From Calycina herbarum (taxonomy: Eukaryota > Ascomycota > Leotiomycetes > Helotiales > Pezizellaceae), in assembly GCA_001414485.1 (NCBI GenBank), contig LLEY01000030.1, positions 248,001 to 312,000 on the forward strand: DNA of 64,000 nt, read 5' to 3'. Shown piece after piece: positions 1-64,000 of this stretch. Positions within the stretch are counted from its first letter, which is position 1. Every line of letters begins with the position of its first letter. The notes under the pieces were generated by a model. That model had not been told where the DNA came from, made no database searches, and worked only from the letters and a program-made list of their open reading frames with translations. The position numbers were made by a program, and so were the translations under genes.

Positions 1-985
1 GCAAAAATTAGCAAACCAAGTATTATAGTTTGTAGTGTATGATAGTTAATAATACAAACCTTGACTAGTAAATAATTGGAGAATAGGATATCCGCCCGTT
101 TGTATCGTGAGCATAGAGCCATGCCGGACAGATTCTACAGAACCCTGAGCGTTGTATTTGTTGGCTATACGTAAAACAAGTTCGCATAGTATGCAACCTT
201 CCCTTGTATTGGATAGTTCCGAGAGAGAGACTTGACGAAACTTCAATAGTATAGAGTTACAGTGCGAGCAGATATTAGAAAAGGATTTTGAACCGAATGA
301 ACCATCTAATTCGGATAAACCTTTGCGTATAGAGGGTTAGATAAGCTGAATAACAAATTTTTACCTAGTACGCTACTTACCTTGAATTTGTCGAGCGAAA
401 GTATTATCAAAAATGATTTTCCATTCTTGTGGCTATTATCCAAATATAGTTAGAAAACGAAGTAAAATTGTTCTAATAATTGGAGGTTAACTTACGAGCT
501 ACACCAGCACGCACCGCAAGGTCAGCAGCAGTCACAGTTGTTCAAGAGCGTAGGTTGACTTACACGCTACACCAGCAAGCACCACAAGGTCAGCAGCAGT
601 CACAGTTGTTCAAGAGCGTAGGTTGACTTACGTCCTACACCAGCAAGGTCAGCAGCAGTCACAGTTGTTCAAGAGCGTAGGTTGACTTACAAACTACACC
701 AGCAAGCACCACAAGGTCAGCAGCAGTCACAGTTGTTCAAGAGCGTAGGTTGACTTACGGCCTACACCAGCAAGCACCACAAGGTTAGCAGCAGTCACAA
801 TTTCAAACGGAGATCTATTAACCTCCTATCGAAACAAAAGTTAGTACTATGATTAGTAATATAGTTAATATTTGCGTACATTCTACCTCACTGTATTAGC
901 TAGATACTATTTTCTATTCATAAAATCTACTTACTTCAAAAAGTCCATCTATATCATTTTGGGAAGTCGATATTTGTGCTTCCAT
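1..985 (-). CDS. HET-like protein, 5' part, with six single-codon exons (partial)
   Basis: Manual splice model on the minus strand, 5' to 3': exon 1 985-935 (ATG at 985, 17 codons); one-codon exons 825-823 GAG, 761-759 GCC, 693-691 TTT, 634-632 GAC, 566-564 CGT, 498-496 CTC; exon 8 432-381; exon 9 320-60; then donor GTTTGT at 59-54. The next intron reaches the window edge with a GCTAAT branch-like site close to it, so the gene continues outside. The reading frame is open throughout: the one-codon exons are in phase 0 and give E-A-F-D-R-L. Exon 9 encodes CSHC, then VSLSEL and GCILCEL, a double CxxC arrangement like that before the HET domain in fungal heterokaryon-incompatibility proteins. The HET domain itself is not in the window, so the family call is moderate. 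The GAG exon has a weak donor (GTTAAT) and could be skipped. Intron 1 has a perfect TACTAAC branch site. Confidence 0.7.
482..826. repeat. 9-bp inverted repeat bracketing the microexon array
   Basis: GGAGGTTAA at 482-490 and its exact reverse complement TTAACCTCC at 818-826 sit at the two ends of the intron array. In the transcript the upstream arm covers the GAG microexon and its donor, and the downstream arm covers the start of the last array intron. The two could pair and loop out the array. Nine base pairs can occur by chance. Confidence 0.5.
483..800 (-). repeat. Tandem array of near-identical 65-nt introns separated by 3-nt exons
   Basis: Period 68 bp. On the minus strand each unit is a complete intron: GTAAGT donor, GCTGAC branch site (GCTAAC in the first), GTGTAG acceptor, then one triplet, then the next donor. 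Introns at 694-758 and 567-631 are identical 65-mers; 499-563 differs by two substitutions; 635-690 is the same with a 9-nt deletion (56 nt). The intron at 762-822 shares only the 3' portion and the one at 433-495 only the first ~14 nt, so the array edges fall inside introns. The triplets at the constant position are all different (GCC, TTT, GAC, CGT, CTC, plus GAG at the upstream edge). Retaining a unit would meet an in-frame TGA, so these are introns rather than coding repeats. Confidence 0.85.
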
Positions 986-1800
986 TTCATATATTCAAAC
1001 GTAGTCAATGATGAAACTATTCTTGAGTCTGAAACTAGAGTAATGTGATAGATGCGCTTCAATATAATCAGGCAATAGATAAAGAAGAATGCTTGGGACA
1101 ACTGCCTTGATACTCAACCCCGCACACGTGACATAAGCGCATGTGACATAGTACGCCATAACTCAGTTAGTAGCGGGATCGGCCTCCGGAATTGTTCCTG
1201 GCTTAGAAAAGCCATCTTTCTAGATACTGTACAGTGTTTGGCCAATTACAAAGAGAAGACTACGCTGCCTAGCAGAATATCCATATTGAAGCGCAATCTA
1301 TGATCGCTCATTCATTGCTTAGTAATGTGACAAGGTGGAGAAGCGGGCTAGATTAGTTGCGGCATAGTGTTCAATACCCTTGTCTTAGAGAGCAGGGCTG
1401 CGACTTTAAAATCGCGCTGCGAAGAGGAAGCCGGTTGTGCAAGCGACTGTAATGTGCGTGATTGGTGACTAAAGCTTCCGTCGCAAAAAGAAAAATCATG
1501 CCAAACAATTAAAGGGTATCCAGCATTGCAGTTCGTACAAAATACTCTGCGCTTGCTACGACAGTCGTAACGTTTTCGAGCCGGAAGTGGGTGAAGAACT
1601 TTCCAATTGGTGACTCGTCTTTATCCGACATAGCGCCAAATGACGTCCCGAGGTCCAGGGGAGGGATGCTGATTCAGATCATCCACCACCTTCTAACTCT
1701 TCCCTTCGTCTCCCTCAGCAAAGTTCATACTTAAAGGTATCGAAAACATCCCACTTCGTCAAGTCTTTGTTAGTAAGAGGCCCAAGTCAACCCCCCACCC
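986..1800. promoter_or_regulatory. Intergenic; probable 5' region of the HET-like gene
   Basis: No convincing gene. It lies upstream of the minus-strand HET-like ATG at 985. It contains CACACGTGACATAAGC and a near repeat CATGTGACATAGTACGC at about 1125-1155. A pyrimidine-rich stretch near 1680-1800 leads to an ATG in good context on the plus strand. No TATA box could be assigned with confidence. Confidence 0.35.
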
Positions 1801-2034
1801 ATGGAAGACAACCTCAGAAAGTGGACTTCAAATTCCACGAAGGGAAATAATTCAAAGTTAGATTCGCTTTCCAACTCATTTAGAAGAGTGAAAACCAGGC
1901 AATACAAATACCAAAAAGGAAAATTTACTAATTATGTGATCTCTTGGACATTTGGCCCCCAAAGGTACCAACCAGGGGTTGCAGGAATTCGTGACTGCAG
2001 TCCCCTCGCGCTTTCCCTTCTACAATTGTCCTAA
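1801..2034 (+). CDS. Small hypothetical ORF ending inside a MITE
   Basis: A 77-codon ORF starts at an ATG in good fungal context (CCACCCATGG), is Lys/Ser/Asn-rich in its first 55 residues, and then reads into the left terminal inverted repeat of the element at 1971-2184, where it stops. No family was recognised. It may be a gene truncated by the MITE, a 5' exon of something larger, or chance. There is no splice evidence linking it to the gene at 2469. Confidence 0.2.
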   Translation: MEDNLRKWTSNSTKGNNSKLDSLSNSFRRVKTRQYKYQKGKFTNYVISWTFGPQRYQPGVAGIRDCSPLALSLLQLS

Positions 2035-2184
2035 AAATTCTAGGAGAATAAAGCAAATATAAATATAATTGTTCTAGTCTTTTAGGACAATTAGATTCAT
2101 TTTCCCAGTCTTAATCAAACAATCAGGCAAGCAGCGCAAAGAAATTCTACTCTTGGTCAGTTACGAATTCCTGCACCCCCTGGT
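1971..2184. mobile_element. MITE with 27-bp terminal inverted repeats
   Basis: The left end (1971-1997) and the reverse complement of the right end (2158-2184) match at 25 of 27 positions, both containing GCAGGAATTCGT. A second perfect 13-bp inverted repeat lies inside (AATTGTCCTAAAA at 2024-2036 against 2080-2092), so the 214-bp element can fold into a nested hairpin. No transposase is encoded. A target-site duplication was not clear. The size and termini fit a non-autonomous DNA transposon. Confidence 0.75.
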
Positions 2185-2468
2185 GAACAACCCCGCTTGC
2201 TGCCTTGTAGCCCTGTACTACCTACCCCCTCTCAAAACCTCAATTACATCACGATAAGGAAAACTCCTCGTAAAAACAGACCACAAACTAGTCTTCCATC
2301 GAGTAAGAAGCCCTCCTTGACATCACTCAATCAAATCTCCATATCCAATAATCCTCCCTCGTTCGTACTCAGGCACCCCTCGTACAGACTTACTTCGTAT
2401 ATCACACTTCCCCCGTCTCACCCCGCCAAAAACCAAGCCCCTGATTCGTCAATCACCTATACACCTAA

Positions 2469-3590
2469 ATGATACCCCCAAAACACCACTCACAGAAACA
2501 CGCACCCTCACCCCCATCTCAACCCCCACCACCCTTCACCCCATCAGCATCCTTCATCACCTCAACCTGGAAAGAAAGCCTCCCCGCATCCCTGATCCAC
2601 AACTCCCGCCACCTAGTCCCTTCGCACAACCTCCCCCTCTACACCTCCCTCGAGCTCCTCACACCTCGTCTCACCCCCCTCAACTCTTACCTCTGGTTAG
2701 CTGGGCTCCCACGTCCAGCTCGGCCTTTACATAGACAGCGTATGACATTTCCCATCCATATATTTCCTTTTCAAACTTTCACTCTCAGTTCCATTCGACC
2801 CACTCTCTCATTTCAAAAAAGGGGGAATAAGAGAAATGCTAAGAACGACATAGTCCTCCTCGGTCGTCAAATCTATATAACCGAAGACCCAAACGTCCAT
2901 TTAGTATGGCACCAACAAAAGATCTTCCTCAAGCCGCTCCCCAATTTCCTCTTCAACCACCAAGCATGGTCAGAGTACATTTGCCCTAGAGAGGATGTAT
3001 ATAAAAGTGCATGTGGCTTACTACTATCCTACACCTGGCTCATCCAACGACACTCCGATTTCCTCATCGCTCATTCACATAACCTCCTCCCCCCATCCAC
3101 AACCTGGCTCCACTGGACATCCTTCATAAGCGAATTCTTAAAACACATCAACACCTCCTCTCTCCACCAGGTCGACAAAAGATACCACTACGGAGAAGTG
3201 CGTCTAAGCCGCTTAAACACACTCTACCGCCTCCTCCCCTCCCTCTTCTCCCTGCACCACCTAACCCATGGATTCCTCTCCCCCTCATCCTGGTACCAAG
3301 AATTCTTCAAACGACATTTTGCCTGGTTATTCGCGGCGTTCGCATACATCACTGTTTTATTATCAGCGATGCAGGTGGGACTTGCGACTGAATGGTTAGG
3401 GAATAATGGGATGTTTAGAGATATCGCTGCTGGCGTGACGGTGTTTTCCTTGACAGCTATTGGGGTTGCGATAGGGGTTGTGGGGTGTTTTTGGGGTGTG
3501 TTGTTTTGGTATTCGCTTGGGAGTACGTTGTGGTTTGTTCGGAAAGTCGAGAGGGAGAGGGAGAGATGTAGAAGAGATGTTGGGGCTTGA
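2469..3590 (+). CDS. DUF6601-like fungal membrane protein of unknown function
   Basis: Model join(2469..2739, 2854..3590), 335 aa. The 114-nt intron (GTATGA to CATAG, near-consensus branch GCTAAG) is a multiple of three, so the ORF stays open through it. Removing it joins LHRQ to LLLGRQIYITEDP, the sequence expected in this widespread Pezizomycotina family (LWLAGLP.PARPLHRQ, ITEDP..HLVW, KRY.YGE.RLSRLN). Two hydrophobic segments near the C-terminus (WLFAAFAYITVLLSAMQ and VFSLTAIGVAIGVVGC regions) predict a membrane hairpin, followed by an Arg/Glu-rich tail. The N-terminus is proline-rich and its start is less certain. I recall this family as DUF6601; the function is unknown. Confidence 0.7.
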   Translation: MIPPKHHSQKHAPSPPSQPPPPFTPSASFITSTWKESLPASLIHNSRHLVPSHNLPLYTSLELLTPRLTPLNSYLWLAGLPRPARPLHRQRMTFPIHIFPFQTFTLSSIRPTLSFQKRGNKRNAKNDIVLLGRQIYITEDPNVHLVWHQQKIFLKPLPNFLFNHQAWSEYICPREDVYKSACGLLLSYTWLIQRHSDFLIAHSHNLLPPSTTWLHWTSFISEFLKHINTSSLHQVDKRYHYGEVRLSRLNTLYRLLPSLFSLHHLTHGFLSPSSWYQEFFKRHFAWLFAAFAYITVLLSAMQVGLATEWLGNNGMFRDIAAGVTVFSLTAIGVAIGVVGCFWGVLFWYSLGSTLWFVRKVERERERCRRDVGA

Positions 3591-4001
3591 ATTGGAAGGT
3601 GAATTCTTTACTCGCTTGAGATTTGGATATTGAGTGAGAGGTTTTGGTATTTAGTATTTTCGTTTATGCACTCGGTATCTTCTTCAAGATTTCTCAAAGT
3701 ATAGAGGACTGTGGATGCCTTGAAGATTATTCCAACTGCGCTTGTGGCTATGGACAAGATAAGAACAGCTAATAGCCCCGTATGAGAGCTCAAAGTCCTA
3801 GAAATTGCCTAGACCCCTTGGGCGAAAAAAAGAGATTTGTCAATGAAACCGGTGGCTTGTAAGGGAGAATCGTAGTGAAAGCCACCCACACCATCACTAT
3901 CTATCTCGTAAGGAAACGCCCTTCTTGGAAAAGACTTCGGATCAAAACAAAGCGGCAAAAAGTCGTTCAGCGCACACCAGAATAATATCCACAGAATGAT
4001 C

Positions 4002-4140
4002 TTATTCTAAGATACTGTAGTTCGAATAACTACATAACGGATTGGAAACTACGTTAAATAGTACGGAAAAGAATCGCCATTTTCTGAAATAATTCATGCA
4101 AGATTCATGTTTTATTTTAATTATCCCATCTTTCTAGAAG
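4002..4140 (+). repeat. Dispersed AT-rich repeat, copy A (diverged)
   Basis: It starts with TTATTCTAAG...TTCGAATAA and ends near TTTTATTTTAATTAT. The same layout (a TTATTCTA..TTCGAATAA palindrome, then about 100 bp later TTTAATTTAATTATTCTA) is seen at 14062 and 22513. Probably a decayed MITE-type family; this copy is the least similar. Confidence 0.35.
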
Positions 4141-4589
4141 AATATCTTTAAGGAGAGGCTCGCGCTGGAATTAATAGAGGAAGATAGAGAGGAGAATAAG
4201 GAGGAGGCAAGAGAGAGAGAGGAAGAGGAGGAGGCAGCCGAGGCGCGCCGAAAGGCAAGGCCCAGGCTTAGGCAGTTTTAAGAAGGCGCTTAAGGAGCGC
4301 CAGGGACGGCAGGTATACCTACGGCCCTTCTACTACTAACATACGCTTTGGCGGTTGAGCACTTCAACCTACCACCTTTCATGTCACCGAGTCGGAGAGA
4401 CGAGCTCCGAATAGACAGTAGCAGGACCCGAAAAGGAGTGTCGTACGCTCGAGAGAAAGCTCGAGAAGCGACGGAGAACAAGCCGAAAGGCTTTGTAAAC
4501 TAGAACAGAAGATGTACTGCTTGCTCTTAGAGCTTGGCCTACGGCCTACGCAGCGTAAGAATCATAATAATAATAATATCTTTAAGGAG
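4141..4589 (+). mobile_element. Possible transposon remnant between 15-bp direct repeats
   Basis: AATATCTTTAAGGAG occurs at 4141-4155 and 4575-4589. The segment between is GC-richer than its surroundings and, in its first third, a purine run (GAGGAAGAG-type) that would encode a Lys/Arg/Glu-rich stretch like the C-termini of some fungal DDE transposases, but no frame stays open. Family not identified. Confidence 0.25.
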
Positions 4590-4859
4590 GTATACGTTGG
4601 ACGATGTCACTTACAACAAGACCTATCCAATATCTGTCTTTTACGGGTGATTTTCCGACAGCATCGCGTGACTAGCGAGCGACACTTGTCTGCCTGTTAC
4701 TGTGACATTGCCAATAGCATCGTCCCAATATGTTTCCACTAGTTTACGACCTCGTAAATTAGCGCAAATAGTCACGACGACCTTTTTAAATCAACAAATA
4801 ACCCCAGAAACTCGCCCAGTGCTAAGCATACGTTTCAAAACAGATCAGATGGCAGCACC

Positions 4860-5083
4860 CAAGTAAGAAACATGGGCTTTGCTCTAAGTACACCTCCTCC
4901 ATCCATTACTCAAGAAACTTGACACAATCTCAACTATTGTCTAAAGGCAACTAGGAGAATGGAGAAATCGGTTTCCCCATTCTTCCAAACCTTCTCAGAA
5001 AATGAATCTCGTTTTCCGAGACCCTTTCGCACAATTTCTGCGAAAGCGGGTGTACTCGGAGCCAAGGCTATGTTTCTTACTTG
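4860..5083. mobile_element. Fold-back/MITE-like element with 35-bp inverted termini
   Basis: 4860-4894 matches the reverse complement of 5049-5083 at 30 of 35 positions (shared CAAGTAAGAAACAT and GTACACC). Inside lie three consecutive short hairpins at about 4956-5047: GAATGGAGAAA/TTTCCCCATTC, CTCG-tttt-CGAG and CTTTCGC/GCGAAAG. The ORF over this stretch (4959-5357) is unlikely to be real, as it runs through the right arm. No target duplication identified. Confidence 0.6.
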
Positions 5084-5525
5084 TACCCCAAATGAACAAG
5101 AACAACAGGCTCAAACTCATCACATTTTATTTTTAACACAAACATGCCGATCCTCAATCAGCTCATTGCGTATTCGTCGGATATTGATCAAAGATATAAG
5201 TCAGAGCACAAGGCAGATTACCGTGTCAAATCAACGTAATTCTCCTGCCCTGGACACCACAGGCGAAATTGGAGCTGACGAGGTTCACACGAGAAATCGG
5301 GGTGAGCTCGAAAGTTTATTTCTGGTGACTCAGCCACTCCGAAGCTCGAACATTTGAGAGTATGTGTGGAGAATTGATTTTGATGAATAAACAAACAAGA
5401 GGACGGGAGTGTTTCTGTGTGGGTGAGAATTCGATGGATGCCCAACTTGGGGGAGTGTTGGCAGGGTGTATCCACTGAGATAAAATTCATCCTTGTGGCC
5501 GAAGATGTTCGAAGGTTGGAGTGAG

Positions 5526-5581
5526 CACACCAACAAATTCCACACCAACAAATTCCACACCAACGAATTCTACACCAACAC
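5526..5581 (+). repeat. Minisatellite, 15-bp unit
   Basis: About 3.5 tandem copies of CACACCAACAAATTC, with G and T substitutions in the later copies (AACGAATTCTACACC). Non-coding context. Confidence 0.8.
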
Positions 5582-5644
5582 ATCCAAGCAACCTGAGATT
5601 GGTCATGATGGCGGACATACTCGGTGTTTCCCTGCATATGAATC

Positions 5645-5697
5645 TTCCTCGCACATGAATTTTCCTCGCACATGAATTTTCCTCGCACATGAATTCT
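5645..5697 (+). repeat. Minisatellite, 18-bp unit
   Basis: Three tandem copies of TCCTCGCACATGAATTT, lying 65 bp after the 15-bp minisatellite. Non-coding context. Confidence 0.8.
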
Positions 5698-8482
5698 CCT
5701 CACCAATTCTCCTCATGATGTTGCCACCCTCCAATTGTGGGTGAGGGGTCGTAATCAAAAGAAAGAACACACACTGTGCTTATTGGGGTAGGACATGTTT
5801 TTTTCTCTGTGCCTTCACATGATAATCATTGTTCCAATTCTGTTGTGGTTCTGTTGAGGCCATTCTTCATGCCGGTAAATGGTCCATTGGTAAGGTAACT
5901 TGTAGGGAAAAAGAAAAGTAATTCTTATCTTTTCCTGACCTGATCAGCCGGCATGTGTCATGCTTCAACTGGTTGCATTGGAAGCAAGTAGAAGCACATA
6001 TTTTGTCACCACACCAAAATTGATGTGTGTGTGTGTCTTTCTTCCTCCAGACGAATCGGCGAAGGAGGCCTGTTTGCTCCATCTTCTTTGAGCCATTTTG
6101 AGGGCATCTAACCCCTTTGGGACCCGATGCCATTCGTACCTGACTAAAAGGCGATTCGGGCCAGTTAGCTCCACACACGCAGCAGGGAAAAGTTGTGCCT
6201 GAGTGATGAGATCCAATGAATGGCTTCCCCGGTGGTTCGCTCGGATGTGCCTGCAGCAAGTTGCCAAAAATGAAACAAGACCTGGCTTGACTTTTCCGGG
6301 GGTTGACGGGACTCGTCCAAGTTCCAACCATCTCAACTTTGACAAGTCCGTGACAGCACAGTCCCGGGTTGCTAAGCCCTGCCAAGGTGCCAAGTTGGTT
6401 GGTTAGAGTTGGTATCGCGGCGGGGATAGAGATGATCCGGTCTGGACGGCTCTTTCCGATTCTGGATTGTCCTTCCCACCCAATCCCCAGATGGCCACGC
6501 GTCGGGTTCGTCCCAACTTTGGAGAGTTGACGGACCGTCCCAACCTCGTTCCCTTTTGCTTTTGCCAGCCAACGCGGGAGGTCCTCATTGCGTTGCAGAC
6601 CCAGCAAAGGATTGAGAAGAAGTCGCAGTGCTTCGGATCAAGGGCAACGAGTACGAATGGCTTCAGAAGGATGAAGTTGTACCGAGAATCACACGCCCTT
6701 CTCGAAGCCAGCTGCCAGCTGCGGTGATTCTGCAGTCGTCATCAACACAATATCAACTCAGGCACAGCTCAGCACATCGTTCCCTCTGACTGCAGTGCTC
6801 CCTGCTCACTGCTCACTGATCACCCACATACGAAAGAATCCACGCATGTGTTGTGCTGACGAGCAGCAGCCGTTGACGTCTGTTGTCTTGTTGGCGACCG
6901 GCATTCTTGCATCCTTGGGCGCGTCCACTCAACCGCCTGCTCTGCCCTGAAGAACTCGAACTCTGTGTTCTCGGTGTTCTCGGTGCTCTTGTCAGGCAAG
7001 AAATGCATGAATACAGAATGATTGGCCTAATATCCACTGAATCCAGAGGCCATTGCTTCGACCTTTACACTGTACAATTCATCCATACGCTGTAGAGTCT
7101 TGCCGGACAGCCGCCCATCCATGATATGATGCAGCGCAGCGCAGCGCTTCATAGCCGCCATCGGGAGGATCAACAAGCACAAGCATCGATAGTGCCGATA
7201 AAGATAATTCTTCCACATGGAAAAAAGGCATGTCATGCCAGGCCCTCGTCTGAGCCTGTTTAGGAAAGAAGTAGTCTCGTTACCAGTTATTTCCATCCTG
7301 AAGCCAGAGTTGAAGTGGCCGGGAGACCAAAATGGATTCTGGCCTCTGTATCCAGACTTTGGTGATGGGATTTTGACGAGCGTATTCCAGGTTTGATGGA
7401 GCCCTTGCCCCTTCTCTTGCCCCCCTTCTCTTGCCCCCCTTCTCTTCCCTCCCATTTCCACCTACCTCCACCTACCTCCACCCATTTTAGGATGACCCTG
7501 TAAGTAGACAAGTTGTTTCCTTCTGTGCCCACCCTGCCCTGTCCTGTTCCTCGAGTCTCGAGTCGAGTCTCTTTGCGCCGAGAACCAACTCACCTTGCCA
7601 CGCCTTGTCCCTTCCTTGTTGAACCCTGTTGAACCCTGTTGAACCCACCCAGAGATCCCCAAATTCCCGTACCTGGACCCACCACACCCGCCTGCACTGT
7701 TGCCCACTTGGAAACACACCACCACCCTTGCCCACCACCTTCCCGCTACAAAGATAAACGCCTTCCCCCGGATCTTCTTCTGATCTCTTCACGGCAGTCA
7801 CCACCAACGACAACCTCCCCTCTCTCACCTCTCACCTCTCTCTCCTTTTTTGACTTTCGGCTTTGCCCATTTACTATCCTTCAATACCCGCGATCCCCCT
7901 CAACCTCCTCCCTCTTTCGAAATACCGTGTATTTCCAAAACACTCACTGCAAGCAGTCAAGAACTCTTACATTTGCTCTCCTCGCTCTTTTTCAGGAACA
8001 AAACATCTTCCACAGGTTGGATCATCATTTTCCAAATTTGGACTCCGAGAAACCTATCCAATCCCTCCATCACTCGCACCGCGGTTTGAGACCAGCACCC
8101 ACCAACGAACGCCTTGCATTCATTGTGAATCACCTCGACCGCCAATTTTGCCCAATCGGACCTTGGTGGAAATTGATCTTTTGACCAAAATAAAAACAAA
8201 GGTATGCTTTGTTGCCCTAATTTCCTCCTCTTTGTCCGCCCTCAAGGGAATATTATCAAAGCTGGCCCTTCTATTGTTCTCTTTCCTCTCAACCCCTCGT
8301 CCCAGGATTCATTCCAGTCCTTCCCTCCGTCAATAACATTTCAACTCTCACTCGAGTCAACACGCTTAGACAAGCATCCTCATATATAATCATTCATTTA
8401 CTAACACCGCTGGCCGATACAGACAAAACACAATCAAACTACGACATCACGACCATAGACTAGAATTTTCCCTCATTTCAAA
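5698..8482 (+). promoter_or_regulatory. Long upstream/leader region of the GH17 gene
   Basis: No gene supported across 2.8 kb, although chance ORFs exist on both strands. It is GC-balanced rather than RIP-decayed. It carries short tandem arrays: GCAGC repeats near 7133-7148, TTCTCTTGCCCCCC units at about 7408-7450, CCTACCTCCA twice at 7461-7480 and GTTGAACCCT three times at 7618-7647. From about 7640 the plus strand is strongly pyrimidine-rich, typical of a fungal promoter plus long 5' leader, up to the ATG at 8483. A leader intron is possible but not assigned. Confidence 0.45.
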
Positions 8483-9695
8483 ATGAAGTCAACCACTTTC
8501 GCCATCGCAGCCGTTTCGCTGCTCCAACTAGCTACTGCTCAACCTTTCCGTAAGTCTGCTTCTTGAGATCTCCACCCTAGAAAATACTAACAAGTGTATA
8601 GGCCGGCACGCCCATCAACACGAGAAGAAGGACGTTGTTGTTACCGTCGTTGAGACTGCTTACGCCGAGGCCACTGCTGGTCCTCACATCGTTATATATG
8701 TGGACCAAGATGGAAAGCCAGTCTCCACCGAGACCGTCGGTGCTCCTGCTCCAACCCCAACCGTGGCTCCTGTTGTTGCCCCAGTTTCAACTCAAGCTGC
8801 TCAAGCCGTAAACGTTCAGGCCGAAGCTGTTGCATCATCATCTGCCGCCCCAGCGCAAACCAGCTCTGCTGCACCAGCCGCTTCTTCATCCTCCTCAAGC
8901 AATGGAATGGGATTCTCTTACTCCCCATACAATGGTGATGGATCTTGCAAATCTCAAGATCAAGTCAACACCGATTTCGCCGCCCTCCCAAGTGGCTACT
9001 CTACCGTCCGTGTTTATGGCACTGATTGTGAGCAAGTCGCCAGGGTTCTCTCGGCAGCCAAATCCAAGTCCATGAAGCTTTTCGCTGGAGTCTACAACTT
9101 GGCCAACCTCAACTCTGAGATTGCCATCATTGTCGCTGCCGCAGGAGGAGATTGGTCAAGCTTCCACACCGTCTCCATCGGTAACGAGCTTGTCAACGCC
9201 GGAACTGCTTCCCCAGCCACCGTCATTGCCGCCATGGATACCGCTCGAGGACTTCTCAAGACCGCCGGTTACACTGGACCAGTCGTCACTGTCGATACTC
9301 TCGTCGCAGCAGTCGCTCACCCAGAACTCTGCGACAAATCCGACTACTGCGCCGTCAACTCGCACCCATTCTTCGATGGCAACGTCGCTGCATCTGAGTC
9401 CGGTTCCTTCTTGACCACCCAAATCGCCAACTTGAAGAGCAAGCTCTCCAACCAAAGCCAATCCATCGTCATCACCGAGACTGGATGGCCATCCCAGGGA
9501 AGCGCCAACTCCAAGGCCGTCCCTTCGTCCGAGAACCAAGCTGCTTCCATTGCCTCCATCAAGGCTGCGTTCAGCTCCAGCCCAAGCTCCATCATCCTCT
9601 TCAACACCTACAACACCATGTGGAAGTCGGATACCTCTTCCACCTTTGGAGCTGAGAAGTACTGGGGGTTCCTCGGAGCCTCTCCTTCTGGTTAA
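8483..9695 (+). CDS. GH17 cell-wall beta-1,3-glucanase/transglucosidase (Scw4/MP65-like), secreted
   Basis: Model join(8483..8549, 8602..9695), 386 aa; the 52-nt intron has donor GTAAGT, branch TACTAAC and acceptor TATAG. The first exon encodes a classic signal peptide (MKSTTFAIAAVSLLQLATA) and a basic Lys/Arg/His-rich pro-region follows. Residues of about 90-125 are an Ala/Ser/Pro/Thr-rich, probably O-glycosylated linker. The GH17 fold then starts at GFSYSPYNGDG, with the acid/base motif IGNELV (Glu about 218) and nucleophile motif ITETGWPS (Glu about 315). This is the layout of fungal Scw4/Scw10/MP65 wall proteins that remodel beta-1,3-glucan. Codon use is strongly C-ending and the leader is long, consistent with high expression. 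Confidence 0.9.
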
Positions 9696-10317
9696 ATGTT
9701 AACCACATCAACCATCCTTTTTTCTCTGTTCAATATTTACGACGGATCTCGGTAGAAAAAGGAAAATGGAACGAACAATTTTGGGAGCAAGACACACAAA
9801 TTCGTTTATACAAATTTTGGGGCGTTGCAACTTTCCGGGGTACATATTTGAAACTACACATTAGTGTTTGATGTTTTTTCTCTCTTTCTTACTTAGACGG
9901 GGGATTTGGGGGGTTCATGGTAAAAGGAAACGGGGCTGGTTGGGATTCTACTTCTTACTTTCGTTGATTGATGGGATTTTTTGGGGATCCTATTCTTCGT
10001 TGCTCATTTTAACACGCCTTTGTTTGTACATATTTACAGTTCCTGGCACTTGATGCTGGACTGGACCAAGAATTTTGGGAGGATTTTTTGATGGAGAGAG
10101 GAGTGAGTGGTTTTATGATGAATATTATCATTTTGCTTCAAACAAACCTTTTTTCTGGGTGGTAGAATGTGAAATTGGTGTGAATTTGATGTGATGTGAC
10201 TGGCTGTGAAAAAGTGAGGGGACATGATTCGACAAGCGGGGATTGTGTTTTTGACTTTGGAAGGAGGTATCTAAGTACGGAGTATGCCACGGAGTTGGTT
10301 GGATAATATTGTGTGTT

Positions 10318-10345
10318 TTTCTTCTTCTTCTTCTTCTTCTTCTTT
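10318..10345 (+). repeat. (TTC)n microsatellite
   Basis: About eight uninterrupted TTC units, then TTTCTCC. Non-coding. Confidence 0.9.
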
Positions 10346-10579
10346 CTCCTTTTTATGGATACCAAGCATAGTAAGTAGCTGGGTTATTTCACTGGTGCTA
10401 GTAATCCGCGTTTGGAGGCTGGAAGATTTTCTTCTCTTCCCATGCATGTATGCGCCCTTGGATTTTTTGTACCTTTTGGGAGATGGGGTGTTTGGTTTTT
10501 TTATTTTTATATTTATTTTTTTACATTTTTGCTGTGCCTTTGTAGATAGACGGATAGATAAGAGGGATAGATGATATAT

Positions 10580-10594
10580 TAGGGGGGGGGGGGG
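10580..10594 (+). repeat. Poly-G tract
   Basis: A run of about 13 G residues after ATATTA; a G-quadruplex cannot be ruled out but is not supported by spaced G-runs. Confidence 0.8.
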
Positions 10595-10674
10595 TTTATG
10601 GTGTGTAGTGTTGAGGAGAAGTTTGAAAGTTTGAAAAAGGATGGTTGGTTGGTTGCAGCGTATTATATTAAATG

Positions 10675-11235
10675 AGTTGAGTAGAGTAGAGTAGAGCAGT
10701 GACTGCTACTCCACTCTACTCAAGGGATTCTACATACTACTCTACTCTAACTCATCACTCCTCAAGTACCACTCGAGCAGTACGGACCGATTCGGAGCGA
10801 CTCTCGGGCGAGTCGGGGCCTAAAATCGGTATATATTATATTTATCGTGCTAGAAGAAAGAGCCTAGTAAGAGTTTTGTAGAAATAGTTATTAGCAATTT
10901 TCCAAGGTTATATATCTTTGGAAGAGAATAGAGAATAGAGAATAGAGAGAAGAGGCCAGACGAGACGAGACGAGACTTGTTATACTAAAATTTCACGGCT
11001 TTTTAATACTAGAATTATCTCTTCTTGGCTTGTATTTATAGGTTGTTGTTGTTGTTGTTGTTGTTATTATTATTATTATTCTTCTTTAGAGACTACTTGA
11101 GTAGGACTTGAGTAGTTAAGAGTAGCTACTTTACTCTACTCTACTTATCTAACTTACTACTTATACTCTACTCTACTCTACTTATGACTACTCGAGTAGT
11201 ACTCGAGTAGTACTCGAGTAGTTGAGTAGTTTGTT
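10675..11235. repeat. Segment bounded by GAGTA/TACTC clusters, with internal (GTT)n/(ATT)n
   Basis: Left cluster 10675-10745: repeated GAGTA followed by TACTC units (GAGTAGAGTAGAGTAG then CTACTCCACTCTACTC), forming an inverted pair. Right cluster about 11095-11232: more TACTC units and three copies of ACTCGAGTAGT, a near-perfect palindrome. Between them are AT-rich sequence and a (GTT)n(ATT)n microsatellite at 11042-11085. It may be a degraded repeat element with satellite-like ends; no coding capacity. Confidence 0.6.
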
Positions 11236-14061
11236 AATACGCTGGTTGGTTAGATGGATGGGATGTTTCGGAGGCAACAAATAGCTTCTAGTCGATTAAG
11301 AAGGGTTTGAGGTAGGGGGGGAAGGAGAAATAAATGGGATTTGGTTTAATCTTATATTTTTAGGATTTTATATTTTAGATACCTCGATTTTTTTTTCTCT
11401 CGGGGTGATTGAATTGTATGCGGTGGCTGGTTGTAGATACGTACTAATATTCTATAGTTGACCAGTTATGGGTAAGTATTGACAAGATGGTTCACTCCTA
11501 CTTACTCCCTGGCGAAGCTTGCTACTGAGGTTCGGGGTTTGGTGGAAGGTATTGGTTTTATGGTGGGGAATGAGGGAAGGAGGGAGGGATGGTAAGGAGA
11601 CGGGGAATGTTTTAAGAATTTTTGGGATTGATTGAGGTTTGTGGTGTATTTGAGGGGTGTTGTAATTTAGTTTATTTGGAATGTGAGATTTATTTAAGTT
11701 TAGTTGTTTATATTTACTAGATCAATTTTGTTAGCGTATCTTTTTAAGTAGAATTCTTGGAAGAAACTTGAGAAATGGAAGCAACTAAGGTCAGATTAGA
11801 TAAAAGATGAAATTTGGATATTCCAAGTACTTAAGAGTAAGGATTTTTTGTTATTTAGAGTATTTCTTTTAACTAGTTTGAAAAATGGAATTTGATAAAG
11901 TAACTTTACGCAAGGATGAAACTCAGCTAGAGAAAGTTTTTACAGTGACTTCAGCTATTCTTTAAAAGCATTCTAAGCAGTTTAAGGAATGAAATTTAGT
12001 AGATTGATAGTAGGTTTCAACTATCTAGAGAAAATTCATTTGTGACTTAAGATCAATTCCGAAACCACTTGAGAAATGAAAATTAGCTTAACAGTAACCG
12101 GAATTAGAATTCCAGGAGTTCGTGCGCACGCAACTGCCAGAATCGTGTTGGCCTATTTCAACTATCCATAAATAAGGTATCCCCGCGGAAAACGTCCAAC
12201 TCCCGATCATCACCAAGAGAATCGTCGAGAATGTTCGCATGGTCTTCCGTGTGTTTTCTACCCTGCTGTCTGTCCCCCGTAGCAAACTGTTCGGTGGATG
12301 GAAGGTTTCTGCCGAGATTTGGAAAAGAAATTACTGTTAGAGATCTATTCTTCCCTGAAATTTTATTATCTGAATATATGACGGAACTTGGTGTTGAAAT
12401 TGTACTCAGTGTCGAACAATAATTTAGTTTCGAAAACTAGGCAGCTACTAAAGCTTCTTGAATAGAGAGCCATATGGTCTTTAACTCCATTTCACGAGGG
12501 TTATTTATGATAGAGAAACAACCTAATGGGTGGTGGTCTAGATCAGTTTTTTGGGACACGAGTAGATTGCGGAGTACGGATTTGTCATATACCCGCTCGT
12601 GAAAGACTGTTGCTGTCAGGTAATATTTACGTAAACCTATAGACTCGTCTTGGAACTTCTCTTCACTCTATGTGAATCAGGCCGGGTATTGGTTCTTGCC
12701 AGCGAACCATAGGTAAACGAGCACCTTAAATCGTTAACGACTTCAATTCCTGAAAATGAAGGGAGTCCATGAAATATAAGTACAAGCCTCTTGCTAAAGA
12801 CTAAATCTTGTCCCTCACGCTGTAGCACGGATGGAACGGTGAGGGGACAAAGGTGCGGTATGCGAGTTTCAAAGCATGGCTTTCCCAAATTCTTAGTATA
12901 ATGAAAATTGAACTTGTCATTCAAGTTATGGAGGTTACTTGAGAAGTACTCAGTACAGGAAAATTTGAAGCTCGTCTACTGTCGTTTTTACATTTGTTGT
13001 CGTTTCTCCAACCAGCCACAACCTACATCAACAACCCCACGATTCGCAACCATCACAATATTACTTGCAAGCAGGTTAGGTGGATGCCGCTCGAGATGCC
13101 CAAATAAGCAATCAAGAACTACAACTGTGGAGCAACGAGATGCTACAGCCTTGCATCGCGATCGTGAGGCTCCCGACACCTTACAACCACAACCCAACAC
13201 TGCGGAGAGGGCTTTTGCGGGTAACAACAAGAAAGGAGGTATCCTCGATTTTTTCCTGTCATTCAGATTGTACTAGGACTTCTCGCCAAGATTTTAAATC
13301 TCGTTCGGACGAAAACTTGGTGTCGAAACCCCGCGAAACATTCACAACGGACCAACTTATTAGGAAAGAAACTCGATAACATGCTCTCGATGGCTATCAA
13401 GAAGTACATGATCGTACGGAACAGATGAGGTATAAGGGGCAAAAACACGAAACGACTCTTCGACAGGCACAGTAAACACAAATATCGGACAGGACGTGCT
13501 TACCCTTTTGGGAAACTTCCCAGAAGTTATTTATAGACTTCTTAAGTTCATTTGTGTGCGTGAATATGGAAATATTTCATAAATGACTGACTGGGTTTGT
13601 GGCATTGGGTGTATTCAGGAGTAAATGGGAAAACTTCAACTTGTCAAGAAGATTCACGATTCGTATTTTCTTTTTCCAATTCTCGCGAGAGCATAAATAT
13701 CACCTCTTCTTCTGAACCTCGAGCGATATCACATTTTCTTTACGTCCCGAGTACCGATATCATCAAGATAGAAATGGCTGCGCATATCCGATGATGTTAA
13801 GAAAGCGTGGCATCTGCTTTTTCTGATTGAAGTTATGGCTGGCGAGAGAAGGGAGATACGTTTCAAGGAAAGACTTTTGGAGTAATTATGAGATGTTATT
13901 GGACGTATACATCGGGAAGAAATTTGGAAGCTTGGGCTTTTGCACTTGTTGTCGTTTTGAAAATTCTGTCCTCGCTTCTTTGTCCTCGTACCTAGATACT
14001 GTTTAGAATCCCCTCTTTTTAGTTAATGTATGGTACACCTGAATAACAACGAATATATAAT

Positions 14062-14202
14062 ATTATTCTAAACCTTTCGAATAATTGATTTATCCGTTTG
14101 AAACCACGTCAAATAATGAAGAGAAACGAATCTTCGCTATAGTAAGTAAGTTCTGTAAGTTGGATTCTTTAATTTAATTATTCTAGACGTTGTGGAATAT
14201 TG
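14062..14202 (+). repeat. Dispersed AT-rich repeat, copy B
   Basis: Left end ATTATTCTAAACCTTTCGAATAATT (near-palindromic, 14062-14086); right end TTTAATTTAATTATTCTAGA plus an imperfect partner (to 14202). It shares both ends and spacing with the copy at 22513-22652, and a partial left-end copy lies near 40845-40870 in reverse. A MITE-like family is likely. Confidence 0.55.
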
Positions 14203-15398
14203 GCTTTAAGTCAGTGTACTTACGGAATAATGGAACATACTTCAGAGGAATCCCTCGCGTATTTGTAAGATAGTGAACGTGAAAATACATTCTTTCTCTT
14301 TTCCGTACTCATTCTCATTTGTACAAATCTCGTTTGAAAGCAAACTTAGCGCCGAAACGCCAGTCGTTCGATCGTACACACACTGGTCCTAAGAAGGGAG
14401 TGGATTCTGAAGAGGCATCCACCATCAGCAGCTTCATCCTTTTACTTCGTTGGGCTATCACATTGTAAATATTGTATCGTCCAGCAATTCTGGGACAGTT
14501 TCGAGGTAGGTCTCTCTCTTCTTTGCTTTCGCAAGAACTTCACAAAAACTATTTGTTGGCCTGTTTCACCTGCGAGCTTGAGAAGGAAACGTTCAGAAAC
14601 TGACTTGGGTTTTGCAGTGGTGGAAGGAATCCTCAGCACATAGCAAGGAACCAAGTAGAATTCAACTTATAGTATAATGTAAATACGCCGGAGTTCTAGG
14701 AAAGTCAAGTGTCCCGAGTCAACTTTCTATTTTTCGCGACAATACAGAGAAGCGAGAATATAAATGCTACCCCTTCTTCCAAACCTAGACGATATCACAT
14801 TTTGGAGCGAAAAAGGCTACCCCAGAATACTTGAACTGCCTGGATGATAATGGCGGGTGCGGGTTTACACAAGGGAACACCTCTATCCCAAAATGTAAAA
14901 ATACAAAGACACTGACTGAGATATCGCTCTCGATGAAAAAAGCTATGAGTTGCACAAGGACTCTGGGAAGTGTTGTTGTCGATTTTATATCTGCTGTCGA
15001 TTCATAATTGTCTCGTAGGGAAAAGCCAGTGATTGCAGGATAACGAGACACTAGAATACCGATTAGTTTAAAATCATTTCAGCAATATCAAAACCAGTAG
15101 TTCTTGATAACTTTGCGTGTTGTCGTTACCGAAGACTTGGTGCAAGACTTGAATGGTTTGGTAAGTCAAAGTTGCAAAGTTGTGTCGGAAATCTCGGAGT
15201 TATATGCTTGCTGCTTGGCTCCAAACGTTTACAAATAACCAACTGCCCCATTTGGAGATTGTGAAAATAAATGTGCAGATGCCAAAGCTTACTTCATTTT
15301 CAACAACCAAAAATGACAACATCACTTATGAAAAATAAATCCATTGCCCATCCGAAACCCCGCTATCAATTTTGCCGACCTATTCCGCTTTCCAGCCC

Positions 15399-16968
15399 CT
15401 AACAATCCAACCCCTTCCTCAGATTCTCATACTTAGAATGTGGATACTCAAGACAATTCTTCTTCCCCTCCAGCTCCCCCAACTCCTCAACAACACTCAA
15501 AATTAAACTCTCACTCCCCGTCTTATCCCCACTACTTTCCCACCACATCGCGCCCCCCAATCCCTCCTTCTTGATCCACTTCGCCTTCTCCCTCGCCATC
15601 TGACAAGTATCGTAAGTAACAAGATGTTTCTTGCCAGCATCATAACTATAACTTGCCCCCGCACCATCATCATATTTCTCCTCGGCACCCGCAAGTGGCA
15701 GAGCTTTGAAATCAAAGACTCCATTTTCCCACGAGCCCTCTCCAACGCCAGAGTATGGCTTTCCAAGACCATCGGTGTTTTGGAAGGCACGACCATATAA
15801 TGGCATACCAAGAACGATTTTATCCTTCCTCACACCCTGCTTCTCGTAATGCTCTACAGCCTGTTTAGTATTAAAAGGCGTCGCAGCGGGAGTACCTTTC
15901 GAAGCCCAAAGATTCGCTTGATGGCCAGCTACTGAGTCCCAAGAGCCCGCGTAATCGTAGGACATTAGATTCCAGAAATCAAGGTAGCGATCCATTTCCT
16001 TGATATCCATATTATTATAATTCTGTGGACCAGCAGGACAAGCGACCGTAATCTCAAAATGGTGTTTGTGCGGGAGGGTGGAAGAGTATTCATCCATAGC
16101 CTTCCGACATTCTTTGAGTAGCAAGACGAAATGCTCAGCTTCCGTTTGGGATTTCGGGTATTCCCAGTCAATATCGATACCATCGAATCCGAGGTCTTTG
16201 ATGAGCGTTACAGCCGAAGCAGCGAATTTCTCGCGACCGGAGGCGGTGGATGCGGGGGCTGCAAAATTGCTGGAGTATGTCCAACCGCCGATTGAGAGGA
16301 GGATTTTGAGGGAACGGTTTTTGGACTTCAGGATGTTGAGTTGTTTGAGACAGCCATATAAATTGGTTCCGACATCGTTCCACGAATCGCCGTCGTAGTG
16401 TATGTCTGTGTCTGCCCAGGTATCGGTGAGATATCTACAGATTTATTAGTATTAATATGATACCCCGCGATAGAAAAAGGGGACTACTTACACCTCACCG
16501 GAATCTGGTCTCACGTTGGCGAATGCGTAGAGAACATGTGTGAGTTTGTCGGCTGGCAACATTTGCGGAGTGAACTTTCTGCCATAGATTGCCCACTGGA
16601 AACTAGTCAGCTTTATGGTTCTCAAATATCATAAACGATCATGGCCGAGCATCCATCCCATGAGAGTTTCGGACGTTGTTCCTCATCTATTATATCAGAC
16701 CATCTAGGATAGTTGTAACAATTTTTTTGAGATATATTTGAAAGATTGAGATTCAATCTTCTTGATCTCCAAAGCAATTCTAGAGATTTTCACGATTGTC
16801 CCAACACATCGCACATTGAATTGCGTGTACGGAGGGTAGCTCCGTTCAACTCACATTCCCGCCCCATCCGGAATTCTCAAACAACAATGTCGCAATCGGA
16901 CCACAAACAAATAATATACTCACATTCACAAAATAAGCCACAGACCGATATCCATCACCACCACCCAT
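15399..16968 (-). CDS. GH18 chitinase (class V, fungal chit42-type)
   Basis: Model complement(join(15399..16434, 16492..16595, 16924..16968)), 394 aa, hydrolysing chitin beta-1,4 links. Introns: 16435-16491 (GTAAGT donor) and 16596-16923 (GTGAGT donor, GCTGAC branch, 328 nt). Motifs in order: SVAYFVNWAIYG, LLSIGGW (about residues 96-101), catalytic DGIDIDWEY (about 134-142, Glu 141), [10 protein letters not shown], and [11 protein letters not shown] near the C-terminus. The start is the ATG just before [12 protein letters not shown], which gives a protein without signal peptide. The frame stays open upstream to about 17118 and encodes a strongly hydrophobic segment, but contains no ATG. Either the enzyme is intracellular or a further 5' exon or non-AUG start adds a signal or anchor sequence. 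Confidence 0.88.
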
Positions 16969-17876
16969 TTTGTCGTCGTAACTCGTCGAAGGCGTAGAGC
17001 CAAAATAAGAAGGGAGGGGTAATTGATCAAACGCGTCAAACCGAAAATGTGCCAGCAGTCCAACAAGCAAAACAAAGAGAGGAGTAGCGAAAAGAAGGAG
17101 TCTCGATAATGGAGCCACTTTGAAGATTGTTTAGTCAAATGTTGAATATGTTACAAGATGGAGTTTTGTACTTGTAGAAGTTGATGGGACGTTGAGAGGG
17201 TGGCGAGATTTATGATGTGGATGTTCGCTTCTTCAGCTCCAATCACGGGGCTGAGTTGAGACAATCCTTGGTTTATGACGACGCTCTGAACAAAGCAATG
17301 GTTGATTCACTTTGGAGCCTGGTCTGGAAATGAGAGACTTATGAACCACAATGAAACGTGAATGTAATTGAATTTGAAATTGGTAATTATGAATAGAGCA
17401 TGTTGCATATATATATATATAAATGTACATTTGTGTTGTGAATGCCAAAATCAGGTATCCTTCTTGAATCTCAAGTGAGAACGCAATCATGTAACGTTTC
17501 AAAATATCATTTCTCCAATGATATTCAAAGAGGTCTGTAAGAATCGGGTTTCAAGTCCCGACTGATGCTGTCATGCGTGAAGTTCTGCGAATAAAAATTG
17601 CAGTAAACCAAGACAGTTTGGGGAGCTCTGAAGCTCAAGCCCTCAGGATAGTTAGCATATCCCCAGAGCCCATTGACTAGAAGTGCCCCCCCTCTCAAGT
17701 CTGGATATTACCGATTTCATTCGTAAGTTCTGAGAAAAGGATCCAGCAAACATCAATTGTGTGGCGGTAAATTCCGAATTGGTCATTCGTAGCTGGAAGC
17801 ATCTCAGAAGTTATTCCTGATGTTTGGTGGGAAACAGACGATGGCATGTGTTGCATCTTGTAGACAAAGCAAGGCT
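16969..17876. other. Intergenic, 5' side of chitinase and 3' side of J-protein gene
   Basis: No gene supported. The first ~150 bp is the ATG-less hydrophobic extension of the chitinase frame. A CTAAAC branch-like site and AAAG acceptor near 17110-17130 (minus strand) could mark the end of a 5' intron. A TATATATATA run lies at about 17408-17420. Confidence 0.4.
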
Positions 17877-18848
17877 TTATCCATCTTTTATGCCAATGCA
17901 TCTTCCATTACCGTCTGCTGGCGCAACTTTGATATCCTTATTCGGGACAACTCCAGGAGCCGGTAGCAATTTGCGGTAACCCTCATCTCTTGGATCTAAT
18001 ATGCCTTGCCCCAAAGGGTCCCGTTGCTTGAGAAAATTGTTGATTCTCTCATCTCGATTTCCGTATACACTTGTGGTTTCCCTTCTTCTCCGCATCAAAT
18101 CCTTGGAAATGCTGTCGTGTAGCCCATCTCGTTGTTCCAGAAAATTAATGGAAAAGTTACCCACACGATGGGCTTGTCCAATTCCACCAATGATGGCAAA
18201 TGCAATGACAAGAACTACAAAAGCACCATTGGAAACGAATCTTGGTTCTTGGGGACCTTCGGCATTGCGAGCGTACCACCGTTCCCAATCTTCCCAAGTA
18301 GCATTATTACTTGGCCCACTGGGATCGCTACCCCAACCTGTGCCACCGCGTGTATTTCCCCATGAATCTTCGGTGTTTCGAGCAACATCCGGCATTCCAT
18401 TCCACCCCGCACCATAACGATCATATGCCCCGCGTTTCACCGGATCGGAGAGAAGATCATTGGCAGCCACAACGAGTCGATATCGTTCTAATTTCGTAGC
18501 ATACGAGAGCCCGTTTCGGGAAGTGCTATGGTCATGACGATCAGGATGGTACAGCTTCACAAGGTCGTAGAAAGTCTGCTTGGAATATGGTGATCCTTTC
18601 TTCTGGTTGAAAATCTGGTAGGGAGTTGGAACAGCGTTTGCGGAGGTGAGTTCGGGCCAGCGAAGGTTTCCATGATCATGACTGCTGTAGCCATCTGATA
18701 CCATTGCGTAGGCACGGCATGGTTGGTGGGAAATGGGTGAGTAGGCTGGAGTGCGCTTTGAGAATGGTGACGTCGTTGAGGCTTTTATGGAGGATTGGAA
18801 GGTATGTAGACAGTTGTAAGGTAGGCGGAAAGAGGATTGTTTAAACAT
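17877..18848 (-). CDS. J-domain (DnaJ-type) co-chaperone, probably mitochondrial, one membrane segment
   Basis: Single exon, 323 aa. The N-terminal ~50 residues are rich in Ser/Thr/Arg/Lys and poor in acids, like a mitochondrial presequence. The J-domain spans about residues 76-146: YQIF, then HPD at 101-103 (the Hsp70 ATPase-stimulating motif), then ANDLLSDPVKRGAYDRYG. A Gly/Trp/Asn-rich region follows, then a hydrophobic segment about 206-225 (AFVVLVIAFAIIGG) and a charged tail rich in Arg. It probably recruits Hsp70 at a membrane. The arrangement differs from zinc-finger class A J-proteins. Divergent from the gene at 19223. Confidence 0.85.
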   Translation of the reverse strand: MFKQSSFRLPYNCLHTFQSSIKASTTSPFSKRTPAYSPISHQPCRAYAMVSDGYSSHDHGNLRWPELTSANAVPTPYQIFNQKKGSPYSKQTFYDLVKLYHPDRHDHSTSRNGLSYATKLERYRLVVAANDLLSDPVKRGAYDRYGAGWNGMPDVARNTEDSWGNTRGGTGWGSDPSGPSNNATWEDWERWYARNAEGPQEPRFVSNGAFVVLVIAFAIIGGIGQAHRVGNFSINFLEQRDGLHDSISKDLMRRRRETTSVYGNRDERINNFLKQRDPLGQGILDPRDEGYRKLLPAPGVVPNKDIKVAPADGNGRCIGIKDG

Positions 18849-19222
18849 GGTAAACTGTACGCCAGTAACATTGGCAGATGGAAGTAGCAGTCATTCCATG
18901 AAGTTGTAGAATTGTTGAAGGTCGAGGAAGAGAGGAGTATAAAGAGAAGAGAGCGGGGTGTTTAGGGTGGAACTCTGTCTGAGGGTGATTGAGAAGGTTG
19001 CCTTGGCATCGAGGTCTTATCGATAAGAGCTCAGCCACGCCGGCCTCTGGTCGACCCGAAGCGATGGACTCGACACAAATACCTCCAACTCTCTCAGCTT
19101 CATTGTAACAAAATTTGATTTCCAACACATGATTGTACCACGCCATTTCCTTTGCCTCTGCGCTGGGAGTCTAGGTCGCAAGGTTATTGTGCCAACTTCC
19201 TTGCCCTAGAGCGCTCAACACC
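18849..19222. promoter_or_regulatory. Divergent promoter between J-protein and 19223 gene
   Basis: 374 bp between two ATGs pointing away from each other. It contains a purine-rich/pyrimidine-rich stretch (GAGGAAGAGAGGAGTATAAAGAGAAGAG, about 18920-18950, with TATAAA) and the near palindrome CTTATCGATAAG (about 19017-19027). No other gene fits. Confidence 0.45.
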
Positions 19223-21068
19223 ATGAAGTGGCTTCAATCCAAACGCCGATTGGGCTTGCTCTTCCTCCAAAACAAGTCTGGTCCCAAGAAGCAACAAACA
19301 GTTCCAGGTCTAGGCGATCACCACAAATATGACGATTCGACAGGTCAAGTTTACTCAGAATCAACCACAGCGATTCAGGCTTCGGACGACTCGAATTGGA
19401 CGAGCCAAACTCGCCTGGTTGTTGGTCCAGAATACCGCGATGATGGAGATGCTCATAGTTTCGTTTCGACCACTGATGAGAATGAATCGAATATTGGAGC
19501 GTACCACCATCATATCGATGGGTTGAAGAATACTCGAATCAGAGGGTTGAAGGGACCTCGATCTTTACAGGACTCGGCAATTGAGTGTATTATTCAGAAC
19601 ATTTCAGATGTTACGTTGGAAGGCATTTCGTGTCTCCCGCCTTCTCTGGTACGACAACTGTGGCATGCTATTAGCAGAAGGTATTTTGATATGATTCCTG
19701 AAGCCCTTTTCTTCTTTAGAAATCCTATCCTTCTAAATGTCATTTCTAATTCTTTACAGATGCCTTCTTTCCTTCGATACTTGGTTCATCTTCTCCAAGC
19801 TTCTCCGAGAGGACGATGGCGCAGCAATGAGTCTGCAAAGATACTGTCAAGACATTGAAAAGCCGCTTTCCCGTCTTCATGTATATACCACTCCACTCAC
19901 TTCAACTTGCTTCGACTTCATCACTTCGTTAAGCATCACAACCTCATTCGACCTGCCAGACCTCGTCAAGATATCCAAGATCACCAACATCGGTGTACTT
20001 GAGATTATCAATCATCCTACAAAGAAAATTCTGCTCCCTGTAAGCGATCGTTTGCTTCGCGCCTGGCATCTGGCTACTATCAATAATGGAAGCTTTCGGG
20101 TACTCAGAATTTTGAGGCTTTGGAACCACGAGGAACTCACCAATAAGTCCCTCGTCTTCATCAATAGCTTCAAAAGTCTAGCTGTATACGACGTCCGAGG
20201 CTGCAAGTTCGATTTGGGTGCGAAACTCGATGCGAAGGGTCTAGGATGGAGAGCGAATATTGAACCAAACGTACTGGGACTACTTGAAGCTGCCTGTGTC
20301 GAACGAGCAATGATGATGCGAGAGTCAATGGGTGTCGAGATCAAACCAGTTCGTCGACCCTGTGCCTGTCAACTACGAGACTGCGCAAATACGAAAAAGA
20401 TGCTCCGCTCGGAAACTCCAGCATTTCTAACCAGAGAAGCAGCATTAGTTCCAGGATTGCCAATGGTGGAGTACGATCGTATGCAACGCGGTCTCGACTC
20501 GGTCAAGAATAGGAAGAAATCGGTAATTGTGAAAGACAACAGATGGATGATTATGGACCATACTATGCATTCCAGGAGTAGGGCATTGGAAACATGGGAA
20601 TTTACTACATATACATCATTTGCGAGGATTGGAGAGTTGAGGAACGACTCGGACTTGGCGAGAGCAGGAGTTCAGGTTGGAGATCATGTCACGCTTGTTG
20701 GAAATGAATTCATCCCACCAGTTCCGATCGTCTCCCTTCGACTTGGTCCAAGACCAGCTGAATTACAGATCCACGAGAGTCAACATAAGCCTTTCTACAG
20801 CAGCATATATTCGGAAGTGCCAGACGAGCCGACGCTGAAGTATGACCGGAAGGATAGACATGGCACACCGAGTTCTGATACCCTATCTTTCATTCGAATC
20901 AAAATACCCCTTCCACCGCTGCCAACCGAGAAGAAACCAAACGTGGTACCGATTCAATCTGACGAAGCGCTATCAATATCTTCGCCCAGTCCAGCAAAAA
21001 GGAGGAAAGTCGGCGTTATGAAGAACAAGAAGAAGAACCTTGGGGATATGCTCAATTCATTCCGCTGA
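19223..21068 (+). CDS. Conserved-looking protein of unknown function, nuclear?
   Basis: Model join(19223..19680, 19760..21068), 588 aa; the 79-nt intron (GTATTT to TTACAG, TTCTAAT branch) joins the two long ORFs in frame at ISRR/CLLSFDTW. The N-terminal 90 residues look disordered (Lys/Gln/Asp/Ser). About residues 105-160 (DSAIECIIQNISDVTLEGISCLPPS region) have the feel of an F-box/LRR-adjacent helical domain, but I cannot confirm it. The C-terminus is proline-rich and ends in a bipartite basic NLS-like stretch (SPAKRRKVGVMKNKKKN). It contains CACQLRDC, a Cys cluster. No function assigned. Confidence 0.7.
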
Positions 21069-21725
21069 TCGGTTCATGGAGTTTATCGGTGGTATATGCG
21101 TATGTACGAGTTACTGGCATCTGGAATATCAGGATGGATTGGCGTTTGGGAAATGGCGTTGATGGACATGATTGTTTGAGATACCCTGTGTGTTGTGTTG
21201 TAAAAGTAGGATGGGTGGAAACCGGCATTTTCTTGCAGTATAGACGAGTGGCTGTTTTCTTCTTCTCGAAACAGCTATATTTAAAGATAGATGACCTTTA
21301 CTGCGGATTTCAAACTCCCTCGTGACTTCTTGGGTTTGAGTTGGTTGATGTCTTGCTTGGCAGGTCTTTCACCCCCTTCTTGTGGTTGAATACTCTCGCG
21401 ATGGACAATAATAGCGTTGGTAAAAATTCTCGTTATATCTTATTTTTTTTAATGTTCTGGGACAATTAAATTTGATAAAACAGTTTACTTGAATTAACCT
21501 AGAAAGCTGGAACGATGAAGTGGACAGGAACCTTCTACGCCCTCCGTTTCGACAATCGAGAAAGTCGCTCCTTCGTTTGAAGAAATTGCAGACTCTCCAC
21601 ATCCAGTCTGCTTTCGGACTACTGCCGATCTGCCTAAACTCTCGAGGTCGTTCCTTCCATTCATCTCGATTCTTGTTGATCTCGTCCTTAACTCACCCAC
21701 CTCAGGCTCTTAAGAGCACTCTTCT

Positions 21726-22797
21726 TCGCATCGCACCTTCCCCTGCTCATCACCCCTCTTTTCAGGTCATTAAACACCAGCTCGCTAGCAGTAAATCCGT
21801 CCCGTTGTTCTAACTATCTAGGTAAGGAAAATGAAGAGGATTTAAAGATGAACTGACCTGAAAAAGTGAAAAACGACTTCAATTTACTTGAAATGGTATT
21901 AAGAAAGATAATACAGTAACTTCAAGCAAAGAAAATAAATCTTCTATTAAGAAGAAGAAAAATAATTCATGATAAGATCTTACTAGAAACAACCTCTACT
22001 GGCAGGGTTTGAGCAATTTACTTGTGCTGTAACCGCTTGAATAGGTTCGGCGCCTTACGGCTAACCTTCAGTTAGTTGATACGCTGATGGGTGTTTCTAG
22101 CTGCAATAATACCATGGCGATAGCCTTAAAGTGCCTGACCATATATTTTACACATTTTCACGAAAAAAATCATTAAGAACGATGAGGAAATGACGAAGAA
22201 TTGATGAAGCAATGGTGAAACGATGAAATGGAACGAAGAATAATAAATAAAAACTATTGAATTCTCTATATCGCGGTCTGCTTCCAATGATCGGCCTAGA
22301 CACTGCGGAACAGGATTTCACTGAACCTTTATACATCTCGAAAGTAAATATAACGAACAACACCATTATCGATAACAGCTGATCGACAAACGTTTGAAAT
22401 TCAGTTGAATTCAGAAATATGAGGAATGTTCAGCTGAATCGTCTGTAATAAACCTGAAGACTCGTCCATCCGTCTCTTCTCTAACTTTTTCAATATCAGA
22501 GCTCGTAAGACTTTATTACTCTAACTATTTCGAATAATTCTGTTCATCGAACAGGAGTACAAAGAACATTAATTAGGGCTTGCGCAAACGGTAGTTAATA
22601 TATACGGTAAGTACTATGTTTTAATTTAATTATTCTAAAGTTCTCGAATAACAGTCCTTCCTTCTCTTGAAGAGAATGCTCGAGATATTCCTTCGCACAT
22701 TCCCTGCTCACTGCCACTACCCGTCTTTTCGAACTGAATAAATCAACACCAGCCAGCAATCGACCGTACCTCGTTGTTCTAAATTTCTAGGGTAACG
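21726..22797 (+). repeat. Two diverged direct repeats (21726-21823 and 22690-22797)
   Basis: Both read TTCGCA.., CCCTGCTCA.., CCC.TCTTTTC.., AACACCAG, then GTTGTTCTAA..TCTAGG followed by a GTAA. Substitutions and small indels are spread through about 100 bp. They look like two old copies of one element; the second directly follows the AT-rich repeat copy at 22513, so the two may be parts of one larger repeat. Confidence 0.45.
22513..22652 (+). repeat. Dispersed AT-rich repeat, copy C
   Basis: Left end TTATTACTCTAACTATTTCGAATAATT-type, right end TTTAATTTAATTATTCTAAAGTTCTCGAATAAC. Each end is an imperfect palindrome of TTATTCTA and TCGAATAA. Same size class as copy B. Confidence 0.55.
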
Positions 22798-23219
22798 TAA
22801 AAAAAGCTGGAACAATGAGCTAGGGAGGCAGGTACGAACCAGAATCAGTAACTGCCACTTTTACTGTCTATCGCGAGACTAGATAGAAGAGCCTCAAAGG
22901 GTTATATGAAGCACTTTAAGGCACAACAATAATTAATTAATGTAACGTAGAGAATGAATAAGAAAGTGGCAAGGAATGGGGAAATTACTAGAGTTACAAT
23001 TCCACGCCACCAGAAGCACATCAATTTACAATTTCTTGCCACAGCGAAAAGTGGTGGCCATTCCCAAACACTAGATAGAAGTCACAGGGAATATATGGGC
23101 AAGTTATTGGTATGTGGTGGCAGCAAAAGTTCGCATTTCATGTCATTGTAGATACATCATAGCTTCTCCCATGCTAACCATTCATCCACCAAGATCCATC
23201 AAGATTTCTCTGAGAGCAT

Positions 23220-24161
<942 letters not shown>

Positions 24162-24842
24162 AGTACGTGAAAGCACCCTCAAATGACCCTTGTGCAGCCC
24201 TGATTGATCTTCTGCTAACCTGAATCAATCAGTGGTCAAGAAGAGAGCCTCCAACGGTCGTAACAAGAAGGGACGTGGTCATGTCAAGCCGATCAGATGC
24301 TCCAACTGCTCTCGGTGCACACCCAAAGACAAGGCCATAAAGAGATTTACCATCCGTAACATGGTCGAGTCTGCTGCTATTCGTATGTATCTTCGGCACC
24401 CCGAACACCTTCCCAACGAGCACTCGCCACTCACAGATGCTCCTCGGCATTTCCTGCTTCACGGCATATGGTGGCATGCGCATGTCAATCAAAAACAATT
24501 GCTAACTTGTCTTTCACAGGTGATATCTCGGACGCATCTGTATTCCCAGAATACACCGTTCCCAAGATGTACCTCAAGCTGCAATACTGTGTCTCTTGCG
24601 CCATTCATGGCAAGATTGTTCGGTACGTTACGCACTCGAGATGAAGCCTTGGTCGAACCTCTGTCCTTGAATCATAAGCAAGGACCATCGATTTTTAGAT
24701 ACAGAAGGGCTAACAATTCTCTCACAGTGTCCGATCCCGCGAAGGTCGCCGCAACCGCGCACCACCTCCTCGTGTTCGTTACAACAAGGACGGAAAGAAG
24801 GTCAACCCAAACCAAGCTGCCGCCAAGACCACTCAAGCATAA
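24162..24842 (+). CDS. rps26: 40S ribosomal protein eS26, start codon split by an intron
   Basis: Model join(24162, 24233..24382, 24520..24622, 24728..24842), 122 aa, [16 protein letters not shown] to the end. No ATG precedes VKKRASN in exon 2. A donor AAAA-A/GTACGTG, a CTGCTAACC branch and an AATCAG acceptor place the A of the start codon in the upstream exon and TG in the next. The family-typical zinc motif CSNCSRC and later [12 protein letters not shown] are intact across introns 24383-24519 and 24623-24727. The C-terminal tail is [21 protein letters not shown]. Structural component near the 40S mRNA exit. Transcribed divergently from ubiquitin-eS31. Confidence 0.93.
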
Positions 24843-25477
24843 GGGATAGGATCATAACGATTTGATGGGCGTCATGGAAACTGGGATGTATTTTCGAAGC
24901 TAGCATCGAATAAAAAATGGCTTGCTTTTCCACGAACGCATTCGACGTTCAGATATTCTTGCGACAGTGAACAATTGCCGAAATGTTTTCTGCTCGTGGT
25001 ATACTTTTCTTTCCCTCCTTTCCTTCCCCTTCTCTCTTTTGTTACCTCCCATACTGCCCGTCTAGCGCTGTTACTCCAAGCTATTACGGTTCCTGAAGTG
25101 GAGGGAGATTACTACTACACCGCGGCTGGTCCGTCATTCGCAAAATACATAAGGGCCAGTTTGGGGTGTAGAGACGGTGGGATGTTCTTGAGAATAAACT
25201 CGTGCGATTCCTCAACTTCGCTCGGGTGGTTGTAGCTCCCTACATCTAAAAACGATACAAATGATCTTGATGGAATCACGTTGGGCATACTGGGATGGAA
25301 ACTTGGTGGTGTTGAGTTTGATTCTGCGAATGCTTTCTAGCTACGCGCCGCATCAATGCCAATTGGAGAATGATTGAGTTGTGTTGCAAAGCAACAATGC
25401 ACTTTTCTTTTCCCAACCCATATCTTACTAAAAATACAAACAATTACAAGTGCTCTAAAGTTCATTTCATCATCGTA
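24843..25477. other. Intergenic, convergent 3' flanks
   Basis: 3' sides of eS26 (plus) and the FMP25-like gene (minus). Nothing else recognised; ORFs here are short and lack domains. Confidence 0.5.
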
Positions 25478-27226
25478 TCATGTGCCCGAATAAACAGCAG
25501 TGACTCCTCTCCCACACTCAATTCTTTGCTCCATACTGACCTTTCTTCCATTGAACTTGATCTTGTTCCTGGGAGTAATCTGGAATCGATGCTCCTCTCT
25601 CCTTCCCTTCTCTTTATCTGCTTCGACATCGAGAGGTGCAATGTAAACTGGATTGCTCACATTGTTTCGCTTTCCAGTTCCAAGTTGGTAGAACTCATTT
25701 CCTCCCCACCAGAGAACATCTGCCCCCCAATTTGTGTCGTTCTCTGAACTCCGAGAAGTAGCGCCGACATGAACCACATTGTTCATTACGGCAGCTGAAT
25801 GGGTAGCCCCAACTGATAAACGTGCCAATCTGATAGGAATGACCTTGTTTTTGATCTCATCGTACTCGAAGAGACCAGATAATGCCTTGATTTTTGTTGG
25901 GGTTCCTTGAATATGAGTCCATCTTCCGTTTCCGAGACCACCGAATATTCCTTGACCTGATGCCCAAGTATCGGCTGTGATTTTTCCTAGGCCTTTGGGA
26001 TCATCTTCTCCTTGACCGGCTATTCGGGTGGCGTCTATGGTGAAATAGCTGTTCACCCCTCCAGCGGCGATGTTGGTGACTCTAGGTCGTTGATTTGTCC
26101 CTTTGTATAACCTATCGATTGGGAGTAGAGAAGGAGCATCGATGATTGTTGATTCCGTGTCTGCGTCGAATCCAAGTTGGCCCACGGAGTTATCACCAAA
26201 CGCAAAGACACGACCTTGGTTGTCCAGAGCGAGAGAGTGATAATCTCCTGCTGCAATCTTTTCGATTTCAAAACCTCTCAATGTACTGATCTCATGTGGT
26301 TGATCGTATGAGCCAGTGGGTCTCGTCGACCACGTCAATCCAGGAACTCCAAGTTGTCCTTTCGAAGGGAAGTCCTCCGTCCCAGAAGCAGCAGAGAATA
26401 ATCGACCCTTTGAAGTCAAGATAAGGCAATGCTCGAGACCACTTTGGACATCTGATACTGTCTCCCCCCAGGCCATATTTCCAAGTTTGAGCGTTCGATA
26501 ACTGATATCCGACCTGCTTTTCCAAAATGGAATCCAGCTATTTTCCAAAGGCTTAGGACCAGAAACTTGATCCGCCTGGATTGCGGGTACGGTGTAGACA
26601 GTTCCATTTGATCCCAATGCAATAATCCTATCCCTTGAAATCGAAATCTTGACCAGATCCTTCCCTACCAAGGTAGACGTCGGGCCCTGAGAAGAACTAG
26701 AAAACCCATTTCCCCACTGCAATAAATCCCCACTCTCATCAATCGCAGCACCAAAAGATTTATCAAGTTTAATATCTTTAATGAGTTTCCCTTCAAAAAA
26801 AGGAATTCGTCTGGGAGTTTTGATAAATGGCTCCTCTGAATCTGGAGCTACGACACGGCCGACGTTACTTCCCCATGCGTAGACCCCGGGGCTTTCCCAA
26901 GACTTCTTTACCTGGAGATGTTGAGAACTGATGAGATCTCTGTTGTCCTCTCTGGATGAACCCTTTCGACGGGGTTTCTCGAAGGTAATTTCGGCGGGGG
27001 TGGGGAGTTCCTCTGCGTGCAGTTGGGGGGAAAGCGTGTATAGACAGCCTGCCCCGATTGTGATTGAGAGGAATAGAGCGGCATGACTTTGTCGTGAAGA
27101 TCTTTTGCTAGCTACTGCTGCTCGTGAATTGGGTTTTGTGTAGCATCTTCTTTGGAAGGTGTGAGCTGATTTGGTGGCGTGGTGGATGATTTGAGATGTC
27201 CGGTGAAGATTCCTTGATTGTATCAT
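25478..27226 (-). CDS. fmp25: FMP25-like mitochondrial RCC1-repeat protein
   Basis: Single exon, 582 aa, near the length of yeast Fmp25. N-terminal Arg/Ser/His-rich presequence, then a single hydrophobic segment at about residues 48-66 (AALFLSITIGAGCLYTL), then RCC1 beta-propeller repeats recognisable by YAWGSN, LLQWGNG, LALDNQGRVFAFGDNSVGQLG and WWGGNEFYQLGTG. In yeast this inner-membrane protein supports respiratory complex III assembly. Assignment rests on the repeat type plus the N-terminal layout. Divergent from cog3 with about 300 bp between ATGs. Confidence 0.85.
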   Translation of the reverse strand: MIQSRNLHRTSQIIHHATKSAHTFQRRCYTKPNSRAAVASKRSSRQSHAALFLSITIGAGCLYTLSPQLHAEELPTPAEITFEKPRRKGSSREDNRDLISSQHLQVKKSWESPGVYAWGSNVGRVVAPDSEEPFIKTPRRIPFFEGKLIKDIKLDKSFGAAIDESGDLLQWGNGFSSSSQGPTSTLVGKDLVKISISRDRIIALGSNGTVYTVPAIQADQVSGPKPLENSWIPFWKSRSDISYRTLKLGNMAWGETVSDVQSGLEHCLILTSKGRLFSAASGTEDFPSKGQLGVPGLTWSTRPTGSYDQPHEISTLRGFEIEKIAAGDYHSLALDNQGRVFAFGDNSVGQLGFDADTESTIIDAPSLLPIDRLYKGTNQRPRVTNIAAGGVNSYFTIDATRIAGQGEDDPKGLGKITADTWASGQGIFGGLGNGRWTHIQGTPTKIKALSGLFEYDEIKNKVIPIRLARLSVGATHSAAVMNNVVHVGATSRSSENDTNWGADVLWWGGNEFYQLGTGKRNNVSNPVYIAPLDVEADKEKGRREEHRFQITPRNKIKFNGRKVSMEQRIECGRGVTAVYSGT

Positions 27227-27526
27227 TTTGGAGGTCTAAGATTATTAGTTGGTGTTTTTAGTAGTGAGATTTCAATTAGACGGAACATACCAAATGGATT
27301 GGTCTTAAATTTCGATATCTTCATTCAGGGTCCTCGATGACGATGAGATGGAGATTTGCGCATCGAGTCTCTTTGGATCACCGTAATCTCAGTCAGCTAA
27401 CTTCCCGTCTCACTTATTGGTGCGGCTTTGGTCCGGTCCGATGCCGAACATAACACGCTGCGAATAGTTACGATTCAGAACGAAGACATATATTGGCCTT
27501 GGAACCTGAGCTATACGTCGAACAGG

Positions 27527-29969
27527 ATGTATGAAGATTCATGGTACAGTTATGTACCGGAGACGAGTCGAAAGGATGAGCCTTCTGCCCAAAAGCATCG
27601 CCGTCGGCAATCGTTGTTGAACCAAACAAATGTGCGTCTTTCCTCCTTGTTAAAAATGTATGTGCTGACAGCTTGATAGGGAAATAATCAGATTTCAGAA
27701 CCTTCTGATCCAATTCTAGAGTTATTTGAGGACGCTCCAGACCCTGGACCTCCCCAGCCTACCCTGGCAAGAAGAGCCAAATCTTACAGCGATTTCTATG
27801 AAATTGCCCTCGGTCATCTCAAGAAAGAGCCTGAAGAGAAGAAGGGGCCCGAAACAGCAGAGTTTTTTAATGAGAAAACCGAAAATGTGTTTCTCGAGAA
27901 TTGGTACGAGGAATGTGAAGATGACCTCTTAGACGCAAGTCACGAGGAATACCAGTAAGAACCCTCCCCTCTCCCTTCAAAGCTCTTCAAGCCAATCTAT
28001 CTCAAAGACTTTACAGAGACCAGCTTGCTCTCTCAGAGCGCCATCTCGATACTCTTCTCAAAGACACGACTTCTGCATTGGATTTACTCGCTACGTTATC
28101 CGAGTCTTTCAAAGCTGTTGAATCAGAGACCACGGCTTTCCAAAGCCAATGTGAGGATCTATTGGCTGAGCAGAAACGGCTGAGAGATCTGGCAGATGAG
28201 GTTGGAACGGATTTGCAGTATTATGCATATCTTGAACCGCTTACCAGAAGGTTGAATGCCCCCGGAGCCTCGAGGTTGATCAGGAGTGATGATTTCTTGG
28301 ATATGTTGGTCAATTTGAATACCTGTATTGATTTCATGGATCAGCATGTAAGTTTTAACCCGGATTTACCATATAGTGAGAGATATACTGACACATGATA
28401 GCCACTTTATCGGGACTCGGTCACATACAAAACGAGGTACACATCTCTGCTCGAAAGAGCACTCAACCTAGTTCAAACTGCAGTCTCTTCGTCTCTAAAG
28501 GAGGTAACAGATGATGTCACTAAGCAGCTTCGGACCAAAGAGAATACAGACACCGTGGAGTACATTTTGCTTTACGGAAAATACGAAACCATTGTCAGCG
28601 ATCTTGGTTCGCCAGTCGAAAAATTGCTCAGAACGGGCGAATTTTCATTTGTTGGCAAAACCCAAAATGTTTATGTTCCTCAGTGGCAAGAGTTTTACAG
28701 ACAGTTGGTGGATAATTACATCAGGAACCGGGAGCCAGTTGGTCCATTGGTACTTGCCAAGCTCAAGAAATTTGCTGCTGGCGAGACGAACCCTGAAAAG
28801 GACTTCAAATCTTTCGCGCGGAGAGCTGTATCGTATGTCTTTGAGATATGCCATAATGAGCTTACCCTTGCGGAGAACTTCTTCCAAGATGGTGTTTCTT
28901 GGAACAAGGACGGCGAACTGGCTGAAAAGATTGAACATAATCGCTTCTCTCATCTTGCGACTTTACACACCTTCCTCACGCCATACCTCAGTAATGGAGA
29001 TTTGACACGGGCTTGCAATCTCATCAGTTGGTTGGAAGCAACTTATCTTACCTCCAATGATGGAGAGTTTGAGACTGACAGGAAGCGCGATGCTCAACGA
29101 CTTACAGCTCATGTTTTACTTGAAAAGCACCTGTGGCCGTTGTCTGATGGCTTGTTTCTCAAAGCCGCAGCCGCCATCGAGCATTTCAAGCCATCGCCAG
29201 ATGACTTGCGAGTTACTGATACTACGGCCAGACCCGGTACCAGTGATTCAAAAGCATCTGCAAAGACTGTGGTCACTGAGGGGGAGTCAAGTGAAGGGAA
29301 CCACAGTTTTGTGACTCCAGGAATGGCGAATGCCTACCCAACGGTCAAGACAGCGGTCAAGTTGTTGGTTATGTATAATGACCGGGTTTACGACAGACCA
29401 GTAAGTTTCAATTATCTATATTTTTGAGTCAATGCTAATAAAATATCTAGAGAACCGGAGATGTACTCTACGAAATCGTCCACCAAGCAACAGAATCCCT
29501 CCAAAAAGCAGCCACAATAATCAAGCGCAATTCCACAATAATGGACGCCCAACTCTTCCTAATAAAAAACCTCATGTTAATTGAAAATCTCTTCATGACC
29601 CACGAAATTCCCGATTCCATCCGTCAATCCGCCGAATTCGACTTCTCCCCCATCTGGGATACAATCAAAGAACTCCAAGATAGAAGACAACTTTTCAATC
29701 CACTGGCTTATTTCACACCCCTTTTGAAGGGAAAGTTATTGCCGGCTGTTGTGGATCATCTTCTGGATGCGAGGAAGGAGTTGGAGAAGGTTCTTGTTCA
29801 ACAAATTACGGCTTTTACGAAGCATTGGCAGAAGAAGTTGGGAGATGTGAAGAATAAGGCAGCGGGGGAGAAGGTGGAGGAAGAGTTGGATGGGTTATTG
29901 AGGAGGGTTTTTGAGGATGAGACTACGAGAGCTGCGCTTTGGAAGATGATTGGGGCTGAAGAGAACTAG
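27527..29969 (+). CDS. cog3: Conserved oligomeric Golgi complex subunit 3 (Sec34 family)
   Basis: Model join(27527..27631, 27680..27954, 28017..28347, 28402..29400, 29451..29969), 742 aa; all four introns (48-62 nt) keep frame with canonical ends. The start is the first in-frame ATG (MYEDSWYSYVPE). Sec34 N-terminal domain features: FLENWYEECEDDLLDASHEEYQDQL, a coiled-coil, DLQYYAYLEPLTRRLNAPG, then YTSLLERALNLVQ. The C-terminal part is helical and ends in EEELDGLLRRVFEDE. Cog3 is a core subunit of the COG tether for retrograde intra-Golgi vesicles. An internal Thr/Ser/Gly-rich segment (about residues 510-540) is an expected disordered insertion. Confidence 0.92.
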
Positions 29970-30426
29970 GTAGTTGTGAAGATCTGGTTAGACAGTAATT
30001 GGTGAATAAAGCGTACCAGAGCCAGTAATAGAAGGTCTTTGTGCTGTCCCTGAAAGCAACTTTTCTTTCACTTCACACTGAATCAATAAGAGTATGATTG
30101 GAATTCACTCTTAAATATATTAAATTATTATGATAGGAACTGTGTTGGTTTTGGACTGTACTTATTGTAATCTTAGCTATCTAATCGAGGCGGGAAAAAA
30201 GACGCGATCGGTCGCGCTCACCTCGGCTGGCTTCAACATCGTTCTGCCCCCAGATTCACCACCTGCGAGCTTGAAGCTTCAGACACACCAGGACATCTCG
30301 CACTGCCTTTTGCATTCACGGCCTTCAATTCGACCTGCTCCACAAACCCCCGAATACTCACGATGCTATGAAATCTAGCAATGCGCTTCTCCAGACCTAG
30401 ACACACTCATTACCTCGACTTGAACA
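29970..30426. other. Intergenic between cog3 and nucleoporin gene
   Basis: 3' flank of cog3 and promoter of the downstream gene; the short GCGATCGGTCGCGC palindrome-like stretch at about 30203-30217 is the only notable feature. No gene recognised. Confidence 0.45.
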
Positions 30427-32419
30427 ATGCCTGCTCCTTGTAGATTCTGGCAGCAAGGGAACTGCAGAAACGGAGGTATGCTTGGGGATCGATCTCTGGA
30501 GACATGGGAGCTAAAGAAGTATCGCAGACAGATGCACTTTCTTGCACGAATCCAGTGGTGGAGGCCAGACGAACAACCGCTTTGCGCCTCCTCCACGCAA
30601 TAATGCCTATCAAGGAAATGGTTACCAACCCCAGAGCCAGAGCTTTCACCAGACTCAGAGTAGACGTACGGATCTCCCCTCCTTGACCCCGAATCCGCTG
30701 ACGCCCAGAAGCTTCACAGCCATTATTTGGAGGAAGAAACGAGTTACCATACAGCCTGGATAAGGATCAAATCATAACGGACTTGGCGTCAGAACGACCG
30801 CAATGGATATTGTCTGCCTATGGTCCTGGGAAATATGCTCCGCAGCAGCTGTTTGGAGGGGAAGCCCGAGAGAAGAGTTTTGAGGAAATGAGGTTGCAGC
30901 ATTATATTGCGGCAGCGGCAGGAATCCCAGAACAAGCTGTAAGGCCCTTTCTGCCCATTAAGAAGTTCATGATACTGATTTATACTAGTTTCAAGAAGCC
31001 AAAAACCTACACGATGCATCCGAACAGCAGATACAAACAATTCTCAATAATGTGGACGGAGCAATAAATTGGATCATAGAGGAGGGCAAAAAACACCCGA
31101 ATCGGCTCGATAAATTAAAAGAATCAACAGGAGCTACACAGGCAAATCCGATCAATAGCACAAATGCGACTACTGGTGCGTTTGGGGCGCCTTCTCAGCC
31201 ATCAGCATTTGGGGCACCCTCGGGCGCATTTGAGCAGCCATCAAGTTTGGGACAAAAGCCTACGCCATTTGGACAATCTTCAGGTTTGGGGCAAGCAGTA
31301 CCTCCGTTTGGTCAGCCCTCGAGCCTAGGTCAAAAGCCAAATCCATTTGGGCACCCTTCGGCTTCAGGACAGACAGCCTCCCCCTTTGGACAACCCTCTG
31401 GTCTGGGTCAGAGACCATCTCCGTTTGGAGCACCTTCTTCAGCTTTTGGAGCACCATCGCAGTTAGGGGCCCAAGGTGGTGCATTTGGACAGTCATCTTC
31501 ATTAGGGCAGAAACCAAATCCTTTTGGTGCTCCTTCGAGTACCCCGAGCGCATTTGGACAGCCATCTGCTCCGAGTAGTAATCCTTTTGGGGCGCCTTCT
31601 ACCACTTCAGGTGCATTTGGACAACCCTCTGTACCGGCTGCTAGCAATCATTTTGGTCAGCCAGCAGCAAATCCATTTGGTGGTCAACCAACGACAACTT
31701 CTGCATTTGGAGCACCCTCACAACCCGCGGCCAGCAATCCATTTGGTGCCCCTTCTCAACCGGCAGTAAGCAATCCATTTGGAGCACCCTCACAACCTGC
31801 GGCAAGCAACCCATTCGGGGCTCCTTCGCAGCCGGCTACTTCAAATCCATTTGGATCCACCCCACAACCACAAACAAATGGATTTGCAGCAGCAACCCAA
31901 CAACCATTTGGGGTGCCTTCCCCAGCGCACGCCAACCCATTTGGTGCACCCTCACAACCTACAAATGGAGCAGCACCAGCAGCTAGCAATCCATTTGGAA
32001 ACCCCTCCACGAATCAGCCCAATCCCTTCAATACTCAACCTCCGCCACCTCAGCCATTTGGCAATCCAAATTTGCTCGCAGCAGGAGCACCAGTAGTAAA
32101 CGGGCAAGGCGGAACGCACCGGGAAATAACAACCTATGCTTCCAAGGATGGTAATGGAAATTTGACAATGTTCAAAGGGAAACGAGTTATCTATGATGAA
32201 GAAAAAGGCGCGGGTGTACGAAATCCGGATGGTTCATGGTCGAAAATTTGGTTTCCAGCCGGAACTCCACGTGCTTACCTAGACACGCAGATGGACGATG
32301 AGCTTTATGATGATAACATCAAAGCAGCTTATCAGGAGATGAATTCGACAGGGAAGTTTCCAGGTGGTGCTATACCTTTGATACCCCCAAAAGTAGAATG
32401 GTGTTCTTGGGAATTTTGA
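30427..32419 (+). CDS. CCCH zinc-finger FG-repeat nucleoporin (Nup42/Rip1-like)
   Basis: Model join(30427..30475, 30528..30659, 30709..30938, 30989..32419), 613 aa. Intron 1 (52 nt) joins CRFWQQGNCRNG to DRCTFLH, building a CCCH finger (Cx7Cx5Cx3H). Intron 2 has two possible donors (30660 or 30666), both in frame. A helical part (YSLDKDQIITDLASERPQW, later INWIIEEGKKHPNR) is followed by about 300 residues of FG repeats (FGAPSQP, FGQPS, NPFG), then a conserved C-terminal domain (REITTYASKDGNGN, LDTQMDDELYDDNIKAAY). It probably sits at the cytoplasmic side of the pore in mRNA export, as known for Nup42. The symbol is left open because fungal homologues are named inconsistently. Confidence 0.85.
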
Positions 32420-32945
32420 TTTACATAGGTTTTGGTAAGGGAAAATCATTGCATTTGGGGTGGCGTTGGTTTTTATTTGGAGTTCAACTGCCTCGGGCGG
32501 TTTGTAAAGAGTGGAGTCTGAGATGCAGCAGGTATACGGATAGGTACTTAAAGTACGAATTGACAATATTTTGATCACTTTCTTGCGAGGGTGTGCCTTG
32601 AGAGACCTTCATTGGTGGTTGTTTAGTGAGTGTGTGGGGCATCCCGCATAAGGTAGCCTTGTGTTAGCGGATTTCCAGAATTTTTGCTGATCCCTTGCAG
32701 TGGAGATTCATCCCCTCTATTATTATTGTACAGTACGTCCCTTTTCTACTGCATCTGGTCATGTACTGCTTATGCTAGCACTATAGTTTCCGTTTCTTCG
32801 GCCTTCTAGTGTTGTGAACAGTCTTTCTTGGTTACTGCCATCATTTTACCAATTCCGTCGATCCCATTTCAGAGTCAAAGATTATTGTCTCCCCTTCTCC
32901 TCTAACAGCCCTTCATGAATTCGCTTAAAACCAAACACATACAAC
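32420..32945. other. Intergenic
   Basis: Tandem arrangement of the nucleoporin and hydrolase genes, both on the plus strand. Pyrimidine-rich stretch at about 32870-32945 before the next ATG. Nothing else recognised. Confidence 0.45.
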
Positions 32946-34088
32946 ATGTCCTCCTCTCTACCACCGCCCTCAGTCCCAGCACCCTCCTTCCTCACCATAC
33001 CAAGTAAACCCAACTCTTCAATCTCATACACACTCATTCCATCCTCGTCCTCATCATTAAATCATAAAACCGACAAGAGTCTTATCGTATTCCTCAACGG
33101 ACTTGGTCTACCTGCCTCCTCTTGGCTTCCCAGTATCAACTTACTCATCGCCAAACATGTCACTCATCCAGCGGTCTTGACATACGATCGTTTTGGACAA
33201 GGTCTTACTACTTCCCGTGACCCTCTCGATGGAACGCCGGGAAGGGAGAAAGGTCATACATTTGAAGATGTCGTCAAGGATTTGGAGGAACTTCTTCAAG
33301 TCATCGTTTCCTCGCATATGACCGGGAATCACGGAAAAGGAGCTGGAGATTCAAAACAGGATGTCCAACTCCTACTAATCGGCGCCTCCATAGGCGTCCC
33401 CCTCCTCAGACTCTACGCCCAATCCCCCAGCAAACCATATCCCCTGGCAGGCGCGTTGTTCTTGGACTCGAATATAGCAGATACAGCTTACTCCGATATC
33501 ATACCTCATCCTTCTTCTCCCGCTTTCAAGGATCATACTGAAAAGTACCTGGGAGATGATTGTACGTTAGAAGAATACATTAAGTCGAGGGATATTCTTG
33601 TGGGGATGTTTGATTTCGATGTCCCGAACAGGGAGGGACTTGATAGAAGGGGGTGTCCGGAATTACTACCGAGAGCTGATAGGCCAGGTTTAGAAGGGGA
33701 GGTGGAATTGACTGTTGTTGGACATGATTCTGAGGTGTTTATTGAGGGGAGTTGGGAGAAGATTGGCGTTCACAGGAGAGTTAGTCGGGTTATTGATGAG
33801 TACGTTTCTCTTCCTTTTCCCCTTATCACCTCCCTGCTTCCTCTTGTGCATTTCCTCGATTTTCCCTCCAGCATTCTATTATTCCCCTTCCAAAAGTTCA
33901 CAAAATCAAACTAACTAGCACCACCTAGTTTCTGGCAAACCTACAACCAAGACCTCAAAAAACTCACATCTCCGGAGAAATGTAGAGGCGTCATCATCGC
34001 AAAGGGATGCGGGCATTTCATACAAGAGGATGATCCTTCTTTTGTGGCGGAGGAGATTTCTGGTTTATTGGAGAGGTTGGAATGGTAA
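32946..34088 (+). CDS. Alpha/beta hydrolase-fold protein
   Basis: Model join(32946..33799, 33929..34088), 337 aa; the 129-nt intron (GTACGT to CCTAG, CTAACTAG branch) restores DFWQTYNQDLKKL. Motifs: FLNGLGLPASSW (oxyanion loop region), TYDRFGQGLT, nucleophile elbow GASIG (Ser about 147), candidate acid in VVGHDSEV and a final GCGHFIQEDDPSFVAEEI with the catalytic His. These are hallmarks of serine hydrolases (esterase/lipase/epoxide-hydrolase type). The substrate cannot be read from sequence. The start is supported by the ACAACATGTCC context. No signal peptide, so probably cytosolic. Confidence 0.85.
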
Positions 34089-35250
34089 GCTGGGGTTCGG
34101 GAATTGGTGGTTTCGGAATGGAGTTGAGGTTGCGTTTTGACGAAAAGGGCTTGCTGTAATTGTGATGTAGAAAAACAACAAATTGGGGGCCAAAAATGGA
34201 GTCGTGAGTAAGCCATCAAGTACCAAGTAACCCACCAAAGTGGCGGCTAAAGTTAGAACTCTGAGTAAGCTACAAAATTACCAGTAAGCTAAACAATATA
34301 TTTTGGGGGCCAAGAAGTGTTGCAAGTAAGCTAGGAGTAAGCCATGAGTGAGCCATGAGTGAGCTACCAGTAAGCCATCAAATGTCAAGTAACTCGAGCA
34401 TTCGTTGGAGGCCAAAGGGTGTCGTTGTTAGGAAAGAATAAGTGAATCGTAAGGAAAAGAGGGTGGATCCTACAAGGACAAGTTAGATGGTCCCCGAAAA
34501 GTTGAACTGAATTTGTTAAATCGAGCTACTTCGTTTTTCTAAGGAAAATGATCTTCGTGTAGGTTGGAACCAATCCTCCGAAGTCCATCCACCAAGAAAT
34601 CCTTTCTCAAAACCCTAAAACAACAAAACAAATCCACGAAACTTACAACAGCATCAAAACCGATGAGATCACAATCCTTCAATCTTCTCACCTAAATTTC
34701 TTGGTTTTATTTTACCCCATTGTTCTGTCACTTTAAGAGAACGAATCTAAAGCAGGATCTGAATTTCGAACTTTCATCAATAAAGGATGTACTGTCATTT
34801 GAATATCTACCGTCGAAATTTGTTTTGTTTAACTTCCAGACCTAAAAGTCATAACATAGGTCTAGGCTCAATACAATTGGGATTCTGCGACTCAGTGATT
34901 TCCATTTGTCATGCATCATAGTAATCAGTCGCATATCACAATGCTCAATGTACCGGCTACATCACCATACTCTTCTTTGCTTAGAAACTCCTCGATGAAC
35001 ACGGGGACGGTCATACTTGACCAATTCAACGAAGAGGCAGAAAAGGATATATCAAGAATGTCAGAAAGGTTGATTTATTCATTATGGTATCCCATAGCCA
35101 TCATTTGACTACCTAACACCCAATAAAACGCCCTGGTGTCTCAAATTGGTGCCTCCAAAAAATACAAGTACATGGGTTATTTCCTTTCCTTTTCACGCAA
35201 GCCCAGCGCGAAAGAATACAATGTTTTCGCAAAAAAGAAGAAAACATCCC
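34089..35250. other. Convergent intergenic with irregular GTAAGC repeats
   Basis: 3' flanks of the hydrolase (plus) and Rsc1/2-like (minus) genes. About 34199-34396 holds irregularly repeated GAGTAAGCCAT/GAGTGAGCCAT/CAGTAAGC units, a degenerate minisatellite. No gene recognised. Confidence 0.5.
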
Positions 35251-38214
35251 CTAAACCCACGTAAAGCCCGAAACCTTAACCTCCTGCGCCTTCTTACTCT
35301 CCTCATTAAACCTCTCAACCTCCTGCTGCTTCCGGAAAGCCTCCTCTTGCTTCGCAGCCAACTTCTCCAAATCCGCCTCCCTAGCTGCCTCCCACTCATT
35401 ACCATGCATCTGCTTATACAACTCATCAGTTCCCCGCTCCATACTCTGACTCCAGAGTTCCATCACAGAAAGCTTAGATTCAAGAAGCTGTTGATCACCA
35501 CCCGCATGATCAGCCTTCATCCTCTTGACCTTTGCATTAGCCTCAGCTTCAAGTTCCGCCTGCTTCGCCTTGCGCTTCTTATCCTCTTCCTCCTTAGCAC
35601 GTGCTTTATCCGCTAGATATCGCAAGCTATGCGTCAGGGTGCGCTTCTCCTCTGGGATAGGGTTGGCGTCAAGCGGGGGAGCAGTGAAGAAGAGAACTTG
35701 GCCATATGCATCTTGCTGGAATTGATTTCGGATTTCGGGAGGAATGGAATTGTTGGCCGATGGTGGTAAATGGTATACCTCGACAGGACGGGGAGGGTTG
35801 TAGGCGTTGTGTGGTGCCTGGACTGGCGCGACATGACGAACCGGTGTTCCTGCATTGTTACCCTGGTATTGACCGCTGGAGTGTTGCGCGATGGGAGTTG
35901 CACCAGAGGTATATTGAGGCGCATAGCTTGTCTGCTGGTAATGTGGGGTATGTGTTACGGCAGGATGACCCGAAGAACTATGGGAGCCGTGCGATCCATA
36001 TGACATTGAGTGCGTCAAAGGTGCAGGCGATTGCGATGGACGGACGGAGGGAAATTGTTGGCCATATTGGGCAGGAAGAGGAGTATGATTCGCCATCGGG
36101 GAAGGAAGGGCAGCGTTGGAGTGGGAACGTGCCAAGGAGGGTTCTCTATCGTATCGAGGTCGGTCGCTAGTAATCGGGCGTCGAACTGGCTCTGGCTCGG
36201 GAGGTGGTGGTGAAGGTGTTGGTTCGGGTGGAGGTGATTCCTTTATCTTATTAGCGTCGGGTGAAGATTAATTAGTAGGAACATGAACATCCAAACTTAC
36301 ATTGGCCTCGCGGGGTCGTTTGTGAACAGCACCCACGATTGGTGGCGCATTAGGAGCTCCCCAAGTTGGCTTTGGAATTGGATCGTCCTCCTTTGCGTCT
36401 TCTCGAAGTAGATGTTTGATGGGGCTAGGAACTTTCTTTGTCGTTCTTGGTACATCAAACAAATCCATCTCGTAGTCCTTCTCCCTCACCTCATCTGGAA
36501 CACAACTAGCCCAAGTCTTGATCTTATTCAACTTGTGCTGCATCTCATTATAACGAGCCTCGCAAACATATACTTCTTTATCGGCAGGAAATCCACGAGG
36601 GCGACCCTTGTTGAATCTCGTAAAGAACATGACAAAACAGCGATCGACAACTTCATCAATCTTGTGATCTCGATACTGACCTGTCTTGACAACTTCGTTT
36701 TCAAAAAAGTGCTTCTCGTATCTGTGTACGGTCTGCTCAGGTCGATAATACCAACACGCATTAATCCACTTCTGGCCTGTTGGGTCTTGCCATGTGCGAT
36801 ACACTTGGGCAACGATGGGTTTGGTGACATCGTTGGGGTTTGCCAAATGTACCCAGTCTCCTACTTTCCATAGTTCTCCATTGTGCAGAATCTCCGACAA
36901 TGGTAACCGGCCATCTTCGTCTGCGAAATCTTCATCGGGTTTCTGTTTCTCCTGCTCGGCAATAATCTTTGCTTCCTTTTGCAAGTCCACCGCATCCTTA
37001 TATACCTGACTATCCTCCAAGTTGTATGATTTGGCATTCTCAAACATTAAATTCAGATCCTTCAGTACTTGGTCCACGGATTGATAATTCTTTCTCTTCG
37101 CCCTCTTTTTTATTGTGTCCATCGCAATTGGTTGCTTGATCTCTTGATAATACTCGGGCATCAGAGATTTATCTGGTAACTTTTCAAAATGCAGGACCTT
37201 CAGCTCATTCTTATCGTTTTTGAACTTTCGCAGAGTCTTCAGGATCGTGTTTATTCGGGCTTCCATGGGGGTATGAACCTTGGGCGGCCTTCCTCGTTTC
37301 TTTTGCGATTCGGGGTCCTCCTTATTCTCGCTCTCTTGTCTCTTCTCGCGTTTGTTGGCAGCAGAAGATCTCCGTCCCCTCTTCGTGCGCCGTCCTCGAG
37401 GTCGGTCGTCATCTGTAACGTCTTCTTCTGGGTCCTCGTCCTCCTCCGAATCCTCCTCGTCCTCTTCTGGTTCTGCCTCAGCCTCTTCTTCTTCTTCCGG
37501 ATCTCGAGGTGGTGATGGTTCTGCTTCTGGAATCTCCCCCAAATCTGGCAGAGCCGCATCTTCTGCAGTTAAAAGCTTCTCGTTAACCAACTTTTGCAAT
37601 TCCTCCACCAGAAGAGCTTTTAGAGCAACGGCATCTTGGTAAACTTCGGAAGACGGTCGATTATAGACCATGGCATTGTGGCATATTTGGGCAAAGTCTC
37701 GGATGAATTCTCTCCGGTGGGTGTACTGTTTCTTGTTGATTTTACTCTGACTTTGGTCAGTCTATTTTCACAGGCTACTTACTTTGGACTTTACATACTC
37801 GAATGGTGCTCAATGCGATTGGGTCCTTGATTATGCGAAAGTAATCGGGGTAATTTCGTTTATTGAGCATACGTTGAAAGGCTAGGGCGATTTCGCGTTC
37901 TGGACTATTTCAACGTCAATACACAAGTTGCGCCATTGCCTCTCGATTGAGCAGACTCACTCATTAGGATCTCGAGAATCGCTCAGCCTCCTCAGTATTC
38001 CATCCAGCTGCTCATTTTCTTGTCTACTCAGACCCGCTTGAGCAGATGGTGCTGGCGTTGTCGCAGATGGGGTAGCTTCTGGAGGGTTCGCCGGGTTCGC
38101 ATCGCTGTCTTGTGTGGTTGGCGCATTACTTTCCGGGGCGGCCTTTTCTTCTGCTTTTACTTCAACAGGAGGAGCGGCCTCGGGCGCAGACTGGATGGGA
38201 GCTCCAGAAGACAT
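35251..38214 (-). CDS. Rsc1/Rsc2-type chromatin remodeller subunit: two bromodomains, AT-hook, BAH
   Basis: Model complement(join(35251..36246, 36301..37746, 37799..37904, 37961..38214)), 933 aa, close to yeast Rsc1/2. Exon 1 is Ala/Pro/Glu-rich; exons 1-3 build the first bromodomain (about residues 60-150: AFQRMLNKRNYPDYFRIIKDPIAL, then AQICHNAMVYNRPSS). An acidic Glu/Asp run (about 195-235), an AT-hook-like RGRPPK (about 268-273), a second bromodomain (about 284-371, ending AKSYNLEDSQVYKDA) and a BAH domain (about 411-531: KVGDWVHLANP, RCFVMFFTRF, VYVCEARY) follow. The last exon is Pro/Gln/Ser/His-rich with a long Lys/Glu coiled-coil near the end. It binds acetylated nucleosomes in the RSC complex. 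The intron at 37747-37798 has an alternative GTAAGT donor that breaks frame. Confidence 0.9.
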
Positions 38215-38713
38215 GATTAAAGACTCTTCCAACAGATGCGACAGCAACAATGGGAGGGTAGAGTTCACTGGCAAGCAAGCAAGGTCGCGAGTGAGAAAGG
38301 CGCCCAGAACTTGATCTCTTGGCACTGACACGTGACCCAATTTGCGGCCTGCGGTCGGGTGAAGTCTGAGTGAACTATTCAGGGCCTTCCAGAGTGATAC
38401 TAGTAGTCTAGTAGCCTTGTTCCTTCGTCAGAAATGTCTCTTCCTCGATGAAAGCAGTTCTGACACAAGAACAAGAAAGATGACTGTAGCTTGATCTCTA
38501 CGCTGTCGTGTCTGCCAGGTAGGTCAAATCTCTCTCGAGAATCCACCATTCACTAGATATTCAAGTGGCAAATATTTGTTGCCCATTCCTGTCCACTCCA
38601 GGTCCCATTCACTTTCCTACGTATTTACCCCTCCATTCTCCATCTACTTCTCCATCTCATCCCACCATCTCACTCTCCACTATCCTCGTCACACCTTCCT
38701 ATTTCCAGATATC
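38215..38713. promoter_or_regulatory. Divergent promoter of Rsc1/2-like and otu1 genes
   Basis: 499 bp between opposing ATGs. It contains GGCACTGACACGTGACCC at about 38321-38338 (CACGTG E-box) and a pyrimidine-rich leader (CTTCTCCATCTCATCCC, 38650-38670) ahead of the otu1 ATG. No gene within. Confidence 0.45.
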
Positions 38714-40005
38714 ATGCGCGCCCGATTGAGAGCCCCAGGAGGCGTATCAACGATTACTCTCGCAGACGATGCTACCATCGAACATCTCATCGCCCAGATC
38801 ACCGAGAAGACCTCCATCTCCAGCTTCGATATAAAGTATGGCTACCCCCCTCAGCCCTTGCGACTCGACCAGTACGAAAAATCGCAACTCCTGAGCAAAC
38901 TCGACGTCAAGCTCGACGGAGAACAGCTTACTATCAGCCCACGAGATGATCCCAGCTCCACCCCAACATCACAAACTGCATCTGTACCACCAGGAGGAAC
39001 AGCAAACAAGGCTGGGGCACAAAAGGGAGGGGAGGCGCAAGCTTCAGGGTCGGAAAAGAAGGACAAACCTATTGCGCTGACGAAGAAAATCATGGATGGG
39101 GATGTGCCAGAAATGCCTCTGCCTGACCGCGGGGCAACTCTTGGTGGGTTCAATTTGTGGTCTCAGTCGTCAAATGGAAGATGCTAACTAAGTCTTAGTT
39201 TTGCGAGTAATGCCCGACGACAACTCTTGTCTGTTTCGCGCATTTGGCACAGCAGTTCTACCGGGTGATGATCAGAGTATGCCAGAATTGCGGTCTCTCG
39301 TCGCGAGTGCCATACAAGCCGATCCCGAAACCTACTCCAAGGTAGTCCTCGAACAAGAACCAGATAACTACTGCCGCTGGATACAGACGCAAGATGCGTG
39401 GGGAGGAGCCATTGAGATGGGGATATTGGCAAATCACTTTGATATAGAAATATGCAGCATAGATGTCAAGGTAAGAGAACCACCCCTTCTCCAAATCTTT
39501 GCTTCAGAGATTATGGAACCATTGCACATTGTTGTTCGAGGAGGTTTACGACAATCAAGAAATTGACGTTCCAATTCTTCTAAACCTTCTTGAAGACTAT
39601 TTCTCGTTGTCCAAAACCCAAGCGTTTTTCTCCCCCATCTCCCCTCCTAACACTCCACAGTCCCTCCGCGTAGACAAATTCAACGAATCCCGCTCAACCC
39701 GCTGCATCCTCGTCTACTCCGGCATCCACTACGACACCATAGTCCAATCCCCCTCGGACCCACCCCACACAAAGGCCGACGCGCCCCCTGAATTCGACAA
39801 GCGAGTCTTCGATTCCGACGACGATGCCGTTCTGATAGCTGCCCTAGGACTGTGTAAGAAGCTGCAGAAACAGAATTATTACACTGATACGGGGGGTATG
39901 AAGATTAAATGTCAGATCTGTGGGGCGGTTGTTGTTGGGCAAGGGCAGGCGAATACACATGCGCAGCAGACGGGGCATTATGATATGGTTGAGATTGCTG
40001 GGTGA
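38714..40005 (+). CDS. otu1: OTU1-type deubiquitinase (YOD1 family)
   Basis: Model join(38714..39143, 39199..39470, 39661..40005), 348 aa. N-terminal UBX-like domain (MRARLRAPGG to about residue 80) for binding Cdc48/p97, then a Thr/Ser/Gly/Lys-rich linker, the OTU catalytic domain with DDNSCLFRAF (Cys about 154) and CILVYSGIHYD (catalytic His), and a C-terminal C2H2 finger (CQIC...H...H). The second intron is long (190 nt) and partly open in another frame; its CTCCTAACAC branch and CCACAG acceptor restore IDVK/SLRVDKFNES. Cleaves ubiquitin chains from Cdc48 clients in ER-associated degradation. Confidence 0.93.
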
Positions 40006-41591
40006 GGGGGTTTTGGGAGAAAGGAGAGAGGGGGCGAAGGGGGAAGGGGGAAGGGGGAGATGTTGCTTTGGCTAGAGTGGCTTTTAGTGGGGGAAGCTGG
40101 TTGCTAGATAGAGAATTCGAAGTAAAGTACATAAAGTAAGCTTTTGCTCTTGGTCGTTGCTTCTGGTTTTCTTTTGTGCTCAACTCCTAGGAGTAAATCA
40201 CTTTTCGGTCTCGCTATCTTGCCATTGTATACTTTTTATCCTCTCTCGCGTTTTTGGTCACAAGATTCCAAATCAAGGAGTGAAATCACACTTTTTCTAG
40301 GTGAGGAAACTTGCACCTTGCTTTCTCGTTAATGTATTGCGTTTCAGAGTAGCTATGAGTTATAAGATGTTTTCCAATTGAAGCGCGCCGATTGTCTATA
40401 TAATCCCTTCTTCTCATGATTCATGGCTAAAGACAAAATTGTCCGATGCTCTTTCCGTCACATCAGAAGCCCGCCTAGACGCTTGTGTATTTTGTATTGG
40501 AGAGCTTTGGTGTTTGAGTTTTAGTGTGCTTTTATGTTACTCGTGCTTTGCTTGGGGAGAAGAACTTTACTTTAGTTTGGCGACGAATTTTTCGGATGAA
40601 ATCGACGGTGGGTGGGGATTCGAGGGTAACTGATTCAACTCTTAATATATAAGAGATTTGTAGGCACCCCTTTACTTCCCTGTGTCCCGCTCCCTGATGC
40701 GCTTCGTGGTACTTTCGAGGCTGTTTGTTATATTGAACTCTGTAAAAGCCTTTTTGCCTCCAGGCGACAGGTTGGATTGTCTCTGCGGATTATCGTGGTA
40801 AAATGAAACTCTTTGGGATAGTAAGTACACCCTTTCAAAGTTGTTATTCTGAAAGGTTTAGAATAATCAAATTTGACAATGTCAGTCTTCGCACTCTATA
40901 CTTTGTACTTGGAAAGAACTGCTCTCTTTTGATTACTGGGGAAGTTCTCGGATCGACAGTAAGGGGACATCCGGCGGCAATGAATTTTTCCCCCTGAATA
41001 CGTGTGCAAAAGAGTTTCACATGAAGCGGGTTTTCCGAAGAAGCATAGTGCTCTGGTCTTCTCGGAGCGTGCCGATGTTCATGACTTTATTGAAGCTTTA
41101 ATCACTGACGGGAAAACGCTTCCAGAGTTCTTTCGCCTCCATATCTCCATTGACTTTCTTTGCAAGTGTACTATACCTGGAATCGCTGTTGAAGGTTTGA
41201 GAACTTATTATCGCCTAAAGTTCAAACATGAAATAAAGAGAGCATTTAGGAATGCCACAGAGCAACGATAATTTGGGATCGAGAGATGAAGAAAAAGAAG
41301 TATTGTCCGGTGTTTAAATTGAGAATAGTGATTCATATAACTTTTCTTTTTCTCAGTAAACAAACAATTCGCTTCGTGAACCACCACAATACCATAAGTT
41401 CCCACTTTTTTGAACTCTATATATAAACTCTCTGATTCAAATTCCAGTGGAGTATAGAAACCGTGTATAGAAAATGTAGAGTGGTTCCGAACTAGCTGAT
41501 CAACAATTGTTGTATGGCTTTTCTATGTTGCGAAAAATTAGTCATTTTTGAGGGAAATGCAAATAAAGAACTTTTTTCCGTCCCCGTAGAG

Positions 41592-41653
41592 GTTGCTTTG
41601 GTGGAATGGGAAGTCAGAGTGCCCTCTCTTCTTCTTCCAAAGCAACTCTCATT
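41592..41653 (+). repeat. Hairpin, 13-bp stem
   Basis: AGAGGTTGCTTTGG pairs with CCAAAGCAACTCT about 35 nt downstream (one bulged G), with GGAATGGGA/CATTCCC as a possible extra helix just outside. It could be a small-RNA precursor or a decayed MITE; no evidence of transcription. Confidence 0.4.
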
Positions 41654-41794
41654 CCCTCATGCTTGAACCAATAATATGCTTAATATTTGTTTATTACTTC
41701 TATTATATTTCCCGTCTATTCGCATCGATGTGACAAACCTCTTCACAATTTGTTGCTCCATCTGCTTCATCTGCTTCATCGCGAATTTCAGTGT

Positions 41795-41905
41795 AAGCAC
41801 AAATTAATCAGTTAATCAATTATTAATCTGATTACTGATTAACAAGTTCCTTGATTAGATTAGATTACTTAATTTAGATTAATATGATTAATTAGCTAAT
41901 AGTTA
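41795..41905 (+). repeat. GATTA/TAATC-rich block
   Basis: About ten GATTA or TAATC pentamers in 110 bp (TTAATCAGTTAATCAATTATTAATCTGATTAC...). Low-complexity AT-rich sequence, both orientations interleaved. Confidence 0.6.
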
Positions 41906-42821
41906 TTAATAATAAAGTAGTTATTCTTATAACCCGGTTCCTTCTTCTCTTTTTCCTTCTCTTCTTCTTCTATCTCTTCCTCTACATAGAAGCCCTAGCT
42001 CTCTAAGCTACTAATAGTCTCAAAAGTCTCTTTAGAGAGTTTATTGCATTATTTCAAGACAGTGACAAAAGTCCAAAATTTCAGGAACCAAACAAAGCAC
42101 ACGAGTAAAAGAAAGCGAATAAAGTATATATAACCTTTCTGGAATTAATGAATATATAAGAGCTGTATTACAATGATATATATATCTAAGCTAAATCTAT
42201 TCCATGATATTATCCCAAATGATTTGGTCAAATAGGTCGTTTTGGTTTAGTTACAAGAGCCATATTTTTGTATAGCGTGCATGTAAACGATATCCGCTAT
42301 ATAGTATTACATTAGAATTTTTGAAAAATCGAGATGGTTGAATTTAGTTACTGCAGGCAATTATTAAGAATGTCAAATTAATTGTCTTAAAGTTGTTTTT
42401 AAGTCTCGCCTGCTAATTTGATTACTCTAATCGTTTTGAAAAATTGTGTTGATTGTACTACCCTGCGATGAACAAAGACTGAAAAGGGAACTGCTACTGT
42501 GAACTTAGGCACCATTTTCAAATGGCGAAGCAAGAGTGAGGAAGAGAGAACTCCCAGTTGCAAGGCGAATTGAATAAAATTACAGACCTCGAGATGTTTA
42601 GAAACAAAGATGTAGATCCCGTAATCTATGGATATTGAGTGAAGTTATGTGTATTTTTTAATTACAAATTGTGTAGCAAAACAATGCACATGTAAGTACT
42701 GTATACACCCAAGCTCTGGTATCTAAGCTAAACTCCCAACAAAAATGCACAAGCGAAATCTATCAATGTAAACATAGCCTCTCTCAAACAATTACCTCTC
42801 CACTACTCCCCTCAAGATCAT

Positions 42822-44513
42822 CTAAATAATCTTCATCTTAAACCCAACCTGCACCCACCGAGCCGCAACAAAAAACAGCACACCCGCCGCCATAGTACAC
42901 CCACAGAAAATTTGCAAATGCGTATAATCCCCACCTCCATTACTCAAAAGCGCACCACCGATCGGATTCCCCGTTAATCCCGCAAAGGCCACAAAAAGGA
43001 AGAACGTCCCGGTTCGTACGCCAATTTCTCTGATGGGAGATATTTGCGTGAGGACAGCGGGTCCCATGGATATGAATGCACCGGAGGAAAAGCCGTAGAG
43101 CACGCAGAAGACGATTATTGGTGCGTTGCTGCGGGAGGGGAGCCAGAGAGCGAGGACTATGATGGCGGAGAAGAGAGTGGTTGCTATCATTGTGTTGAAG
43201 CGGCCGATTCTGTCGGCCATTATTCCGGGGAGGATACGGCCGAAAATACTGGATGGTTGTTAGTTTTTGCTTTTGAGAGCTGGATTTGAGAGGACTTACG
43301 AGGATGCGTTCAGTATTGAGATGAGATAGATGGAGAGACTAGCAGACATGCCATGTGCTTGTGCGCTAAATTCTTTTGTTAGAATGAAGTAGGCTCATTG
43401 GGGGTTTTGAGATACTTACTAAAGTGGTAAATAGCCAAAAGGCAAGAAAGTGCCGAAGAAGAAGAAGAAAGATGCGATGCATGTCAACGTATAAGCTGGC
43501 TCCTTGAGAGGTCGGATGAACTCCATGAGTTCAAGCTTTTTGGGAATTGGTGTCAGTCTGGATTTGACTGTTAAGTTTGCAATAATTTGCATTCCGAGGA
43601 TGAAGAAAGCGCATGCTCTCATGGTCCAAGGGAATCCGATTTGGGGAATGAGTCTTGAGACGAAAATACTAGACAAGGGCTTAGCTCCAATTCTTTTTTC
43701 CTTTCGTGGCAAAATAGAGAACTTACGGCAAAATCACACCCCCCAAAGAGGAACCCGATGCCATGATACCAAAAGACGCAGCACGGTTCTTAAAGAACCA
43801 AGTCCCAACGGAACTCATAGCCGAATAGAAAATAGCACTCGCACCAAACGAACTACAAATTCCCTGAGCCAAGACAAACTGGTAGTACTCAGTTGCCAGA
43901 GAAGTCATCATCAAACCAAAAACATGAGCTATACTTCCACCAAGTAGAAGCCAACGGGGGCCATAATTGTCAAAGACTTTTCCAAAGATAGGACCACCGA
44001 GGAACATGAAGAAGACTTCTATTGAGGTGATCCAAGAAATTGTACTTGAATCGTATTCCTGCAACAAGTTGTTTTGATAATACTCTTGGAAAAGACCTGT
44101 GGATTGTTAGTTTTTTGCAACCAAGAAAGCTTGAATAATAGAGTTGAGGGTTGGGTACCAATGCAGTTAATCCACCCAAAAGAAGTAAACAAACAACACC
44201 ATCCACCAGCAACAACCAGCCACGCCTCCAGACCTCCATCTGGAAAATCGGCTGGATTCACACCACCAGGTACAGGTACAGACTTTGGAATCGCTCCCCC
44301 TCTTTCCAAATCAGCCTCCGCTTCAGCTGTTCCTTCCGGGAAAATATTGGCTTCAGTCTCCTTGTTTTGGCTTCCTAGTTTCTCCAGAGGAGGCTCATCG
44401 GAATTCCATGCTGTCTCCATCTCGCTATCTTCGAAAGGAATTTTGTTCGTCTTTTCCGTCATTTTGCTCCCTAAAACTACGGAGGAAGTTGAGGATCCGT
44501 CGTCCACAGCCAT
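42822..44513 (-). CDS. MFS transporter, monocarboxylate-permease-like
   Basis: Model complement(join(42822..43248, 43300..43365, 43420..43668, 43727..44096, 44159..44513)), 488 aa; five exons, introns 51-62 nt with CTAAC branch sites. Cytosolic N-terminus of about 90 residues, then [35 protein letters not shown] (typical first helix of fungal MCT-like MFS proteins), followed by helices such as [27 protein letters not shown] and, after the central loop, [16 protein letters not shown] and a final helix before the basic tail. Expect 12 membrane segments. Substrate unknown; the family imports carboxylates or other small organics. Confidence 0.9.
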
Positions 44514-46049
44514 GGAGGTGAGAATGTTGTTGGTGGCGAAAATGCAGTCCTAGCTGGTGGCGTTGAAAATAATCTACACGTAAGGAATCAAGTGGGCGTT
44601 ATCAAAAACAGCAACAGGTCCGTTTTGCTGTCTGCTATTGAAGTCTATCAAGATTGTTGAAGTCGTGATACTGGTGATGAACCAGGCAGGTGATACAGAT
44701 GCGAGGGAAAGCTTATATCTTGTACCAAACAGACGAAGGAGTTAATCCGTGGGCACGGGGATGAAGGGATCGGTCATTTAGTAATAAACCAGATTTCACC
44801 GTTGACCGGTTTAGTTTTTTGGGCGGAAATTCAGTATCGGGTTTGACCAGTGAGAGGTGAGTGAGAGGGGTTGAATCCCCATACCCCAGAGTGCTCAGAG
44901 TCGTCTCGCGCATCGGGCTGGCTCGGCACTAACTCAAGGCCGAGGGGGCTTGATCGTAACCAATGGTAATCTTATAAGGCTGCAAGGTTGTCATTTCTAG
45001 ATATTTAGGAGTCGGATGTGTAAGCAAAGTTTACGGAGATACTCCGTATAGATCCTTTTTCTTAGTTGTGTGTTGGGTTTCAGTTATGGAAATAGACGGG
45101 GAGCCAGTGATATGGTGAGAGTTTTGGCAAGTTCGCTAGTTTTGTAATTGAAAGGCTTGATTTTGAGGCTCTGTTCGGCTAGGCGGGCCCCTAAAGAAAA
45201 ACATTCAGGTCTTTTCAAAAGACTTTATGGTATGAGCAAGTCTAGAACAAGGAAACTGCGATCGGGTTTCTTGATTTGCCAATCAGGGTTTCTGGTATAA
45301 CTACTCACAATATAACCAAAACGAATCTAGAATCGAAGATTAATTAGCTTCTTTAAAATCGAGTGGAATTTATTTCGTTTTTTTTACAGTTTTCTTTCCC
45401 ATTGTTAAAACTTAACAAGGTAAGGGTGTTGTAAAATCGGCGGATCGTCTCGTACACGAGGAGCTTGACAACCCAATGGACTTATTGCGCTAAATCAAAA
45501 GTCAAAACATTTAACTCCGCGGGTATATACAAAATCTCTTAACAGTGGATACCTTCTACTAAATCCCTAGATTCTCCTGATAAGCGCGTCGATACACCGC
45601 CGGCAATATGGGTTATCTCCGTATGAGTCGACGACTCACTCAGAAACTTCGAAGAAAAGTGCGAAAGTCTATCGCTCTATCTCAGTTAACCCCGAAGAGC
45701 GAAAAAGCGAGTCTCAGTCTCGTATGAGATTATCTGTTTCGTCAAATCTGCAAGGAATAGCGTCAGCCCAACGTGGTGGTATCAAGCTGACTTGCATAGC
45801 AGCCTCATTCAGCTGACATGTGTTGGTGTCACCGTTGGTGACCTTGGTGTTGGTTCGTTAATATATCGTACAAATACTGTGAGGACAAGAAATGCAAAAA
45901 AGGTGAACGAGGCTGTTTTTTCTGACTTGAATCCCCTTCCTAGAGCGTTGCAGATTTCCCCTCCGCTATACACTCACCATGTTGCTTCAGGATTCCGCCC
46001 AAAAGACCGTAATATTGTTACATTTCCCAACCCTTTCCCGAGCCATTTC
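44514..46049. other. Intergenic
   Basis: Promoter of the MFS gene on its left; 3' side of AIM24 on its right. The sequence GGCCGAGGGGGC with nearby GGCTCGGCACTAACTCAAGGCCGAGG (about 44918-44945) can form a short hairpin. No gene recognised in 1.5 kb; the ORF at 45792-46253 lacks a domain. Confidence 0.45.
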
Positions 46050-47324
46050 CTATTTTACAAAAGGCTTGAGATCCTCAACCTCACCAAATTTCACTTTTCC
46101 ATCCTGCCCTACTTCTGCCGTATGGAAGCCAGTTGGGGTATGAGTAACTTGGTTCCCAGAACTCGTTTCCGTCGCTTGCGATTTCTTCAAAAGCGTCACT
46201 GCCGATTGTACTGCGCCAGGAGGGGAATCTGCGATTTCATTGACATCCCTTGAAGTCAAAACGTCACTAATTCTGGAAGCCCTCGAAGACACCAAAATGG
46301 TAGTTGGTCCATGGAATTGTAAGAACAATCGATCCCCCCAAATCGTTCTTCGTGCAGCCGTTCGGAGAGTGAAGAGAAATTTCGTGATACCCCGCCATGT
46401 ATCCGTCTGTTTCATAACCCGAAAGAATTTGATGTTCGAGAGTAACGAGGTAAATCCAAGGTCCGGTACCTGGAATCTTATACTCGAGGATTTGAGTCGG
46501 TATGGCAGGGGAGGGTGTTGTGTAATGGTATATGCAACAACATTTCCTGGATGTGCTACATATTGCTCGCCTGGCTTCAGTGTGACCTGGTATATCTGCC
46601 CTGGCCCAGCTAATGCTACAAGACCTCTGCCTGTAACCTCTGTATTGCCCCAATGAGCCAAACTCATCCCTCGATTCGCAGTTGGGGAGACGGAGAGCGT
46701 ATGTCCAGTCCATGCTAGCGGCGCTTTTCGTTGCGCCACCATCCAATCCACGGTCCCGTTAAGATGTAATACAGTGAAAGAAGTAAATGGTGATTTTGTA
46801 GAAATTAAGGCCGTTATGGGACTGGTAGAGGAGATTCGTTGGTATAGGAAAGGTATGCCGAGCGCGGCTCGTCGAAAGGGTTCGAGGATGGATAAGGTGG
46901 ATTGTGCCTGGGCTATTTGTTAGCTAGAGTTCTTGGAATCTTCTCATTGGAACGGATTGGGAGCTTGCATACATTTTCGGATTTCCCACTGAGTCCTACT
47001 AATGTCCCCCTCCTTGTGTATAATTTTTGTGAGGCGGATAGCGAGACGGAGAGAAGGGAATATGGGGCCCCAAGAACCTCGAATTTGGCATCTAAACATT
47101 GGCTTCTGTCAGAAGTTGCGCGAGAGATTCAATATGAACCAGATCATACCTGCAGGGTCTGTCGATGCCTCCATTGAACTCAATGCATCGCCACCAAGTA
47201 TGGGAGTTTCGGTAGTGGGCGTTGCGCTGATTTGAATTGTTCTTCGACCTAAACTCCTGACATGGGGATTTCGAAGCTGTCGAACCCCTCGAGCAGCTCC
47301 ATTTAGCGGTAGATGTCCGCGCAT
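46050..47324 (-). CDS. aim24: AIM24, mitochondrial inner-membrane organisation protein
   Basis: Model complement(join(46050..46907, 46973..47091, 47150..47324)), 383 aa, near yeast Aim24 length. The first intron (GTATGA donor) joins DPA to [22 protein letters not shown]; the second needs the CCCAG acceptor, not the TAG 6 nt earlier, to give [14 protein letters not shown]. Downstream motifs [55 protein letters not shown] are characteristic. The N-terminus ([28 protein letters not shown]) is a good mitochondrial presequence. Known role: integrity of MICOS and respiratory complexes. Divergent from ATM1. Confidence 0.9.
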
Positions 47325-47751
47325 TGCTGCTTCTGAAGCTGGAGATGTGGTGTTGAGCTCTTTCGGGAGGTAGAGCTCATTTGCATTGCCCAAGCTTCCA
47401 AGTTCAGCAACCCAAGTGAAATTCGGGGGCCGGGCCCAGGATCGCGAATTTGTCCCGGATTGCGTAATGTGACGGCAACTCCACACCTTCAAGAGCTTCC
47501 AGTCCACCAATTCTCCTACCAAAGCACCGTTCCAAAGTCGCAGAAGCTGAATTAATGTTTGCAAGACTCCAGAGCTTCGTCTGCAAAGCTACAAACGAAA
47601 TCTGCACGTAGCCTTAGCCCACACCGAGCGAGCCGCCCGCTGAATAGCTACCCCTCCAAAACACCTCCTCCATGTCTTGAGAGAACGATGCGGGCAGAAG
47701 ATCTCACGTCTTTGGGACGATAACGATAGCGGAAGCACAAGGAGCTTCAAA
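47325..47751. promoter_or_regulatory. Divergent promoter of two mitochondrial genes (aim24/atm1)
   Basis: 427 bp between the opposing ATGs, with both ORFs extending upstream of their first ATG. No TATA box clear. Sharing a promoter would co-express two mitochondrial proteins; this is inference. Confidence 0.4.
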
Positions 47752-49942
47752 ATGTTCCTTAATACTCTGGGGAAAGCTCGATGCTTCAACACAAGAGCTG
47801 CCCTGAAGCTCAAGCGGCAACCATGGCAGACCTCACCAATAGGTCTCCGTTTGTTCACCAAGACCACCCAGTTCCTCCGAGACGACCCCAAACAATCCCC
47901 GATCCAGAGCCAGTCTCTCCCCAAACCAAAAGCGACAGAAAATGTGCCAAAGGCAGTGCCCGAAACCGCCCGCAAAGTACCACCAGCACGGATAGATCCT
48001 TTGGCTTTGGGAATGCAAGAGAAGACGGTCTCGGAGCAACGAAAGGCGGATTGGGCAATCATGAAAGAGATGGCACAATACCTATGGCCAAAGGATAACT
48101 TGGGAACCCGGGTCCGGGTTGGGGTCTCGGTTTTCCTGTTGGTGGGCGCGAAACTGCTCAATGTCCAGGTGCCATTTTACTTCAAGAGCATTGTCGACTC
48201 TATGAACGTCGATTTCGTGGCCATTGGTGGTACTGCAACCACGGTTGCTGGTTCAATGATATTGGCATACGGAGTGACGAGGATTGGGGCTACGCTTTTC
48301 CAGGAAGCCAGGAATGCCGTCTTTGCGAGTGTTTCTTACAAGGCTATTCGAAGTGTGGCTCGGGATGTGTTTGATCACTTGCTACGGCTAGATTTGAATT
48401 TCCACCTGAGTAAACAAACTGGAGGACTCACAAAGGCCATTGACCGAGGAAGCAAGGGAATCAATTTCTTGCTCAGCTCCATGGTTTTTCACATTTTACC
48501 TACTGCTTTGGAGATTTCCATGGTATGTGGCATTTTGACTTACCAGTACGGAATCAAGTTCGCTGCCATCACCAGTCTTACGATGGTTGGATATACGGCT
48601 TTTACAATTTGGACGACTGCTTGGAGAACCAAGTTTCGAAGACAAGTCAACGCTGCGGATAACAAGGGTTCTACGGTCGCCGTTGACTCGTTGATCAACT
48701 ATGAAGCTGTCAAATACTTCAACAACGAAAAGTATGAGGTGGGGAGATATGACCAGGCGCTGAAAGACTACGAGAAGTCCGGCATCAAAGTGGCAACATC
48801 TTTGGCTTTTCTGAACACTGGCCAGAATTTGATATTCTCGAGCGCGCTGACGGCCATGATGTACCTCGCAGCCGACGGGGTAGCCAAAGGAACATTGACT
48901 GTCGGTGACCTTGTCATGGTTAATCAGCTTGTCTTCCAACTCTCAGTACCCCTGAACTTCCTCGGATCTGTGTATCGAGAATTGCGACAGTCTTTACTCG
49001 ATATGGAGACGCTCTTCAACCTCCAGAAAGTCAATGTATCGATCAAAGAGGCGCCAAATGCCAAGCCATTGCATCTCACGAAAGGTGGTGAAATCACATT
49101 TGAGAATGTCAGTTTTGGATATCATCCAGACCGCCCAATTTTGAAAAATTTGAGTTTCACGATTCCTGCTGGCAAGAAAATTGCTGTCGTTGGGCCAAGT
49201 GGATGTGGCAAGTCTACGATACTGCGGCTATTGTTCCGCTTTTATGATGTCCAGGAGGGACGGATTCTCATCGACGGCCAGGATATTCGAGACGTCTCCT
49301 TGGAATCTTTGAGAAAGGCCATTGGAGTTGTACCACAGGATACACCCTTGTTCAACGAGTCGATTGAGCACAATATTCGATACGGCGATATGAGTGCTTC
49401 GCACGAAAAAGTCATCGCGGCGGCTCAAAGAGCAAAGATTCATGATACCGTCTCCAAATTCCCTGACGGATACAATACCATGGTTGGAGAAAGAGGCATG
49501 ATGATATCAGGAGGAGAAAAACAACGTTTGGCGGTTTCGAGATTGATCTTGAAGGATCCCCCTCTACTCTTTTTTGATGAAGCTACTTCTGCTTTGGATA
49601 CACATACCGAGCAAGCATTGATGGCAAACATCAATAGCATTCTGAAAGAGAAATCGAGAACGAGTGTCTTTGTGGCACATCGATTACGAACGATTTATGA
49701 CAGTGATATGATCATTGTCTTGAAGGAGGGGCACGTGGCCGAGAGTGGTACACACCGAGACCTGATTGATACTGGTGGTGTGTACTCGGAGCTTTGGAGT
49801 GGTAAGTTTCTTTCCCCTCTTCGATAAGCTTTACTAACAACTGCTAGCTCAAGAGACTTTATTTGATGAGGACGGCGAGGAGCGCGAGATTCTCATTGAT
49901 GACGAAGTTGAAGAAGAGAAAAAGCTTCCATTGAAGCCTTGA
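47752..49942 (+). CDS. atm1: Mitochondrial ABC half-transporter ATM1
   Basis: Model join(47752..49801, 49848..49942), 714 aa. The ATG ([25 protein letters not shown]) starts a strong presequence; the frame is open upstream without ATG. Exporter membrane domain with about six helices ([67 protein letters not shown]), then the nucleotide-binding domain: Walker [10 protein letters not shown] (about 481-489), signature ISGGEKQR (about 586), Walker [13 protein letters not shown] (about 604-615), H-loop VAHRL. The last exon adds an acidic tail. It exports a glutathione-linked sulfur compound for cytosolic Fe-S assembly in the inner membrane. Confidence 0.96.
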
Positions 49943-51864
49943 TAGAATAGTGAAATACCCCTGAAATCTCTCTTCAATTGGATCCTTCTGGATGCTCCAG
50001 GATCATGTATATTATAGAGAGAAGTAATATCGCGAAGTAAAATTTTCTGATTTTAAGATGTTTTAGAAGGATTTTAGAGGAATTTTAGTTTTTTTAAGAT
50101 GTTTTAGGAGACTAGGGTTCTTCTCTTGGGTTCTCTTCCTCTGGGCTTCAAGGCGCTTTCTCCATTCCTTAAGCGTAGCGCTGTGCTCGAACCCCCCTCC
50201 CTCTATTCCCCACTTTCCTTCCCACTCCTGTCTCGCCCTCCAAGAGCACGGCATCGTCTTTCCTGCCTTTGACGGCCTTCCTCTCCTTCTTAGCTGCGCA
50301 GCTATATGCTTACAAGCGTTTTGGATCAGCTTTCCCGGTTCAGACGCTCGGAACTTTCTTTCGAACGCGGCTACTCTTAGGTTAAGGTACAGGTCGATTG
50401 GTGCGCAGTCTGCCTCTACCTTAGTATATATATTAGATTATAATTATAGTAGTATATGTTATTTTACTAAAAAGAGCAGTTTAAGCTATAAATCAGTATT
50501 AGTAGTATTAAAGAAATAGACTAAAGAAGAGAAAAAATATTAGTACTTAGGTAAGTATTACTTGAACTCTCTTTAGCTCGTTACTACTTTTTAGTATAGA
50601 ATTAGTACTAAAACTAACCGATGTCTACTCTAATACCTACTTTTCACTTTATAATTAATTAACAACTATAATACTAAAATAGCTAAAAAAACAAGAAAGT
50701 CAAAGAGCCGTACCCTATATATATATAAGACTTCCCGGTGTAAGGTCCTTATCTAGTAACGTACTTAAATTATTAGTAGAATTAGATAGAATACTAACAA
50801 GGCAGAGTTACTTAGATAGGCAGGCAGGGATAACGAGTCTTACTCTGTTTCTCTAGATAGCGTAAGAGATATTAGAAGAAGAGCTAAGAAGAACGCTACA
50901 CGTACTTGAAACGGAAATATAAGAGGTTAATATCTTAATATACCTTCTAACGTTGAATCTAAGCCTTATAGACACCTCTTAATTAAGCTTACTAAGGAGT
51001 TATATTAACGTATTATAGACAAGGTTACGAGTAATAGAGAGAAGCGCTAGAAGACAAATATTATACACTTTTATAAGCTTAGTCTCTAGAGTAATAATAA
51101 TAAGAATAAGAACCTTTTAGAGTTCTCTTTTCAACAAGTCTTATACGACGCTAGTTACTTCTTTATATAAGAAGGAGTTAAGTCTAAACTTAATAAGGTT
51201 ATTATAAAATAACGAGTTAAGTTAGCTAAGATACTCCTTAATATAGACCTCTTCTAACTTATATAGATAGACGCTGCTTTCTTATATATAGAGCTTTATA
51301 ATAGTCTAGACAGGTGCTAGTAGAAGGAGAACAAGTACTATTATAAGGATATATAGTTAGAGATAGTAAAGAGGTATTCTAATAGATAGTTCTTTAGTAC
51401 TATCTGCCTTAGCTAACGGAGAGGTCCTTACTATATCTACGAGCTAGAGATAGTCTAAGAAGTTAAAGATATAGAGACACATTTTACTAAGGCTAATACA
51501 GCTTAGTTATATCACGTAGAGAGGGAGTTTTAGAGGCTAGAACAGGCGAAAGAGGACTACTAGGCTAGTAGAGGACGTAGAGTACCTAGAAAGAGAGTAG
51601 AACTATATACCTATCTTTATAAACAAGTATATAAGAGAGAGGACAGGGGTAAGAGAGAGGTGGATTTCTACCGGCTTTATAAGAGGTATCTTAAGCTAAA
51701 GCTTATATCTTAGTATAAGAAGTTAAAGAGATTAGAGAGAGGAAAGCAGATATGTCTTATTATAGATAATACTAGCCTATACTCTTATAGAGTAACTAAA
51801 GAGGTATTATACTACTACTCTATATAGAGGCTTCTTTACTCTCTCTAATTATCTAATATAAATA
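49943..51864. mobile_element. RIP-decayed repeat left of the retrotransposon
   Basis: Directly after atm1 the sequence changes to A/T- and TpA-rich DNA without ORFs. From about 50.4 kb TATA and TAG/CTA are very frequent, as expected after C-to-T/G-to-A RIP. Residual charged-residue blocks (AGAGAGAAG-type; e.g. 51500-51760) suggest a former coding element. It is interrupted at 51865-51869 by the CTATA target duplication and seems to resume at 58490. Family not identified. Confidence 0.55.
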
Positions 51865-51869
51865 CTATA

Positions 51870-52330
51870 TGTCACGAATCACGTGCCAGCACGTGACGAA
51901 GTGAAGTCCAGGCGACGCCCTGATAGGACAAGCACTATTATAACCCTAGAAGGAGGAAAGGATTAGATATAATAGAGTATATAATTCTGAGGATCTTATT
52001 ATAGTTATATTACGTGACTCGGTTAGAGTAGTTAGGTGATAGAGTCTAGTTTTAAGGAGTCCTAGAAATAGAGTCGGACTCTATCTTCGAGACTCCTACT
52101 AAGGAGGACTCTAAACATAAACGAAGGTTCTATATAAGACTAGCACGTCTACTATTAGATAAGAGCTTCGTACTTAACTTTAGTTATTAATCTTATTATC
52201 TTATTTAACATCTTTGATATAAGTAACGAGTTTACTTCTAAGTAAACAACCCAGCGTATTTATACTTCTTACTATATACTAACCTTCGAGACTTAGTCAT
52301 CTTTATTTAGTTCGTTTAAGTTTCGTTATA
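51870..52330 (+). repeat. 5' LTR (461 bp)
   Basis: Starts TGTCACGAATC; carries a pair of E-boxes CACGTG-ccag-CACGTG at 51880-51895 and a GC-rich core (GAAGTCCAGGCGACGCCC). Ends CGTTATA. A TATATAAGAC stretch about 52131-52140 may be the promoter TATA. Confidence 0.92.
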
Positions 52331-53340
52331 CTTTAAGTACCTGCTTAGAAGTAAGATCGCTACTATGTTAGCAACCTCTTCTACTCTGAAAAACACCCTG
52401 CTAAAACCAGCTACGGCTCCCCTAGTCGCACCGGTTACTACTCTTCGTAAGGAAGTGAAACTTCTAGTTCTAAAGCTATTTAATAGCTTACCTAAGAAAC
52501 TAGCTAAGTTCTTAATAAAAGCTTCTCTATACTTAAACTTTTATTATACTTAGTTTAGAAATAAAACTAACTAGGTTATATAGTTATCTACTTATCTTAA
52601 AGAGGTAGCTTATAATTAGTTAAAACTATATTTAGAAGACTACTAGGTAAATAAGATATCTAAAGGAAAGGTCTCTCTTTAAATGTCTAAAAAGATAAGG
52701 GATTTATTTAAGAATATTCAAGGGTTTAGGAATAGAATTAACTAGGCCTTTAAGAATATTAATATAAAGAAAAAGGTAGTTAGAGCTTTATATATACTTA
52801 AGCAAAAGAGGTTAGCTACTAAGTATATCTTATAATTTCAATAGTACTCTATACGAATAGGATAGAACGACGAGGTATTACGTAAACAATTCTATTATAG
52901 GCTTAAGGATAACGTTAAGAATAAACTCGCTTAAAAGGATTTTCTAGATATACTAAATAAATTAATAAATAACGTAATTAAGATTAATAACTATATCTAT
53001 AAAAAGAACCTAGAGAAGAAAGGAAGTTATAGTTATTAATATAGAAAGAGTAGACGAAAAGATTATAGAGATCTTATAGAAATTAATATTACTTAAAAAT
53101 TATAGGTTTTAGAAAAGAAATCTAAGAAAGAAAACTCTTAAAAAAGAGGACTGTCTTAGAAAGAGCGAAATTATTAATATAAGTAGAACTTATATTATAA
53201 CTATAGTCTTCCTAGCTATAGAGTAAATAAGTATAGTAAGAAGAAAGACTCTAAAGAGAAACAAGCTAATACTACTATCTAAAAAGAAGTAGCTTTACTA
53301 GAAAAAATCGAACTTACGAACGAAGAACTTAAGGCTAGAG
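52331..53340 (+). pseudogene. Degenerate gag with mutated CCHC knuckle
   Basis: A short open stretch at 52365-52553 starts after the 5' LTR, then many stops. At 53193-53234 the frame reads Y-Y-N-Y-S-L-P-S-Y-R-V-N-K-Y, which aligns with the nucleocapsid knuckle C-Y-N-C-G-x-P-G-H-x4-C: all three cysteines have become Tyr, both Gly Ser and the His Tyr. Every change is a G-to-A or C-to-T transition. Confidence 0.7.
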
Positions 53341-54599
53341 GTTATAGTACGTAAATTAAAACAGATACTATAAATATAATAGTAGACGCTATATACTTAT
53401 AGCTAAATAAAGGAATTAAGTTATAAGTTAGTAAGATATAAGATACTAATAATAATAGAGATCTATTGTTTAAAGAATATTATAATATACGGTTAGAAAT
53501 AAATTATAAATTACCTCTTTAAGTAGAATATAAATTACTACTATTAATAAGTTTATTAGAGTTATTAGAATTAATATCTAACTTATTAGAGGTAGATCTA
53601 GGAATATATAAGCCTAAATAAGACGAAACATAGGTATTTATTAGAACTTTTAAAAGAGGGAATAGATAAGTATATATAGAAGACTAGAAACCTAATTTCT
53701 AGAGCTTATATTCTACTTAAGGAATTAATCCTATTATCTTAACTACTTATAAGATAGTAAGGAATAATATAGATTAAGTAACTATAATTAGCTCTATTAC
53801 TAGAAGAGAAACTATCGAATTTAAAGAACCTAGACTAAGATAAGCAGTATCTAGTAAGCTATCTAGTATATCTAAGATAGGAGATATTTAGATAGTTATA
53901 GATCTATAAGAGGAAACTAGCTTATAGTAATAGCAGGGTCCTAACGACTTTATAGGACGCTCTAAACCTAGTTTTTTAGGTACGCTATCTAATAATAAGG
54001 AAGCTATATTAGAAATAGAAGGTTAGTATACTATAGTTGCTTTAATTAGAAAAGTTAGAGTAATATTTTAGGAATTAAGAAGTAGAAAATTATTTAGTAT
54101 AATCTTCTAAGAGATAAACGAATATAATATAGACTAAGAAACAGAGTTAGTATAGAGAGAGCTCTACTAACTAATAATTAGAGAATTAAATACTACTTTT
54201 AGAGAAAATCAACTTATAGTAATAGTAAAGATAAGAGAAAAGGAACTCTAAGTCTTAATTAATTTAGAAGTAATAGGTAATTTTCTTTCTCTAGTAGCTT
54301 AGAAGAAGCTAAACGTCCTAATTAAAGGTATAAAGCTATACTACTTAGGAGTAGTTAATAGAATAGACGTTATATACTAGGATAGAATTATTAATTAATA
54401 AACTATTTTAATAAAGATTACTATTAAAGGATACTACTTAGATATATAATTTAATATTATTAAAATAGGAAGTAAGGAAGCGATACTTAGTATACTATAG
54501 ATTAGAGAATATAATTTAGATATTAATTAGAAGGTTTAAATAATAACCTTTAATTAATATAATTATATAGGTTTGTAATTATAACTATAAGGCTAGAAC

Positions 54600-57500
54600 G
54601 AGGTTAGCGCTACCTCTTCTAAAACGCTAGGACACCTAGCCTAGGGTCCTTTATAGGTTAGTAAGCCGGCTGATAATAAAATACCTATATAGTATAGAGA
54701 ATTTAGAGCTTTGTTTAAAAACCTAGAAGACTTATAAGCCTTACTAAAACATTGCTTATAAGATTATAAGATTAAATTAAAAGAGGGTTATTACCTCTTA
54801 AAGTAGAAACTTCAGCTATATAACTAGAAAAGCTTATAAAGAATAGAAAGTTATATAAAGGAAGGTATTAAAAAGAGATATATTAGAAGATCTAAGTTAC
54901 TAATTACCTTAAATATACTTATTATTAAGAAAAAAGATAATCTAGATAAGAGAGTATATATTAATTACTAAGAAGTAAATTATACTATAGTTAAGAACGC
55001 TTATCTACTACTACCTAGTTAGTACTTATAAGACAAGTTAGACAAAGTAGTACGATTTATAAAACTAGATTAATAAAATACTTATAGACTTATATAAATA
55101 AAAGTCGAAGACGAATAGAAGATAGTATTTACCTTACTATTAGGCCTTTATAAATATATAGTTATACTATTTAGACTTTATAATATACTAGCTATATATT
55201 AGAGATAAAATAATAACATTTTAGGAGATCTTCTAAGAGTAATAGTAATCTATTACCTAGATAATATATTAATCTTCTTAGAAAAAGAAGAAGAATATAA
55301 GGAATATATTAAAGAAGTTTTATAACAACTTATAAGAGTAAACTCTTAGTTAAAACTCTTAAAATACGAGTTTAAAGTAACTTAAACCCTTTTCCTAAGA
55401 TAGGTATTTAGCTTAGAGAAAATAGAAATAGATCTAGTAAAGATCTAGAACGTCTTAAACTAGAAGTTACTAGAGAATATAAAAGACGTATAATCCTTCC
55501 TTAGATTTATAAACTTTTACTATCTATTTATCTAAGACTATATAAAGATTACTAAACTAATATTAAGACTAGTTAAAAAAGCTATTAAGTTTATATATAA
55601 TAAATAGATAGAGGATACTTTTTAGAAAATTAAAGTAAAGTTTATAGAAAAACCTATTCTATACGATTTTAATATAGATAAGCCTAGTATAATTAAAACA
55701 GACGCCTTAAACATAGTAGTAGGTACGGTTTACTTATAGCTAAATAATAAGGGAAAACTTATACCTATTATATATTATTCTAAGATATTTAACCTAGTAT
55801 AATAAAACTATAATATCTTTAATAAGGAATTACTTACTATAGTATTAGCCTTAGAATACTAGAGAATCTATTTATAGTTAGTAAAACACCTAGTTATAGT
55901 TTTATTTAACTATAAGAATCTTAAGACATTTATAACAACTAAGGAACTTATAACAAGATAATTAGCTAGATAGTTAAAGATATTAGAAGGATTTAATATT
56001 ATTATTTAATATATAAAAGGAATATTAAATACTTAAGCTAATACTCTTAGTTAAAAACCTAGATATAAGAGAGACAAAGAGTATAAAAAGATTATAATCT
56101 TAAAAACTCTTAACAACAGAGACTTAGTACCTACTATATACGAGATAGCAGCGATAAACGATATATAAATAGATAAAATTTAAAATATATATAAAGGTTA
56201 TAATTAGTATATAAAAGAGAAACTATAAGTTCCTAGCTTATATATAAAGGAGTTTATATAAGAATACTATATAGCACTCGCTTATAGATACCAAGGAATT
56301 TATAAAACCCTCTAGAGAATAAGATAATACTACTATATTAATTAGTTATCTATAATAGTTAAGGAAGTAATAATAGAATATAATACCTATACTAGGAATA
56401 AGGCTTCCTATTATACTCCTTATAGATAGATAAATACTACTCTAATACTATAAGTACCTTAGAAATTAATATCTATAGATTTTATTATTAAATTACTAAA
56501 ATCTAAAGACCTAATAATAAGAGTTAAATATAATACGATCCTAGTTATTATAGAATAACTTACAAAGTATATAATTCTAATAGTATATATAGAATCAAGT
56601 ATAGCTAAGGAATTAGTATTTACGTTCCTTAAAGAAGTAGTCTTAAGATATAGACTACTTAAAGAAATACTCTTAAATAGAGATAAACTCTTTATCTTAA
56701 AATTCTAGATCACTCTTATAGAGTAATTAGGTATAAAGAGAAAGCTATCTATAGCTTTCTACTCTTAAATAAATAGAGGAAATAAACAAATAAATTAAGT
56801 AGTTAAAATATACCTTTATTATTATATAAACTACTAGTAAGATAACTAGGTAGAACTACTACTCTTAGCATAGTTTGCCTATAACAGTTTAGTAACAGAA
56901 ATAACACTTATTACACTATTCTATACTAAGTTTAGATATAAATTATTAGTATATTAAGAACTACTATCTACAACTATCGATAACTAACTTACTTATATTT
57001 ATATCTTAAAAATTAAGAGTCTATATAAGGAACTTATAGAGGACTTATAATTTATAGTAAAAAGAAATATATATTACTATAATAAACAACGTAGTTAAGA
57101 GCTAATACTAAAAGAGAAAGATAAAGTCTACTTAGTATAAAAGAATATTAATATAAAAAGACTAAGTAATAAACTAGATTATAAAAAACTTAGACTATTT
57201 AAAATTAAACATATTAAAAGACCTTTAAATTATAAATTAGCACTACTAAGGATAATAAACATCTATCTAGTATTCTATATATCCTTGCTTAAACTAGTAC
57301 TACTAAGAGCACTACCGGCTCTAGTTATAAAAATTCAACTAGTTAATCTAAATACTAAATACAAAGTCGAGCAAATCCTTAACTATAAGATTATTAGAGG
57401 TAGGATTAGGTATTTAATTAAATAGTTAGACTACTTATATTTAAAGAATATATAAGAATTAAAAAGTAATCTTAATTATTATTTAAGAGAACTTTAGAAG
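54600..57500 (+). pseudogene. Degenerate pol (RT, RNase H, integrase)
   Basis: Recognisable blocks with stops between: about 54925-54975 IIKKKD..DKRVYINY (RT motif VKKKDG..R.CVDYR), about 55230-55275 VIVIYYLDNILIF (catalytic YLDDILI), RNase-H-like stretches about 55680-55960 and integrase-like sequence about 56250-57000. TAG/TAA codons at former CAG/CAA (Gln) and TGG (Trp) positions dominate. Confidence 0.75.
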
Positions 57501-58004
57501 TTCTACTAGTAAAACCTAGGGCTGCCTAGAACTTAGGACTAGGGTTAGACAGGGATATATTATTAGAAAGTACCTGTTTAACAAAGAGAGCTATCTCAAA
57601 GACGGGAAACTAGGCAGAAGAGGACTTAGGAGAAGGACTCGAGGGAGGAGGACTTAGAGAAGTAATAGGAAATCGTTTATATATAGGCCTAAAGAAAAAC
57701 CGGTACACAGGTTTTCAAGGCCTAGGGATAGGAATAATAAGATAGCTAAGACTATTATAAGACCTTTTTAACCGGATATACTTAGAATAGCGAGAGGATC
57801 TAGAAAGCTCTAGAAAGTATCGACGGGATTGTTTATAATAGAAAGAACAAGTCTTAGCTAGACGTTATACAGATTTAATCTATATAATAAGAGCTAAAAC
57901 GCTCTTTTCGTTTAGTATATAAGAAGGATATATTTATATATAAAGAAAGGTTAACGTCTTATTAACAAATATATTTAGGTTAGAATTCTAGTATAGAGAC
58001 ACGC

Positions 58005-58023
58005 TAGGCTAAGAAGGGGATAG
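58005..58023 (+). other. Polypurine tract
   Basis: AAGAAGGGGATAG-type purine run immediately before the 3' LTR, the expected plus-strand priming site. Confidence 0.6.
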
Positions 58024-58484
58024 TGTTACGAATCACGTGCTAGCACGTGACGAAGTGAAGTCCAGGCGACGCCCTAACAGGACAAGCACTATTATAACCC
58101 TAGAAGAAGGAAAGGATTAGATATAATAGAGTATATAATTCTAAGGATCTTATTATAGTTATATTATATAACTCGGTTAGAGCAGTCAGGTAATAGAGTC
58201 TAGTTTTAAAGAGCCTTAGAAATAGAGTCGGACTCTATCTTCGGGACTCCTACTAAGGAGGACTCTAAACATAAACGAAGGTTTTATATAAGACTAGCAC
58301 GTCTATTATTAGATAGAAGCTTCGTGCTTAACTTTAGTTATTAATCTTATTATCTTATTTAATATCTTTGATATAAGTAACGAGTTTACTTCTAAGTAAA
58401 CAACCCGGCGTATTCATACTTCTTACTATATACTAACCTTCGAGACTTAGTTATCTTTGTTTAGTTCGTTTGAGTTTCGTTATA
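58024..58484 (+). repeat. 3' LTR (461 bp)
   Basis: Same length and termini as the 5' LTR; E-box pair CACGTG-ctag-CACGTG at 58034-58049; followed by CTATA target duplicate. Confidence 0.92.
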
Positions 58485-58489
58485 CTATA

Positions 58490-60144
58490 GAACAGATATA
58501 GAGGTATATAAGAGTCTAGCTACGTAAGAGAAAAGTACAGCTAAAGAATAAGAAGAATCTTCAGCGTATATAGATTAAGAAGTAGAAGCGAGTTTCTTAA
58601 AAGATAATAGATAAAGTGATTATAAATCTTAGAAAGACTCTTTAGAAGGTAGTTAAGCATAGTAGAGATAATAATTTCTATAGATAGAGCTTTAATTTCT
58701 ACTACTTTTTATAAAAAAACACTTATTTTTATATTATATATAAGTAATTATAGTGAAAAGAGAGGTAGTAGATATAGGCGAAAAATAAGCTGAAAATTAG
58801 CTAAGAGAGTTTAAGTAATACTTGTCTAAGTAATAGAAGTTAAAAGATTCTTTTATCTAGAGTATCTCTAACTAAATATATATAATAGTAGTAAATATAG
58901 AGCTTACTTAATAAGACAAAGGTAAGCTGATTCTAATTACCTATTTAATAATAGATAGTATAATAGTACGAAACAGATACTACTATAAAAGAGGTATATA
59001 GAAGTACGTTCGATAGAATAATATATCCGAATACTAGGCTCTAATACGAAGGAAAAGACTAAATTAGTCTTTCCTTAAGAGAGAGTGAGAGTATCTATAT
59101 ATAAGAGGGCCGGATAATAATAAAAGTCCGTACCGATTCGGTTCTAATAATCCCGAAACTAAAACTATACTATAATCCTATTCCGTACCCTCTATATCCA
59201 CCGTTCCGTAACTATCTATACCGTACTATACTCGGTACGTATTCTTAGCTGTTCCGATAGTTCGGTAATTCTATTAATAGCTGGCTATTATAGATAGCGT
59301 CTAGGCTAATATTATTTCTAAGATTACCTCGAATCTCTAGTATTTATAGAAATAGAAAGTCGCGAAGTCTAAGTAAATACTATACTTAAAAACACCTATA
59401 GATAGATACTATACTATAAATCGTATAAAACATAGCTTTAATAAGATAGTAGACTACTATAGATAATAGAAGGTCTAGGAACTAGGAAATCGACTTTAAT
59501 AGTATTCTTATTTCGATAATTTAGAGTTATAAATCTATTAAAACTAACTTTAGATTTCTTCTTTTATAGATAAGACTAAGACTTATAAAAGACTCTATTT
59601 AGAATATATTATACTCTATTATACTAACTTATAATATAGTTATATTAGATATAAAATTCTATAACTAAAGTATACTACGAGAAAAATATCAAGTTTAGTC
59701 TATTAATAAAATAGAGCTAGAAACTAGAGGAACTATAAGAGCTTCTATATAAAGGTTTAATATAAGTAGCTATAAAAAACCTTATAGTTATTTTTATTAA
59801 TACCTTAGATAAATTAGCTACTAAAGCTTTATACTTACTCTAGTACTTTTATTATCTAAATAACTACTAGAGATTAATTAAAATTTATATATTCTATTAC
59901 TACTTCTCTATTATCTATATAATTATAAGAATTAAGTTATCTATTTAAAAAGAAAACTATTAAGATATTAAAACTTTTATTAACTATAAACTTAAAGTCT
60001 TAGTAGCTTAAAATATATATATAACTAAATTATCTTAGATATTTACTTAGGTAATAATTCAAAGATTATTATTTATTTTTTAATAGATATTTCTAGTTAT
60101 TAGAATAGTAGTAGAATATATAAATAATAACAAAACCTCTCTAG
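58490..60144. mobile_element. RIP-decayed repeat sequence between the two LTR elements
   Basis: The first part (58490-59050, with a Lys/Arg-rich ghost near 58500-58610) looks like the continuation of the repeat cut by the retrotransposon at 51865. The block 59100-59280 has repeated CGGTAC/CCGTAC words (GTACCGATTCGG, CCGTACTATACTCGGTACG), and 59330-59500 has a Trp/Lys-rich ghost that may be a BED-type hAT region. Identification is weak. Confidence 0.4.
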
Positions 60145-61118
60145 TATAACGAAACTAGTATCTAACTTATAAAAGTATCGAGTTCGATAGTTAGTATATA
60201 GGTAAAGAAGATAACTATTGTTTAGTATTTACTTAGAAGTAAACTCGTTACTTATATCAAAGATATTAAAGCAAAGTAATAAGATTAATAACTAAAGTTA
60301 AGTACGAAGCTTCTATCTAATAGTAGACGTACTAGTCTTATATAGAACCTTCGTTCTCTAAGTATATCGCTTATATTACTTATATTACTTATATCGCTCG
60401 CGATTAGAGTAATATAAGCGATATAGACGATTATATTATATAACTATATATAACTTCTAATAGTCTTATAATAGTAAGATTCTAAAACTCTTAAATACCT
60501 TTTATATTACTAATTCTCTCTTATATTACCTTCTATTTCCTAGATATTATATCTTATTCTATTAAAGCGCTATCTAGACTACTTACTATATTCTGTGATT
60601 TATAATACTATCTCCTTCTTAGACTAGTATATTCTTATACTTAAGTATAATCTAAGAAATATTATTAAGAGGCTAGTAGCCTTCTCTTCCTTCTATTATA
60701 TTATTAACACTTATTTATAAAAATAGACTAAAATAATATAGAATTCTAAACACTCTTTAAATTAAATAATTAGAATATAAAATAATTTCTTATACTCGAT
60801 ATACTCGAGTAAAAACCGGTCGTCGCTACGTCGGTGTCGCTAGTAGTTCTAAGTACTCTAAATATACTAGGAAGAGCAAGCCTTACTATTACGAACTATA
60901 TCTAAAGGCAAAGGTATAAGAGTATATATATATAAATACGAGAATTTAAAGCTACGAATCTATCTATAAGAGTAACGTAGTATATATATCTAGAGGAAAG
61001 AGGTTACTTAGTAACTATAAGACACGTCGTTATTCTAGCGTCGTTATTCCCGAGGTAGTTGCCAAGGTCACGTGCTTGTCACGTGTATTCTTCCAGGTTA
61101 CGGACCAGCGCTATAACA
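60145..61118 (-). repeat. LTR of a second gypsy-type element, minus orientation
   Basis: Read on the minus strand it starts TGTTATAGCG (61118), has an E-box pair CACGTG-acaag-CACGTG (61069-61085) and ends CGTTATA (60145). Its 3' part (about 60145-60355) is clearly homologous to the first element's LTR (GAACGAAGGTTCTATATAAGACTAG and following), whereas its 5' part is different and longer. About 974 bp. No clean target duplication seen. Confidence 0.65.
60363..60425. repeat. Perfect 16-bp hairpin within the second LTR
   Basis: TATATCGCTTATATTA at 60363-60378 is the exact reverse complement of TAATATAAGCGATATA at 60410-60425. It lies where the second LTR stops resembling the first, so it may be a small inserted element or a recombination junction. 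Confidence 0.6.
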
Positions 61119-64000
61119 CCTACGACGTCGAGGAACAAAACCGAATACTCTTAACTTTTAAGTAGAAATCTCTTAATACTTAGAAGTAGTAATTATAATA
61201 GAAGAAGAAGACTACTTATAAGATTTAAGAAGAAGCTATATAGAAGTAGTAACGCTTTCTTACTAAGCAGCAGTAGAAGATGCTACGTCGTAGTCTTTTA
61301 AACCTATAAGAGCTTAATAAGATAGAAGAGAGAGAAAAAGAAAAGAAGGAAGAAGAAGAGAGAAAGTAGAGAGAGACGGAGGTTCTCTATCTAGTAGCCT
61401 TATCTACTTCTATTAATCCTATCTCTAAGCTAGGTCTTAATCTAGCCTTTTTAAAGACCTTCTCTTCTAACTATAAGATGTAGGTAAACCTAGGTTTCGC
61501 TAGTAGAATTCCTAAAGTTCTACTAGATACTAGTTAAGATTACTTTTTAGCTTCTAGGTGTTTTCTAAGTATAAGTAATCTATCTATTTTATTAAGTACT
61601 TGATTTTGCTTCTAATAATATAGTAGTCTAGAATTTTTTTAACTTCGTATTTAGCGTTTAGGTTAAGAGGTTAGATTTCTATAAGTAGAGCTAGTAGTGC
61701 TTCTAGTAGTACTAGTTTAAGTAGAGATATATAGAATACTAGATATATATTTATAATTCGTAGTAGTACTAATTTATAATTCAAAGATTCTCTAACTTAC
61801 TTAATTCTAAATAGTTCTAGTTTTCTATAGTCTAGTTTATTACTAGGTCTCTTAGTATTAATATTTTTTTATACTAAATAAACTTTATCTCTCTCTTTTA
61901 ACGTTAGCTTCTAACTACGTCGTTTATTATAATAGTATATATTCTATTCTACTACGAACTATAAGTCTTCTACTAGTTTCTTATATAGCTTTTTAATCTT
62001 CGAGATCTAAATTCGAGTAAGTTAGTTATCTATTATTAAAGTTAATAGTTCTTAATATACTATTAATTTATATCTATAGTTAGTATAAAATAGTATAACT
62101 AGTGTTATTTCTATTATTAAACTATTATAAGCGAATTATACTAGTAGTAGTAATTTAACCTAGTTATTCTATTAGTAGTTTATATAATAACGAAGATATA
62201 TTTTAACTACTTAATTTATATATTTATTTCCTTTATTTATTTATAGATAGAAAGCTATAGATAGCTTCTTTTTCGCTTCTAATCGTTCTATAAGAGCTAT
62301 CTAAAACTTTAAAATAAAGAGCTTATCTCTATCTAAGAGAATTTCTTTTAGTAGTTTATATCTTAAGACTACTTCTCTAAGAAATATAAAAGCTAATTCC
62401 TTAGCTATACTTAACTCTATATATAGTACTAGGATTATATACTTTATAAGTCGTTTTATAATAACTAGGATTAAGTTATACTTAACTTCTATTATTAGAT
62501 CCTTAGATTTTAGTAGCTTAATAATAAAATTCTAGAATATCGATTTCTAGAGTACTTATAGTATTAGAGTAGTATTTATCTAGCTATAGAGTATATAGTA
62601 GGAAGTCTTACTCCTAGTATAGATATTATACTCTATTATTACTTTCTTAACTATTACTATAAGTTTATTAATTCTATACTATTATCTTATTCTCTAAAGA
62701 GTTCTTTAAATTCCTTAGTATCTATAAGCTAGTAATTCGTATTATTCTTTAATAAAAGCCTTATTATTAGATTCTAGTATATAAGTTTTTTCTCTAGTAA
62801 TAGTAATTCGTATTATTCTTTAATAAAAGCCTTACTATTAGATTCTAGTATATAAGTTTTTTCTCTAGTAGTAGTAATTTTATAAATCGTTAAAGCTAAG
62901 TTCTTATTTTTAAGTTCTTTTAGAATTATAATCTTTTTATATTCTTTATCTTCTTTATAGCTTAGTTAACGACATAAGATATCTACTCGTAGATTATCTA
63001 TTTCTTTAATATAGTAGATTATAATATCGAATCTAGTAAGAGTTTATAACTACCTAGTAAGACGTCTATTACTAAGTTCTTTTATTATTATCTATGTTTT
63101 AAAGTTCTTATAATCGATAAAGACTAGTACCTAGTGTTTTATACTCTAAAGGTAGATCTTCTAGTAATCTAGAGCTAAGACTATAATAAGAAGTTTCTTT
63201 TTATAAATACTATAGTTTTATTAGATAGTATCTAATATCTTAGAGAAGTATACTATAGATATAAGTTTTCCTTTATTATTAGATTAAAGATATATAGTAG
63301 TAACTACTATATCTAAAGCGTCTATTTTAATAGTACTTAGTTTATTAGTATTAAAGTTTTAAAGAATTAGTTCTTTTATAAATCGTGTCTTAATTTCCTA
63401 GAAAGCCTTTTTAGCTTCCTTATCTTAATTAAATAGAATATCTTTTTTTATAAGATTTATTATTAGTTTCAAGATTCTAGAATATCTTTTAATATATTAT
63501 TAATAAAAGTTAATAAATCCTTAGAATAACTAAACGTTTTTAACGTTCTTTAGTAATTCCTATTCTAGAATTACTTTAACCTTTTCTAGGTTAATCTCTA
63601 TTTTTCTAAGAGAGATTTTATAGCCTAGAAAAGTAATATAAGTTACTTTAAATTCGTACTTTAAAAGTTTAAAATAAGAATCTACTATAGCGAGCTTTTA
63701 TAAGACTTCTCTAATATATCTCTTATACTTCTCTTCGAATTCTAAAAATATAAGAATATTATCTAAGTAATATATAACAGTTATCTTTAGAAGATCCTCT
63801 AGTATTTTATTATTCTATCTCTAGTAGATTACTAGTACGTTAGTTAACCTAAATAGTATTACTATATATTTATAAAGACTTAATAGTAAGATAAATACTA
63901 TCTTCTATTTATTCTCTTACTTAATTTATATTAAGCTAAAGGTATTTCGTTAATCGAGTTTTATAAATTTCTTAGCTTTACTAATCTTATCTTATAAGTA
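61119..64000 (-). mobile_element. Second Ty3/gypsy-type element, minus orientation, truncated by window edge
   Basis: Internal region of an element pointing left. The minus strand at about 63760-63790 reads VIYYLDNILIF (RT active-site block), identical in sense to the first element; further left come RNase-H and integrase ghosts (about 61900-63400) and a pol end at about 61490-61560 that matches 57440-57520 of the first element. The stretch 61190-61400 next to the LTR is a run of AGAAG-type purines on the plus strand. No intact ORF; heavily RIP-decayed. The 5' LTR lies beyond the right edge. Confidence 0.75.

What the first reader, a model, noticed from the sequence alone, without database searches (positions are those of the whole stretch)
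483..985. A protein gene built with six consecutive single-codon exons between near-identical introns
On the minus strand a 68-bp tandem repeat is exactly one intron (GTAAGT...GCTGAC...GTGTAG) plus one triplet. Splicing as predicted gives a continuous frame from the ATG at 985 through E-A-F-D-R-L into PQEWKI and the CxxC-containing HET-like exon. Seen directly: splice signals, branch sites, period, frame. Known: ascomycete introns are short and recognised by intron definition, which makes 3-nt exons mechanically possible. Inference: the array is a purpose-built or repeatedly duplicated intron module (introner-like), and I know of no named system of this form.
Basis: partly seen in the sequence, partly recalled or inferred. 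Interest (0 to 1): 0.97.

Follow-up and report, generated by a model that had tools for sequence, protein, structure and literature searches.

The report
Fungal HET gene with one-codon exons
A fungal HET-family gene, and several relatives in the same genome, hold rows of short introns with exactly one codon between each pair; the introns are near copies of each other while the codons differ, and the codons are predicted to be spliced into a protein segment that likely diversifies one amino acid at a time.

Summary
On the minus strand, triplets GAG, GCC, TTT, GAC, CGT and CTC lie singly between GT...AG introns and join a start exon to an open 634-residue HET protein that runs past the window's left end. 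The same genome holds eight loci of this form in three intron families (54 hits, 1 in the control). In the five arrays scored, codon columns are 4 to 37 times more diverse than intron columns; in this gene at least 8 of 15 codon sites changed against 2 of 251 intron sites. All 59 core introns keep GT, AG and a CTRAY branch site; in three RIP-like decayed arrays 10 of 34 donors are lost. A further HET gene, with a kinase-like region, has six consecutive single-codon exons between introns that are not tandem repeats, so the design does not depend on a minisatellite. Best reading: near-identical introns keep codon cassettes exchangeable and selection diversifies the codons, as in Podospora HNWD WD repeats but with the repeat in the introns. 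Splicing is inferred; no RNA was available. Ten literature searches found no such system.

The parts
935..985 (-). exon 1, start exon (17 codons, MEAQISTSQNDIDGLFE)
826..934 (-). intron 1, 109 nt, not a repeat copy
823..825 (-). single-codon exon GAG (E); GAG is the first triplet of the row in the five arrays as I delimited them
762..822 (-). intron 2, 61 nt, repeat-related 3' half, donor GTTAAT
759..761 (-). single-codon exon GCC (A)
694..758 (-). repeat intron, 65 nt, branch site CTGAC
691..693 (-). single-codon exon TTT (F)
635..690 (-). repeat intron, 56 nt (9-nt deletion between branch site and acceptor)
632..634 (-). single-codon exon GAC (D)
567..631 (-). repeat intron, 65 nt
564..566 (-). 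single-codon exon CGT (R)
499..563 (-). repeat intron, 65 nt, two substitutions
496..498 (-). single-codon exon CTC (L)
433..495 (-). last array intron, 63 nt, mostly unlike the repeat
381..432 (-). exon with the conserved W...F motif (PQEWKIIFDNTFARQIQ)
321..380 (-). intron, 60 nt
60..320 (-). exon with the CxxC...CxLC N-terminal region of the HET protein
1..59 (-). start of the next intron; the gene goes on left of the window to C224:246409, with the HET domain at C224:247290-247748

Best explanation
This HET-family gene carries a row of six in-frame triplets, each bounded by GT...AG introns and so predicted to be spliced as single-codon exons, and the near-identical introns likely act as a shared recombination scaffold that lets codons be duplicated, lost and reshuffled while selection likely diversifies them. 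Shown: the anatomy; an open 634-aa HET frame; seven further loci of the same form in the genome; in five arrays, similar introns with much more variable triplets; recurring blocks of codons; intact splice signals in 59 of 59 core introns; RIP-like decay of three arrays. Inferred: that the triplets are included in mRNA; that homology between introns drives unequal crossing-over or gene conversion; that the codons are under diversifying selection; that the encoded segment tunes recognition by, or triggering of, the HET module.
For: (1) Open spliced frame and HET domain. (2) The pattern TAGNNNGTAAGT, 45-75 bases, TAGNNNGTAAGT: 54 hits, all in 8 loci, 1 in the reversed control; the 6-nt-exon form gave 1 hit and 1 control hit. 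(3) HET domain just downstream of the array in C224, C1, C312 and C359 and C101. (4) Codon-column against intron-column diversity: C224 0.77 vs 0.021, C101 0.54 vs 0.116, C1 0.68 vs 0.052, C312 0.60 vs 0.087, C359 0.70 vs 0.173; permutation P from 0.00001 to 0.0017. (5) C224: minimum 8 of 15 codon sites changed, 2 of 251 intron sites, Fisher P 5e-10. (6) 59 of 59 core introns have GT, AG and a CTRAY branch site whose A lies 14-25 nt from the acceptor; 12 of the 71 introns that follow a triplet, at the ends of the five arrays, were left out of this count as not of the repeat type; in the units recognised in decayed C127, C68 and C52, 10 of 34 donors read AT. (7) C1 and C312 flanks are 95-97% identical in DNA, gaps left out, yet their arrays have 10 and 26 triplets with different codons. 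(8) The paralog at C1:762k has six consecutive single-codon exons in frame between introns that are not tandem repeats. (9) Codon blocks recur, such as AAC-GGC-CGC twice in C101 with nearly the same introns.
Against: No RNA. Skipping the whole array would also keep the frame. Intron 2 has a weak-looking donor (GTTAAT). C101 carries stops in flanking exon matches and C312 has a length difference from C1 that breaks its HET frame, so two of the five scored arrays may be in broken genes. Not every codon position stands out: in C101, 14 of 65 intron columns are as variable as the least variable codon position (2, 0, 3 and 3 in C224, C1, C312, C359). An amphipathic-helix test of the encoded peptides was negative in all five (P 0.60-1.00). 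The start exon of C359 was not found, and no HET match was listed on C52. No population data, so within-species diversification is untested. C224 units are as close to C101 units (0.907) as C101 units are to each other (0.887), so unit exchange and recent copying cannot be told apart.
Confidence: 0.7

Rival explanations
1. The array is a minisatellite inside one long intron (934 to 433) that is skipped in all transcripts; the splice-like ends are fossils of an old intron duplication.
For: A direct join from 935 to 432 keeps the frame; no RNA was seen; intron 2 has an unusual donor.
Against: Skipped triplets should be about as variable as the introns around them, yet their columns are 4 to 37 times more diverse. 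59 of 59 core introns keep donor, acceptor and branch site. C1:762k has six such exons without tandem repeats. A 502-nt intron would be long next to the 56-109 nt introns of this gene model.
Confidence: 0.12
2. Introner-like elements inserted one by one at successive codon boundaries of an existing exon; codons differ because they are the original coding sequence, introns agree because they are copies of one element.
For: Explains identical introns next to different codons in C224 without strong selection.
Against: Intron copies were found only in these few loci (lower bounds). Array length differs between close paralogs (10 and 26 triplets), and codon blocks recur, which points to duplication of intron plus codon.
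Confidence: 0.08
3. The array is mainly an alternative-splicing device: frame-neutral 3-nt exons between interchangeable donors and acceptors give many protein isoforms from one allele, as has been proposed for schistosome micro-exon genes (recalled).
For: All six exons are 3-nt units; donors and acceptors of the four repeat introns are identical.
Against: Short fungal introns are thought to be recognised by intron definition (established knowledge, recalled), which favours orderly splicing. The divergence between paralogs is in the DNA and needs no isoforms.
Confidence: 0.1

Closest known systems
Podospora anserina HNWD genes het-d and het-e (NACHT-WD repeat allorecognition genes; Paoletti 2007, PMC1805685, passages seen)
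   Same: Fungal allorecognition-type genes (their HET domain is recalled) with near-identical repeats that vary in number, a few hypervariable codons, and RIP-inactivated paralogs. Unit exchange within and between paralogs is reported there and only inferred here.
   Different: There the repeat is coding (WD40) and four codons per repeat are under strong positive selection; here the repeat is an intron and the only coding content is one codon. Pfam found HET alone in the window gene.
Introner-like elements of fungi (PMC4457414, one passage seen)
   Same: Near-identical spliceosomal introns.
   Different: Those sit in hundreds of copies in unrelated genes; these were found at 2 or 3 loci per family, head to tail with one codon between.
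Schistosoma micro-exon genes (PMC10526429, passages seen)
   Same: Rows of very short exons, mostly multiples of three, hard to annotate.
   Different: Exons mostly 15 bp within 6-81 bp (abstract: 3-81), introns 0.1-5 kb and not described as repeats in the passages seen; secreted proteins of an animal parasite.
Aphid bicycle genes (PMC9168663, passages seen)
   Same: Fast-evolving family with many small internal exons.
   Different: Internal exons almost all of phase 2; repeated introns and single-codon rows are not mentioned in the passages seen.
Trichoderma virens Xlr2 microexon (PMC11121469, passages seen)
   Same: A microexon in a filamentous ascomycete; the abstract says functional microexons had not been described there before.
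   Different: One exon used as a switch in a transcription factor, not an array.

Membership tests
HET domain proteins (PF06985) | HET domain above the curated cut-off | tested here: met
   91.8 bits against a cut-off of 22.5, residues 210-362
HET domain proteins (PF06985) | role in heterokaryon incompatibility or regulated cell death | not testable with these tools
   needs fusion or expression tests
HNWD / NLR allorecognition genes | NACHT domain and coding WD40 repeats | tested here: not met
   only PF06985 matched in the Pfam scan
HNWD / NLR allorecognition genes | near-identical repeats with a few hypervariable codons | tested here: met
   but the repeats are introns
[quoted passage not shown]
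   intron copies at 3, 3 and 2 loci; the DNA search skips very common words and its counts are lower bounds
Introner-like elements | spliceosomal intron signals | tested here: met
   59 of 59 core introns with GT, AG and CTRAY; actual splicing not tested
Micro-exon genes (schistosome type) | many very short exons between long introns (0.1-5 kb) | tested here: not met
   six 3-nt exons, 18 of about 1,900 coding nt, and introns of 56-109 nt

The most novel reading that the evidence does not exclude
A recognition-gene repertoire built one codon at a time: every amino acid of a variable segment is its own exon, and near-identical introns on both sides act as universal joints, so crossing-over and conversion can add, drop or swap single residues without breaking the frame and every product still splices. 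Selection, or even mutation focused on the triplet, supplies new codons while the introns stay uniform. The misread N-termini of relatives in other ascomycete orders suggest that the system is widespread and has been missed because gene finders and RNA aligners drop 3-nt exons.
Probability: 0.45. Interest if true: 0.96.

Novelty: categorically new. Interest (0 to 1): 0.92.

Why it matters
If spliced as predicted, these would be rows of consecutive 3-nt exons (six here, up to 26 triplets in the C312 array, whose gene may be broken), beyond the microexons described in the papers seen here, and a direct test of how far intron definition can go. It would also be a new way to diversify an immune-type gene: the repeat that carries recombination is non-coding and the payload is one codon, so homogenisation and diversification are cleanly separated. 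HET genes are numerous (150 HET stretches scored of 318 candidates in this genome), and where most of them get their specificity is an open question (my knowledge, no call). Annotation may miss the region: the model of the closest named homolog begins downstream of it (P0001, Hymenoscyphus albidus).

Tried and rejected
Amphipathic segment: the hydrophobic moment did not exceed shuffles in any of five arrays (P 0.60-1.00); dropped. Restricted amino-acid vocabulary as a general rule: 0 of 71 triplets in five arrays encode S, T, P, K, V, C or W, but block duplication makes them non-independent, and the C1:762k row (P, Y, S, H, K, P) contains four such residues; kept as a remark only. Six-nt exon arrays: none beyond control level. 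CAG-acceptor arrays of the same form: 0 hits, 0 in the control. Arrays in more distant HET genes: in five others, C363, C45, C157 and two on C320, none was seen in the 1.3-2.7 kb upstream that I displayed; the remaining HET genes were not examined. Arrays in other species by misread proteins: a search with the repetitive N-terminus of P0021 found only itself, and a search with the N-terminus of P0019 found 4 proteins including itself. Introner origin, minisatellite and isoform device are treated as rivals. Literature: ten searches of a PMC open-licence library; in the listings that I saw no system of this form appears. Subscription papers and most preprints are not held. Passages of PMC8042270 (Drosophila microexons) were seen and not used.

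Full report
What was checked. The minus strand of 985-433 was read directly. Exon 1 ends GAA|GTAAGT at 935/934. Six triplets follow, each preceded by AG and followed by GT: GAG, GCC, TTT, GAC, CGT, CTC. The last array intron ends at 433 and the next exon starts PQEWKIIFDNTF. A script that joined the exons gave one open frame of 634 aa over 11 exons, ending at C224:246409, window coordinate -1591. Pfam gives one domain, HET, at 210-362. The finding is therefore real. The details that change: four of the seven array introns are near-identical, one of them with a 9-nt deletion, and the other three are not full copies.

It is not alone. A search with two window introns found the same intron family at C101 and C68. 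A purely structural search (TAG, any triplet, GTAAGT, 45-75 bases, the same again) gave 54 hits against 1 in the reversed control. All 54 lie in eight loci and three intron families: C224, C101, C68 (about 68 bp); C1, C312, C127 (about 72 bp); C359, C52 (about 70 bp). DNA searches with the second and third families found no further loci. Between families the introns are weakly alike at best (mean z 4.9, 2.8 and 1.9 with the splice ends left out). The same pattern with 6-nt exons gave 1 hit and 1 control hit, so the 3-nt size is specific. The pattern demands TAG and GTAAGT, so rows with other signals, such as the one at C1:762k, escape it.

They sit in the same place of the same kind of gene, as far as could be seen. 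HET domains lie just downstream in C224, C1, C312 and C359 and C101. In C68 and C127, stop-ridden HET remnants lie about 7 kb further on, on the same strand. No HET match was listed on C52. In C224, C101, C1, C312 and C359 the array is followed by an exon with a conserved W...F motif, and CxxC...CxLC was aligned for C224, C1 and C359. The first triplet is GAG in these five arrays as I delimited them. In the search with this gene's HET exon, the seven best-scoring places all belong to genes with such rows or their remains: C224, C101, C359, C1:762k, C1:1008k, C68 and C312. Five further HET genes showed none in the 1.3-2.7 kb upstream that I displayed; the rest were not looked at.

The triplets vary and the introns much less. 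In five arrays the mean pairwise diversity of the three codon columns against the intron columns was 0.77 vs 0.021, 0.54 vs 0.116, 0.68 vs 0.052, 0.60 vs 0.087 and 0.70 vs 0.173 for C224, C101, C1, C312 and C359 (repeat-type introns only). Some intron columns are as variable as the least variable codon position: 2, 14, 0, 3 and 3 in the same order. In the window gene the introns need 2 substitutions over 251 sites and the codons at least 8 over 15 (Fisher P 5e-10; the star-tree minimum is a simplification). C1 and C312 are 95-97% identical in exon 1 with intron 1, in the W exon and in the last introns, yet their arrays read EMRMDDID+RI and EARRLHEERRELRQLRLHAALRLN+RL. Codon blocks also recur: CGC-CTC twice in a row and AAC-GGC-CGC twice in C101, CTT-CGT three times in C312, in C101 with nearly the same introns (by eye). 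So units duplicate as blocks, and codons then diverge faster than introns, or introns are homogenised around codons that are kept apart.

The splice signals look maintained. All 59 core introns start GTA, end AG and carry CTRAY with its A 14-25 nt before the acceptor; 12 introns at the ends of the five rows, such as the GTTAAT one here, are not of the repeat type and were left out of that count. The 9-nt deletion in the window gene falls between branch site and acceptor. Three loci have RIP-like composition, C68, C127 and C52: TA/AT 1.74-1.95 and (CA+TG)/(AC+GT) 0.28-0.49, against 1.02 and 1.03 for the window; C101, C312 and C359 lie between (1.33-1.34 and 0.88-0.95). In the units recognised in the three decayed loci, 10 of 34 donors read AT instead of GT.

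The strongest independent support is the paralog at C1:762k. A kinase-like coding region runs in frame through six consecutive single-codon exons, CCA TAT AGT CAT AAG CCG, into the W exon of a HET gene ('kinase-like' is my reading of GDLKPDN and ADLG motifs, recalled, not a family search). The seven introns around them are 48-72 nt, TRF finds no tandem repeat, and pairwise alignment scores give z of 0.9-4.5, part of which comes from shared splice signals. The design therefore exists without a minisatellite. That row may be an old array whose introns have diverged; this is inference.

Other species. The protein search found 2,375 HET relatives among the 7,993 candidates scored; the 120 listed include Leotiomycetes, Sordariomycetes and Dothideomycetes (class names from my knowledge of the genera). 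The N-termini of P0018 and P0021 contain repeated AAANxxVxGGV-like strings, and P0032 and P0071 one such string each, that look like translated intron ends. P0003, a 711-aa frame on a 2.5-kb contig and so perhaps a transcript, has a 67-residue stretch before the W motif with 2 of 67 residues among S, T, P, V, C, W, against 27% in the set (the stretch was chosen by eye). These are hints: no DNA of those species could be read here.

Mechanism. I take the HNWD system of Podospora as the working analogy (PMC1805685, passages seen): concerted evolution keeps repeats alike, a few codons are under diversifying selection, units are exchanged between paralogs, and RIP inactivates some copies. Here the same logic appears with a shift: the repeat is intronic and the variable site is the whole exon. 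That would let recombination anywhere in the repeat change the protein by whole residues without frame loss. The role of the segment is unknown; a position just before the conserved N-terminal region of a HET protein suggests tuning of recognition or activation. Splicing is not shown. The best argument for it is that skipped triplets would have no reason to vary more than the introns, and skipped introns no reason to keep 59 of 59 splice signals.

Against. No RNA; frame neutrality also allows skipping; C101 and C312 have broken flanking frames; the helix test failed; no population data. I put the splicing-plus-diversification reading at 0.7. I call it categorically new because no family tested has both its features, and ten searches of an open-licence library showed nothing like it in their listings; a paper outside that library cannot be excluded.

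Noticed in passing
L062 (C1:759501-762400), row at C1:761467-761792: Kinase-like and HET fusion gene with six consecutive single-codon exons between introns that are not tandem repeats of each other.
   Followed up: yes
L059 (C127), L021 (C68), L058 (C52): Three of the eight arrays show RIP-like composition and lost donors; the HET remnants of C68 and C127 lie about 7 kb beyond the array.
   Followed up: partly
P0018, P0021, P0032, P0071 N-termini: Predicted HET proteins of other ascomycetes (P0018 and P0021 Phaeosphaeriaceae sp. PMI808, P0032 Macroventuria, P0071 Decorospora) contain AAANxxVxGGV-like strings, repeated in the first two, that look like translated intron units, so annotation may hide similar arrays.
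   Followed up: partly
window 990, minus strand: A second ATG lies 5 nt upstream of the start codon, out of frame, and opens a 13-codon frame that overlaps exon 1 (read by eye).
   Followed up: no
array triplets of C224, C101, C1, C312, C359: None of 71 triplets starts with GT, and the only triplet ending in AG is GAG (12 of 71), as if codons that compete as donor or acceptor were avoided; the C1:762k row does contain AAG.
   Followed up: partly
window 62730-62879: A 71-bp AT-rich tandem repeat, 2.1 copies, 97% matches.
   Followed up: no
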